From Gluconobacter sphaericus NBRC 12467 (GTDB lineage Bacteria; Pseudomonadota; Alphaproteobacteria; Acetobacterales; Acetobacteraceae), in NCBI RefSeq assembly GCF_006539125.1, contig NZ_BJMK01000012.1:1-51647 (forward strand): a DNA stretch of 51,647 bases, in the 5' to 3' direction. This document shows, piece by piece, positions 1-51,647 of the stretch. Numbering within the stretch: the first letter of the stretch is position 1; every line of letters begins with the position of its first letter. The position numbers and the translations under genes are program-made. The notes beneath the pieces are model-generated. The model searched no databases and was not told the origin of the DNA. It saw nothing but the letters and a program-made list of their open reading frames with translations.

Positions 1-1
1 A

Positions 2-33
2 AAAGGCTCAAAGGCTCAAAGGCTCAAAGGCTC
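2..33. repeat. Four tandem copies of an 8-bp unit (AAAGGCTC)
   Basis: The window opens with four uninterrupted copies of AAAGGCTC. The array may extend beyond the left edge. The stop codon of the small minus-strand reading frame that follows lies inside it. An 8-bp period is not a multiple of three, so copy-number change would alter the end of any frame that runs through it. Confidence 0.8.
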
Positions 34-243
34 GGCCTTACCAATTCCGGTGTCGTTATATTTTTTTGAATAACCACTCGGATAGAACCGGATAATATCG
101 TCGATGCTGACGCGCGGAATGATATTGTTGCTCAGAAAGCTATACTGAATTTTCAATATCTTTCCCCTAATAACCAGCGATAATGTGACAGCTGCAATCC
201 GCAAGACATGCCCCAGAACGGTCAGATTTTCCACGACAGGCAT
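16..243 (-). CDS. Small hypothetical protein (75 aa), doubtful
   Basis: An open frame of 75 residues with an ATG start but no visible Shine-Dalgarno sequence. The middle part (IRGKILKIQYSFLS, then SIDDIIRFYP) has the alternating pattern and the Ile-Asp-Asp-Ile turn seen in short bacterial PH-like domains, but the match is only by eye. The C-terminus (KAEPLSL) is encoded by the AAAGGCTC tandem repeat. The region is more AT-rich than the genes to the right. It could be a small real gene, the tail of a decayed one, or a chance frame; I cannot assign a function. Confidence 0.3.
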   Translation of the reverse strand: MPVVENLTVLGHVLRIAAVTLSLVIRGKILKIQYSFLSNNIIPRVSIDDIIRFYPSGYSKKYNDTGIGKAEPLSL

Positions 244-497
244 CGCCGTTTTTTATTTTTCGCTTTGTGCTCTTCATGCTGCTTTTATCTTAAATAAGAA
301 ATATCTGCGTAGGAGATTCCTCCCAACAACAAGGCATCAACGAAACACCCGGAAAACCGGATATGGTTGCGCATCTTGAATAGTATAGAGAATGTGCTCT
401 AGTGAATATTATGCATTCCATACGAAAGAGTTTCACTTAGTAAAATCTCTTTATTATTTATTAATAAAATATTAATGATGGATGATTACGTTGATAA
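244..497. other. AT-rich intergenic stretch
   Basis: About 250 bp between the small hypothetical frame and the end of the L,D-transpeptidase gene. It becomes very AT-rich near 430-480 (runs of TTATTATTTATTAATAAA). I see no RNA gene, insertion sequence or clear terminator in it. Confidence 0.4.
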
Positions 498-1508
498 TCA
501 AGGTAACGGCCTTTTATCTGCTATCGGGTCAATCTTCGGTTCCGTCAGCGGCCCTGAATCGATCACCACCACCAGATCCCCGGCAATCTGTGTCGGCTGT
601 CGGTTCTTCGGAAGTAGCGCCTGAAAACGTGGATCATAGCTCGCGGCCTGCTCATAAAGCGCATCGATCAGCCCGTAATGATCCATGAACTTGTTCATGG
701 TCGCCGGAATCCGGATGCAGCCTTCAGAAGCCGGATGCCCTAGGCGCCATTCCAGGAACTGCGGATCCGTCGCATGGACTTCCAGCCGAATCTGCCCGGT
801 TTCATGTCGCGGCAGCCAGCCCTTCATCGCCGTCTGCCATCCCATATCCCACACACGCGACCCCTTGGCGCCAATCCCACGGATTCCGTACTTATTCTTC
901 GTGCCTTCCGCCCGGTAGCCCAGACGATCCGCCGTGTTCTGGAAAACCCCGGTCGGTGTAATATAGTAATATTTTCGTCCCGTCGTCCCGGTCGAAACCG
1001 GCGTACCTCCAAGAGATTCCCAGGGCGCATCCGGCAGCGCCAGCACATAATCCAGATGCTGGATCTTCTCGTTACGGTCCACGACCATGACAAGCTGCGG
1101 CCGCGCAATCGGCATGTTCGCCTGCGTCACCTCGTCCTTCGCAAGCGTCAGGAACGCCCGACGGCGTTCGGGCGTGTATGTGCTGAACCCTTTAACGGTA
1201 TGCTTCATCAGCACCGCCAAGCGTGACGCCTCTTCTCGCGCTACCTCGTCGGATACAACCGGCAGATCCGGAATATCCAGAGCTAGTGGCGCCAAATTGG
1301 GCCGCGGTGGCGTATCGGTCGGCGGATTACTAGCGGGTGGTGGGACCGACGCTCCCAGAGAGGAAGTCGTATCCGGCTGATGAGTCGATATTTCCGGACT
1401 TGCGCCATCCGGCCGTGCACAGGCCGCTAGCGGTGTCATGCCCAGAACCATCACTGTAGACGCACATAGCAGGGCAGCAAACCGCGTCAGTCTGGAAACA
1501 TCACGCAT
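498..1508 (-). CDS. L,D-transpeptidase (YkuD family), predicted lipoprotein
   Basis: Predicted periplasmic L,D-transpeptidase, which makes 3-3 peptidoglycan cross-links or attaches proteins to peptidoglycan through an active-site cysteine. The YkuD signature is clear in the second half: EVHATDP followed by GHPASEGCIRIP, giving the family His and the catalytic Cys in the S-x-GCIR motif. The chosen start (336 aa) gives an N-terminus with basic residues, a hydrophobic stretch and a lipobox-like PLAAC, so the protein may be lipid-anchored. The frame stays open to 1616, but the extra 36 residues would bury the signal. A proline-rich linker follows the signal. It lies downstream of odhB on the same strand and may be co-transcribed. 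Its exact peptidoglycan role is not readable from sequence. Confidence 0.85.
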   Translation of the reverse strand: MRDVSRLTRFAALLCASTVMVLGMTPLAACARPDGASPEISTHQPDTTSSLGASVPPPASNPPTDTPPRPNLAPLALDIPDLPVVSDEVAREEASRLAVLMKHTVKGFSTYTPERRRAFLTLAKDEVTQANMPIARPQLVMVVDRNEKIQHLDYVLALPDAPWESLGGTPVSTGTTGRKYYYITPTGVFQNTADRLGYRAEGTKNKYGIRGIGAKGSRVWDMGWQTAMKGWLPRHETGQIRLEVHATDPQFLEWRLGHPASEGCIRIPATMNKFMDHYGLIDALYEQAASYDPRFQALLPKNRQPTQIAGDLVVVIDSGPLTEPKIDPIADKRPLP

Positions 1509-1622
1509 CTTCAGGGCACCATCCTCGGGTTCGGAACAACAGACAGAACGCGAGGGAACAGAGACCTGTCCGGCGTTCGGCATGACTGGAACGTCTTCAA
1601 CGCACCAGCCACGCAAAAGGCG

Positions 1623-2720
1623 TCACAGATCCAGAAGTAGACGCCTCGGATCTTCCACAAGTTGCTTGATCCGGACGAGGAAGCTCACCGCTTCCCGCCC
1701 GTCCACGATCCGATGATCGTAAGACAACGCAACATACATCATCGGCCGGATCACGATCTGCCCATCCCGCACGACCGGACGATCCTGAATGGCATGCATC
1801 CCCAAAATGCCCGACTGCGGCGTATTCAGGATCGGCGTGGAGAGCAGCGATCCAAAAATCCCACCATTCGTGATGGAGAACGTCCCGTGCGACAGTTCCT
1901 CCAGCTTCAGACCGCCCGTCCGCGCCCGCTTGCCGTAATCGGCGATGCGACGCTCCAGCTCGGCAAAGCTCATCTGATCGGCATCATGCAGCACCGGCAC
2001 CACCAGCCCGCGCTCCGTGCCCACCGCAATGCCCAGATTGACGAACTCGCGATAAACGATCTCATCGCCTTCGATCTGCGCATTGATCGCCGGATAATCC
2101 TTCAGCGCACCCACCACGGCCCGCGCGAAAAAGGACATGAAGCCCAGACGCGCGCCGTCATGCTTCTTTTCGAACTCGTCCTTGTATTCCGCCCGCAGCG
2201 CCTTGGCGGCGGACATGTCGATCTCGTTGAACGTCGTCAGAATGGCCGCCGTGTTCTGCGCCGCCTTCAGATTCCGCGCGATCGTCTGACGCAGACGACT
2301 CATGGGGACCCGACGCTCCCGCGCCTCATGCGAAGACAGCTTGGGGGCCGGTGCGAGAGAAATGGGCTTCGGCGCTTCCGGAGCGGGAGGCGTGACGCGC
2401 GCAAGGGATGCGACAGGTTCCGGAACCGGCGGCGCAGCAGGAGCCTCAGCCACAGGAGCGCGTGCAGCAGCAGCCGGTGCCTCCGCCGTCTCGTCCACCG
2501 CCCCCAACAGACCGCCGATTTCGACTTCCGTGCCCACCGCCACACAGTCTTCCAGACGCCCGGCGGACGGCGCGGTCACTTCAACGCTGACCTTGTCCGT
2601 CTCCAGCTCCACGATGGTCTCGTCATGCTGCACATAGTCGCCGGAGTTTTTAAGCCACCGCGCGACAGTCGCAGTCGTCAGGCTTTCTCCAAGCGCCGGA
2701 ACCCTGATTTCGACAGTCAT
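1623..2720 (-). CDS. odhB: 2-oxoglutarate dehydrogenase E2, dihydrolipoyl succinyltransferase
   Basis: E2 core of the 2-oxoglutarate dehydrogenase complex; transfers the succinyl group from lipoate to CoA. Residues 1-77 are a lipoyl domain with the lipoylated lysine at about 43 (ETDKVSV). A long Ala/Pro linker follows, then the catalytic domain, which carries the HRIVDG active-site motif near the C-terminus. The ATG at 2718-2720 is chosen because the lipoyl domain begins there; the open frame runs further but adds no domain. At 365 aa it is shorter than the usual roughly 400, and I cannot find the peripheral-subunit-binding domain between linker and catalytic domain. The E1 gene, often adjacent upstream, is not here; the upstream neighbour is a divergent dehydrogenase gene. 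The E2 could in principle serve another 2-oxoacid, but HRIVDG and overall similarity favour SucB/OdhB. Confidence 0.92.
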
Positions 2721-2802
2721 GCTGCTTCCCTGTCTTGCGTCCCGCCGCGAAGCGGGGAAATGTCTGTGCCGTACCCGGCACTCTGTCCGGAAAAGGTTAA
2801 GA

Positions 2803-2818
2803 ATGCAGAATACTGCAT
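2803..2818. promoter_or_regulatory. Palindrome in the odhB/GMC divergent intergenic region
   Basis: ATGCAG-aata-CTGCAT, two perfect 6-bp arms separated by 4 bp, lies in the 167-bp region between the divergent odhB and dehydrogenase genes. Its position fits an operator acting on one or both genes. No regulator is identified. Confidence 0.35.
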
Positions 2819-2887
2819 CTTCGTTCCCAGTGGGAGGCGGAACCCTCCCCGTCGCCGGACTTTGAAACCAAAACACAGGAGGCCGCA

Positions 2888-3535
2888 ATGTCCCACCCGC
2901 CCGACCGTCCTGAAATTCTGGACTCCGACCATCTTTCCACCCGTACCCGCGAGATCCTGACATCGCGGCTTTCGGTCTCCACCGCACAGCCGCGCACCCT
3001 GTCGCTCCGGGCCTATGCCGCCCTCGACGCGCTGCTGCCCGTCCTGCTCCCGCTGGACGAAATCCTACCTCCCGCCACCGACATTGCCATGACAGCCCGG
3101 ATCGACGCCGCGCTCTCCGGCCCGCGTGACGGCTGGCGTTTCGCGGACCTCCCGCCCGATGCCGAAGCCTGGGAATCCGCTCTCCTGACCCTCGACGACG
3201 TCGCGGCCGAACAGCACGGACTCGCCTTCATCCACCTGGCCCCGGACCTGCGCGGCGCCCTGCTCGACGCCGTCATGGAGGGTCAGATTGGTCTCGAGCG
3301 CGAAGGCCGGCTTACGGCATCCCAGATGAAACGCTGGTCCGGAGACCTGCGTGGCGAGGTCGTAGACTGCATCATGAGTGACCCGCGCATCCAACAGGCA
3401 CTCGGCATTTCCTCCAGCCTCACCGGCGGCGACACGGTCTTTCAGGGCTTTACAAAGGTCGGCTCCGACAGCCGCGAAGACTTCGAACCCAAAGCCACCG
3501 CCCCCCTTCTCCAGATGGCAGAATCCAGCGAATGA
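2888..3535 (+). CDS. Gluconate 2-dehydrogenase subunit 3-like small subunit
   Basis: A 215-residue protein whose composition and partner gene place it with the small (gamma, subunit 3) chaperone-like subunits of FAD-dependent gluconate/sorbitol/glucose dehydrogenases. The known family members help fold or export the large GMC subunit, and many carry a Tat signal. None is visible here: the N-terminus ([16 protein letters not shown]) is polar and has no twin arginine. The start is supported by a strong AGGAGG eight bases upstream. Its stop overlaps the ATG of the large-subunit gene by 4 bp, so the two are translationally coupled. The lack of a signal suggests a cytoplasmic complex, unlike the classic periplasmic three-subunit enzymes. 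Confidence 0.7.
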
Positions 3536-5079
3536 GCAGCAGCACCCTCATGAAAACATTCGCCAAAACGGACATCGTCGATACCCTCATCATCGGCAGC
3601 GGTGCCGGTGGCGCGCCCCTGGCCGCAGAACTCGCCCGCAACGGCAAAACCGTCGTCGTGCTCGAAGCCGGCCCCGCCTTCCCCGCCACGGGACACACGC
3701 CTGACGAAATAGCCGCCCGCGAACTATACTGGCTGCACGAACGCCTCTCCGCAGGCACAAACCCGCAGGCTTTCGGCGGCAACAACAGCGGCACCGGCCT
3801 TGGCGGCTCCCTGCTTCATTACGGCGCCTTCATGCCGCGCATGGACGCCCGCGACTTCCACCTGCACACCGAAACCGGCAAGGGCGTGGACTGGCCCTTC
3901 GGCCTGGACGAACTGCTCCCCTATATCGAGCGCGTAGAATCCTTTATCGGCGTCTCCGGCCCCGCCCATTATCCGTGGGACCCAGAGCGTCGCTACGCCT
4001 ACGCGCCCCCGCCGGCCAACTCCGCCGCGCTGAAAATGCGTGAAGGCTGTGACGCGCTCGGCCTGCGCCACGCAGACGGCCCCGCCGCCCTCATCACCCG
4101 CGATATCGAACAGCCACATTTCGGCACCCGCCATGCCTGCGCCAACTGTGGGGCCTGCCATCAGGGCTGCCGCAATGGCGCCAAATCGGGCACGGACAAC
4201 ACATGGCTCCCCATGGCCGTCGCCTATGGCGCGGAACTCCGCCCGGGCTGCTTCGCCCATACGATCGAACGCGACAGTTCAGGCCGCGTGACCGGCGTGG
4301 TCTATCGCCAGAACGGCGTCGAACACCGTCAGAAATGCGCGACCCTCGTCCTCGCCGCCGGTGCCGTCGAAACCCCGCGCCTGCTCTTGACCAATGGTCT
4401 TGCCAACAGCTCCGGTCAGGTCGGCCAGAACTACATGACCCATGTCTCCACCCAGGTCTGGGGCGAGTTCGACGAAGACATCCGCCCCAATCGCGGCTAC
4501 CCGTCCCTGACCATCACCGAAGACATGATGCGCCCAAAGGATGCGGATTTCGTCGGCGGCTACCTCGTGCAATCGCTAGGCATGATGCCCGCAACCTGGG
4601 GCCAGAACCTCGCCCGCAGCACCACGACACGCGGTCCGGCCTTCGCCCGCGCGCTCGCCGGATATAACCGCTCAGCAGGCATGGGCATCAACGGCGAATG
4701 TCTGCCCCGCCCCGAAAACCGCGTGACGCTTTCGGACGAGAAGGACGCCTTCGGCATCCCCAAGCCCCTGATCGAACATTCCTATGGTCCCAATGAATGG
4801 GCCATGCATCATCACGCCGCGCGCCTGATGACACAGATGTGGGAAACCGTCGGTGCAAAGGACATCCGCGTCATCGACCGCGCTGCCCACATGATCGGCA
4901 CCTGTCGCATGGGCGCCGATGCCGGAAGCAATGTCGTCAATCCGGTCGGCCGTAGTTTCGATATCGACAATCTGTGGGTCTCCGACCACTCAATCTTCCC
5001 CAGCGCCGCCGCCGCCAACCCGGCTCTGGCCATCATGGCCCTCTCCCTCCGCACAGCAGAAGCCATGCTGAGGACCTGA
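3532..5079 (+). CDS. GMC-family FAD dehydrogenase large subunit
   Basis: FAD-dependent glucose-methanol-choline oxidoreductase of 515 aa, likely to oxidise a sugar, sugar acid or polyol; the substrate is unknown. Residues about 20-45 form the FAD dinucleotide fold (IIGSGAGGAPLAAELA ... VVVLEAG). A cysteine cluster near residues 202-215 (CANCGACHQGCRNGAK) resembles the 3Fe-4S ligand set of FAD-glucose and gluconate dehydrogenase large subunits. The C-terminal GMC domain has HMIGTCRMG and NLWVSDHSIFPSAAAANP, the active-site and FAD-binding signature. The gene follows the subunit-3-like gene with an ATGA overlap. No multi-heme cytochrome c gene follows; the next gene is rho. An electron acceptor must therefore be supplied from elsewhere. 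Confidence 0.88.
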   Translation: MSSSTLMKTFAKTDIVDTLIIGSGAGGAPLAAELARNGKTVVVLEAGPAFPATGHTPDEIAARELYWLHERLSAGTNPQAFGGNNSGTGLGGSLLHYGAFMPRMDARDFHLHTETGKGVDWPFGLDELLPYIERVESFIGVSGPAHYPWDPERRYAYAPPPANSAALKMREGCDALGLRHADGPAALITRDIEQPHFGTRHACANCGACHQGCRNGAKSGTDNTWLPMAVAYGAELRPGCFAHTIERDSSGRVTGVVYRQNGVEHRQKCATLVLAAGAVETPRLLLTNGLANSSGQVGQNYMTHVSTQVWGEFDEDIRPNRGYPSLTITEDMMRPKDADFVGGYLVQSLGMMPATWGQNLARSTTTRGPAFARALAGYNRSAGMGINGECLPRPENRVTLSDEKDAFGIPKPLIEHSYGPNEWAMHHHAARLMTQMWETVGAKDIRVIDRAAHMIGTCRMGADAGSNVVNPVGRSFDIDNLWVSDHSIFPSAAAANPALAIMALSLRTAEAMLRT

Positions 5080-5090
5080 CCTAAAAGAAA

Positions 5091-5104
5091 TTGACATAGA
5101 TCAA
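5091..5104. promoter_or_regulatory. FNR/FixK-type binding site candidate
   Basis: TTGACATAGATCAA fits the FNR/FixK pattern TTGAY-N4-RTCAA with one departure from the perfect FNR palindrome. It starts 12 bp after the GMC dehydrogenase stop and 269 bp before rho. If functional it would act on rho or an unannotated transcript in the 280-bp gap. The site is seen; regulation is inferred. Confidence 0.4.
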
Positions 5105-5359
5105 AGTGATCCGGAGCCTGTGCAGGAGTCTTGACACCGCTTCGCGCGCTCCGGTAAGCGATGGACGACTTTCCGGTGGCGTCCTGTCACCCGGTCTCCC
5201 TTTCCTTACGGATGCTTCCTGCTTCCCCCGTCCTGCGAAATCCTCACAGATAACCGCCTGACACAAGCAGTTCCCGTTCAGTAGCTCCGCCTTCTGTACG
5301 GTCGCGCATCCCTTCCCCTATCAGGTCTGCCACTACCGGCACATCAAGGCGCGTCTTTC

Positions 5360-6661
5360 ATGCATCTTGCCGAACTCAAGAAAAAATCCCCAGCCGACCT
5401 TCTGGATTACGCAGAGGAACTGGAGATCGAGAACGTCTCGTCCATGCGCAAGCAGGACATCATGTTCGCCATCCTCAAGACCCTCGCCGAACGCGATCAG
5501 GCGATCTACGGCGAAGGCACGCTCGAAATCCTGCCAGACGGCTTCGGTTTCCTGCGCAGCCCGGAAGCCAACTACCTTCCCGGCCCCGACGACATCTACA
5601 TCTCCCCCACGCAGGTCCGCCGCTTCGGCCTGCGCCCGGGCGACACGGTTGAAGGCCAGATCCGCGCCCCGCGCGACGGCGAGCGCTATTTTGCGCTGCT
5701 GAAGGTCAACACCATCAATTTTGAGGCCCCGGAAACCGTCCGGACCCGCATCAACTTCGACAACCTCACGCCGCTCTACCCCGAGCGTCGCCTGAAGATG
5801 GAAGTCGAACAGTCCGAACCCGCCGTCACGGAATCCTCTCCGCGCGGCCGGGGCAAAAAAGACCAGCGCGACTACACCCCACGCGTAATCGATCTCGTGA
5901 CGCCGATCGGCATGGGCCAGCGCGCCCTGATCGTCGCGCCACCCCGCACCGGCAAGACCGTGATGCTCCAGAGCATCGCCGCCTCCATCTCCGCCAACCA
6001 CCCCGAAGTGTTCCTGATCGTCCTGCTGATCGACGAACGCCCGGAAGAAGTGACGGACATGGCCCGCTCGGTCCGCGGCGAGGTCGTTTCCTCCACCTTC
6101 GACGAACCGGCGACCCGCCACGTCCAGGTGACGGAAATGGTGCTGGAAAAGGCCAAGCGCCTGGTCGAGCACAAACGCGACGTGGTCATCCTGCTGGACT
6201 CCATCACCCGTCTCGCCCGCGCCTACAACACCGTCGTCCCCTCCTCGGGCAAAGTGCTGACCGGCGGCGTGGACGCCAACGCCCTGCAGCGCCCCAAGCG
6301 TTTCTTCGGCGCCGCGCGTAACATCGAGGAAGGCGGCTCGCTGACGATCATCGCAACCGCCCTGATCGACACGGGCTCGCGCATGGACGAAGTCATCTTC
6401 GAAGAGTTCAAGGGCACCGGTAACGCCGAACTCATTCTGGACCGCAAGCTGGCCGACAAGCGCACCTTCCCCGCCATCGACATCACCAAGTCGGGCACAC
6501 GTAAGGAAGAACTGCTGGTCGATCGCGCCGAACTGTCCAAGATGTGGGTTCTGCGCCGCATCCTTGCCCCTATGGGCACGATGGACGCCATGGACTTCCT
6601 GCTGGACAAGCTCAAGTACAGCAAATCCAATCAGGACTTCTTCGACGCCATGAACAACTGA
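5360..6661 (+). CDS. rho: Transcription termination factor Rho
   Basis: Hexameric RNA helicase that ends transcription at Rho-dependent sites. At 433 aa it is near the usual 420. The N-terminal helical domain ([15 protein letters not shown]) is followed by the cold-shock-like RNA-binding domain with [22 protein letters not shown], then a RecA-type ATPase with the P-loop PPRTGKT at about 194-200, [12 protein letters not shown] and [13 protein letters not shown]. An acidic/basic insertion near residue 155-175 separates the two domains. In other alphaproteobacteria rho sits next to hemE and upstream of mnmE; here it is about 33 kb from hemE. A strong terminator follows the stop. Confidence 0.97.
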
Positions 6662-6685
6662 TCCCGGATCAGCATGGCCGACAGA

Positions 6686-6714
6686 AAAAGGGGAGCTCCG
6701 GCTCCCCTTTTTTG
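6686..6714. terminator. Bidirectional intrinsic terminator between rho and ogt
   Basis: Stem GGGGAGC / GCTCCCC with loop TCCG, flanked by an A run on the left and a T run on the right. It can end rho transcription rightwards and ogt transcription leftwards; the two genes converge on it. Confidence 0.9.
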
Positions 6715-6751
6715 TTGTCCAATCTATCGAAATGACGGGAAAGCCTGTCTG

Positions 6752-7198
6752 TTACAGCACGCCTTCCAGATGCAGCATCGCATGCTTGTCCGCGATGCCT
6801 CCCAGTCCCGAATATCCGCCAAGCCCCGCCCGCCCGACAACACGGTGACAGGGGATCAAGATCGGAATCGGATTCGCCCCAACCGCTCCGCCAACCGACC
6901 GCGCAGACCCACCGACCTCGGCCGCGATATCCGCGTAAGTCCGGGTCTTGCCATAGGGAATCCGCCGCAGCGCATCCCAGACCTTCTGGCGGTACGGAGT
7001 CCCGTAGGGGCGATAGGGTAGCGTGTCGAAGTCGACCGATTCCCCGTCAAAATAGCGCTCCAGAAGATCGCGAGCCTTCAGAAGGAGTGGAGTCTCCTCC
7101 TGATCGCGTCCCCAACCCCAGTCGAGAGCGACAATCTCGCCTTCGTCTTCACTGATGGTAAGGGCCCCGAAAGGTGAGTGGCAGGATAGCTGTGGCAT
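6752..7198 (-). CDS. ogt: Methylated-DNA-[protein]-cysteine S-methyltransferase
   Basis: Suicide DNA-repair protein that removes methyl groups from O6-methylguanine onto its own cysteine. The active-site motif IPCHRVVG is present near residue 116, preceded by the DNA-binding helix-turn-helix part (GKTRTYADIAAEVGGSARSVGGAVGANP). Length 148 aa is typical of the single-domain Ogt/MGMT form. The ATG at 7196-7198 is preferred because the longer frame begins with TTG and only adds 12 unconserved residues. It converges with rho. Confidence 0.93.
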   Translation of the reverse strand: MPQLSCHSPFGALTISEDEGEIVALDWGWGRDQEETPLLLKARDLLERYFDGESVDFDTLPYRPYGTPYRQKVWDALRRIPYGKTRTYADIAAEVGGSARSVGGAVGANPIPILIPCHRVVGRAGLGGYSGLGGIADKHAMLHLEGVL

Positions 7199-7270
7199 GA
7201 ACAACACGGTGCCCGAGTGGCTCAAAACCGTCAATCCGGCGAAACTGCATCATACCGAGACTTTTTAGCC

Positions 7271-7460
7271 ATGCGTTATACGCATATCGACATATGAAAA
7301 TATACCAAAAACACATATGGCACCGCTTATGTAGGCTTTCCAGCAATGTTCTGTAATGTGTTGGAAAACTGCCATTTTTCGTATCGAAAATGCCATACTA
7401 GGTTTTCCGAAACGCGAGTGTAATCATTTGGTGAAGCCTGTCACAGGCACTTCATCCCTC
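7271..7460. promoter_or_regulatory. Inverted repeats upstream of adhA
   Basis: The 463-bp region before adhA contains three symmetric elements: CATAT-cgac-ATATG at 7283-7296; a nested element with outer arms GGAAAAC (7363-7369) and GTTTTCC (7402-7408) around CATTTTTCG-tat-CGAAAATG; and a hairpin TGAAGCCTG-tca-CAGG-ca-CTTCA at 7432-7454. They could be operators or leader structures controlling the highly expressed adhAB operon. No regulator is identified. Confidence 0.4.
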
Positions 7461-7661
7461 TCCTGCACAACTTCCTCACGGAAACGTCAGAAGCCGTGTT
7501 TGTCTTAGGTAATAAAATAGGGGCAGTAAGTTCTCATGCTGCGGGTGTCCGGTACTAATTGTCGGCTTGAGGGGACAGGGATTTCCATCCTCACCTTTCA
7601 AGACTTCACGGGTCCAGAATATCACAGCGGAAACAGTCTTTACAAAAAGGACAGTTGGATC

Positions 7662-9935
7662 ATGACTTCTGGTCTACTGACGCCGATCAAGGTTACGAAA
7701 AAGCGCCTCCTCAGCTGCGCCGCCGCACTGGCGTTCTCGGCAGCTGTGCCCGTCGCTTTCGCACAGGAAGATACCGGCGCAGCAATCACAAGCGCCGATA
7801 ATGGCGGCCATGCCGGGGACTGGATGTCTTATGGCCGTTCCTATTCCGAGCAGCGTTATAGCCCGCTCGACCAGATCAACACGGACAACGTCGGCAAGCT
7901 GAAGCTCGCCTGGCACTATGATCTGGACACGAACCGCGGCCAGGAAGGCACTCCCCTGATCGTCAATGGCGTCATGTACGCCACGACCAACTGGAGCAAG
8001 ATGAAGGCGCTGGATGCAGCGACCGGCAAGCTCCTGTGGTCCTACGATCCGAAGGTTCCGGGCAACATCGCTGACCGTGGCTGCTGTGACACGGTCAGCC
8101 GTGGTGCCGCCTACTGGAACGGCAAGGTTTATTTCGGCACGTTCGACGGCCGTCTAATCGCGCTCGACGCCAAGACCGGCAAGCTGGTCTGGAGCGTCTA
8201 CACGATCCCCAAGGAGGCCCAACTCGGCCACCAGCGCTCCTACACGGTTGACGGTGCTCCCCGTATCGCCAAAGGCAAAGTCCTGATCGGCAACGGTGGT
8301 GCAGAATTCGGTGCCCGTGGCTTCGTCTCTGCCTTCGACGCAGAAACCGGCAAGCTCGACTGGCGCTTCTTCACTGTTCCGAACCCCGAGAACAAGCCTG
8401 ACGGCGCAGCCTCCGACGACATCCTAATGTCCAAGGCTTACCCGACCTGGGGCAAGAACGGTGCCTGGAAGCAGCAGGGCGGCGGCGGTACCGTCTGGGA
8501 TTCGCTCGTCTATGACCCGGTGACGGACCTCGTCTATCTGGCCGTCGGCAACGGTTCGCCTTGGAACTACAAGTTCCGTTCCGAAGGCAAGGGCGACAAC
8601 CTCTTCCTCGGCAGCATTGTCGCGATCAATCCTGATACCGGCAAGTACGTCTGGCATTTCCAGGAAACGCCGATGGACCAGTGGGATTACACTTCGGTCC
8701 AGCAGATCATGACGCTCGACATGCCGGTCAACGGCGAAATGCGCCATGTGATCGTTCATGCTCCGAAGAACGGCTTCTTCTACATCATCGATGCCAAGAC
8801 GGGTAAGTTCATCACCGGCAAGCCCTACACCTACGAGAACTGGGCCAACGGTCTGGATCCTGTTACGGGTCGTCCGAACTACGTGCCTGATGCTCTGTGG
8901 ACGCTGACAGGCAAGCCCTGGCTCGGCCTTCCGGGCGAGCTGGGTGGCCATAACTTCGCCGCCATGGCCTACAGCCCGAAGACGAAGCTGGTCTACATCC
9001 CGGCACAGCAGATCCCGCTCCTGTACGATGGCCAGAAAGGCGGCTTCAAGGCGTATCATGACGCCTGGAACCTCGGCCTCGACATGAACAAGATCGGCCT
9101 CTTCGACGACAAAGATCCAGCACACGTCGCCGCCAAGCAGGACTTCCTGAAGGTTCTCAAGGGCTGGACGCTGGCCTGGGATCCCGTGAAGATGGCACCG
9201 GCCTTCACGATCAACCACAAGGGTCCGTGGAACGGTGGTATCGTTGCCACGGCCGGTAACGTGATCTTCCAGGGTCTGGCGAACGGCGAATTCCACGCCT
9301 ACGACGCCACGAACGGCAACGATCTCTATTCCTTCCCCGCACAGAGCGCGATCATCGCTCCGCCAGTAACCTATATGGCCAACGGCAAGCAGTATGTCGC
9401 AGTTGAAGTGGGCTGGGGCGGCATCTATCCGTTCCTGTACGGCGGCGTTGCCCGCACTTCAGGCTGGACGGTCAACCACTCCCGCGTGATCGCCTTCTCG
9501 CTCGACGGCAAGGACAACCTGCCTGCGAAGAACGAACTGGGCTTCACCCCGGTCAAGCCGGTTCCGACCTATGACGAAGCCCGTCAGAAGAACGGATACT
9601 TCCTGTATCAGACGTTCTGCTCGGCCTGCCATGGCGACAACGGAATCTCCGGTGGCGTTCTTCCTGACCTCCGCTGGTCCGGCGCGCCGCGCGGCAAGGA
9701 AAGCTTCTACAAGCTCGTTGGTCGCGGTGCTCTGACAGCCTACGGCATGGACCGCTTCGATACGTCCCTGACGCCTGACCAGATCGAGGACATCCGCAAC
9801 TTCATCGTGAAGCGTGCAAACGAATCCTATGATGAGGAAGTCAAGGCACGTCAGAACTCAACAGGCGTTCCGAACGATCAGTTCCTGAATGTCCCGCAGT
9901 CCACGGCCGATATCCCGACCGCGGATCACCCCTGA
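7662..9935 (+). CDS. adhA: PQQ-dependent alcohol dehydrogenase, subunit I (quinohemoprotein)
   Basis: Large subunit of the membrane-bound alcohol dehydrogenase that oxidises ethanol to acetaldehyde in the periplasm and passes electrons through cytochromes to ubiquinone; the enzyme of vinegar formation. The 757-aa product has a signal peptide (KKRLLSCAAALAFSAAVPVAFA), an eight-bladed PQQ propeller with repeated W-docking motifs (ATGKLLWSYDP, AKTGKLVWSVY, DTGKYVWHF), the adjacent Cys-Cys pair in RGCCDTV that contacts PQQ, and a C-terminal cytochrome c domain with one heme site CSACHG near residue 653. The start at 7662 is chosen for the signal peptide and an AGGA ten bases upstream; an upstream in-frame extension adds nothing recognisable. 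It is followed 29 bp later by adhB. The third subunit gene (adhS) is not in the window. Confidence 0.97.
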   Translation: MTSGLLTPIKVTKKRLLSCAAALAFSAAVPVAFAQEDTGAAITSADNGGHAGDWMSYGRSYSEQRYSPLDQINTDNVGKLKLAWHYDLDTNRGQEGTPLIVNGVMYATTNWSKMKALDAATGKLLWSYDPKVPGNIADRGCCDTVSRGAAYWNGKVYFGTFDGRLIALDAKTGKLVWSVYTIPKEAQLGHQRSYTVDGAPRIAKGKVLIGNGGAEFGARGFVSAFDAETGKLDWRFFTVPNPENKPDGAASDDILMSKAYPTWGKNGAWKQQGGGGTVWDSLVYDPVTDLVYLAVGNGSPWNYKFRSEGKGDNLFLGSIVAINPDTGKYVWHFQETPMDQWDYTSVQQIMTLDMPVNGEMRHVIVHAPKNGFFYIIDAKTGKFITGKPYTYENWANGLDPVTGRPNYVPDALWTLTGKPWLGLPGELGGHNFAAMAYSPKTKLVYIPAQQIPLLYDGQKGGFKAYHDAWNLGLDMNKIGLFDDKDPAHVAAKQDFLKVLKGWTLAWDPVKMAPAFTINHKGPWNGGIVATAGNVIFQGLANGEFHAYDATNGNDLYSFPAQSAIIAPPVTYMANGKQYVAVEVGWGGIYPFLYGGVARTSGWTVNHSRVIAFSLDGKDNLPAKNELGFTPVKPVPTYDEARQKNGYFLYQTFCSACHGDNGISGGVLPDLRWSGAPRGKESFYKLVGRGALTAYGMDRFDTSLTPDQIEDIRNFIVKRANESYDEEVKARQNSTGVPNDQFLNVPQSTADIPTADHP

Positions 9936-9964
9936 GGCAGCGGTTTGCATAAGGAACACGTGAC

Positions 9965-11401
9965 ATGCTGAACGCATTAACTCGGGACAGGCTGGTATCT
10001 GAGATGAAACAGGGATGGAAACTCGCGGCCGCTATCGGCCTCATGGCGGTGTCTTTCGGCGCCGCCCATGCCCAGGACGCCGATGACGCCCTGATCAAAC
10101 GTGGCGAATACGTCGCCCGCCTGTCGGACTGTATCGCCTGCCATACGGCCCTGCACGGACAGCCCTATGCGGGCGGTCTGGAGATCAAGAGCCCGATCGG
10201 CACGATCTATTCGACCAACATCACGCCGGATCCGGAACACGGTATCGGCAACTACACCCTGGAGGACTTCACGAAGGCCCTCCGCAAAGGCATCCGCAAG
10301 GATGGTGCAACGGTCTATCCGGCCATGCCCTATCCTGAATTCGCACGTCTGTCCGATGACGACATTCGCGCGATGTATGCCTTCTTCATGCACGGCGTGA
10401 AGCCGGTCGCCCAGCAGAACAAGGCTCCGGATATCAGCTGGCCTCTGTCTATGCGCTGGCCGCTGGCCATCTGGCGCGCCATGTTCGTCCCCAGCATGAC
10501 ACCAGGCGTGGACAAGAGCATCAGTGATCCGGAAGTCGCTCGCGGCGAATACCTCGTCGACGGCCCGGGCCATTGCGGCGAATGCCACACGCCCCGCGGT
10601 TTCGGAATGCAGGTCAAGGCCTACGGTACGGCTGGCGGCAACGCCTATCTGTCCGGTGGTGCTCCGATCGACAACTGGATCGCGCCGAGCCTTCGCAGCA
10701 ACAGCGACACGGGTCTGGGTCGCTGGTCTGAAGATGACATCGTCACCTTCCTCAAGAGCGGCCGCATCGACCACTCCGCCGTCTTCGGTGGCATGGCCGA
10801 CGTGGTGGCCTACAGCACGCAGCACTGGTCGGACGACGATCTGCGCGCCACAGCCAAGTACCTCAAGAGCATGCCGGCCGTACCGGAAGGCAAGAACCTC
10901 GGTCAGGATGACGGCCAGACGGTCGCTCTGCTGAACAAGGGTGGTCAGGGCAACGCCGGTGCGGAAGTCTATCTGCACAACTGCGCCATCTGCCACATGA
11001 ACGATGGTTCTGGCGTCAACCGCATGTTCCCGCCGCTGGCAGGCAACCCGGTCGTCATTACCGACGATCCGACGTCGCTCGCCAATGTCGTGGCCTTCGG
11101 TGGCATCCTTCCCCCGACCAACAGCGCACCGTCCGCTGTTGCCATGCCCGGGTTCAAGAATCACCTCTCCGACCAGCAGATGGCCGATGTCGTGAACTTC
11201 ATGCGCAAGGGCTGGGGTAACAACGCACCAGGCACAGTGTCTGCTGCCGATATCCAGAAACTGCGTACGACAGGCGCTCCGGTCTCCACAGCTGGCTGGA
11301 ACGTCTCCAGCCAGGGCTGGATGGCCTATGTGCCGCAGCCTTACGGCGCAGGCTGGACCTTCTCCCCGCAGACCCACACCGGCGTGGACGACGCACAGTA
11401 A
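9965..11401 (+). CDS. adhB: Alcohol dehydrogenase cytochrome c subunit II (tri-heme)
   Basis: Membrane-anchored tri-heme cytochrome c that carries electrons from AdhA to ubiquinone. Length 478 aa. A signal peptide (WKLAAAIGLMAVSFGAAHA) is followed by three CxxCH heme sites: CIACHT near residue 56, CGECHT near 205 and CAICHM near 340. The N-terminal residues before the signal (MLNALTRDRLVSEMKQG) are kept because they match what I recall of the G. oxydans protein; a second ATG at 10004 would also give a signal. It forms an operon with adhA and ends in a strong terminator. Confidence 0.97.
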   Translation: MLNALTRDRLVSEMKQGWKLAAAIGLMAVSFGAAHAQDADDALIKRGEYVARLSDCIACHTALHGQPYAGGLEIKSPIGTIYSTNITPDPEHGIGNYTLEDFTKALRKGIRKDGATVYPAMPYPEFARLSDDDIRAMYAFFMHGVKPVAQQNKAPDISWPLSMRWPLAIWRAMFVPSMTPGVDKSISDPEVARGEYLVDGPGHCGECHTPRGFGMQVKAYGTAGGNAYLSGGAPIDNWIAPSLRSNSDTGLGRWSEDDIVTFLKSGRIDHSAVFGGMADVVAYSTQHWSDDDLRATAKYLKSMPAVPEGKNLGQDDGQTVALLNKGGQGNAGAEVYLHNCAICHMNDGSGVNRMFPPLAGNPVVITDDPTSLANVVAFGGILPPTNSAPSAVAMPGFKNHLSDQQMADVVNFMRKGWGNNAPGTVSAADIQKLRTTGAPVSTAGWNVSSQGWMAYVPQPYGAGWTFSPQTHTGVDDAQ

Positions 11402-11430
11402 GCGTCCCCACCCCTGTCAGTCTGAAAGAA

Positions 11431-11461
11431 AGGGCGGATCGGAAACGGTCCGCCTTTTTTC
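11431..11461 (+). terminator. Intrinsic terminator of adhAB
   Basis: Stem GGCGGATC / GGTCCGCC (one G-T pair) with loop GGAAAC and a run of seven T, 30 bp after the adhB stop. A classic Rho-independent terminator that insulates mnmE. Confidence 0.9.
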
Positions 11462-11515
11462 GTACCTGCGCGCAGGGCATTTCACTATGGAGCCACCTGC
11501 ACTACATAGAAACCT

Positions 11516-12829
11516 ATGACGCGCTCATCCCTTCCGGACGTCCCTGACAATACGCCACAGGTCATTTTTGCCCTAGCCACAGGTCCCTCCCGTGCTGCCA
11601 TCGCGATCATTCGCGCCAGCGGTCCAGGCTGTGATACGATCCTGAAGACGCTCTGTAACGGACGCTTGCCCGAACCACGGCGCGCCAGCCTGCGCACCCT
11701 GCGCAAGAGCGAAGACGTGCTCGATCATGCCGTCGCCCTCTGGCTCCCCGGCCCCAACTCCTACACCGGGGAAGACGGCTTCGAGCTGCACCTCCATGCT
11801 GGCCCCGCCATCATCGCCCGCGTAGCCGACGCCCTCACCGATCTAGGAGCCCGCCCCGCCGAACCCGGCGAATTCACACGCCGCGCCGTGCAGAAAGGAA
11901 GACTGGATCTCCTTCAGGCCGAAGCCATTGCCGACCTCGTGGACGCTGAAACCGAAAGCCAGCGCAAACAGGCCCTCCGCCAGGCCGACGGCGCCCTGAG
12001 CCGCCTGTATGATGACTGGGCACAGCGCCTGCGTCTCGTCCTTGCCCATCAGGAAGCCCTGATTGACTTCCCGGACGAAGACCTTCCGCAGGACGTGGAA
12101 GACGGACTGGTCGAGGAACTCTCGAAACTCCAGACCGAAATGTCCGCCCATCTTCAGGACAATCGCGGCGAACTCATGCGCCAGGGCCTGACCGTGGTGA
12201 TCGCAGGCTCGCCCAATGTCGGAAAATCCAGCCTTCTCAATACGTTATCCGGAACCGACTCTGCTATCGTCACTCATCGCGCAGGCACCACACGGGACGC
12301 CATAGCAATAGACTGGACTCTGGACGGCGTCCGCCTGCGTCTGATCGACACGGCAGGCCTGCGCGAGACGGAAGACGAAATCGAGGCCGAAGGCATCCGC
12401 CGCGCGCTGTTTCACGTGAAACAGGCGGACGTGCTTCTCCACCTGATCGGCCCGGATGAAAGCCTCGACACCCTTTCCGGACAGGAAATTCGCATCCGGA
12501 CGAAAATCGACATCGCACCAGCCCCGCCCGGCATGTTAGGGATCAGCACGCAGTCCGGCGAAGGACTTGATGCGCTGCGTCAGGTCCTGTCCGAACGGGT
12601 GTCCGAACTCATGGCCGGTTCAACCGCGCCTCCGCTGACCCGCGCCAGACACCGCGCCGGAATCCAGGAGGCCGCAACCCATCTGGATCAGGCCCGGACC
12701 GCGACATGGCCGGAACTGCGGGGCGAAGAACTCCGGCTGTCCATGCTGGCTCTGGGGCGTCTGACCGGACGTGTTGATGTTGAATCCCTGCTCGATGCGA
12801 TTTTCGGGCAGTTCTGTATCGGGAAGTAG
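11516..12829 (+). CDS. mnmE: tRNA uridine-34 modification GTPase MnmE
   Basis: GTPase that with MnmG modifies the wobble uridine (cmnm5/nm5U34) of tRNAs reading NNA/NNG codons. 437 aa: N-terminal tetrahydrofolate-binding domain ([49 protein letters not shown]), helical domain, then a G domain with P-loop [12 protein letters not shown] near 231, DTAGLRE, and the conserved C-terminal FCIGK whose Cys is required. The segment encoding FHVKQ in the G domain carries a perfect parS palindrome. It precedes mnmG by 3 bp, so the two are coupled. Confidence 0.96.
12408..12423. other. parS: parS centromere site (perfect), inside mnmE
   Basis: TGTTTCACGTGAAACA, a perfect 16-bp palindrome identical to the broad bacterial parS consensus bound by ParB. 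It lies in the coding sequence of mnmE and about 3.7 kb from parB. Confidence 0.9.
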
Positions 12830-12832
12830 GTT

Positions 12833-14689
12833 GTGAGCGATTTCGACGTCATCGTGATCGGCGGCGGTCATGCCGGATGTGAAGCTGCAGCGGCATCGGC
12901 CCGTTTCGGCGCGCGCACCCTACTGCTCACCCATCGGCTTGAAACGATCGGCGCCATGTCCTGCAACCCAGCCATCGGCGGGATCGGCAAGGGCCATCTC
13001 GTGCGCGAAATCGACGCGCTCGACGGCCTGATGGGTAAAGCCGCAGACCGCGCAGGCATCCATTTCAAACTGCTCAACCGCTCCAAGGGCCCGGCCGTTC
13101 ATGGCCCCCGCGCCCAGGCTGACCGCTCCCTCTACCGCGCCGCCATTCAGGATCTGCTCGCCGCCACACCCAATCTGACGACCATCGAAGGCGCCGCCGG
13201 AGACCTGATCGAAGAGAACGGCCACATCACAGGCGTCATCTGCGAAGATGGCCGCACGTTTCGTTGCGGTGCCGTCGTGCTGACCGCCGGAACCTTCCTG
13301 CGCGGCGTCATCCATGTCGGCCACACCCAGACGGAAGCCGGACGCATCGGCGAGGCTCCAGCCAAACGTCTGGGCGAACGGCTTTATGCGCTTGGCCTCC
13401 AAATGGGCCGCCTCAAGACCGGCACGCCCCCCCGTCTGGCCAAAGACAGCATCGACTGGGAAAACCTCCCGGCCGACCCCGGCGATGCCGAGCCTGAAGC
13501 CTTCAGCCCCATGACGACGGCCATCACTAATCCGCAGGTCGTCTGCCGCATTACCCAGACCACCGCCGCGACCCACAGGATCATCAACGAAAACCTGCAC
13601 CGCTCGGCCATGTATGGCGGCGCCATCGCCGGTCGTGGCCCGCGCTACTGCCCGTCCATCGAAGACAAGGTCGTCCGTTTCGCCGACCGCAGTTCGCATC
13701 AGGTCTTTCTCGAACCCGAAGCCCTGCCCGGAAATCCGGGCGGCGATCTGGTCTATCCCAACGGTATCAGCACCAGCCTGCCTGCCGACGTGCAGGCCGC
13801 CATGATCACGACCATGCCCGGTCTGGAAAACGCCCGCATCGTCACCGCAGGCTATGCTGTCGAATATGATTACGTGGACCCTCGCGAACTTCTGCCGTCC
13901 CTGCAACTGCGTCGCCTGCCGGGCCTATATCTGGCCGGACAGATCAATGGCACAACCGGCTATGAAGAAGCAGGCGCACAGGGCCTCCTCGCAGGACTGA
14001 ACGCCGCCCGCGCCACGGCTGGCAACGAGGCCCTCACGCTGGATCGCAGCGACGCCTATCTCGGCGTCATGATCGACGACCTGACACTGCACGGCATCAG
14101 CGAACCCTATCGCATGTTCACGTCCCGCGCCGAGTATCGTCTCACCTTACGCGCCGATAACGCCGACCTGCGCCTGACACCCAAAGGCATCGCCGCAGGC
14201 TGCGTCTTGCCCGAACGCGAAGCCGCTTTCACCACCCAGAAAGCCGAACTCGACGCCGCCATGGCCCGCGCCGCCGAAACAACCTTCCTGCCGCAGGCCC
14301 TCCGCGACGTCGGTTTCGAAGTCTCTCTGGATGGCCGCCGGCGCACGGTTCTGGATGTCCTCGCCAGCAACGGCGACCACACGATCCTGAACACGCTGGC
14401 CCCGTGGTTCGGCGAACTTCCCCTGCGCGTCCGCCGCCATGTCGAGACCGAGGCCCGCTATGGCGGCTATCTTCACCGGCAGGATCGTGAAATTCGACAG
14501 CTCGCATCGGAAAGTGCCATCGCCCTTCCGGCCGATCTGGATTACACTGCCATCGGCGGCCTGAGCAGCGAAATGCGCGAGCGTTTTTCCCAGGCCCGCC
14601 CGACCAGTTTCGCCGCAGCACAGCGCGTGCGCGGGGTCACACCTGCCGCGCTGGTCGCCCTGCTGGCCCATGTAAGGACCCTGTCATGA
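12833..14689 (+). CDS. mnmG: tRNA uridine-34 modification FAD enzyme MnmG (GidA)
   Basis: FAD-dependent partner of MnmE in wobble-uridine carboxymethylaminomethylation. 618 aa, typical. FAD-binding fold at the N-terminus ([20 protein letters not shown]), GidA signatures [23 protein letters not shown] and LKTGTPPRL, and [24 protein letters not shown] in the middle; C-terminal helical domain binds MnmE and tRNA. GTG start three bases after mnmE; its TGA overlaps the ATG of rsmG. The gene order mnmE-mnmG-rsmG-parA-parB is the standard near-origin block. Confidence 0.97.
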
Positions 14690-15267
14690 CCACCGTTTCA
14701 CGTGAAACACACGAAAGGCTGGAGCGCTTCGCCGACCTGCTCGTGCAGTGGAACGCGAAAATCAATCTCGTCAGCCCGCGGGACATCGCCCAGCTCTGGC
14801 CCCGCCATATCGAGGACAGCCTCCAGCTTGCCGAACTGATCCCCGAAGGTGCCACCATCACTGATCTGGGTTCGGGCGGCGGTTTTCCGGCCATCATTCT
14901 GGCCATCGCCACAGGCAACCCGGTCACCCTGATCGAATCGGACCAGCGCAAATGTGCCTTCCTGCGGGAAGCCGGACGCATCTGCGACGCGAAGGTCACG
15001 GTCATCGCCAAACGTATCGAAGCCGCCAGCCCCCCTCCGGCCGACATCATCACGGCCCGGGCGCTGGCCCCCCTCAACAGGCTCCTGGACTGGGCACGGC
15101 CATTGCTGAAAGAAGACGGGTTCTGCCTGTTTCTGAAAGGTCAGAAGGCGCAGGCCGAGTTGACCGAGGCAAGCACCGACTGGCACATGAGCCACACCAT
15201 TGTTCCCAGCCGCACCGACCCCGGCGGAGCCATCATCAAGGTCAGTGATTTCAAGCGTGTCGTCTAA
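14686..15267 (+). CDS. rsmG: 16S rRNA (guanine-527-N7)-methyltransferase RsmG (GidB)
   Basis: AdoMet-dependent methyltransferase that makes m7G527 in 16S rRNA. 193 aa. The SAM motif [17 protein letters not shown] is clear near residue 64-80, and [17 protein letters not shown] matches family positions. The start overlaps mnmG by 4 bp (ATGA). The first codons (VSRET) are formed by a parS-like palindrome, a feature also seen in rsmG of other bacteria. The parA start lies within or just before its end. Confidence 0.95.
14694..14709. other. parS: parS-like site at the start of rsmG
   Basis: CGTTTCACGTGAAACA, matching the 16-bp parS consensus at all but the first base. It sits 9 bp into rsmG and 2.3 kb from the perfect site in mnmE. 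Confidence 0.85.
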
Positions 15268-16060
15268 AACCGAATCCCCCACCACCCGGATCATTGCCGT
15301 CACCAACCAGAAGGGAGGCGTCGGCAAGACCACCACCACCATCAATCTGGCCGCCGGTCTGGCCCGTCAGGGGCAGCGCGTCCTGCTCGTGGATCTGGAC
15401 CCACAGGGCAACGCCTCCACCGGACTTGGCATCGACTACGACCAGCGCAACACCGGCACCTATGCCGCGCTGATGGTCGAAGCCGAACCCCACGCTCTGC
15501 CTCAACAGACCGCGTTCGAGAATCTCTCAATCATCACGGCCAACAACGAACTGGCCGGCGCAGAGCTTGAAATGATCGGGGACGAGCGCCGCGAATACCG
15601 TCTGCGCGACGCCCTTCATGCGCTGCAAGGCGATTACGACACGATCCTGATCGACTGTCCGCCCAGCCTCGGTCTGCTAACGCTCAACGCATTGGTCGCG
15701 TCCGACAGCGTCATCGTGCCGCTGCAATGCGAGTTCTTTGCGCTCGAAGGCATCAGCCAGCTCGTCCGCACCATCGACCGCGTCCGCCGCGCCTTCAATG
15801 CAGACCTGCATCTCGAAGGCATCATCCTGACGATGTACGACCGGCGCAACAACCTGTCCGAACTCGTGGCGCAGGATGCGCGCGGCTTTTTTGGCGATCA
15901 GGTGTTCGAGACGATCATTCCGCGCAACATCCGCATTTCCGAAGCCCAGAGCCATGGCTCTCCGGTGCTGGATTACGACGCCCGCTCCACAGGCGCCATC
16001 GCCTATCTGGCGCTGGCGGACGAACTGATCAAACGCAACAAGAACAAAACAAAGGCGTAA
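15245..16060 (+). CDS. parA: Chromosome partitioning ATPase ParA
   Basis: Deviant Walker A ATPase that segregates replicated origins with ParB bound at parS. The P-loop TNQKGGVGKTTTTINLA is near the N-terminus, followed by VLLVDLDPQGNAS and TILIDCPPSLGLLTLNAL. About 271 aa, normal for chromosomal ParA (Soj). The start is uncertain: no ATG is available before the P-loop, and GTG codons at 15245 and 15257 are candidates; 15245 is closer to an AAGG at 15238, but 15257 gives a cleaner N-terminus. It overlaps the rsmG end and is followed 6 bp later by parB. Confidence 0.93.
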   Translation: MISSVSSKTESPTTRIIAVTNQKGGVGKTTTTINLAAGLARQGQRVLLVDLDPQGNASTGLGIDYDQRNTGTYAALMVEAEPHALPQQTAFENLSIITANNELAGAELEMIGDERREYRLRDALHALQGDYDTILIDCPPSLGLLTLNALVASDSVIVPLQCEFFALEGISQLVRTIDRVRRAFNADLHLEGIILTMYDRRNNLSELVAQDARGFFGDQVFETIIPRNIRISEAQSHGSPVLDYDARSTGAIAYLALADELIKRNKNKTKA

Positions 16061-16066
16061 CCGGCG

Positions 16067-16942
16067 ATGGCCAAAAAGGACAGTTCCCCGCGTCTTGGTC
16101 GCGGCCTCGCAGCCCTTCTGGGCGATCAGGCGCCGCAACTGGCCCGCGCCACGCGCGCAAACGCCCAGCCGCAGCAGCATTCGTCCCTGCCCGTGGATGT
16201 TCTGGCCCCAAGCCCCTTCCAGCCGCGACAGGACATGAACCCCGAACGCCTGTCCGAACTGGCCGATTCCATCCGCTCACGCGGCGTCCTGCAACCCCTG
16301 CTCGTCCGCCCCGATCCGGAAAAGCTAGGTCATTACCAGATCATCGCTGGTGAGCGCCGCTGGCGCGCCTCACAGCTTGCAGGCCTGCACAGTGTCCCCG
16401 TCCATATCCGCGAACTGGATGACACGGACGCGATGGCCGCAGCCCTGGTCGAGAACCTCCAGCGCGCGGATCTCAACCCGATCGAAGAAGCCGAAGGCCT
16501 GCAACGCCTCGTCACGGACTATACTCTGACGCAGGAAGAATTGGCCGGTGCCGTCGGCAAGTCCCGCCCGCACATCACCAACACCATGCGCCTGCTGAAC
16601 CTGCCGCCGGAAGTCCGGGCCTACGTCCGCAGCGGCACCCTCACGGCCGGTCACGCCCGCGCGCTGCTGACGCACCCCGATCCGGTCGCCGCAGCCAAAA
16701 TCGTCATAGCCCGTGGCCTCAACGTGCGTCAGACGGAAGCCCTTTCTGGCGGCAAAGACATCCAGACACCGGCTAAAAAGGCACGGGATGCGGAAATCCT
16801 TCAGATCGAAAACGACCTGTCCTCCCGCCTCGGACTGAAGGTCCATATTTCCTATAATGGAAAAAAAGGTGGCTCCCTGAAGATCGATTATACGTCCCTT
16901 GAGCAGTTCGAGAGCGTGATGCGCCTCCTCAACCGCAGATAA
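16067..16942 (+). CDS. parB: Chromosome partitioning protein ParB
   Basis: CTP-dependent DNA clamp that loads at parS and spreads. 291 aa. N-terminal basic peptide RLGRGLAALLG is the ParA-activating element; the ParB/Spo0J core follows with SPFQPRQDM, the CTP-binding GERRWRA motif and ALVENLQRADLNPIEEA; then the helix-turn-helix (TQEELAGAVGKSRPHITNTMRLL) and a C-terminal dimerisation domain. Last gene of the mnmE-parB operon. Confidence 0.96.
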   Translation: MAKKDSSPRLGRGLAALLGDQAPQLARATRANAQPQQHSSLPVDVLAPSPFQPRQDMNPERLSELADSIRSRGVLQPLLVRPDPEKLGHYQIIAGERRWRASQLAGLHSVPVHIRELDDTDAMAAALVENLQRADLNPIEEAEGLQRLVTDYTLTQEELAGAVGKSRPHITNTMRLLNLPPEVRAYVRSGTLTAGHARALLTHPDPVAAAKIVIARGLNVRQTEALSGGKDIQTPAKKARDAEILQIENDLSSRLGLKVHISYNGKKGGSLKIDYTSLEQFESVMRLLNRR

Positions 16943-17007
16943 GACATTGAAATTAAAGGGATTTTCATATTTTCAGCACTAAACTTCATGAAAAAATAAA
17001 AAACCCC

Positions 17008-17037
17008 TTGCTACCCTGGACAGAATACCGCTATAAG
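17008..17037 (+). promoter_or_regulatory. Sigma-70-type promoter of tRNA-Lys
   Basis: TTGCTA and TATAAG separated by 18 bp, ending 24 bp before the mature tRNA 5' end. The placement fits a short tRNA leader. Confidence 0.5.
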
Positions 17038-17061
17038 CCGCTCCACCGGTAGACGGGCCAT

Positions 17062-17137
<76 letters not shown>

Positions 17138-17449
17138 TGCCCGTCTCCGGTTATTCCAGAAAATTTTCAGATCCTGAATATTCTTTTCTCAGGAACAGAG
17201 AACTCTCTGCAGCCGTCTGTATTTTCCAGAAATTCCCAAACCTATCCTGCCGGACGTCAATTTCTCCGCTCCCATGATGCTAGGCCCCCTTTTCGTCCGT
17301 TAAAGTCGACACATAATACCTCTCATGGATAAACCTCCACATCCTCATTCCGGATAAGATACGTTTTTCCTGATTGCATCGAAAATTAAACTTGATTTTC
17401 CATATTTCAATTTTTACAAAACATAACAGTACGTAAAATAGATGATACT
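17138..17449. other. AT-rich intergenic region before the CHASE2 gene
   Basis: About 310 bp without a supportable gene. Small frames here are read-through of the tRNA. The last 100 bp are strongly AT-rich and probably hold the promoter of the following operon, but I see no convincing -35/-10 pair. Confidence 0.4.
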
Positions 17450-19252
17450 GTGCATAAAAATCATTCTTTCCGAGATTCTGCCTCTGTTGTTAACAGAGTC
17501 TTAAAATATCGCTCCATCCTCTACATCTCCATGATGGTGATGTTTTGGATTGTCTATAAATTTTTTGATCCACTCTCTCTGGAGAGCGCAACAAAAAATT
17601 CATCTGCACAGTTTTTTTCAGCCATTACTGCACCGTTCTATGGACTTTCTTCTCCACGGTCCCACCAGCGGGTGGCGGTCGTGACGATCAATGATCCAAC
17701 CCTGCAGCAATTCGATGCCGCTCTACCACTTTCCTACCAGCGACAGGTATTCATTCTCCGGCAAATTCTTGAAGCTGATCCCGCCGCAGTCTTTGTCGAT
17801 TTCCGTATGGCCTACGAACATACGGATGAATCCCTGTCACTGTTCCAGAGTGTTCTGGATGAAGCAAAGTCAAAACACATTCCTATTTTCTTCGCACGGG
17901 GCGAAGAAGGTCAAGACCAGATTCATCTTCTGCCACCACTGAGAAATGTCGAAAGCTACAGCAACGCCCTCGAAACCTCATCTGCCTACCCCCTGCTGTT
18001 CGAAGAAGGGAACGCAGCCCTAAAGGAAGACGAACCATCGCAGGAGGAGACAAGGAAACCCGAGGCAAACGCCGCTTTCGACGTCTATCGTAGCCTGTGC
18101 ACATCAACATGGTCAGGACAGTGCGGATCGTTTCATGAAGACGATTTCCGCCGTCCCATGATGATCCAGTGGGGCTTACATGTGGACCCCGCCCAGACAC
18201 AGGTCAGTTCATTGGCCAACTCTCCCCGCAATATCTGCGCCGTGCCTTTTTCGGGAGGTTTTTTCTGTAGAAGTATCGTGCAGTCTTTTACCCTGGGCTT
18301 CCGGGCATTCTGGGGAAGCTCGCGCGACTATGAGGTCGGGCACGCTTATTATCCCCTGACCATTGGCGCACATCAGCTGGGCGAGCGCGGCCTGGGAACA
18401 CCTGCCGGAAGCCCTCCCCTGTCACATCTCCTGAAGGGCCGCGCAGTCTTTTATGGAACGGATATCCGGGACCAACATGACGACACCGTCCTTCCCTTCC
18501 TGGGCCGTGTTCCGAATGTCGTACTTCATGCCATGGCCTTCGACAATCTCGTCACTTACGGCAATCACTATTTCCATGAACCATCAGAAGTAGAGTTCGG
18601 TCACGGCGTCCATATCGGCCAAGCAGAAATCTGCGAGTTCATCCTGTGGCTCATTTTCACCGGATGGATGGCATTCAAGTTCTATTACAGTCACCCCGAA
18701 GTCCCACGAGGTCACGGAGCAAAATTGCGCCATGATATCCGACGGAAAAGTCGGGACTTTCTGTCACTTTCCCTTTCTGTAAATGCTCTCGTCCCTGCAA
18801 TATTCTGCGCCGCACTCGCCGCATTCGACCTGTCTCACCAGCCGACCCTTCTTAACGGTATGGATGAGGCTCTTCTATACGTCTGTCTGTTCCTCGTTCT
18901 GCTCGGAACCCTGGTTCTTTTAAGGCGCTCGGCACAGCGGTCCCAACCGGAAGAAGCGGAACACGCACACGGTCCGGAAGAATCCGAAGCGGAAAAAGCC
19001 GAGAAATTCCGCTTGGGCTTCTGGGCGCATCTCGCTCTGCTCACAAGCCTGACCGCTATCGTATTCGCCCTGAACGAACTCTTCATTCAATGGCCCAATG
19101 CCGACTGGATCGGATTCATCCTGCTTTGGCTGGCCGTTGGGGAATCCTGTGAATCCACAGGATTCGTCCTGACTTTCGTCAATTTCCTTAACCGTCGGTC
19201 GCACGCCCTCACATCAGAACGCGTGCCAAACTCCGAAAGCAGCTCTCAATGA
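17450..19252 (+). CDS. CHASE2-domain integral membrane protein
   Basis: A 600-aa protein with one N-terminal membrane segment (ILYISMMVMFWIVYKFF), a large extracytoplasmic region that has the CHASE2 pattern (VAVVTINDPTLQQFD, PLSYQRQVFILRQILEADPAAVFVDFRM, then GRAVFYGTDIRDQHDDTVLPFLGRVPNVVLHAMAFDNLV), and about five membrane segments at the C-terminus. CHASE2 is a sensory domain usually fused to kinases or cyclases; no catalytic domain follows here. The start is GTG at 17450; no ATG precedes the first membrane segment and no strong Shine-Dalgarno is seen. The stop overlaps the next gene by 4 bp, and an M48 lipoprotein protease follows, so it probably works in a three-protein envelope module. 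The ligand is unknown. Confidence 0.7.
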   Translation: MHKNHSFRDSASVVNRVLKYRSILYISMMVMFWIVYKFFDPLSLESATKNSSAQFFSAITAPFYGLSSPRSHQRVAVVTINDPTLQQFDAALPLSYQRQVFILRQILEADPAAVFVDFRMAYEHTDESLSLFQSVLDEAKSKHIPIFFARGEEGQDQIHLLPPLRNVESYSNALETSSAYPLLFEEGNAALKEDEPSQEETRKPEANAAFDVYRSLCTSTWSGQCGSFHEDDFRRPMMIQWGLHVDPAQTQVSSLANSPRNICAVPFSGGFFCRSIVQSFTLGFRAFWGSSRDYEVGHAYYPLTIGAHQLGERGLGTPAGSPPLSHLLKGRAVFYGTDIRDQHDDTVLPFLGRVPNVVLHAMAFDNLVTYGNHYFHEPSEVEFGHGVHIGQAEICEFILWLIFTGWMAFKFYYSHPEVPRGHGAKLRHDIRRKSRDFLSLSLSVNALVPAIFCAALAAFDLSHQPTLLNGMDEALLYVCLFLVLLGTLVLLRRSAQRSQPEEAEHAHGPEESEAEKAEKFRLGFWAHLALLTSLTAIVFALNELFIQWPNADWIGFILLWLAVGESCESTGFVLTFVNFLNRRSHALTSERVPNSESSSQ

Positions 19253-19623
19253 AAAAGATCCTGTCTCTTGGCCTTCTGTGCACCACCATTCTGCTTTCCC
19301 AGGCTCAGGCGGCATCAACGCCTACAGTGAGTGGCGTCTTTGAAAAGACGGTTCATGCGTTTGCGGAAAATCATGCTCCTCTCGGTCAGATTCCCGCCTC
19401 TGATCTGCTGAACCAGCCGGTTGCCGGCATCGACGAGGAGACGGGATTTCTGAAGGTCCAGACTCCGAAAGGCCTCGTCCTAGTAGCCCGCGCTGCCGTC
19501 ACGACAACAATGACAGCAGCAGCCCCCCGGGAAACATCCTGCAGCTATATTGGAACGCTTGCAGCTTCCGGAACAGGCTCATCCTCGGGATTTGCCAGTA
19601 ACTGCAAGGCGGGTGCTCGCTGA
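19249..19623 (+). CDS. Small exported protein, possibly SH3-like
   Basis: 124 aa with a clear signal peptide (KKILSLGLLCTTILLSQAQAAS). The mature part is about 100 residues with a segment (LNQPVAGIDEETGFLKVQTPKGLVLVAR) that looks like a bacterial SH3-type beta fold, which often binds peptidoglycan or protein partners; this is inference. Two cysteines near the C-terminus (SCSYIG ... NCKAG) could form a disulphide. The ATG overlaps the CHASE2 stop, and the M48 gene starts one base after its stop. Confidence 0.6.
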   Translation: MKKILSLGLLCTTILLSQAQAASTPTVSGVFEKTVHAFAENHAPLGQIPASDLLNQPVAGIDEETGFLKVQTPKGLVLVARAAVTTTMTAAAPRETSCSYIGTLAASGTGSSSGFASNCKAGAR

Positions 19624-19624
19624 C

Positions 19625-21109
19625 ATGAAGAAGTTTCTGGCACTCGCAGGCACCCTGTCCCTTCTGGGCTGCAGCACATCCAATCCCGGCATTCCGGCGC
19701 AGGGCACCTATATTTCTCATATTACGCCCCCCGCATCCTATCCGACGCGCCCCGCACTTCAAAAACTGATCTTCCCCCACAACAGCGAGATCGAGGGCAT
19801 TGTGGTCGATCCGACCATAACCGCCTACATGGAACAAATCCGCGACCGTCTTCTGGCACAGTGGCCCGGGGTAAAACCCGACGCACCCATCTTCCTGAGC
19901 GTAGACGAGCAGTTTTCTTCGGACGTCTCTCCAGCGGGAGGCATGTTCATCAACGCCGGCATGATCCAGTATTTTTCTGACAATCCGGAAACGCAGTCCG
20001 AAGACGCTTTCGCTTTTATCATTGCTCACGAACTGTCCCATATCCTTCTGGGACACGCAGCAGACAAGGCCGCAAACCAGAAACTTGAGCAGAGATTCTC
20101 GGGAGCCAGTGAATTTGGCACCATGGTTGCTGCCGCCGCAGGGGGAAGCGCCATTGCATCAAGCGCCAAAACGGCTCTGCTATCCCTGTATGGCGCACAT
20201 ACCCTCAGTGAATATGGCGGGTTCCCAAGCTGGAGCCGTTCCCAGGAAGAGGAAGCCGATACCCTTGCTGTCGATCTGATGGCAAAAGCCGGATACTCGG
20301 TCTCCGTGGCGGAAACCTCGCTGGATGCCCTCAATACCGCCGACCAACGCGATGCAGCGCGGGCCGAACTGAAAGCAAAAGCAGCCCAGGAAAAAGCCCA
20401 GCAGGAGGCTGAGAAAAACCAGAAAGACAATCTGACGGCCGCAGTGCTGAACCCCATCCTGACACCTGGCTTCTCGCTTCTGGGTTCCGGACTGAACTAT
20501 GTCGGAAAAGGTATGGTCTACGTCAATCTCGATCATCCTCACGCTGCTGAACGCAGGGCGGAACTTTCACATTACATCGATCGCAATTATGCAGACCTGA
20601 TCCCGATCCTTCACAAGGCGCCCTTCCAGAAGTGGATCCGAAGCCAGGAGGTGCAGAAATTCCTGCATGAAAGTCAGGCCATCAATGAAGTGGCCGATAT
20701 GGCGAGGACAAAGAACTGGCAGAAAACCCACCAGCTTCTGGCAGGGATCGGCAGTCCGGTGCGCTCAAGCCAGATCTGGCTCTATTTCAACATCTTGACG
20801 GAAGCCGGACTTGGTCAGAACAGACAAGCCATTGCGGATCTTCAGGTCGCCAGCCAGCGTGACGACGTCATCCTGCAAACCGTCCTACTATGGGCCGATT
20901 ATCTCGACAGCCAGGGTAAGACCGATGACGCCCTTGCCTATCTGGCACAGGAACAAAAACTGTTCGATGATCCGGCGACACTTCCCAAACAGATCATGAT
21001 CGCGAAGAAGGCCAAAAAAACGATCACAGTCGATGAACTGGTGGTGGAATGTCAGATGACTGGTATCGACCGTCTTCAGCAACAATGCTCAGCAGCAAGC
21101 AAGTCTTGA
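19625..21109 (+). CDS. M48-family zinc metalloprotease, lipoprotein
   Basis: 494 aa. The N-terminus is a lipoprotein signal (KKFLALAGTLSLLGC) with Cys at about 17. The zinc-protease motif HELSH is at about residue 135-139 (IIAHELSHILLGHAADK), with the third zinc ligand probably the Glu in SQEEEADTLAVDLMAKAGY, the M48 pattern. The C-terminal half is helical, contains an Ala/Lys/Gln-rich coiled-coil-like stretch near 260-290, and ends in TPR-like helices. It resembles BepA/LoiP-type periplasmic proteases involved in outer-membrane quality control. It is the third gene of a tightly packed operon with a CHASE2 protein and a small exported protein. An upstream in-frame extension lacks the signal and is rejected. 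Confidence 0.85.
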   Translation: MKKFLALAGTLSLLGCSTSNPGIPAQGTYISHITPPASYPTRPALQKLIFPHNSEIEGIVVDPTITAYMEQIRDRLLAQWPGVKPDAPIFLSVDEQFSSDVSPAGGMFINAGMIQYFSDNPETQSEDAFAFIIAHELSHILLGHAADKAANQKLEQRFSGASEFGTMVAAAAGGSAIASSAKTALLSLYGAHTLSEYGGFPSWSRSQEEEADTLAVDLMAKAGYSVSVAETSLDALNTADQRDAARAELKAKAAQEKAQQEAEKNQKDNLTAAVLNPILTPGFSLLGSGLNYVGKGMVYVNLDHPHAAERRAELSHYIDRNYADLIPILHKAPFQKWIRSQEVQKFLHESQAINEVADMARTKNWQKTHQLLAGIGSPVRSSQIWLYFNILTEAGLGQNRQAIADLQVASQRDDVILQTVLLWADYLDSQGKTDDALAYLAQEQKLFDDPATLPKQIMIAKKAKKTITVDELVVECQMTGIDRLQQQCSAASKS

Positions 21110-21116
21110 ACTAAAA

Positions 21117-21149
21117 TACCGGGGAGAAGACTGATTCTTCTCCTCGGTA
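21117..21149. terminator. Long hairpin between convergent operons
   Basis: A 14-bp stem (TACCGGGGAGAAGA / TCTTCTCCTCGGTA, one G-T pair) with a 5-nt loop. On the minus strand it is followed by TTTTAG, so it is a good terminator for the leftward phosphatase operon and probably for the rightward M48 operon too. Confidence 0.8.
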
Positions 21150-21154
21150 GAATA

Positions 21155-21841
21155 TCAACCCCGGAAATCAGGCAGTTCATTGACCGTCACGACGCGCCAC
21201 AGACGGTCGATACGCTCCAAAATGGTGATGGACAGGTTTTGGATCGAAAAGCGCAGCGCCGTATCGGGATGAACACTCAGCGCATGCGCCAGGGCCGCTC
21301 GTATGGCGCCGCCATGGCTGACGACAACCATATCCTGCCCTTCATGCGCATTCGCCAGATCCTCAAGACCGTGCCCCACACGTGCACCAACATCCAGCAT
21401 GCTCTCACCGCCCGGCGGAAGCTCACAGGCAGAAATGGACCAGAACGGATTGGGCGGCAGACGAAGCAGGGACATGAACTCCGAATGTGGCGTGCCGTGC
21501 CACTCTCCGATCGACTGTTCGATAAAGCGGCCATCAATCGTCACATCCCGCGAAAACGCCCCCGCCTTACGGATTTCGACGGCGGTATCCTGCGCCCGCT
21601 GCAACGGCGAACTGTACCACAGTGCATCCTTCGGCAGACGTCGCGCCAGCGTGGCATAACCGCCCTGCTGGCTCGCCATCGCTTCGCGGCAGAGCGGTAC
21701 ATCGAGCGCCCCATACATCGTCTTGCGCGCACTGGCTTCCACGACCGCGTGGCGAATCATCCAGAACCGGGTAACGCCCTTCGGCAGTTCCGGCGTATCG
21801 AGAAAATGCCCGTGCGGGACCGCTTTATCTGTCTGGCTCAT
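21155..21841 (-). CDS. Histidine phosphatase family protein
   Basis: 228-aa phosphoglycerate-mutase-like phosphatase. The catalytic signature is present in modified form: WMIRHAVVE (RHA in place of the usual RHG), SSPLQRAQDTA, then the second His in VVVSHGGAIRAAL. Family members dephosphorylate small molecules such as alpha-ribazole phosphate or sugar phosphates; the substrate here is not known. Its ATG overlaps the stop of the upstream PLP-fold gene by 4 bp, so the two are translated together and may act in one pathway. Confidence 0.85.
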   Translation of the reverse strand: MSQTDKAVPHGHFLDTPELPKGVTRFWMIRHAVVEASARKTMYGALDVPLCREAMASQQGGYATLARRLPKDALWYSSPLQRAQDTAVEIRKAGAFSRDVTIDGRFIEQSIGEWHGTPHSEFMSLLRLPPNPFWSISACELPPGGESMLDVGARVGHGLEDLANAHEGQDMVVVSHGGAIRAALAHALSVHPDTALRFSIQNLSITILERIDRLWRVVTVNELPDFRG

Positions 21842-23886
21842 GACAGTGGGGCGTAACGAGGGACAGGGTCCGCGTCCAGCAGAACATCCCAGTGCTTCAG
21901 GATCAGTTCCAGTTTTCCGAGCACCCGGCGAGCATCCATGCATTCGCGCTGCAACCGGCGCTCCTCGTCCAGCCCCTCATGCGACGGCTCACCCGACACA
22001 AGCCGTGCCCCCGCACACAGACGCAGCGCTCCGGCAGGCCCGTCCACCAGCGGATGAGGCACCGGCACTGGCTGCCCCAGCACGCAGAGCAGACTACCCT
22101 CCCCTTCCATTACCCAGGGCGACAGATCCGCATTCAGCCAGCGATGCAGCCGCCGCGCATCTTCCAGCGCCAGCGGCCGACCGGGCGCATGCGGATCTTC
22201 AACCAGAAAGGACAGGATGGTCGGTACCGCATCCCAGCGGCCGTCATCAAAAGGTGTGCCCATCGGCAGCATGGTCAGCGCTGGACGGGCTTTAACCATG
22301 GCCACAGCCTCTGTCATGAACCGGGCCAGACGTCCACGAATGACAGGATCGGGCAAAGCAAACAGAGCATCCATTTCCGCCAAAGCAGCATACCAGCGCA
22401 GCGCCAGCCCTATATTGTGACCATTATTAAGAGCCGAAGCATCTGCACCTTCAGGCCACTCATCGCGATTGCCGTAGGCCCGCAACCCTTTAGGAAGCAG
22501 TAGGGAGGGCAGACGACTGCGAATTGCAGAAGGAAGAAGAATAGCCCCGCAGAAAGGTGGGCCAGTAAAGAACTTGGAGCCGGTAATCATGACAATGATC
22601 CCTCGCCCCACCCATTCGGCCACACGCAACGGGCTCAGACGCGCCTGACAGACATCAACAACAACGCTGAGCTGATCGCCCAACTCGGTACACAACTCCC
22701 AGACAAGATCCATGTCCGGAGCCGCAAGCCCGGTCTTTGACTGGTCCAGCCGGTGCAGCAGAACATGCCGCCCCTCGGCCACTTCCCGCCGCACAAGGTC
22801 TGCACATTGCGCGTTGATTTCAGCCACGGGTCGCGCCGTCCCGTCAGCCGCGCGGATATCAACACCAATCAGCCGTGTCTCGGGCGAAAACCCTTCAATC
22901 ACCTCGCCCTTGCCCACAAGTGTGGCACAGGCACTGTCCGTCGCGAAATGTCGCCCGCAGGCCGCAAGCGGAACCCCGCTTCCCGTCTCATCGGGCGCCA
23001 GAAGAATGGACGTCACTGGTCGCTCCGTCCCGGCTGCAACAAGCGCCAGAACCGCCAATTCACAATCCGTCCCGGAGGCCGAGAGCAGGACGGCATCTTC
23101 GGGCAGACCGAAATGTGCGCCAATGGCTTCGCGCGCCCGGCGCACGACACCTTCCTGCACCAGATCCGGATCCTGCTTGGCCAAAAGCGCACTCATCATG
23201 CCGCGCCGGGCAGCTTCCGCTCCCCCGAAACCACGCTCGGACAACGAAGACGCAGTTGATGACCCAAAAGTGATCGCCCAGGGGCGTGGACGATGGGAGC
23301 TCGAATACCGGTTCAGCCCTGTATGCGGATCAACAGCCAGACGGGAGTCTCCTCCACTGCTCATCAGACTCTCGGCAGGCGCAAGAACAGGCCACAGACG
23401 GGTCAGAACCCCCTCCAACCGCTGTGCCTCATGCTGTGTAAAAGATGGCAAATCAGGCAGGAACGCACTCAGTGTCTCCCAGCTCTGCATAAGAGCCGGT
23501 ACATCCGGCACATTATCGCTGAAAACCGCAAGCCAGGCCGGAAGCGGCGCAACATGACCCGTATCGAGCGCATGGAATAACGCCGCCACACGGGCTGCGG
23601 CAAAGCTGGCCAGATACGGATTGGCGCCCGGCTCCAACAGGCGCATCAGCTCGATGGCATGCCGCAGGAAAGTCGGTGCCAGACGAGGCGCTTCAAGACA
23701 TGGCTCGCCGAGCTTGAGCGTGGCCGTCTGAAGGCTGAAAGGCTGCCCCGGTTCGAGCGCTCCCTCGATCCTGAAAGGCAGGAACAGTGACACATCCAGG
23801 ATCGGAACCAGCCCGTCCGCAATCACCCGAAGATCGGGCCGCTCCAGAACATCCGTCAGGGAGCGTGTCAAAGTATCAGCCAGCAT
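21838..23886 (-). CDS. Uncharacterised PLP-dependent (fold type I) enzyme
   Basis: A 682-aa protein. From about residue 215 it looks like an aminotransferase-class-V/decarboxylase fold: FGSSTASSLSERGF, a phosphate-binding-like SASGTDCELAVLAL, an Asp in VVVDVCQARLSPL that would hold the pyridine nitrogen, and MITGSKFFTGPPFCG with a lysine placed for the internal aldimine. The first 200 residues (helical, rich in Leu and Pro) are not recognised, and the size is large for class V. Substrate unknown. It is followed, with a 4-bp overlap, by a histidine phosphatase. I cannot name a characterised relative; the PLP assignment rests on motif pattern only. Confidence 0.65.
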   Translation of the reverse strand: MLADTLTRSLTDVLERPDLRVIADGLVPILDVSLFLPFRIEGALEPGQPFSLQTATLKLGEPCLEAPRLAPTFLRHAIELMRLLEPGANPYLASFAAARVAALFHALDTGHVAPLPAWLAVFSDNVPDVPALMQSWETLSAFLPDLPSFTQHEAQRLEGVLTRLWPVLAPAESLMSSGGDSRLAVDPHTGLNRYSSSHRPRPWAITFGSSTASSLSERGFGGAEAARRGMMSALLAKQDPDLVQEGVVRRAREAIGAHFGLPEDAVLLSASGTDCELAVLALVAAGTERPVTSILLAPDETGSGVPLAACGRHFATDSACATLVGKGEVIEGFSPETRLIGVDIRAADGTARPVAEINAQCADLVRREVAEGRHVLLHRLDQSKTGLAAPDMDLVWELCTELGDQLSVVVDVCQARLSPLRVAEWVGRGIIVMITGSKFFTGPPFCGAILLPSAIRSRLPSLLLPKGLRAYGNRDEWPEGADASALNNGHNIGLALRWYAALAEMDALFALPDPVIRGRLARFMTEAVAMVKARPALTMLPMGTPFDDGRWDAVPTILSFLVEDPHAPGRPLALEDARRLHRWLNADLSPWVMEGEGSLLCVLGQPVPVPHPLVDGPAGALRLCAGARLVSGEPSHEGLDEERRLQRECMDARRVLGKLELILKHWDVLLDADPVPRYAPLS

Positions 23887-23998
23887 ACCTGCCTCTCCTG
23901 CCTCCGCACGACTGTGGGATTAGCCCATCAATCCCGACAGTGCGAGAGGTGAAAGCATTTCCCAATGTCACCTGTTCGGCGTGTAAAGAAACGTACCG

Positions 23999-24025
23999 GC
24001 GTTATTTGCGCTGTTTCAATAACGC
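23999..24025. promoter_or_regulatory. Inverted repeat upstream of rfbB
   Basis: GCGTTATT and AATAACGC, perfect 8-bp arms with an 11-bp spacer, 60 bp before the rfbB start. Placement suits an operator or a leader hairpin for the dTDP-rhamnose genes. Confidence 0.4.
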
Positions 24026-24084
24026 TGTAAGGTCAAAGTCATTCTGTCGGGGTTCAGACCCTGATCAAATATCATGAGGTTCAA

Positions 24085-25140
24085 ATGCGGATTCTGCTGA
24101 CAGGCGGCTGTGGTTTCATCGGATCGGCCGTTGTACGCCATCTGATCCGACACACTGAACATTCGGTTCTGAACGTTGACTGCATGACTTATGCAGCGTC
24201 GGAAGACACGGTCAGCGAAGTCGCAGACGATCCCCGGTATTCCCATGCCCGCGCGAACATTGTGAACGGCGTGGAAATGCAGCGCCTGTTCGAGGAATAC
24301 CGCCCGGACGCCGTCATGCATCTCGCAGCGGAAAGCCATGTGGACCGCTCGATTGATGGCCCCGGTGTCTTCATCCAGACAAACGTCGTCGGTACGTATT
24401 CCCTGCTCGAAGCCGCCCGGAAATACTGGAATACGCTGGGGGATGCCGAAAAAAAATCCTTCCGCTTCCATCACATTTCCACGGACGAGGTCTTCGGTCA
24501 TCTAGAGCCGAATGACCCGCCATTCACGGAAACCACCCCCTACGATCCTCGCAGCCCGTATTCAGCCTCCAAAGCCTCGTCCGACCATCTAGTCCGCGCC
24601 TGGTTCCACACCTACGGCCTGCCGACCTTCGTAACGAACACCACCAACAATTACGGTATCTGGCACTTCCCCGAGAAGCTGATCCCACTAGTCACGATCA
24701 ACGCCATCGAAGGCCGCGAGCTTCCGGTTTACGGCAAGGGCGAGAATGTCCGCGACTGGCTGTTCGTCGAAGACCATGCCGAAGCCCTGGTCAAGGCCGT
24801 AGAAATCGGCAAGCCGGGCGAGACCTATGCCATCGGCGCCCGCCAGCCTCGCACCAACCTTGAAGTCGTCAAGAAGATCTGCGCCGTCCTCGACGAGCTT
24901 CAGCCAGACCCGGCCGGCCCGCACGAGCGCCTGATCCGCTTCGTAACCGACCGCCCCGGCCATGATTTCCGCTACGAGATCGATCCTTCCCACGCCGAAA
25001 AAGAACTCGACTGGAAAGCGACGCATGATTTCGAAAGCGGCATCCGCAAGACGGTTCAGTGGTATCTCGACAACCGCGCCTGGTGGGAAGGTATCCGCTC
25101 CAAGCGCTATACAGGCCAGAGACTGGGAGCAAACACGTGA
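24085..25140 (+). CDS. rfbB: dTDP-glucose 4,6-dehydratase
   Basis: Second step of dTDP-L-rhamnose synthesis: NAD-dependent conversion of dTDP-glucose to dTDP-4-keto-6-deoxyglucose. 351 aa, an extended SDR: nucleotide fold [17 protein letters not shown] at the start, [21 protein letters not shown] and the catalytic [11 protein letters not shown]. First gene of rfbB-A-C-D; the stop overlaps the GTG of rfbA. Confidence 0.97.
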
Positions 25141-26027
25141 GCACCATCGAGACCAAGCCCATGAAGGGCATCATCCTCGCCGGCGGTTCGGGCACACGCC
25201 TGTATCCGATGACGATGGCTGCCTCCAAGCAACTCTTGCCCGTCTATGACAAGCCGATGATCTACTATCCCCTTTCCACGCTAATGCTGGCGGGAATCCG
25301 GGATATCATGATCATCACAACGCCCCATGACATGCCCCAGTTCCAGCGCCTTCTGGGCGACGGCTCACAGTTCGGCGTCACCTTCGAATATCGCGTCCAG
25401 CCCTCTCCGGACGGTCTGGCGCAGGCCTTCCTGATCGCAGAAAATTGGATCCAGGGCGCGCCATGCGCACTGGCGCTGGGCGACAACCTGATTTTCTCCG
25501 AACATCTTGGCGTCTTGCTGCGCGCAGCCTCCAACCGCCCCGAAGGTGCGACCGTCTTCGCCTATCAGGTCCGCGATCCGGAGCGTTACGGCGTTGTCTC
25601 GTTCGACGAAAGCGGCCTCGCTCTCAAGGTCGAGGAAAAACCGACCCATCCGGACTCCAACTGGGCCATCACAGGGTTGTATTTCTACGATCACCGCGTC
25701 GTGGACTTCGCCAAGAAAGTGAAGCCCAGCCCCCGTGGCGAGCTGGAAATCACTGATCTTAACCGCATGTATCTCGAAGAAGGCACCCTTCAGGTGGATC
25801 GTCTGGGTCGCGGCTGCGCCTGGCTCGATGCAGGCATGCCCGACAGCCTGATGCAGGCGGGAACCTTCGTGCAGACCATCCAGTCTCGTCAAGGCATGCT
25901 GGTCGGTTCTCCCGCCGAGGTCGCCTTCCGCAACAAGTTCATCAACGCCAAGCAGCTTCGCGAACATGCAAAGAAAATGGGCAAGACCGAACTCGGTCGC
26001 CTTCTTCTGGAACTGGCCGATAGCTGA
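25137..26027 (+). CDS. rfbA: Glucose-1-phosphate thymidylyltransferase
   Basis: First step of dTDP-rhamnose synthesis: glucose-1-phosphate + dTTP to dTDP-glucose. Motifs [41 protein letters not shown] and [19 protein letters not shown] are typical. The GTG at 25137 is chosen: it overlaps the rfbB stop (GTGA) and has GGGAG seven bases upstream; ATG at 25161 is the alternative. 296 aa. A terminator-like hairpin follows before rfbC. Confidence 0.96.
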
Positions 26028-26035
26028 TTTGCGCA

Positions 26036-26081
26036 AACGGCTCCGGTTTTCTGTATCCTTTTGAAGCCGGAACCGTTTTTT
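26036..26081 (+). terminator. Terminator-like hairpin inside the rfb operon
   Basis: AACGGCTCCGG pairs with CCGGAACCGTT over 11 bp with one mismatch or wobble, a 20-nt loop and a T run. It lies between rfbA and rfbC and would attenuate or separate their transcription; rfbC may have its own promoter just downstream. Confidence 0.7.
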
Positions 26082-26129
26082 CCATGAGAAATTTTCACGA
26101 TCCAATTTTCACGACAGGAATTTCAGAGC

Positions 26130-26693
26130 ATGAAAGTCGAACGTCTTTCCATTCCCGAGGTCATTCTCGTCACGCCTCCCCGTTTTGGTGACAATCGCGG
26201 CTTCTTCTCCGAAACTTATAACGTGGAACGCATGGGCGAAGCCGGCATCGATCTGCCTTTCGTCCAAGACAACCAGAGCCTGTCCCGCCAGAAAGGTGTT
26301 GTCCGCGGCCTCCACTGCCAGCTTGCACCTTACGAGCAAGGCAAGCTTGTCCGCGTCACACGCGGCGCCATTTGGGACGTAGCCGTCGACGCCCGCACGG
26401 GCTCCCCGACCTATGGCAAGTGGTGCGCTGCCGAACTCTCCGCCGAAAACTGGTCCCAACTCTGGATTCCGCCCGGCTTCCTGCACGGCTTTGTCACGCT
26501 CGAAGAGAATACCGAAGTGCAGTACAAATGCACATCGCTCTACAGCAAGGTCTCCGAACGCGCCGTCATCTGGAACTGCCCGGAACTGAAGATCGACTGG
26601 CCCGTTTCCGAAGCTAACGCCATCCTGTCCGACAAGGACAAGGTCGCACCGTATTTTGCAGAAGCCAAGGGCTGGTTCCCGTACGAAAAGTGA
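26130..26693 (+). CDS. rfbC: dTDP-4-dehydrorhamnose 3,5-epimerase
   Basis: Third step of the rhamnose pathway; double epimerisation of the 4-keto sugar. 187 aa cupin. FVQDNQSLSRQKGVVRGLHCQ contains the catalytic His, followed by KLVRVTRGAIWDVAVDAR, WIPPGFLHGFVTLEENTEVQYKCT. The stop region overlaps the start of rfbD. Confidence 0.97.
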   Translation: MKVERLSIPEVILVTPPRFGDNRGFFSETYNVERMGEAGIDLPFVQDNQSLSRQKGVVRGLHCQLAPYEQGKLVRVTRGAIWDVAVDARTGSPTYGKWCAAELSAENWSQLWIPPGFLHGFVTLEENTEVQYKCTSLYSKVSERAVIWNCPELKIDWPVSEANAILSDKDKVAPYFAEAKGWFPYEK

Positions 26694-26695
26694 GC

Positions 26696-27595
26696 ATGAC
26701 GATGTCCAGCACAGGTCCCATTCTCGTCACGGGCGGCAACGGCCAACTTGCGACGTCCCTTCAGAACCTCGGCGACGAGCGCATCATCCGCGTTGGCCGT
26801 CCGGAATTCGACTTCGACCACCCGGAAACCATTGCCGCCACGGTTGAGAAGTACAAACCGTCAATTGTCGTGAATGCAGCCGCCTGGACAGCTGTCGATC
26901 TGGCCGAAACGGAAAAGAACGGCGCCGACCGCGCCAACAACACCGGCCCGACCGCACTTGCCGCAGCCTGTGCGAAGGCAGATATCCCATTCATCCACGT
27001 TTCGACGGACTATGTTTTCTCCGGCAACAAAGGTACGCCCTACACCGAAGAGGACGCCACCTCTCCCGAGACGGTCTATGGCAACACCAAGGCCGAAGGT
27101 GAGCAGGCCGTCCTGACCTCCAACATCAAAAGCATCATCCTGCGTACGTCCTGGGTCTATTCGGCCCACGGCAAAAACTTCGTGCGCACAATGATCAATG
27201 CGGGCGCCAAAAACCCGGTGCTCAAGGTCGTCGGTGACCAGAAAGGCAACCCGACCAGTTCTGACGATCTGGCCGAAGCCATCCTCGCCATTATCGCCTT
27301 GATTGAGCGCGATGGCTGGAAACCAGAATATCGCGGTATTTTCCACGCCAGTGGAACCGGCGAAACCACATGGCACGGCCTGGCCGTCGCCGCGCTAGAA
27401 GAGGCCGCAAAGCATGGCCAAACCATGCCGCAGGTCAACGCTATCCGCACAGAAGACTGGCCCACTCCGGCTAAACGTCCGCAGGACTCCCGAATGGACA
27501 ATTCGAAGCTCCATCGGGTCTTCGGCGTAAAAATGCCGGACTGGCGCCACAGCGTGACGCATATCGTCCACAAGCTGTTTTCTCCTGAAGCCTGA
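26696..27595 (+). CDS. rfbD: dTDP-4-dehydrorhamnose reductase
   Basis: Last step of dTDP-L-rhamnose synthesis: NAD(P)H-dependent reduction of the 4-keto group. About 299 aa SDR: ILVTGGNGQLATSL at the N-terminus, VNAAAWTAVDLAE, HVSTDYVFSG and the catalytic YGNTKAEGE. Three starts are possible (GTG 26690, ATG 26696, ATG 26702); they differ by only a few residues. Completes the pathway, so rhamnose is available to the glycosyltransferases downstream. Confidence 0.96.
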   Translation: MTMSSTGPILVTGGNGQLATSLQNLGDERIIRVGRPEFDFDHPETIAATVEKYKPSIVVNAAAWTAVDLAETEKNGADRANNTGPTALAAACAKADIPFIHVSTDYVFSGNKGTPYTEEDATSPETVYGNTKAEGEQAVLTSNIKSIILRTSWVYSAHGKNFVRTMINAGAKNPVLKVVGDQKGNPTSSDDLAEAILAIIALIERDGWKPEYRGIFHASGTGETTWHGLAVAALEEAAKHGQTMPQVNAIRTEDWPTPAKRPQDSRMDNSKLHRVFGVKMPDWRHSVTHIVHKLFSPEA

Positions 27596-27601
27596 CCGCC
27601 T

Positions 27602-27628
27602 GTTGCCCTCTCCCTACGGGAGGGCAAC
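27602..27628. terminator. Hairpin after rfbD
   Basis: GTTGCCCTC and GAGGGCAAC, perfect 9-bp arms with a 9-nt loop, 6 bp after the rfbD stop. There is no T run, so it may slow Rho, protect the transcript end or terminate weakly. Confidence 0.5.
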
Positions 27629-27706
27629 CGACCATCACATTCTATGCCGTTGCGTCCGAATGATTCCCTTTTTCTTTCTTTCGGCCTCATGCCCAGGTGC
27701 CGAAAC

Positions 27707-28714
27707 ATGACACAGAAAAGGGCCAAATCTTCCCCTCAGATTGCCATTCTCCTGTCGCTCTACAATGGCGAAACCTATCTGGACGCCCAGCTTACCAGCA
27801 TCCTGGCCCAGACCTATCCTGACTGGACGCTCTACTGGCGCGATGACGCCTCGGCCGATCTTTCACACGAACGGATGCGAGCCTTTGCCGAAGGTCCCGG
27901 ACAGGGCCGATGCGTCGAAATCACGACCCGTCACGGCCGCCTGGGCGTCGCAGGATCTTACGCGCATTTGCTCGACGCCATCCCCACCACGCCCTATGTC
28001 GCCTTCGCCGATCAGGACGACATCTGGGAACCGAAAAAGCTGGAATGGGCCCTCGATGCCGTCAGCCGTCGCCCGGCCGAAAAGCCGACCCTGTATTGCG
28101 CCCGGCAGTATCTGACAGACGCGGATCTCGTCATTTTCCAGGAGTCCGCCCCCCTGAGCCGCAGACCCGATTTCCATGCTTCCCTGACACAGAACATCGC
28201 AACCGGCCACACCATCCTGCTGAACGCCGCAGCCCACAGCCTGATGCGAAACACGCCGCCCCCGCCTTCAGTCCTGCATGACTGGTGGGCCTATCTTCTA
28301 ACGTCCGCGGCCGGCGGAGAGGTCATTTTCGACAACCGCTGCGTCAGCTACTACCGGCAACACGCCCACAACACCGTTGGTGCAACCGGTTCTTTCATCA
28401 GACGCGCCTGGGCCGCCTGCCGCCGCGGACCGAAGGTCTTCATGACGATCTTCAATTCCAATGTCGCCTGCCTGCGAGAAGGCCAAAAAACAATTGCACC
28501 GGAAAACCGGAAACTCCTTGAAGACCTCGCAGCAGCCCGGACTTTCGTACAGCGTTTGTCTGTCCTGTGCCGCTACAGAAGTCTCAAACGTCAGCGATCT
28601 GTAGAAAGTCTGATTTTCAGACTATGGTATCTTTTCCCGACCCATCCCCGATCACAGACTGTCAAACGGGTCCGGGACAGTACTGTTCCCATTCGATCTG
28701 GCAAATACCGCTGA
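27707..28714 (+). CDS. Family 2 glycosyltransferase
   Basis: Cytoplasmic GT-A sugar transferase likely to add a residue, possibly rhamnose, during surface polysaccharide assembly. QIAILLSLYNGETYLDAQLTSILAQTYPDW is the nucleotide-binding start; FADQDDIWEPKKLEWAL carries the DxD-like metal site; HDWWAYLLTSAAGGEVIFD is the acceptor/base region. 335 aa from the ATG at 27707; the frame is open upstream, but those residues do not belong to the fold. No membrane segments. Sugar and acceptor are not determinable. Confidence 0.88.
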   Translation: MTQKRAKSSPQIAILLSLYNGETYLDAQLTSILAQTYPDWTLYWRDDASADLSHERMRAFAEGPGQGRCVEITTRHGRLGVAGSYAHLLDAIPTTPYVAFADQDDIWEPKKLEWALDAVSRRPAEKPTLYCARQYLTDADLVIFQESAPLSRRPDFHASLTQNIATGHTILLNAAAHSLMRNTPPPPSVLHDWWAYLLTSAAGGEVIFDNRCVSYYRQHAHNTVGATGSFIRRAWAACRRGPKVFMTIFNSNVACLREGQKTIAPENRKLLEDLAAARTFVQRLSVLCRYRSLKRQRSVESLIFRLWYLFPTHPRSQTVKRVRDSTVPIRSGKYR

Positions 28715-28762
28715 CTATGCTTATCCTCCAAATACAATCGTTCTTATAGGAAGTACCTTTCC

Positions 28763-29932
28763 ATGACCGAAGCCGTAAGACTCATCATCTGGGATCTCGA
28801 CGAAACGTTCTGGAAAGGGACACTGACTGAAGGTGGCATTGATGAGGACCAGCATTTCGGTGAGGTCGTCAAGGAACTTGCCCGGCGCGGCATCGTCAGT
28901 TCCATCTGCTCGAAAAACGATTTCAACGCAGCCAAAGATGTCCTCGAACGGCTAGGAATTTGGGAATATTTCGTCTTCCCCAGTATAAACTGGGATACAA
29001 AAGGCCCAAGAATCCGCGAAATCGTCGAACAGGCACAGCTTCGAGCGCCTACGATCCTGTTTGTTGATGACAATCCCATGAATCTTGAAGAAGCAAAATT
29101 CATGGTCCCCGACCTTCAGGTCGCGGACGAAAGCATTCTCCCTGGGTTGTTAGAAAACCCTCTTTTCAAAGGCAAGCCCGACCCAGACATGAAGCGTCTG
29201 GCGGACTACAAAATCCTTGAAGTCAAAAATGCAGCCAAACAGACCATTGGCGGAAACGCATTCGATTTCTTGCGGGAAAGCGACATCACGGTCGAACTCA
29301 ATTACGACGTCGAAGGCAATATCGACCGTGCCGTCGAACTCCTGAACCGGACAAACCAGCTCAACTACACCAAGAACCGTGTTTCCGACGACATAGAAAC
29401 CGCGCGCCAGCAGGTGCGGGACATGATCCGCTCCTACAATGTTCACACAGCCTTGGTGCATGTGCGGGACCGGTTTGGAGATTACGGCTATGTCGGCTTT
29501 TTTGTTCACGTCCGGGGTGCGGGTTACAACAAGCTCGAACAATACTGCTTCTCATGCCGTACACTGGGCATGTTCGTGGAACTCTGGCTTTACCGCCAGC
29601 TTGGCCGTCCTGAAATTCATATCAAAGGAGAAGTCATTTCGGATCTCTTTGACGAAAGCAATCCGGCAGACTGGATCTCATTTTACAACGAGGAAAAGGA
29701 TACCGCGACGCGCGAAAGTGCCGGGCGTGGCGGTATCCTGCTTTGCGGCGGCTGCGATCTAGAAGCCGTGGCGCATTATCTGCAGCCCGTTACCGAGCGT
29801 TTCCGCCTGTTCGCCAACACCATCCGTCACGGCGGTGAACTGCGACGCGCACCATTCAACCATCGTTGCACAGTCGGCAAGACCCGTACCAGCCGCTCAG
29901 CGGGAGTGCCTACTGAACTGCGGCTATACTGA
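28763..29932 (+). CDS. FkbH-like HAD-IIIC domain protein, N-terminal part of a frameshifted gene
   Basis: Carries the HAD-IIIC phosphatase-like domain (IIWDLDETFWKGTL, CSKNDFNAAKDVLE, ILFVDDNPMNLEEAK), then the FkbH C-terminal part with LNRTNQLNYTKNR and RDRFGDYGYVGFF. Related proteins load glyceryl or acyl groups or occur in polysaccharide loci. After roughly residue 364 the reading frame leaves the expected sequence (CTVGKTRTSRSAGVPTELRLY), while the next frame continues with a well-formed domain; a one-base change near 29840-29860 explains this. So the true product was probably about 580 residues. It may be a pseudogene, a sequencing error or two overlapping genes. Confidence 0.75.
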   Translation: MTEAVRLIIWDLDETFWKGTLTEGGIDEDQHFGEVVKELARRGIVSSICSKNDFNAAKDVLERLGIWEYFVFPSINWDTKGPRIREIVEQAQLRAPTILFVDDNPMNLEEAKFMVPDLQVADESILPGLLENPLFKGKPDPDMKRLADYKILEVKNAAKQTIGGNAFDFLRESDITVELNYDVEGNIDRAVELLNRTNQLNYTKNRVSDDIETARQQVRDMIRSYNVHTALVHVRDRFGDYGYVGFFVHVRGAGYNKLEQYCFSCRTLGMFVELWLYRQLGRPEIHIKGEVISDLFDESNPADWISFYNEEKDTATRESAGRGGILLCGGCDLEAVAHYLQPVTERFRLFANTIRHGGELRRAPFNHRCTVGKTRTSRSAGVPTELRLY

Positions 29933-30521
29933 TGAAGACCTTTCTCTGGATTATGCATCTCCCCATTACAGTCTGATTATCTTCAGCTTTTGGGGAGACC
30001 TGTATTACCGGACCTACGCCCAGCATGACGGTCAAACGGTCCTGACCTACACGCCTTCCAATCTCGGCTATAATGACCTGACCACATTCTATGAAGCTGA
30101 TCTACGAAACCGCGGCGTGCCTGAAGAAGGTATTCAGGCTTTCCGGTATTTCAGGGCGAACATGGTGTATCAGGGACCCTCTGATGAACCACTTTTCAGA
30201 AAGAATCTAAGGGAAATCCTGACTGCTATTCCGGCTGACACTCAGGTCATTCTCCTGCTAAGCAGTGAGAACCCGGCCAGCATGCCTTCCGAAATTCTGG
30301 AAAGGCACCAATCCATGAACCGGTGGACCAAAACCGAGCAGAAGAATTTCCCAAACGTCTCCGTTATCCCGATCGACGATTTCGTCGAAAATCCCGATGA
30401 ACAGACCACTTCCACCCATTTTACCCGCATCGTCTATCAGCGGCTGGCACTCCGCCTGAAGCAGGTCTATCGGTATCTCGAACGAAATCACCCGGTCCCC
30501 GAACAACAGGTGAGCGCCTGA
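29835..30521 (+). pseudogene. C-terminal SGNH-like part of the frameshifted FkbH-like gene
   Basis: In the +1 frame relative to the preceding gene. It contains YSLIIFSFWGDLYYRTY and ends in STHFTRIVYQRLALRLKQVY, which resembles the closing His block of SGNH/GDSL-like domains. A GTG at 29835 could start an independent 228-aa protein, but the overlap of about 100 bp and the poor C-terminus of the upstream frame favour one broken gene. If intact, the domain might transfer or remove an acyl group on a polysaccharide. Confidence 0.55.
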
Positions 30522-30533
30522 GAAGCGCTCTGC

Positions 30534-32036
30534 TCAGAACACCAGTGTGCTGAGCCAGGAGGGGAACAGACCGGAATAGTCCACGTTGAACCGTACCTGC
30601 TCCCGCTCCGGTAGCATGGAGAACATGAGGGGCAACAGAAAAGACTGCGAGACATCCATCCTTTCAAGGACCGCCGCCAGATTTTCTGCCCGCAGTTTCC
30701 CATCCAGCAGAACCGGCACGCAACCCAATGCTTCCGTAAGCTCTGGTCCGTGTCCGGATAAAGGAGCCTCAACAGGGACAAGATGGAAATGTTCCCATCC
30801 GAGAGCTTCTACCCTGTTCACGCAAACTTCCCCGGTTCCCGCAATAAGCGTCAGAAAACGGCCCGTAGCCGGCAAACGTATCGCAACAACCGCTCCGTTC
30901 TCCACATTTACTGTCTCAAACGCTGCAACCGGAACCGGAACGGGAGCAAGCCCGGCATGACTGATCGTGTTGCTGCAGATCTGACCGTCCTCGCGAAACA
31001 GCACGATCCAGCCCGGAAATTCTTCCCAGACACAACCCAGCATCAGGACATGATGGCCGCTTTTTTCGATGTATCCTTCATGAAGACCGACCAGATGGCC
31101 CCCCCGCTGGTCACAGCACAGGAACTCCCCATTCAGGCCCTGTATCCTGAAAAATCTGGCTCCTGATGACGGAGAGAAGGCTTCAGAATCCCTGTCCGGC
31201 ATTTGCAGGATCTGTTCGAATTTCTTCCTGCGTATAATATCGGCCCAAACGTCGCCATAAATTGCGACAGCAAGGCTTTCCGTTTTTGCAAAAAGCGGAG
31301 ACCCCGTGCCTTCGACATCATTGCGGTCCAGAGCATGCAGGTCAGGCTGCTGCCTGTCGAGCGCACGATCAAAGGCAAGTCTCCGAACCTGATGTGCCAT
31401 ACTTCTGACGGCATATCGACGCACCCAGCCATGCGTCCACTCCCGCTCTTCATGATCCTCCAGGGTCTGACCTGACGGGCGAAGAGTGTCTTTCCCGTCC
31501 AGTCCCCAGTCCGACTGCTCAATAGAAGCATGATCCATCACTACGGAACGGACGAACAGAATACCCTCTCCATGATGTGGAAACTCGTCCGGAGCATGGC
31601 GGATATAGGCATGAACAGGCGAACATCTCGGCAGACCAATATAACCGTTGCCGCCATACAAACGGTGGCTAAACAGAACACTCCGATAGTCTTCTTCCTT
31701 CGGGAACAGGCTTTGAAGCGTATGCTCCTCCGCCAGCGTCAGATAGTCCTCAATCCCGAAAACACCCAGCCAGTCAAACTCCCGGCCATAACGCTCCCGA
31801 ACATCGGCAACAGCTCTCCTGCGAAGGCCCCCCCACGTTTCATGCGCCGCATCATCAAGACGATGAGGCCGGATGTCGGATGTCCGCCTGGCAGCCTGCA
31901 GCAGGCTCCACGTTCCATCGGTCGAACCAGCGTCATAAATAATAAGAGTGGAGATTCCGACACCGAGATGATGAGCAAGCCACCACACAATGTCCTGCAC
32001 TTCGTTCCGAACAATCAGAATAATTGCTGTTTTCAT
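30534..32036 (-). CDS. Glycosyltransferase-like protein (GT2/GT92-type N-terminus)
   Basis: 500 aa from the ATG at 32034-32036. The N-terminus MKTAIILIVRNEVQDIVWWLAHHLGVG followed by LIIYDAGSTDGTW is the pattern of GT92/GT2-like enzymes; WLGVFGIEDYLTL stands where the usual FIDxDEFL metal site is, with Asp changed to Gly-Ile-Glu. From about residue 270 the protein is unrecognised and beta-rich (SGARFFRIQGLNGEFLCCDQ, IRLPATGRFLTLIAGTG), reminiscent of a carbohydrate-binding trefoil. It converges with the FkbH-like gene and closes the polysaccharide cluster. Activity is inferred and the altered metal site is a caution. Confidence 0.65.
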   Translation of the reverse strand: MKTAIILIVRNEVQDIVWWLAHHLGVGISTLIIYDAGSTDGTWSLLQAARRTSDIRPHRLDDAAHETWGGLRRRAVADVRERYGREFDWLGVFGIEDYLTLAEEHTLQSLFPKEEDYRSVLFSHRLYGGNGYIGLPRCSPVHAYIRHAPDEFPHHGEGILFVRSVVMDHASIEQSDWGLDGKDTLRPSGQTLEDHEEREWTHGWVRRYAVRSMAHQVRRLAFDRALDRQQPDLHALDRNDVEGTGSPLFAKTESLAVAIYGDVWADIIRRKKFEQILQMPDRDSEAFSPSSGARFFRIQGLNGEFLCCDQRGGHLVGLHEGYIEKSGHHVLMLGCVWEEFPGWIVLFREDGQICSNTISHAGLAPVPVPVAAFETVNVENGAVVAIRLPATGRFLTLIAGTGEVCVNRVEALGWEHFHLVPVEAPLSGHGPELTEALGCVPVLLDGKLRAENLAAVLERMDVSQSFLLPLMFSMLPEREQVRFNVDYSGLFPSWLSTLVF

Positions 32037-32114
32037 GCCAGTAAGCTGCCCTGCATCTCCAGAAACCCGAACCATAGAATGTAATGCCGAGAAGAAAAAT
32101 GACTACCCTATGAT

Positions 32115-32591
32115 TTAAAGATTCAAATAACGCCGCATGGCCTTCATGAATGGTCCGTCCTGCTCCAGACTGAACGGCCTGGCTGCGTCGTAATCATAAA
32201 CCGTTCCCGCCGGACACGTAGCTTTCTCCGGGTCTTCTGAGGCATAGCGCGGGACAATATGTGTGTGCAGGGACGGCGCCAGATTGCACCAGGTCTCATA
32301 ATTGATCCGCACCGCATCGGTGACAGTCAGTAACGCATCCCCGACCGCGGCCATATCGGCCAGATACTGCGCCCGCGCATCACCCTTGAGATCATTGATC
32401 GTGGGCACGACCGGATCGGCCAAAAGCTGGCAATACCCCGGCAGAGGCTGCGTCTGCCCGATCACCAGCCAGCCTGATTTCATACGCCCGATAACAGAAG
32501 GGTTGCTGCCACATCGTGCGGCGGCAACCCTCTGTGCGATAACATCCATCATGGTCAGCGCCCCTTCTGCGTGAAGGGGAAAGTGTATCAT
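32115..32591 (-). CDS. HIT-family protein
   Basis: 158 aa histidine-triad protein; the family hydrolyses nucleoside-phosphate bonds. The triad appears as LHTHIVPRY near residue 111. WLVIGQTQPLPGYCQLLADPVVPTINDL matches the N-terminal strand region of HIT proteins of the Ap4A-hydrolase-like type. The start overlaps the stop of the upstream sugar porter (ATGA). Confidence 0.8.
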   Translation of the reverse strand: MIHFPLHAEGALTMMDVIAQRVAAARCGSNPSVIGRMKSGWLVIGQTQPLPGYCQLLADPVVPTINDLKGDARAQYLADMAAVGDALLTVTDAVRINYETWCNLAPSLHTHIVPRYASEDPEKATCPAGTVYDYDAARPFSLEQDGPFMKAMRRYLNL

Positions 32592-34072
32592 GCAGCGGCT
32601 TCGGCGTCCCCGTCCTCGCTCTGCACAATCCGGGTATGCCCCGGTGTTGGGCGAAAGCGATTCTCAAGAAGCGCGTCTTCAATGTCCTCAAGAGACGCAC
32701 CAGCCGTTTCCGGCACAAAGAAAAAGACAAAGATCACGGATGCCAGATTGACGAACGCATAGAACCACATCGTCCAGCTCAGCCCAATGGCTTCGGCCAT
32801 GCTCAACGCGGTGCTGGTCACCAGCAGATCGGCCCCCCATAGCGTCGCGGCATGAAGAGACGTTGCCTGACCACGCATGGAGAGCGGGAACATCTCAGCC
32901 CCCAGCAACCAGCCACAGACCTGGATCCCGCCAGAATTGAACATCATGAACAACAGCAGGAACACGACGATCATATAGGCGCCGACGCTACCCGGAGCCG
33001 GATGGCTCAGGAACATCACCCCAAGCCCGACCAGCGACAGCGCAGCCCCCGGTCCCATAATGAGCATCAGGCGACGACGGCCGATCCTGTCCACGAACAT
33101 ACACCCCAGGAACGTCATGATGCAGTAGATCACCGCCACACCCAGCGACGCCAAAAGCGCCGACGATGTGCCAAAACCTGCGTCATTCAGAAAGGTCGGA
33201 GTGTAATAGATCATCATCTCCAACCCGCCGCACTGCGTGAAGAACGCAACGCCGAGCGCCGCCACAAGCGCCGGGCGGACCCAGGGCTGAAACAGACCGC
33301 GCCAGCCACGGTTCTTCGGCTCGATCCCTTCAGCATTCTCACGGATGGTCTGAACCTCGCGGCGGATAGCCCGCTTGGTTGTGCGGATCCGGCCGAGCTG
33401 GATGATTGCACTCTTCATGCCCTCGTTCTCAGCCACCCAGCGCGGGCTCTTGGGCATAAAGAACATGGAGACGAACACTATAGCGGCCGGAATAGCGGCA
33501 ATCCCGACCATCGGACGCCAGCCCCAGTTCACGCGCTCGGTGAAGCCGATGATATTGGCAATCAAGATGCCCAGACCGATGGCCACATTGAACATCGTGA
33601 CCAGTGTGCCACGACGCTCCTGCGGTGCCAGTTCGGAAATATACATCGGCACGACCTGCGTCGAACCACCAACCGCCAGCCCCAACACGAAACGTGCCGC
33701 AATCAGACTCCAGACATCCGGCGCCAGCGAGCAGGCCGTTGCCCCCGCCACGAACACGCCACTGACCAGACAGGTGGTGTTCCGCCGTCCAAATTTCTCC
33801 GACAAGCTGCCCGCGCCAAAAGCTCCGAAGATCGCCCCCAGAAGGATCGCGGAAGCGACCCATTCCTTCATGGTGGCATTCAGATGGAAATCATCCCCGA
33901 TCAGGGGTAGCGTGCCCGAAATGATGCCGGTGTCATAGCCGTACAAACCGCCGCAGATCGCAGCAACCACAGCCGCCAGAATCAGCATCAGCTTGGCATT
34001 AGGAGAAACCTCGATGGACGCGGGATCAATATGTTCCCGTCCGGTTCGGACTGTTTTCGTATCGTTTTCCAT
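32588..34072 (-). CDS. Sugar porter family MFS transporter
   Basis: 494 aa, 12 predicted membrane segments, most like bacterial proton-coupled sugar symporters (GalP/XylE/AraE group). Signatures: LYGYDTGIISGTLPLI, GRRNTTC, VPMYISELAPQERRGTLVTMFNVAIGLG, PKSPRWVAENE, FVDRIGRRRLM and VPETAGASLEDIE. Substrate unknown; in this organism hexoses, pentoses or polyols are likely. Upstream 34073-34190 holds its promoter. Co-transcribed with the HIT gene. Confidence 0.93.
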   Translation of the reverse strand: MENDTKTVRTGREHIDPASIEVSPNAKLMLILAAVVAAICGGLYGYDTGIISGTLPLIGDDFHLNATMKEWVASAILLGAIFGAFGAGSLSEKFGRRNTTCLVSGVFVAGATACSLAPDVWSLIAARFVLGLAVGGSTQVVPMYISELAPQERRGTLVTMFNVAIGLGILIANIIGFTERVNWGWRPMVGIAAIPAAIVFVSMFFMPKSPRWVAENEGMKSAIIQLGRIRTTKRAIRREVQTIRENAEGIEPKNRGWRGLFQPWVRPALVAALGVAFFTQCGGLEMMIYYTPTFLNDAGFGTSSALLASLGVAVIYCIMTFLGCMFVDRIGRRRLMLIMGPGAALSLVGLGVMFLSHPAPGSVGAYMIVVFLLLFMMFNSGGIQVCGWLLGAEMFPLSMRGQATSLHAATLWGADLLVTSTALSMAEAIGLSWTMWFYAFVNLASVIFVFFFVPETAGASLEDIEDALLENRFRPTPGHTRIVQSEDGDAEAAA

Positions 34073-34192
34073 AATGAGATAACATATTACAAAGCGAATA
34101 GTTTTTCAGGCTTGGGAGAAAACCGCCACAAATCGGGCCTAAAACACAATCAGGATTGACTACCACACCCTAAAACCATCAGGATGCGACCC

Positions 34193-34321
34193 ATGCAGAC
34201 ACCTGACACAACCCGAGATGTTCCGGTTATCAGCACGAAAGCACTGATCATCATGCATGTGATGCTGGTCGCATTCATAATGCTGATCCATTTCAAGCTG
34301 TCCGGCCTCACGGACTTCTGA
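34193..34321 (+). CDS. Possible small single-pass membrane protein (42 aa)
   Basis: A short plus-strand frame: ATG at 34193 with AGGA eight bases upstream. Residues 16-36 (KALIIMHVMLVAFIMLIHFK) form one hydrophobic segment containing two His. It lies between the divergent sugar porter and the end of the zinc permease gene, overlapping the latter by 14 bp. No family is recognised. The good ribosome site and membrane segment make it plausible, but it may be chance. Confidence 0.4.
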   Translation: MQTPDTTRDVPVISTKALIIMHVMLVAFIMLIHFKLSGLTDF

Positions 34322-35114
34322 ACCGCATCCACAGATCGGCCAGCGTATAGGACAGGGTTGCCCCAAGCCCGATCCAAAACGGCACGGGCGCGTCCGTCAC
34401 CCAGGACAGTATCAGCCCCCCCCATGACAGTGCGAGCGCAAGCCCAACCGAGAGCGCAATCCCGACCAGCGGCCCAAGCCCGAGCTTCAACGCCGTCGCG
34501 GCAGGCCCAATCATCAGGCTAAACGCCAGAAGCGCCCCTGCCACTTCCGCACAGGCCGCACAGGCCAACGCCGACACCGCCATGAACACCACCGACACCA
34601 GCCGCGCAGGAACACCACGCGCACGCGCCACTTCCGGCGCCAGACTGGCAAACAGCAGCCGACGCCCCAGAAACGCCAGCCCCCCCAGACACAGCACGGC
34701 CACCCCGCACAGCGCCTCCAGCGTCGGCATATCGATGCCCAGAACATCCCCGAACAGCAGCGTGGTCGCAAGGCTGGAGCCCCGGTTGCTCATATGCAGA
34801 AACCACGCCCCAAGCCCCAGACTGGCCGCGAGCACAAGCCCGATCGTGCTGTCCCGCTGGGCGGGAACGCCACGCTCCCCCTCGCGCTCGGCCCCGATGA
34901 CAAACCCCGCCATCAGACTGAACACCACCATCCCGGAAAGCGGCGGAAAGCCGAGCCAGACTGCTCCGGCCGCCCCACTGAACCCGATATGCGACAGCGC
35001 ATGGGCCGCGAACGCCTGACGCCGCAGCATCAGGAACCAGCCCACCGTCCCTGCCAGAACCGACACAACCGCCGCGCCCACAAAGGCATGGCGCATGAAA
35101 TCAAACTCGAACAT
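34308..35114 (-). CDS. znuB: Zinc ABC transporter permease
   Basis: 268-aa membrane permease of the ABC-3 metal family. Several hydrophobic segments; FLMLRRQAFAAHALSHIGFSGAAGAVWLG is the typical first-loop signature and the GALLAFSLMIGPAATA region the coupling helix. ATG at 35114 gives the usual N-terminus (MFEFDFMRHAFVGA). It overlaps the end of znuC by 14 bp. With a Zur-type operator upstream of the operon, zinc is the likely substrate. Confidence 0.9.
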   Translation of the reverse strand: MFEFDFMRHAFVGAAVVSVLAGTVGWFLMLRRQAFAAHALSHIGFSGAAGAVWLGFPPLSGMVVFSLMAGFVIGAEREGERGVPAQRDSTIGLVLAASLGLGAWFLHMSNRGSSLATTLLFGDVLGIDMPTLEALCGVAVLCLGGLAFLGRRLLFASLAPEVARARGVPARLVSVVFMAVSALACAACAEVAGALLAFSLMIGPAATALKLGLGPLVGIALSVGLALALSWGGLILSWVTDAPVPFWIGLGATLSYTLADLWMRFRSP

Positions 35115-35790
35115 GCAGCCCCCCGTCCGCAAGCTGCACAACCCGCGTCACGGCCCCAGACAGAGCTTCGGTTTCATGAGACGTCAGAACAATCCCGATC
35201 CCCAGACGCTCCGTCAGATCCCGTAACAGACGCACCGTCCGCTCCTGCCCCGCCTGATCAAGCGCCGCCAGCGGCTCATCCAGCAACAGCAGATCCGGCT
35301 TCCCCGCCAAAGCCTGTGCCAGCCCGACCCGCTGCCGCTCCCCACCGGACAGCAGCCCCAGCGGGCGATACGCAAACGCCGAAGCCCCCGTCAGCGCCAG
35401 AAGCCGGTCCGCCTCTTCCCGCCTAGACCGCAGACGCAGCGGCAGCCCCCAGCGCACGCCGTCCACCGCCACCCGCACATGACTGACCGCCGGAAGCAGC
35501 AATGCCGCATCCGTCACACTCTGCGGCATGTAACCGATATGCTGCCGGGCCTGCGCCGGTGACAGACCATGCGTGAGAATTTCGCCCGCCTGAAGCGGGA
35601 TCAAACCCAGCATGGCCCGCAGCAGCGTGGACTTCCCCGCCCCGTTCCGCCCCGACAGAAGCGTCATGCCCGAAAGCGGCACCGTCAGCGAGGCCCCCCG
35701 CAGCACGCAGGTCGAGCCCGCCATAAGCGTCACGTCCCGCAGGACCAGCCCGCGCTCCGGCTGACAGCAGACCCGTTTATTGTCGGCCAT
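35101..35790 (-). CDS. znuC: Zinc ABC transporter ATPase
   Basis: 229-aa ABC ATPase: Walker A SGRNGAGKSTLL, Q-loop IGYMPQ, signature LLSGGERQRVGLAQALA, Walker B LLLLDEPLAALD and switch SHE (His in VLTSHETEAL). The ATG at 35790 is chosen; the frame further upstream reads through the end of znuA. Overlaps both neighbours, so the three genes form one operon znuA-znuC-znuB. Confidence 0.92.
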   Translation of the reverse strand: MADNKRVCCQPERGLVLRDVTLMAGSTCVLRGASLTVPLSGMTLLSGRNGAGKSTLLRAMLGLIPLQAGEILTHGLSPAQARQHIGYMPQSVTDAALLLPAVSHVRVAVDGVRWGLPLRLRSRREEADRLLALTGASAFAYRPLGLLSGGERQRVGLAQALAGKPDLLLLDEPLAALDQAGQERTVRLLRDLTERLGIGIVLTSHETEALSGAVTRVVQLADGGLHVRV

Positions 35791-36652
35791 CACCCAGCGC
35801 CTGCTCCACCGTCTGAAGAATGCCATGAACCCAGCCCTGCCAGGATTGACCCGGTGGCAAAGTCTCCCCAATCGCCACGACCGGCAAGCCCACAGCCTGC
35901 GCCCGGTCCACCAGCCGGTCGATCTGCGGCGAGTGAATGGCCGGATTGCTCATCAGCATCCGCACCTTCCGCGCGTCAACCAGCATATCAACCTGTGCCA
36001 CATCGCGCGGCGACGGCTCCGCATGGTTCATGATCGCAAGCGCAAAATTCTCATCCACAACCGCCAGCCCCGCATCCCGAAGCAACGTCTCTCCGACCGG
36101 CTCCACCGCCGCCACGGGCACGGCATCATGACGGGCCTTCATCGCCGCCAGACGATCCGTCACTCCGTCCAGTTGCTTGCGGAATGCCGCCAGCCGCTCC
36201 GCCACGTCCGACGCCGAAATTCCCGGCTGATGCGACAGTCTGTCCGCAAAGACCTGCGCGACTTTACCTACCGCGGCCGGATCGAGAAAGAGATGCGGAT
36301 TGTCGCCGGGCCGCCACCCCGCCAGAGACGCCACCACGATCCGCTCCGGCACGGAAGCCGTAAAGGGAAGCGCCCAGTCGTCATAGGTCGCGCCATTCAC
36401 CACCGCGATGGTCGCTCCCGCCATGGCGCGCGCCATGGAAGGCGAGGGCGTCAGATCATGCGGATCAATCCCCGGCGTCGCCAGAAGAGCCTGTGTCTGC
36501 ACATCCCCCCCCCCGATCTGCGCCGCCACATCGCACCAGGCCGCTTCAACGCACACCACACGCACGGGGGGCTGCGAAGGTTCGGCCTGAGCAACGGCTA
36601 CAGGTCCTGAAATCAGTGCAGCCAGCAGAATAGCTGGAAAAAAACGCATCAT
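35777..36652 (-). CDS. znuA: Zinc ABC transporter periplasmic binding protein
   Basis: Cluster A-I metal-binding lipoprotein-like or soluble receptor of about 291 aa. Signal peptide MMRFFPAILLAALISGPVAVAQA. Metal ligands expected for the family are visible as GIDPHDLTPSPS (His), DNPHLFLDPAAV (His), and NHAEPSPRD (His). The characteristic acidic/His-rich zinc loop of E. coli ZnuA is absent. First gene of the operon; a Zur-type palindrome lies 31 bp before its start. Confidence 0.88.
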   Translation of the reverse strand: MMRFFPAILLAALISGPVAVAQAEPSQPPVRVVCVEAAWCDVAAQIGGGDVQTQALLATPGIDPHDLTPSPSMARAMAGATIAVVNGATYDDWALPFTASVPERIVVASLAGWRPGDNPHLFLDPAAVGKVAQVFADRLSHQPGISASDVAERLAAFRKQLDGVTDRLAAMKARHDAVPVAAVEPVGETLLRDAGLAVVDENFALAIMNHAEPSPRDVAQVDMLVDARKVRMLMSNPAIHSPQIDRLVDRAQAVGLPVVAIGETLPPGQSWQGWVHGILQTVEQALGDGRQ

Positions 36653-36681
36653 GGTCCTCAGGGCAGGGGTCAAGACCTTGG

Positions 36682-36701
36682 TGTTATAAAGTAACATTTA
36701 C
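36682..36701. promoter_or_regulatory. Zur-type operator upstream of znuA
   Basis: On the minus strand the sequence AAATGTTACTTTATAACA matches the gammaproteobacterial Zur box GAAATGTTATANTATAACATTTC at most positions; the central GTTA...TAAC is symmetric. Placed 30-50 bp before znuA, it should repress the operon when zinc is sufficient. Seen: the palindrome; inferred: the regulator. Confidence 0.8.
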
Positions 36702-36727
36702 GGCCTGACCATCCTCACCGGACCGTC

Positions 36728-37147
36728 TTATCCCCGACGCAGATAAAGCGCCGCCGCAGCAGCCACCACCTTACGCTGGTAATCCAGATTGAGCGGCAAC
36801 GTCCGGGAATGATAATCCCCGATTGCCTTCATCAGATTGCCATGCTCGTCATCCAGCGCCCTGCGCAGGATCATGGCCGCCGCCGCAATGTTGAAACACG
36901 GATCAAGCGCCAGTCGCGCCGCAACCTGCGGCACAGGCTGATGGATCATGGACGCGATGGGCAAAATCCAGCGCGAATTGATCTGCATGAGCCCGATATC
37001 AACCGACCCGTCCGTATTCGTGCTGACATGACCCATCGTCCCGCCCTCGACCCGCTGGATCGCAGGCAGAATGCGCGGCGGCAGCCTGTAATGCAGGGCC
37101 GAAGCCAGCATGCAGGCCAGCAGACTAGCAGCCATGTTTACGGACAC
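36728..37147 (-). CDS. Lytic transglycosylase domain protein
   Basis: 139 aa. IQRVEGGTMGHV contains the catalytic Glu, and GSVDIGLMQINSRW is the SLT substrate-binding motif found in VirB1-like and other small transglycosylases; YHSRTLPLNLDYQRKV follows. A short hydrophobic start (NMAASLLACMLASA) could be a signal. Start: GTG at 37147, or ATG at 37135. No type IV secretion genes surround it, so a general cell-wall role is more likely. Confidence 0.8.
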   Translation of the reverse strand: MSVNMAASLLACMLASALHYRLPPRILPAIQRVEGGTMGHVSTNTDGSVDIGLMQINSRWILPIASMIHQPVPQVAARLALDPCFNIAAAAMILRRALDDEHGNLMKAIGDYHSRTLPLNLDYQRKVVAAAAALYLRRG

Positions 37148-37242
37148 AACGCTGTTGAATCATGGTCTTGACCCTAGCATCGGACGCCCGCGCCTGCCAT
37201 CCTGCCCCCTTCAAGATGGCCACACAGGACAGGAGGACAAGC

Positions 37243-37719
37243 GTGCAGGACACATCCGCGACCCTGACACTGGACGCTCTCAGCATTTCCTATGAACGCC
37301 ATGTCTATGATTACGATCCCTCGGCCGGAAAACTCGGTGTGGCCGCAGCCGCAGCACTCGGCCTGTCGCCAGATCATGTCCTCAAGACCCTGATGGTGCA
37401 GATCGACGGCCGCCCTGCCTGCGTCGTGCTTCCCGCAGACCGCGAACTGGATTTCGCCCGCGTGGCGCAGGCCTTCGGCGGCCGGAAAGCCAAGATGCTC
37501 TCGCGCCCCGATGCCGAACAGCGCACTGGCTACCGCATCGGCGGCGTCAGTCCCTTCGGACAGCGCAGCACCGTCCCCACCGCCTTCGAACAATGCGGCA
37601 TGGACGGCCCACCCGTCGTCATCAACGGCGGAAATCAGGGTCTCCTCATCGAGCTTTCACCCCAGGATGCCCTGACTGCGACGAACGGCATCACGGCCGA
37701 TCTCGTCAAACCGCTTTAA
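37243..37719 (+). CDS. YbaK/EbsC-type aminoacyl-tRNA deacylase
   Basis: 158 aa. The YbaK family hydrolyses mischarged tRNA, notably Cys-tRNA(Pro). Matching features: AAALGLSPDHVLKTLMVQIDGRPACVVLPADRELD (K in HVLKTL is the family lysine), GGRKAKML and GYRIGGVSPFGQR. GTG at 37243 is chosen because AGGAGG lies six bases upstream; ATG at 37216 is in frame but lacks such a site. Stands alone after the transglycosylase. Confidence 0.87.
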   Translation: MQDTSATLTLDALSISYERHVYDYDPSAGKLGVAAAAALGLSPDHVLKTLMVQIDGRPACVVLPADRELDFARVAQAFGGRKAKMLSRPDAEQRTGYRIGGVSPFGQRSTVPTAFEQCGMDGPPVVINGGNQGLLIELSPQDALTATNGITADLVKPL

Positions 37720-37770
37720 ACCATCCAAAACCGGACGGTCGCGAACGCGAGCAACCGGAACACGGATGCC

Positions 37771-38208
37771 TCAGAGCAAATTCTTCGCGTGACTGAGGAC
37801 CATGTTGCAGACTTTTTGCTTCATCTGCCCCTTCAGGCTCGATAGCGAGAACGCATTGCTGCCCCCAGTCAGAAGCTGCCCCTGCTGACCAGCCTTGTAA
37901 TCGCTGGACGACGTCACACCCTGCTTGCCGGTCAGGCTACTCAGAGCCGAGGTCGCGCCGCTGCCGCTCAGATAGTTATTCTGCACACAATAGGTCAGAA
38001 CACCGGCGACATTGCCCGTACTGGCGGAAGAGATATTCGGCAGCATGCTGCTCATCATGCCGGTGCCATCGGTCATGCCACTCATGCCCGACATGCCGCT
38101 CATGGCATTGCCCGCACTACCAACGCCCGGAATGGACTGAGCATGCGCCGACGACACAACGAGACCAGCCGCTGCAAGAAACGCGAAAATACCGTTTGAG
38201 TAACGCAC
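37771..38208 (-). CDS. DUF2501-type exported protein (YjjA-like)
   Basis: 145 aa with a signal peptide (IFAFLAAAGLVVSSAHA). The mature part begins with a Gly/Ser/Met repeat (MSGMSGMSGM) and ends with KQKVCNMVLSHAKNLL, the conserved end of the DUF2501 family. Two cysteines (TYCVQNN, KVCNM) may pair. Function unknown in all members. Confidence 0.8.
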   Translation of the reverse strand: MRYSNGIFAFLAAAGLVVSSAHAQSIPGVGSAGNAMSGMSGMSGMTDGTGMMSSMLPNISSASTGNVAGVLTYCVQNNYLSGSGATSALSSLTGKQGVTSSSDYKAGQQGQLLTGGSNAFSLSSLKGQMKQKVCNMVLSHAKNLL

Positions 38209-38564
38209 CGTATTTCTCCTTCAGAGAACGTTCAGGGCAGCACCTGCCAGAATTCATACCGCCCCTGAGGTTACGCTAACATAGGTAGACAGCAGGTCCA
38301 TCCTTATCGTCTCAGCAGAACTCCCGCGCCGCACCATAGATTATGGTAAAATGAACTGGCTAGCACTTACGAAACGCTCGCCTTACCAGACGCATCAAAC
38401 CGGTCGTTTCACAGAGCTCTCTGGTCAGAATCCATGAAAGGAGGCATGTTGAATTCCGGTCTGCACCCGACTGCCGTATGGGAGCTAAAATGCCCGCATC
38501 AAAAAGTTGCGATCCGCTAAAACGAAACTGAAACAAAGATTTAAATTTCGGGGAAAAGTAAAAC
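38209..38564. other. Intergenic region before tRNA-Ala
   Basis: About 355 bp between the DUF2501 gene start and tRNA-Ala. It should contain the DUF2501 promoter near 38215-38290 and the 3' end of the tRNA transcript. No gene, clear terminator or repeat is seen. Confidence 0.4.
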
Positions 38565-38640
38565 TGGTGGAGCCAATCGGGATCGAACCGACGACCTCCT
38601 GAATGCCATTCAGGCGCTCTCCCAACTGAGCTATGGCCCC
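38565..38640 (-). tRNA. tRNA-Ala (anticodon GGC)
   Basis: 76 nt with encoded CCA. Minus strand begins GGGGCCATAGCTCAGTTGG; anticodon arm CCTGA-ATGGCAT-TCAGG gives GGC; T arm has GGTTCGATCCC. Discriminator A. Reads GCC/GCU codons. Confidence 0.97.
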
Positions 38641-38683
38641 ACATGTTTCAAACGGCCCCTTTGGGACGGTGCCGGATGAGGGC

Positions 38684-38712
38684 GGTATATCGTCATGATT
38701 TCGCCCTGACAA
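38684..38712 (-). promoter_or_regulatory. Sigma-70-type promoter of tRNA-Ala
   Basis: On the minus strand TTGTCA and TATACC are 17 bp apart, and the -10 box ends 43 bp before the tRNA. It overlaps the intergenic space next to maf. Confidence 0.65.
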
Positions 38713-38730
38713 GCCCGAAAAACAGATTTT

Positions 38731-39342
38731 TTAGACCACAAGGACCTTCAGTTCCCGCAGTTCCTCCAGCAGCGGCAACAGCGGTAGTCCCATCACCGCA
38801 TCCTGCGTGCCTTCAACAGCCGAAAAAAGCTGTATCCCCGGGCCTTCAAGCCGATACGCCCCTACACAAGACAGGATCGCCAAGCCTTCCCTCTCCAGAT
38901 AGACCTTCAGAAAATCCTCAGAGAAATTCCGCATCGTCAACCGCGGCGACGCCAGATGCTCCCAGATTTTCTCGCCCCCCTTATAGAGAACGACAGCCGT
39001 GCGTAGGACATGCGTCTGCCCCCGCAGACGACGCAGATGCTCCGCCGCTTCTACCACAGACCCGGGCTTGGCAAACGCCACTCCATCCAGATCAAGGATC
39101 TGGTCAGCCGCAACCGTGAGCTCATCAAAGCCCATATCCCGTGTCGCAAGGTTCGCTTTTGCATCCGCCAAGGCAATCGCCGTTTGAGAAAGCGTATGCC
39201 CCTGCTCTTCACAGGACTGCCGCAGCGTCTCCTCGTCGAGGTCGACCGGTCTGGTCTGTACGACCAAGCCCGCATTTTCAAGCAGCGTGCGCCGGGCTGA
39301 AGAGCCACTGGCAAGAATGAGGGAAGTACTGAAAGAGGTCAT
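38731..39342 (-). CDS. maf: Maf-family nucleoside triphosphate pyrophosphatase
   Basis: 203 aa. LILASGSSARRTLLENAGL is the Maf phosphate-binding start, with DLDE, KANLA and TVAADQILDLDG (catalytic acidic region). Maf proteins hydrolyse non-canonical or modified NTPs. It diverges from hemE across the probable replication origin; maf and hemE flank oriC in several alphaproteobacteria. Confidence 0.93.
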   Translation of the reverse strand: MTSFSTSLILASGSSARRTLLENAGLVVQTRPVDLDEETLRQSCEEQGHTLSQTAIALADAKANLATRDMGFDELTVAADQILDLDGVAFAKPGSVVEAAEHLRRLRGQTHVLRTAVVLYKGGEKIWEHLASPRLTMRNFSEDFLKVYLEREGLAILSCVGAYRLEGPGIQLFSAVEGTQDAVMGLPLLPLLEELRELKVLVV

Positions 39343-39695
39343 GAAGTACGACTCCGTACTATCGACTGTTGGAATGGGGACGAGTACTGCGGATCACTCG
39401 GTGAAGAGATTGCGTCAGTACTGGGGTACATGGGGATAGTACCTGCCCTTACGAAAGGAGTACCGAGTACCGTGGATTATACGATACACCAGCCGGAACT
39501 GGGGGTTGTACACAGCCTCTCTGTGGGCAATTCGGGATTGAATCCGCGACTCCCATGCAAACTGCGGCCTCCAGAGTTGTACACAGTGTGAACAAGATGG
39601 GGTACATTTTCAGAAAGCCGGGTACCCCAGTATCCACAGGGTTCATCTTAACCTCCAGCATTTCTTTCTTTTTTCTTTTATGATTAGTGGGCGGC
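39320..39695. other. oriC: Probable chromosomal replication origin (oriC) with GTAC array
   Basis: A 353-bp gene-free interval between divergent maf and hemE. DnaA-box-like 9-mers: TTGTACACA at 39506 and 39577, GTATCCACA at 39630 and, on the minus strand, TTGTTCACA at 39587-39595. The last three are close together and precede a pyrimidine/AT-rich tract (39659-39685) that could be the unwinding element. Three GANTC sites (39350, 39540, 39548) suit CcrM-type methylation. GTAC occurs 13 times between 39326 and 39625, about ten times chance. By eye the plus strand is C-rich to the left and more G-rich just to the right. In Caulobacter and Rickettsia the origin lies next to hemE. Confidence 0.75.
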
Positions 39696-40757
39696 ATGAT
39701 TTCGGAAAACGCACCTTCCTCACTCTCATCAAAACCGCTTCTGCGGGCTCTCCGTGGTGAAGCTGTCTGGCCACCTCCGGTCTGGCTCATGCGTCAGGCA
39801 GGCCGCTATCTCCCCGAATTTCGCGCCATGCGTGACCGCGCCGATTTTCTGACCCGATGCATGACCCCGGACATGGCCACCGAGCTGACGATCCAGCCGA
39901 TCCGTCGCTACGGCATGGACGGCGCCATCCTTTTTTCCGACATTCTGATCTTGCCTTGGGCCATGGGTCAGTCCCTTGAATTTATTGACGGTCGGGGTCC
40001 CGTTCTTGGCGCCATCCGCTCCGAAGCCGACCTCGCCCGGCTCGATCCAAAACGCGTACAGGACGCCGTCGCACCAGTGCGCGAGACCTTGTCCCGCCTC
40101 GCCAAAGAGCTTCCCGACGTTACCACGCTTCTGGGCTTCGCAGGCAGCCCGTTCACGGTCGCCTGCTACATGGTTGAGGGCGGTGGATCGCGGGATTTTG
40201 CCGAAACCCGCCGCATGATGCAGACCAACCCAGGCCTGTTTGATCGCCTGATCGACACCCTGACCTCGAGTACCGCCGAGATGCTCTGTGGCCAGATCGA
40301 AGCAGGCGCAGAAGCCGTGATGCTGTTCGATTCCTGGGCAGGGATTCTGCCGCCCTCCGCCTTCCGTCGCTACGTGATCGAGCCGACACGCCAGATTGTC
40401 GAGTACATCCGCACCCGTCATCCCAAGACTCCGATCATCGGTTTCCCGCGCCTTGGCGGTATCATGGTCCGGGAATATGCGCAGAAAACCGGCATTAACA
40501 CGCTGGCGCTCGACACGGTCGCCGATCCGGCACAGATCTCCGAACTGCTGGCCAAAGCCGTCCCCGGCCTGACGCTTCAGGGCAATATGGATCCAATGAT
40601 CCTGTTCTCTGGCGGTGAGAAAATGATCCGTGAAGCCCAGGCTATCCGGGACGCGATGCGCGGAAAACCTCATGTTTTCAACCTCGGACATGGTGTCATG
40701 CAGCACACGCCGCCCGAAAATGTTGCAGCCCTCGTTGAGGCGGTACGCTCCGTATGA
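39696..40757 (+). CDS. hemE: Uroporphyrinogen decarboxylase
   Basis: Heme pathway: four decarboxylations of uroporphyrinogen III to coproporphyrinogen III. 353 aa. PPVWLMRQAGRYLPEFRAMR near the N-terminus is the family signature with the active-site Arg residues; also FSDILILPWAMGQ and GFAGSPFTVACYMVEG. ATG at 39696 preferred over GTG at 39687. It leads hemE-HAD-hemJ; heme supply matches the many c-type cytochromes of this organism. Confidence 0.97.
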   Translation: MISENAPSSLSSKPLLRALRGEAVWPPPVWLMRQAGRYLPEFRAMRDRADFLTRCMTPDMATELTIQPIRRYGMDGAILFSDILILPWAMGQSLEFIDGRGPVLGAIRSEADLARLDPKRVQDAVAPVRETLSRLAKELPDVTTLLGFAGSPFTVACYMVEGGGSRDFAETRRMMQTNPGLFDRLIDTLTSSTAEMLCGQIEAGAEAVMLFDSWAGILPPSAFRRYVIEPTRQIVEYIRTRHPKTPIIGFPRLGGIMVREYAQKTGINTLALDTVADPAQISELLAKAVPGLTLQGNMDPMILFSGGEKMIREAQAIRDAMRGKPHVFNLGHGVMQHTPPENVAALVEAVRSV

Positions 40758-41458
40758 CCACCGCTCTGGACCCAGCAGGCCAACTGAAACTGGTCATTTT
40801 CGATTGTGACGGCGTCCTCGTGGACAGCGAAGGCCCCTCCTGCCGGGCTACGGCGGAATTCGCCCGCTCCAAGGGGGTGCCCATTTCGGACGACGAGGCG
40901 CATAAGCGCTTCGCGGGCATGGCGTTGCCGCAGGTCGTGAAAGAACTCGAGCAGGAACTTGGCCATTCCTTGCCCGATGAAACGGCATTCAAACTGCGCG
41001 AAAATCTCGTACAGATGATGCAAAAAATCGCAGAACCTGTAGGTGGAGCGCTCAAAATGCTGACAGATATGCGGGCTTTGGGAATGCCGGTCCGGGTTGG
41101 CTCGAATTCTTCCATCCGGGAGATGGACGCCAAGTTCGATCGTACCGAAATGTCGCAGTATTTCCCGGAAAACCGCGTACATTCCGCCAATGATATGGGA
41201 TGCCCGAAGCCTGCACCGGATGTCTATCTGTACGCTGCAAAAGCCGAAGGCATCCTGCCAGAAAACTGTGTTGTGATCGAAGACAGCGATACTGGAGCAG
41301 AAGCCGCCTGGAAGGCTGGCATGGCCTGTGTGCTTCTTCGCCCCAAAGACATGCCTGCCCCGCCCTTCTGGCCCGTCGAAGGTTCGGTCCGTATCGCCCA
41401 TCTGGACGAGCTGGTACCGCTGCTCCGCCGGACGCTGGAAAGCCAGAAACCCGCATGA
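40754..41458 (+). CDS. HAD-superfamily phosphatase (beta-PGM/Gph-like)
   Basis: 234 aa. Motif I FDCDGVLVDSEG, motif II GSNSS, motif III K in GCPKPAPD and motif IV VIEDSDTGAEAA. The cap is the helical C1 type. Similar enzymes act on phosphoglycolate or sugar phosphates; substrate unknown. It overlaps hemE by 4 bp and hemJ by 4 bp, so it is tied to heme genes by transcription only. Confidence 0.9.
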   Translation: MTTALDPAGQLKLVIFDCDGVLVDSEGPSCRATAEFARSKGVPISDDEAHKRFAGMALPQVVKELEQELGHSLPDETAFKLRENLVQMMQKIAEPVGGALKMLTDMRALGMPVRVGSNSSIREMDAKFDRTEMSQYFPENRVHSANDMGCPKPAPDVYLYAAKAEGILPENCVVIEDSDTGAEAAWKAGMACVLLRPKDMPAPPFWPVEGSVRIAHLDELVPLLRRTLESQKPA

Positions 41459-41901
41459 CTGACTTTCTCGCGACGTATCAGAGCTGGATCCTGTCCCTGC
41501 ACATCATGGCGTTCATCGCTTGGATGGCCGGGACATTTTATCTCCCGCGTCTGTATGTCTATCACTGTCAGGTGGTACCGGGTTCTGACGAGAGCGAGCG
41601 GTTCAAGGTCATGGAGCGCAAGCTTCTGCGCCAGATCATGACGCCCGCCATGATCGTGACGTTCCTCGCAGGCGGTGCCCTGGCCTCCATTCCCGGACTG
41701 ATCGACTGGAATGCGAGCTGGTGGTGGACGAAGCTGATCTGCGTCTTCGGTCTCGCAGGATTTCACGGTGCCTGCGGAACATGGCGTCGCGGTTTCGCCG
41801 AAGACCGCAACCAGCACCAGGAAAAATTCTACCGCATCGCCAACGAAGTCCCCACCATCCTGATGATGGTCATCGTCATCATGATCATCGTCCGCCCTTG
41901 A
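41455..41901 (+). CDS. hemJ: Protoporphyrinogen IX oxidase, HemJ type
   Basis: 148-aa integral membrane protein with four or five membrane segments. LHIMAFIAWMAGTFYLPRLYVYHC has the conserved His, MERKLLRQIMTPAM and WWTKLICVFGLAGFHG follow. HemJ oxidises protoporphyrinogen IX to protoporphyrin IX in most alphaproteobacteria, linking electrons to the respiratory chain. Third gene of the hemE operon; ATG overlaps the HAD stop. Confidence 0.93.
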   Translation: MTDFLATYQSWILSLHIMAFIAWMAGTFYLPRLYVYHCQVVPGSDESERFKVMERKLLRQIMTPAMIVTFLAGGALASIPGLIDWNASWWWTKLICVFGLAGFHGACGTWRRGFAEDRNQHQEKFYRIANEVPTILMMVIVIMIIVRP

Positions 41902-41915
41902 GAAAGATCCCGAAT

Positions 41916-41997
41916 AAAAGTTTTTGGGTGTCGCCTTTTTTCAAAAAGGTGACGGTCTTTGAAGCTTTTTGAAAAAAGCTTCACCAAAAACTTTTTT
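41916..41997. repeat. Nested inverted-repeat element (terminator-like)
   Basis: Outer arms AAAAGTTTTTGG (41916-41927) and CCAAAAACTTTT (41984-41995) enclose two hairpins: GTCGCCTTTTT/AAAAAGGTGAC (41930-41953) and GAAGCTTTTT/AAAAAGCTTC (41961-41982). T runs follow. It separates the convergent hemJ and SDR genes and can terminate both. The compound structure resembles dispersed intergenic repeats of acetic acid bacteria (recollection, not searched). Confidence 0.75.
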
Positions 41998-42002
41998 GAC
42001 TT

Positions 42003-42974
42003 TCAGATCAGGCCGTATTTCACGCCGGTCATTTGTTCCGAGACGGTCCACAGACGCGCGGCCAGTTCGGGTACATGCGCCAGAGCCGGAAGCCCCGCAA
42101 TTCCCGGAACACCACGGCGCTCCCCCGGTCCCTGCGGACCGTAATAGCTGCCGTCACGCGCCTGCGGGCTGGCAAGGGCATAGAGCAGCGGCCACGCGCC
42201 TTCCTCGACGGTTTGCCCCATGGCGTGAAACACCGGCCCGGCGACACTGCGCGCCAGACTACGCATGAACCGCGCGGCCTTGTTCGTGGATTGGTCCAGA
42301 TTGCCGTTATTTGCGACAATATCGCTTGCCGCCCAGCCTGGATGCGCCGCACGCGAGTGGATGGGCCAGGGCGCTTTAGCGGACCGGCGGCTCAGTTCGA
42401 GCGCAAACAGCAGGTTGGACAGCTTGCTCTGACGATACCGCACCATCGGATTGTAGGAATGACGCGCATTCAGATCACCGAACGGGAGTTCCCCCTTCAG
42501 CGCCGCCAGAGACGCCACCGTCATGACCGTTGCATTTCCCGCCGCCAGTAATGGCAGCAGCCGTCCGGTCAGAGCGAAATGTCCGAGATGGTTGGTGCCG
42601 AACTGCAATTCGAATCCGTCTTTCGTCGTCAGACGCGTTGCAGGCCCCATGACCCCAGCATTGTTCGCCAGAAGATGGATCGGCTCGCCCCGGCTGCGCA
42701 TCGCGGACGCAAACGCCTCGATCCCGGCCAGAGACGCTAGATCCAGCAGTTCGAACCGCGCTTTGACGAACGGCACGCGCTCATGAAGCCGTGCTAGCGC
42801 CGCCTGTCCCTTGTCATGACTGCGACCGCTCAGCACGATTGCAGCGCCCTGTTTCGCCAGCCCGCAGGCGACCTCGAACCCCAGTCCCCCGGTCGATCCG
42901 GTGATGAGCGCCGTCTTTCCGTCCAGACGTTCAAGAGAGTCCGTGGACCATGCGGGAGCGGCGGGCTGTGTCAT
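42003..42974 (-). CDS. Short-chain dehydrogenase/reductase
   Basis: 323 aa. Rossmann start ALITGSTGGLGFEVA, LLANNAGVMG, and catalytic YRQSK near residue 179-183. Overall it is most like the retinol-dehydrogenase/WW-domain-oxidoreductase-like SDR group, NADP-dependent. Substrate unknown. Faces hemJ across the nested repeat. Confidence 0.88.
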   Translation of the reverse strand: MTQPAAPAWSTDSLERLDGKTALITGSTGGLGFEVACGLAKQGAAIVLSGRSHDKGQAALARLHERVPFVKARFELLDLASLAGIEAFASAMRSRGEPIHLLANNAGVMGPATRLTTKDGFELQFGTNHLGHFALTGRLLPLLAAGNATVMTVASLAALKGELPFGDLNARHSYNPMVRYRQSKLSNLLFALELSRRSAKAPWPIHSRAAHPGWAASDIVANNGNLDQSTNKAARFMRSLARSVAGPVFHAMGQTVEEGAWPLLYALASPQARDGSYYGPQGPGERRGVPGIAGLPALAHVPELAARLWTVSEQMTGVKYGLI

Positions 42975-42997
42975 GACGTCTGTCCTTCCAGTCTGTG

Positions 42998-43639
42998 TCA
43001 GCTCGGTTTCTTGTCCACACGCGATTCATCGCGCTTTTCGTCTTCCTCGGCCTGCCGGAGCGCCTCATCCGTCAGGCGCTTCTCGTTCTTCTTGAGAAAA
43101 ACGAGCGCCCCGATCAGACAGCAGACTCCCACGACCGCCATGGCGATCCCGACCGGCCCGGTGATTTTCTCGATCTGCTTGCCAAGCTCATAGGTCACAA
43201 AGGCATAGCCACCGGCCCAGCAGATGCCACCGAGTGCATTGAAAAATAGGAACGAATGCCAGGGCATCCGGTTCGCTCCTGCCAGCAATGCCACGAACAC
43301 GCGCAGCACCGCGACGAAACGCCCCAGAAACACGACGATCCCGCCATGCCTGCGGAACAGATACCGCCCCAGCATCAGCCGCTCTTCGGTCAGACCGACT
43401 TTCTGGCCGTGCTTTTTCAGAATGCCGTAACCGAAGTGATGGCCGATCAGATAGCCGATATTGTCGCCCATGATGGCGCCAAGGACGGCCGCGAGCGCGA
43501 TCCAGCGGATTTCCAGATGATGGGTGCTACCCGCGTAGAGCGAAGCGGCGATGATGACGCTTTCTGCCGGAAGAGGAAGGCCCATGCTCTCGAACATGAC
43601 GGTGATGCCGACGACGCCATAGCCATACTGCACCAGCAT
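42998..43639 (-). CDS. DedA-family membrane protein
   Basis: 213 aa with several membrane segments. YGVVGITVMFESMGLPLPAESVII is the DedA start (Glu and PxPxE-like motif), then GDNIGYLIGHHFGY and FLGRFVAVLRVFVALLAGANRMPWHSF with the conserved Arg. DedA proteins act as lipid (undecaprenyl phosphate or phosphatidylglycerol-type) transporters. Start at 43639 chosen; the frame stays open for 200 residues upstream without similarity. C-terminus is highly charged. Confidence 0.88.
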   Translation of the reverse strand: MLVQYGYGVVGITVMFESMGLPLPAESVIIAASLYAGSTHHLEIRWIALAAVLGAIMGDNIGYLIGHHFGYGILKKHGQKVGLTEERLMLGRYLFRRHGGIVVFLGRFVAVLRVFVALLAGANRMPWHSFLFFNALGGICWAGGYAFVTYELGKQIEKITGPVGIAMAVVGVCCLIGALVFLKKNEKRLTDEALRQAEEDEKRDESRVDKKPS

Positions 43640-43747
43640 GTGATCGAGAAAATGACTGAGATGAAACAGTGTCCTGGTCCTGTTCAAGCTGTGGCGGAAG
43701 AGAGTGCCACCGGCTACGATACTACGGCATCGGAGACAGGATGAGAA

Positions 43748-45658
43748 ATGACGACATCGCCTTCCCCCATAGCCAACCCTTCTGTATCGGGAAACTGGCC
43801 GTCCTGGGTGACGCCCGAACTGGTGGCGGGTCGCACGCTGTCGTTCTCCGAACTCCGCACTGCTGGGAACTGGACCTTCTGGCTCGAAAGCCGCCCGGAT
43901 GAACAGGGCCGCTCCGTCATCACGGGCCGTAATCCGGACGGAAAGATCCACGACCTGATCCCGCCCGGCTACTCGGTCGGCACCCGCGTGCACGAATATG
44001 GCGGCGGCGCATGGAATGTGCGCCTGAAGAAGGGTGTCCCGCAGGTCGTTTTCAGTGATCGCAAACGCGGTGGGGTCTGGTTCAGCGATGGCGCCACCGC
44101 CACGCAATGGGCCGAAGCTGGCGAAACCCCCGAACACCGCTACGCTGATCTCACCTTCGATCCCACATCCGACGCCGTATTCTGTGTCCGCGAAGCTCAT
44201 GGTGAGGGCGTGCCCGCCGCAGCTCTCGTCCATGTTCGTTCTGACGGACGCGAAACCGTTCTGGCGGAAGGGGCGGATTTCTACGCCGCCCCCCGCCCCT
44301 CACCCGACGGAAGCTTCCTCGCATGGTTCAGCTGGAACGACCCGGCCATGCCCTGGACCGTCACAACCCTCTGCGTCGCCCCCTTTGATCGCACAACCGG
44401 CACGCTCGGCCCCGTCACCGACCTGACCGGGCCCGAACCATGCAGCATCATCGAACCCTGCTGGTCCCCTGACTGCACGCTCTACGCAACGTCCGACGCC
44501 TCGGGCCGCTGGACCCCCATCCGCTTTTCCCATGACGATACAGACTGGCATCCCCACTCCCTAGACGGCGCCAATGCCGAAATCGGCCTGCCGCACTGGG
44601 TATTCGGACAGCGCAGCATGGCGCCCCTGCCCGGAAACCGCCTGCTGGCCCTCGGCATCCGCCACGGCCTCAATCACGTCCTGCTGGAAGACAACGGCTG
44701 CTGGACGGATGTCTCCCTCGGCACCCCCGTCAACGTCCCGCAACCGCTCGAAGACGGACGTTTCGCCTGGATCGACTCCCCCGCCGATGCCCCAGCAGCC
44801 ATCGCCACAGGCCGCATTGGCGAGCCCTGCGACCGCTTCCGCAATAGCGTCACACTCCCGCCCGGTGTTACGAAAGCCGATATCGCAACTCCCACACCCC
44901 TGACCTTTCCGACCACCAACGGCGCACAGGCCCACGCCCTGTTCTACGCCCCAGCCAGCAGCACCAGCGCGTTGCGGGAAGGAGAAAAACCCCCACTCGT
45001 CGTCATGGCGCATGGCGGCCCGACCGGCCGCGCCAATCCGTCCTTCGCCTTCAAGGTTCAGTGGTGGACCTCGCGCAGTTTCGCCGTCCTCGACGTCAAT
45101 TATCGCGGCTCAACCGGCTTCGGCCGTGCTTATCGTGAAGCATTGGACGGGCAGTGGGGCGTCGCGGATATCGAAGACTGTCTCGCCGGCGTGAAGGCCG
45201 TTCTCGACCGCGGCCTCGCCGACCCAGCCCGCTGCGTCATCCGCGGCAGCAGCGCCGGCGGCCTGACTGTCCTGGGGGCTCTTGCACAGTCAGACCTCTT
45301 CGCTGCCGGAACGTCCCTCTATGGCGTCACGGATCTGCGCGCTCTCGCTGAAGAAACCCACAAATTCGAAGCCCGCTATCTGGACGGCCTGATCGGCCCC
45401 TATCCCGAAGACGAGGCGGTGTATCTGAAACGTTCTCCCATCACGCAGGCAGGCGGAATTTCCGTTCCCGTCCTGTTCCTGCATGGCGGCGCAGATAAGG
45501 TCGTCCCCCTGTCACAGGCGGAGTCCATGCGCACAAAACTCGAACATTCCGCCCTGCACGTCTATCCGGAGGAAGCCCATGGCTTCCGCGCCCGCGAAAC
45601 CATAGAAGACGCCCTGCAACGGGAACTCGCTTTCTATCAGCAGGTTTTCAATTCATAG
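43748..45658 (+). CDS. S9-family (prolyl oligopeptidase-type) serine peptidase
   Basis: 636 aa. The N-terminal two thirds form a beta-propeller-like region (WFSDGATATQWAEAGETPEHRYADLTFDP). The C-terminal alpha/beta hydrolase carries HGGPTGRANPSF, the nucleophile motif GSSAGG, the Asp in HGGADKVVP and the His in EEAHGF, so a full Ser-Asp-His triad. No signal peptide: cytoplasmic. Likely an acylaminoacyl or dipeptidyl peptidase; specificity unknown. Confidence 0.9.
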   Translation: MTTSPSPIANPSVSGNWPSWVTPELVAGRTLSFSELRTAGNWTFWLESRPDEQGRSVITGRNPDGKIHDLIPPGYSVGTRVHEYGGGAWNVRLKKGVPQVVFSDRKRGGVWFSDGATATQWAEAGETPEHRYADLTFDPTSDAVFCVREAHGEGVPAAALVHVRSDGRETVLAEGADFYAAPRPSPDGSFLAWFSWNDPAMPWTVTTLCVAPFDRTTGTLGPVTDLTGPEPCSIIEPCWSPDCTLYATSDASGRWTPIRFSHDDTDWHPHSLDGANAEIGLPHWVFGQRSMAPLPGNRLLALGIRHGLNHVLLEDNGCWTDVSLGTPVNVPQPLEDGRFAWIDSPADAPAAIATGRIGEPCDRFRNSVTLPPGVTKADIATPTPLTFPTTNGAQAHALFYAPASSTSALREGEKPPLVVMAHGGPTGRANPSFAFKVQWWTSRSFAVLDVNYRGSTGFGRAYREALDGQWGVADIEDCLAGVKAVLDRGLADPARCVIRGSSAGGLTVLGALAQSDLFAAGTSLYGVTDLRALAEETHKFEARYLDGLIGPYPEDEAVYLKRSPITQAGGISVPVLFLHGGADKVVPLSQAESMRTKLEHSALHVYPEEAHGFRARETIEDALQRELAFYQQVFNS

Positions 45659-45677
45659 AGCCCGGCAGATCCCGGTC

Positions 45678-46103
45678 TCAGTCGTCGGAAAGTCCGAACT
45701 GGCTGGGATAGGGCATGGCGTTGCGGCTGAGCTTCTTCTTTTTCCAGTCTGCCAGCGCCCTGTCATATTCGACATGGCGCAGGGCGAGCTGCAAAGCTTC
45801 CACATGCCGCTCGTCGGCCGGGTCCATCATGTTCTTGCGCCAACCCGCCGCAATCAGCCAGTATTCCCCGGCCAGCCGCCACTCCCCGGCTTCATGATGC
45901 TGCAGCGCCAGCCGCTCAAGCCCATGATATTTATTCTTCGGATTGGCGAGCGCGTCGGGCGTGAGGATGAAATCATCCCCTTTCCAGAGGAATGTCGATT
46001 TCATGTAGGGAAACTGCCGGGTCATCACACCCGGATCTCCGAAATGCTCCTTGATCAGCATCGGAACCAGCCTGTCGTAAGACCTACGCCATTCGCACTG
46101 CAC
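45678..46103 (-). CDS. Hypothetical protein (141 aa)
   Basis: GTG start at 46103 or ATG at 46061; the shorter form lacks only 14 residues. The middle contains a helical segment (HHEAGEWRLAGEYWLIAAGWRKNMMDP) with the spacing of TPR-like or ANR-type helices, but no confident family. Rich in Trp and basic residues. Converges with the S9 peptidase. Confidence 0.55.
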   Translation of the reverse strand: MQCEWRRSYDRLVPMLIKEHFGDPGVMTRQFPYMKSTFLWKGDDFILTPDALANPKNKYHGLERLALQHHEAGEWRLAGEYWLIAAGWRKNMMDPADERHVEALQLALRHVEYDRALADWKKKKLSRNAMPYPSQFGLSDD

Positions 46104-46454
46104 AGATCGCTTCCCTGAAAATCACATTGAAAAGAGTGCGGCCTCTATAACGAACAGGAACACCAGAGTCGATTTCTTCAATTTATCCGAACCACTCCCT
46201 GTTCCGCATTAATAACAATATAATTGTTATTAATAAATAAAATAATGTTATAATTTAATCTATACCGTAACTGTCAAAGAAAATATTCGAAGTCCCGGAA
46301 ACGGGTTTGAATTTCCATAATACTTCTTCTAAGAAGCCTGACCGCAATTACCGATGCCCTTTTCAGGTCCGAACGCTCTGTCATGCGTTCAGAGGGCACA
46401 GGGTTATTTTTTCGGCACGATTCCTTCTCTCTCCCGTCAGAGTCCCCGAGTCTT
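46104..46454. other. AT-rich intergenic region with a long palindrome
   Basis: About 350 bp before the DMT transporter. Contains the 27-bp palindrome at 46208-46234 and an AT-rich stretch to 46300. No supportable gene; small frames here are not conserved-looking. Confidence 0.4.
46208..46234. promoter_or_regulatory. 27-bp perfect palindrome, operator candidate
   Basis: ATTAATAACAAT-ata-ATTGTTATTAAT, two perfect 12-bp arms with a 3-bp centre. It lies 105 bp upstream of the minus-strand hypothetical gene start and 221 bp before the DMT gene. Size and symmetry suit a dimeric or tetrameric repressor site. Confidence 0.55.
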
Positions 46455-47399
46455 ATGGACACCAAAACCCTCTTCTCCGGAATGGCCCTGGCCTTCGGAG
46501 CATACTCCGCGTTCGCTATCAGCGACGCCTTTTCCAAACTGCTGGACGGGAGTCTCGATCCTTTCGAGGTTGCGTTTTTTGGCGGGGTGTTCGGGTTCCT
46601 CATTCTTCCCTTCATCCGTAAATCAAACGAATCCTACCTAGACGTCGTGCGCCCGAAGCTTCGCGGCATGTGGCTTCTGCGGGCCGTCTGCGTTTTCGTC
46701 GCCACGGCTGCCAGCGTCGAAGCCTTCATGCTGCTCTCGATGCCCGAGGCCCTGTCGATTACCTTTCTAATGCCGCTGTTCGTCACGATCCTCTCCGTCG
46801 TGCTGCTCAGGGAGAAGGTGACGTTTTGGGCGTGGCTTGCGGTTGTTTTGGGCTTTACGGGCGTTCTTATCGTGCTGCGTCCGGGAATGCGCCCGCTCAA
46901 CCTAGGCCATCTCTGCGCGCTTCTGGCAGCCTGCGCCAATGCGGGTAGCGTGATCGCCTACCGGATCGCCAGCAAGGAAACCGTGCGCCTGTCGCTCTTC
47001 GGGTCCAGCCTGATGGGCGCACTGGTCGGCAACGGTCTCCTCATGCTCGCCCACGCTACATGGCCTTCCAATACAAAGATCTGGTTCTACCTGTTCGGCT
47101 ACGGCTCCCTGGCCGCCCTCGGACAGCTCTGCATGATGCTTGCAACCGCCAGAGCACCGGCAAACCGCGTGGCGTTGCCGCAATATAGCCAGATGGCCTG
47201 GGGCGTCGCGCTGAGCTATTTCCTCTTCAAACAGCCGCTCGACCGCTGGACTTTCGTTGGCATCGCGGTGCTGACAGCATCAGGTCTGCTGAACTGGATA
47301 CGTCAGCGCATCCGCTACGAAAAAATGGCGATGAAAGAGCGTCTCGAGCGCTTCAAGGCGCGCAAAGTTGCAAAAAAAACGGCTCTGTCTACGCGATAA
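46455..47399 (+). CDS. DMT-superfamily (EamA-type) exporter
   Basis: 314 aa with about ten membrane segments in two EamA halves. The first half has SLDPFEVAFFGGVFGFLILP, EALSITFLMPLFVTILSVVLLREKVTFWAWLAVVLGFTGVLI; the second GQLCMMLATARAPANRVALPQYSQMAWGVALSYFLF. Basic C-terminal tail. Exports small metabolites such as amino acids; substrate unknown. ATG at 46455 chosen over the open frame from 46383. Confidence 0.88.
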   Translation: MDTKTLFSGMALAFGAYSAFAISDAFSKLLDGSLDPFEVAFFGGVFGFLILPFIRKSNESYLDVVRPKLRGMWLLRAVCVFVATAASVEAFMLLSMPEALSITFLMPLFVTILSVVLLREKVTFWAWLAVVLGFTGVLIVLRPGMRPLNLGHLCALLAACANAGSVIAYRIASKETVRLSLFGSSLMGALVGNGLLMLAHATWPSNTKIWFYLFGYGSLAALGQLCMMLATARAPANRVALPQYSQMAWGVALSYFLFKQPLDRWTFVGIAVLTASGLLNWIRQRIRYEKMAMKERLERFKARKVAKKTALSTR

Positions 47400-47499
47400 A
47401 GTGGAGGGCTCGAACCCCTCTGGTTTTGAGGCTTTTTGTGTAATTCCATCACTCTTGTGTTGATTGGGAGGTGGAAGATAAAGCAGCGCAACACGAACA

Positions 47500-47625
47500 C
47501 CGGGAAAGCGAATCTTCGAGAGGGACGGCTGGATAAAACCAATACGACCTCAACCATCTGGGCCGACACGGCCTATCGCTCAAAAGCCAATGAGGATTTC
47601 ATGGAAAAGCAGGGCTTTATAGCTT
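47500..47625 (+). pseudogene. IS5-family transposase fragment (plus strand)
   Basis: The plus strand encodes TSTIWADTAYRSKANEDFMEKQGF, a segment found in IS5-type transposases of acetic acid bacteria. Sequence before and after does not continue the protein. It overlaps the end of a second, oppositely oriented transposase remnant. Confidence 0.6.
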
Positions 47626-48012
47626 TCTCTTCCAGAGCGTCCATGAACCAGTCGGCGTCTTACCCGCGATCTCCCAGCATCCATTGTGTTGCAGGAAGAT
47701 TGTCCAGCAAGGCAGCGGCACCAGTATAATCGCTGATCTGTTCCGCAGTCATGAAAAAGCTCAGCGGTCGTCCGTTTTGATCGGTGACCGCATGGAGCTT
47801 GGTATTCATACCGCCTTTGGTGCGACCGATCAGGCGGCCTGGATACCATTTTTTAGCTGCAGGCTTGAAGTCGTGCAGTGCGTAGAGCGTCTTGTGTAGA
47901 CCGTACTTCTGTGGCGCATCCCATTGAGGTTCACGAAAATGATGTTGCTCAACACACGGCGGTCATCAATGCGAGGTTTACTGTGGCTTCTTGGGAGAGA
48001 GAGGAAGAACCT
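47600..48012 (-). pseudogene. IS5-family (IS427-like) transposase remnant
   Basis: Minus-strand pieces: SLPRSHSKPRIDDRRVLSNIIFVNLNG, then in another frame DAPQKYGLHKTLYALHDF, then GRLIGRTKGGMNTKLHAVTD, PLSFFMTAEQISDYTGAAALLDNLP and DADWFMDALEEKAIKPC. A frameshift, an internal deletion and a stop codon replacing the Tyr of DRGYDADWF (at 47660-47662) show that it is dead. Its upstream end is fused directly to a tRNA fragment. Confidence 0.75.
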
Positions 48013-48051
48013 ATTAAAAGTCGAATGCTCTACCAACTGAGCTACCGGTTC
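48013..48051 (-). pseudogene. Truncated tRNA-Lys (UUU), 5' half only
   Basis: Minus strand reads GAACCGG-TA-GCTC-AGTTGGTAGA-GC, then TTCGA-CTTTTAA: acceptor 5' strand, D arm and anticodon loop with TTT. The 3' half of the anticodon stem, variable loop, T arm and acceptor 3' strand are missing; transposase sequence follows. Nonfunctional as a tRNA. Confidence 0.8.
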
Positions 48052-48246
48052 ATCTGCACGCTGGCTACCCCTCAACCCATGATGGCGTCAACTTCGTCAT
48101 TCGGAAAAAAACAGGCTTTCGTCCCCATACACCTGACAACGCGACACCTCGCTCCATGGCCTCCCGCATGGAAAGAGGCTATGGGCGCGACGTCCTGCAT
48201 GTCCTGACCGTAGCCACCCCTTTTTCAACCCGGAAGGAAGACACAG
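48052..48246. other. Intergenic region before arfB
   Basis: About 195 bp between the tRNA remnant and arfB. GGAAGGA at 48232-48238 is a good ribosome site for arfB. No gene or clear promoter boxes recognised. Confidence 0.4.
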
Positions 48247-48669
48247 ATGCCCATCGAGATTCTTCCCGGTCTCCAGCTTGAAGATGATGAACTGAAAGTC
48301 ACCTATATCCTCGCCTCCGGCCCGGGAGGGCAGAACGTCAACAAGGTGGCCACTGCCGCACAGCTCCGGTTCGATGCCGTACGCTCTCCAGCCCTGTCAG
48401 ACCGCATCCGAACACGCCTGATCGAACTCGCAGGCTGCCGTGCGACTCAGAATGGCGAAATCATCATTACGGGTCGCCGTTTTCGCACACAGCAGAGGAA
48501 CCGTGAGGACGTCATCGAACGCCTGGCAGAGCTGATCCGCAAGGCGGCTCACCGCCCCACTTTCCGCGTGGCCACCCGTCCCGGCAGAGCAGCACGGCAG
48601 CGTCGCCTTGACGGAAAATCACATCGGGCCGGCATCAAACGCAACCGCAAGGTCCGCCTGGATGATTGA
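48247..48669 (+). CDS. arfB: Ribosome-rescue peptidyl-tRNA hydrolase ArfB
   Basis: 140 aa, class I release-factor-like. GGQ at residues 27-29 in ASGPGGQNVNK hydrolyses peptidyl-tRNA on stalled ribosomes; the C-terminal tail is basic (ARQRRLDGKSHRAGIKRNRKVRLDD), as needed to enter the empty mRNA channel. No codon-recognition domain. The well-placed GGAAGGA confirms the start. Confidence 0.93.
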   Translation: MPIEILPGLQLEDDELKVTYILASGPGGQNVNKVATAAQLRFDAVRSPALSDRIRTRLIELAGCRATQNGEIIITGRRFRTQQRNREDVIERLAELIRKAAHRPTFRVATRPGRAARQRRLDGKSHRAGIKRNRKVRLDD

Positions 48670-48810
48670 GATATATTGGTGCGTTAAGGAAACAAAATAC
48701 TCTTCTATATAATACCCTTGGCTCATTCCATTCCCACAATCAGGAATATGTTTCTCAAAGCATACTCCTTCTGGAATTTCTTTTCTCATTTTTTGGGGAA
48801 AAAACATCTT

Positions 48811-48846
48811 GTTGCTATTCTGCAACGGATCAAAAATCTGTTGCAG
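48811..48846. promoter_or_regulatory. GTTGC/GCAAC repeats upstream of the TonB receptor
   Basis: GTTGC (48811), CTGCAAC (48820-48826) and GTTGCAG (48840-48846): two overlapping inverted repeats, 100-140 bp before the receptor gene. They lie just upstream of a possible promoter (TTGCTA at 48856 and TATAAT at 48881, 19-bp spacing). Operator role is inferred. Confidence 0.35.
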
Positions 48847-48948
48847 GAATCATTTTTGCTACTTTCATGTAACGAATTTTTATAATTACTATCCAAAAAC
48901 CCCCTCTGAACCCAAGGGCGGCGTATCATGGAGGTATAGATAGTAATA

Positions 48949-51591
48949 ATGAAATCCCGGCATCGTATCTCCCTACTCGTAACGACGGCAGTTTCCGTCA
49001 TACCCTGCATGTCTGCCCTGGCCGCAACCACCACAGCGCCTCCCGCCACACGTCATCACAGCATGAAACCCAGCAGCGCCACTCACAGTGCTGCCCATCC
49101 TGCGGCCGCGATGGCCACATCTGCCGTTGCAGCACCTCGCAAGAAGAAGACGGACGTCAATTTCACGGGCGAAGCCGAGACTATCAACGTCACTACCGGC
49201 ACCCATGCAACCAACCGCAAAGCCCGCGAAAGCTCTTCTCCTGTCAGCGTAATTTCGGCTGCAACGCTGCGTCATTCCGGCATGATGAACGTCGCGGATG
49301 CCCTAACCCGGACCTATGCCTCCATCAACGTACAGGCCATGGGCGCGGATTCTTCTGCCCTGACGTCTTCCATCCAGATGCGCGGCCTAGGCCCTAACGA
49401 AGTCCTGGTTCTGGTGGATGGTAAACGTCGTCACAACACCGCTAACATCACGGCCGATGCTGGCCCGCAGTTCGGCTCCACGGGTGCTGATCTGAACACG
49501 ATCCCCGCCAGCGCCATCGACCATATCGAAGTACTGGAAGATGGCGCGGCCGCAATGTACGGCTCCGATGCCATTGCCGGCGTGGTGAACATCATTACCA
49601 AGAAGCAGGCTCACGGCATGCACACTTCGGTACAGACCGGCGCGAACGCCTATAACGGCGACGGCTGGCAGTACAAGGTGGATGCCGATGGCGGCGTGAA
49701 ATGGGGCAATGACGGCTATCTGCACATCAGCGGTGAAGTCTACCACACTGACCACATGGTCGTCGGCGCACGCGACCACCGCTTGATCGGAAGCTGGCCC
49801 AACAATGCCACCACAACGGGATATTATAACGGTGTCGTTCCGAACGCGATGAACGTACCTGCTGATTCCAATAAAATCATGAGCACGCCCGAAGAAACCC
49901 GCGAAAGCCTCGCCATCGATTTCGGCAAGACCATTACCGAAGGCGTAAATTTCTACGGCCTCATCACCTATATGCACCGCCATGGCGAAGCGTATGAAAA
50001 CTATCGCACGCCCGTTATCGCGCCCACCATGTATCCGGCCGGCTTCTCCCCACTCGAAACGTCGGAAGAGAACGACTACGCTGCTACTCTAGGCCTCAAG
50101 GGCGATAATTTTCTCGGGTTCGACTGGGATCTGAGCACCACTTACGGTGCCGATGGCAACAAGATTGGCAACAAGAACACCGCCAATACAGGCATGCTCG
50201 CCAGCACCTGCTCGACCGATCCAACATCATCCTATTATTCGACCGATGGCTGCGGCTGGTCGCCCAGTTCGACACGTGCCGAGACCTATCGCATGGCGCA
50301 GTGGACCAATAATCTGGACTTCCGCCGCCAGTTCAACATCGCTCATACCGTTCCGATGACGCTGGCCTTTGGTGGCGAGCACCGTCTCGAAACCTATCAG
50401 ATTAAGGCCGGCACTCCGCCGTCCTATGAACTGGGCGGGACGCAGGGCTATGCCGGTCTTGGCCCCAACAGCGCCGGTAATTGGAGCCGTGATATCTGGG
50501 CCGCCTATGTCGATGGCGACTTCCATCCGCTCCCGCACTGGGATCTCGATTTTGCTGGACGATTCGAGCACTACACGGATGTCGGTAACACGGAAAACGG
50601 CAAGGTCTCGACCCGCTATGACGTGAGCAAACGCATCGCGATCCGTGGCACGATCAGCACCGGCTTCCGCGCGCCCACACTGGCCGAACAGCACTACAGC
50701 GCCATGAACGTGGACCCGACCGGTGCCTCCGGCCTGCTCCCCGTCAACTCGACGGCCGCCCGTATCCTCGGTGCCAGCGCCCTGAAGCCCGAACGCTCCG
50801 TCAGCGCCAGCGGCGGCATCGTCCTGGAGCCCGTAAGGAATTTCCATGTCGAGGCGGATGTCTACCAGATCAATCTGCGTGACCGGATCGTGGGCGGTGG
50901 TACCGTCAACGGTCAGCCCGCCGTCGATGCCATCGAAGCCATGGGATACTCCCTGCCTCTGAACAGCATCACTCTCGACAATGTCTCTGCCTATTACATG
51001 ACCAATGGTGCAAGCACCCGCACGCAGGGTCTCGATATCAAGGCGGACTACATGTTCCGCTTCCACAATGCCGGAAACCTGAACCTCAGCATGGCGTTGG
51101 ACCTGAACCGGACGCGTCTGCACCACAACGGAACGGACACCAACGGCAATCCGCTGCTGAACGCGCAAAACATAGGCTACATCACGACCGCCTATCCGCG
51201 CAGCAAGATCATCCTGAACGCGCTTTATACGATTGGGAAATGGGACCTCAACGTGCGCCAGACCCGTTACGGCGAGACCACGGACATGCTGACTTACTCT
51301 GACTGGACGGACAAGACGCTGACCTGCCCGAGCGGCGGCAAGCTGGCCTATTCCAACAGTTGCTTTGCGCAGTTCAAGAATACGCCGCGCTGGCTTACCG
51401 ATATTGAAGTCGGCTATCGCTTCAACAGCCACTGGCATCTGGCGATTGGTGCGAACAACGTCTTCAACGTCCGCCCCCGTCGTGTTCCGCAGATCAACAA
51501 CTCCCGCGGCGCCCAGATTTACGATCAGTTCTCGCTACAGGTTCCCATCACAGGCGGGTATTACTACGGACGGATCAACGCCAACTTCTGA
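48949..51591 (+). CDS. TonB-dependent outer-membrane receptor
   Basis: 880 aa. Signal peptide ISLLVTTAVSVIPCMSALAA; then an unusual Ala/His/Ser/Thr-rich stretch to about residue 65. The TonB box may be in ETINVTTG. Plug domain from about 85 to 220 (SSPVSVISAATLRHSGMMNVADAL ... IQMRGLGPNEVLVLVDGKRRH ... IEVLEDGAAAMYGSDAIAGVVNIITK), then a 22-strand barrel ending GGYYYGRINANF with terminal Phe. Substrate unknown: no siderophore or vitamin genes flank it. It is last in the window and may have partners beyond the edge. Confidence 0.93.
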   Translation: MKSRHRISLLVTTAVSVIPCMSALAATTTAPPATRHHSMKPSSATHSAAHPAAAMATSAVAAPRKKKTDVNFTGEAETINVTTGTHATNRKARESSSPVSVISAATLRHSGMMNVADALTRTYASINVQAMGADSSALTSSIQMRGLGPNEVLVLVDGKRRHNTANITADAGPQFGSTGADLNTIPASAIDHIEVLEDGAAAMYGSDAIAGVVNIITKKQAHGMHTSVQTGANAYNGDGWQYKVDADGGVKWGNDGYLHISGEVYHTDHMVVGARDHRLIGSWPNNATTTGYYNGVVPNAMNVPADSNKIMSTPEETRESLAIDFGKTITEGVNFYGLITYMHRHGEAYENYRTPVIAPTMYPAGFSPLETSEENDYAATLGLKGDNFLGFDWDLSTTYGADGNKIGNKNTANTGMLASTCSTDPTSSYYSTDGCGWSPSSTRAETYRMAQWTNNLDFRRQFNIAHTVPMTLAFGGEHRLETYQIKAGTPPSYELGGTQGYAGLGPNSAGNWSRDIWAAYVDGDFHPLPHWDLDFAGRFEHYTDVGNTENGKVSTRYDVSKRIAIRGTISTGFRAPTLAEQHYSAMNVDPTGASGLLPVNSTAARILGASALKPERSVSASGGIVLEPVRNFHVEADVYQINLRDRIVGGGTVNGQPAVDAIEAMGYSLPLNSITLDNVSAYYMTNGASTRTQGLDIKADYMFRFHNAGNLNLSMALDLNRTRLHHNGTDTNGNPLLNAQNIGYITTAYPRSKIILNALYTIGKWDLNVRQTRYGETTDMLTYSDWTDKTLTCPSGGKLAYSNSCFAQFKNTPRWLTDIEVGYRFNSHWHLAIGANNVFNVRPRRVPQINNSRGAQIYDQFSLQVPITGGYYYGRINANF

Positions 51592-51647
51592 ACCCATTGC
51601 AGAGTAATCTACAGGAAAAGGCATTCCATAAAGAGGTGGAGGGCTCG

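Follow-up and report, generated by a model that had tools for sequence, protein, structure and literature searches.

A conserved GTAC array upstream of hemE in acetic acid bacteria: a candidate replication origin that co-occurs with a solitary DNA methylase

The window analyzed here is the whole 51,647-bp stretch G000:C12:1-51647, taken from a 3.06-Mb genome in 97 contigs (G000); in a scan of public genomes, the closest named relatives of its hemE gene belonged to Gluconobacter. The locus of interest is bounded on the left by an open reading frame for a Maf-like protein (maf, 38731-39342, minus strand; Pfam Maf, 5.8e-38) and on the right by the uroporphyrinogen decarboxylase gene hemE (39687-40757, plus strand; Pfam URO-D, 4.2e-119), which starts at either ATG 39696 or GTG 39687. 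By direct count, 13 copies of the tetranucleotide GTAC form an array at 39326-39625, to which no strand is assigned, with individual sites at 39326, 39346, 39356, 39384, 39418, 39426, 39439, 39460, 39467, 39508, 39579, 39602, and 39622. A preliminary description of this DNA had proposed a likely oriC in a gene-free interval carrying such an array. The maf-hemE gap does hold the array, but its first GTAC lies within the first codons of maf, because the maf frame starts at 39342. The three AGTACT words that had been listed among the GTACs were found at 39325, 39383, and 39417.

The reported density of 13 GTAC sites in ~300 bp was borne out statistically. Dinucleotide-preserving shuffles of the interval gave a mean of 2.0 and a maximum of 8 GTACs, and none of the 5000 local shuffles reached 13. 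The rest of the window contains 0.37 GTAC per 300 bp (Poisson P(>=13) of ~3e-16), the second-densest 300 bp anywhere in it has 4, and the whole-window total is not enriched (76 observed vs 68 expected). Triplets of close GTACs occur at 19 places in the genome, 8 of which make up the array. The other GTAC-rich place in this genome (L124:2765-3067) lies on a 6.2-kb contig, G000:C61, inside a predicted open reading frame with repeated GTGTAC/TGTTCA words; it was considered as a second array and judged by eye to be unrelated. An Rfam search of the window returned two tRNAs only, with no match at the array.

Several further elements named in the preliminary description were recovered. The near-palindrome TTGTACACAGTGTGAACAA is present at 39577, and three GANTC sites lie at 39350, 39540, and 39548. 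Both TGGGGA words exist, at 39375 and 39431, the first having been misplaced by one position (39374). The tract said to be AT-rich (39641-39695, no strand) is indeed 62% AT and is better described as mostly pyrimidine; it lies ahead of hemE, a T-rich tract in this place also occurs in the 22 aligned relatives, and it may serve as the unwinding region. The CtrA site motif of Caulobacter-type oriC is TTAA-N7-TTAA, and no such site was present in the interval even with up to one mismatch allowed. The neighborhood that had been cited in support of an origin was also confirmed. The mnmE-gidA-rsmG-parA-parB cluster was identified from its genes at 11516-16942 (plus strand), 22-28 kb from the array, and is accompanied by two parS-like 14-mers at 12409 and 14695.

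The array overlaps a conserved core, 231 bp long in this genome (39415-39645, plus strand), in which DnaA-box-like 9-mers are interspersed with GTAC sites. The box TTGTACACA at 39506-39514 (plus strand) has a GTAC inside and is identical in 29 of the 29 aligned cores. A second TTGTACACA box, again with an internal GTAC (39577-39585, plus strand), is less conserved than the first and is faced by the DnaA-box-like sequence TTGTTCACA on the minus strand (39587-39595). The DnaA-like box closest to the AT-rich side is GTATCCACA (39630-39638, plus strand), the CACA of which is invariant in the 29-row alignment. The proposed clustering of DnaA boxes therefore stands on conservation and not on number, because canonical TTATCCACA boxes with up to one mismatch are at chance level in the window (5 found vs 5.7 expected, one of them within the array). 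With a loose DnaA-box pattern applied to the 100- to 200-kb region of a related genome of the Gluconobacter oxydans clade, G007, the densest cluster (3 boxes in 400 bp) coincided with the array.

We assessed the conservation of the array at 80 hemE loci that were kept from a scan of public genomes, out of 386 encoding a relative, by reading 425 bp upstream of hemE in each. GTAC clustering was conserved across much of the Acetobacteraceae: 10-15 copies were counted in 66 of the 80 loci, 6-7 in 2, and 0-2 in 12. Seven other 4-bp palindromes did not exceed 5 copies each in the same regions, and GATC was present 0-5 times. The shuffles and this conservation together refute a compositional accident, which we regard as practically impossible. 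In all 68 hemE-adjacent relatives with the array, the core, counted from the GGGGTACATG block through the CCACAG box, is 230, 231, or 232 bp long. The spacers between its blocks are poorly conserved despite this constant length, and the blocks that are invariant in the 29 aligned cores include TTGTACACA, GGGGTAC, and GGGTACCCC. Rigid length combined with free spacer sequence suggests a nucleoprotein assembly. Across 208 GTAC sites drawn from 16 genomes, no flanking position exceeds 0.22 bits and the flanks share no common sequence; being nearly uninformative, they indicate that the selected word is GTAC itself. The earlier suggestion that the GTACs might be a variant DnaA-box family thus fits the two TTGTACACA sites but not the GTAC sites overall.

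The 12 of the 80 relatives without an array at hemE (Bombella, Parasaccharibacter, and Saccharibacter types) each carry one full core elsewhere, ~19-32 kb from hemE. At the three moved-core loci examined, all of Bombella type, the core is placed between homologues of GMC oxidoreductase and gluconate-dehydrogenase subunit genes, and the gluconate 2-dehydrogenase subunit-3 and GMC oxidoreductase genes of the window adjoin each other at 2888-5079 (plus strand). The unit that moved is essentially the 230-bp core; in the Bombella-type copy displayed, the pyrimidine tract was left behind. GC skew followed the core. In the Bombella-type genome G046, with its core at 55,913-56,136, skew turns from negative in the 52.5-55.0 kb bin to positive in the next one (55.0-57.5 kb) and stays so from there on, with positive values on both sides of hemE at 77 kb. 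At all four further moved cores, skew was -0.05 to -0.08 on the left flank and +0.07 to +0.09 on the right. In all, GC skew flips sign at the moved core in 5 of the 5 genomes of this kind checked; in them, replication almost certainly starts at the core. One Saccharibacter locus (L030:2839-2942) retains a decayed relic of the core at hemE (20.8 bits, one GTAC nearby) and has a full core ~20 kb off, an apparent case of duplication, move, and decay.

Among the genomes that keep the core beside hemE, the skew sign change coincides with it in G011, G005, G013, and G006 at a resolution of 1-2.5 kb. Adjacency to hemE, the conserved core of fixed length, and skew flips at the core in several relatives, moved cores included, support the identification of the interval as oriC. 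At ~3 kb on each side, the 68 hemE-adjacent arrays comprised 35 with a minus-to-plus change, 19 minus/minus, 14 plus/plus, and none reversed; 13 of the 19 minus/minus arrays belong to the Gluconobacter oxydans clade. This is the clade of the window, and negative skew flanks the array to its left and right at 13 of the clade's hemE loci (L002-L012, L018, and L035) and in the window. In G007, skew changes at 140-157 kb vs the array at 117.8 kb (G007:C3:117761-157000); in G015, it is near zero to 440 kb and changes at ~465 kb, with the array at 487 kb (G015:C2:465000-487500). In the oxydans clade, the change thus falls 22-40 kb (about 22 kb in G015) to the hemE side, in gene-colinear DNA. The preliminary description had named a skew minimum far from the interval as a finding against its proposal; the skew does flip at the core in several relatives, but the displacement in the oxydans clade is in part the very finding that it had named. 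This unexplained displacement is the main counter-evidence to the origin reading. A simple inversion was rejected as its cause, because gene order from hemE agrees with G011 to 132 kb and with G013 to ~152 kb, insertions apart. In Gluconacetobacter diazotrophicus (G062), GC skew is too weak for placing an origin.

The displaced skew change in G007 and G015, the negative skew throughout the window, and the lack of a simple change at the 3-kb scale at 33 of the 68 hemE-adjacent arrays would all be accommodated if the array were a cis-regulatory or chromosome-organising element near the origin, the true origin of the oxydans clade being 22-40 kb to the hemE side. Against this, skew follows the moved core in the Bombella types and changes at the core in the four hemE-adjacent genomes named above, the array is fully kept in the oxydans clade, and the 100- to 200-kb region of G007 contains no other GTAC or DnaA-box cluster that could mark a second origin. 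Moreover, no replication genes were found at 140-160 kb in G007 among the 10 open reading frames scanned of the 28 listed. We therefore hold this explanation to be quite unlikely. The displacement might otherwise be the trace of a past origin move, with the core having since returned to the maf-hemE gap. Core moves have occurred, and Saccharibacter (G055/G175, L030) keeps its decayed hemE relic besides a full core; however, no relic was seen at the skew change of G007, and the core would have had to recombine back into its former place. This scenario appears very improbable.

The preliminary description had also offered GTAC as a target of base modification, and this has become the best-supported reading of the array, through the co-occurrence of a methylase, its RsaI-paired homologues, and their identity in the middle third. 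Each of the 16 genus-level genomes (G000-G015) encodes two full PF01555 methylases. One of them, here termed MTase2 (P0001), is a solitary beta-class DNA methylase of 272 aa encoded outside the window (G000:C1:390284-391099; PF01555), with mltA on one side and the gene for a cytochrome c peroxidase on the other. No endonuclease gene was found beside it in G000, the Pfam matches of the scanned neighbors being Tim44, MltA, cytochrome c peroxidase, and others. The other PF01555 protein of G000 is CcrM-like, matching the NCBIfam CcrM model over its full length with 627 bits, under the 830-bit cut-off; it is the product of a separate gene and is 20-34% identical to MTase2, depending on the segment. 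In the PDB, MTase2 is related to other N6/N4 methylases, CcrM among them.

Phage homologues of MTase2 were found in 11 records. In Synechococcus phage ACG-2014j, the homologue overlaps a gene annotated as R.RsaI endonuclease, 'RsaI' being the depositors' label; the labelled protein has no matching model in Pfam or NCBIfam. All 8 further loci examined that carry the endonuclease gene (seven viral contigs and Cyanophage Syn2) have an MTase2-like gene directly behind it or overlapping with it; 6 of these loci are 93-99% identical to ACG-2014j and 2 are divergent (35-40%), with two of the methylases cut at a contig end. In ACG-2014f and two Paracoccus plasmids, the methylase is present with no RsaI-labelled endonuclease beside it. 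RsaI cuts GTAC, and the target of beta-class methylases is read by their middle third. Compared with five homologues, three of them RsaI-paired, MTase2 is 48-58% identical in the middle third vs 32-40% in the first third; the CcrM-like protein of the same genome has 21% identity to it in the middle third. The RsaI-paired homologues and the identity peak in the putative target-recognising middle third lend indirect support to GTAC specificity, and MTase2 thus likely reads GTAC. A second MTase2-like gene was noticed in G096 (L344:6346-7479, on G096:C1), with 57% identity, an extra C-terminal part, and apparent integrase and transposase genes nearby, as judged by eye. Neither this extra copy nor the two Paracoccus homologues had an annotated or obvious cognate endonuclease beside them, and a mobile element may in the case of G096 imitate the host origin methylase.

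We then compared the distribution of the array, detected by a profile (R1), with that of MTase2 (E <= 1e-40) in the 150 genomes that the listing for the order contains for the Acetobacteraceae. The array was detected in 99 genomes and MTase2 in 96; both were present in 96 and neither in 51. The remaining 3 (G090, G153, and G173) have a 20- to 25-bit trace of the array and no MTase2, and their origins keep DnaA-like boxes with just 1, 2, and 1 GTAC in 421-467 bp. The profile was built solely from MTase2-positive arrays, and with filters off it finds weak homology in many MTase2-less genomes, so its failure there partly reflects divergence. Direct GTAC counts are a fairer test of array absence. 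They gave 0-2 GTAC per 425 bp upstream of hemE in the 40 MTase2-less genomes read, out of 53 with a hemE match and with the above three included, and 4-11 GTAC in 10 divergent MTase2-positive origins. MTase2 was also present in all 31 genomes reached via public contigs, including all 12 with a moved array, and in 3 of 289 genomes drawn across the class, all three being Acetobacteraceae. One genus, presumably Granulibacter-like (G080, G099, and G100; L341-L343), combines the most diverged MTase2 (58%) with just 4-6 GTAC in a weakly matching origin; we regard it as an intermediate state.

The co-occurrence of array and MTase2 is partly a matter of shared inheritance. Mapping the MTase2 label onto a 40-row HemE tree takes 4 changes, and well-supported branches force 3 of these. 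The MTase2-less genomes G074 and G203 group among the positives and have 0 and 1 GTAC, respectively, with no array in either, their placement being less sure because of long branches. Weak 17-bit homology to the core is present in G074. This genome also carries an unusually dense group of 14 exact TTATCCACA boxes in ~270 bp before hemE (L397:3576-3844; G074:C1, ~948.6 kb).

These distributions bear on a further explanation, in which the core is oriC, GTAC is part of the site for some origin-binding protein, and MTase2 is merely co-inherited. Some GTACs are indeed embedded in longer stretches of conserved sequence (GGGGTACATGGGGA, GTACCGAGTACCG, and GGGTACCCC), and the GTAC in GGGTACC persists in three MTase2-less origins, as such a protein would have it. 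The absence of a common flank among the 208 sites, the agreement of array and MTase2 across 147 of the 150 genomes, given three or more changes on the HemE tree, and the RsaI-paired MTase2 homologues speak against it, and we judge it unlikely. The reading that we favor, to which we assign a probability of about two in three (0.68), is that the maf-hemE interval is the oriC of acetic acid bacteria and that its GTACs are methylated by MTase2 and gate re-initiation.

Under this joint reading, the ~230-bp core would provide a fixed geometry of alternating DnaA-like boxes and GTAC sites, and the GTACs would be the substrate of MTase2. Passage of the replication fork would leave the 13 sites hemimethylated together, and this state might be read by a putative SeqA-like protein or by DnaA directly at the two TTGTACACA boxes. 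The hemimethylated origin would then delay or license re-initiation until MTase2 remethylated the GTACs. In vivo methylation of GTAC, its effect on initiation, and any such reader are here postulated. A bolder version, possible but doubtful, would have a GTAC clock of the origin running beside CcrM, with methylation within TTGTACACA switching DnaA binding and the core acting as a self-contained, movable unit that re-polarises the chromosome. The family offers natural controls in the MTase2-less genomes without GTACs and in the moved-core genomes with skew following, and its members are both cultivable and harmless, so that methylation, initiation, and origin relocation are directly testable.

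An origin linked to hemE is known from the Alphaproteobacteria Caulobacter and Rickettsia, and the site described here likewise lies upstream of hemE. It differs from these origins in having maf as its left neighbor, in its GTAC array, and in lacking a CtrA-type site. CcrM is the established cell-cycle methylase of Alphaproteobacteria; MTase2 shares its Pfam family, and the interval contains three of its GANTC sites, but the CcrM-like protein of this organism is encoded by a gene of its own. The RsaI restriction-modification system has a parallel in the pairing of some MTase2 homologues with an R.RsaI-labelled gene in cyanophages, whereas MTase2 in G000 has no neighboring endonuclease gene. 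The closest parallel in timing is the Dam/GATC-oriC(-SeqA) system, the methylation-timed origin of Gammaproteobacteria including E. coli. Common to both are a dense palindromic 4-bp motif containing adenine, a compact core, and a presence that tracks a solitary methylase. Here, however, the motif is GTAC, two copies of it lie inside DnaA-like boxes, and the methylase belongs to PF01555 and not to the Dam (D12) family, in coexistence with a CcrM-like gene.

Clusters of orphan-methylase motifs at origins have been described for GATC, TTAA (Arthrobacter), CTCGAG (Nocardiaceae), and a haloarchaeal motif (Blow 2016, PMC4752239). As in those cases, a non-coding motif cluster at a putative origin correlates with an orphan methylase across genomes; the Acetobacteraceae array shows both orthologous non-coding placement and correlation with a solitary methylase. 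The present case differs in that the core also relocates and skew follows, and the terms GTAC, Acetobacter, and Gluconobacter occur 0 times in its main text (PMC4752239). Among the open-access literature matches listed, no title dealt with GTAC methylation in acetic acid bacteria. The general pattern is thus known, and what sets the present case apart is the methylase class, the motif, the coexistence with CcrM, the GTACs in DnaA-like boxes, and the relocating core. If the joint reading is true, Alphaproteobacteria would possess an independently evolved methylation-marked origin that uses another methylase class and another motif than Dam/GATC.
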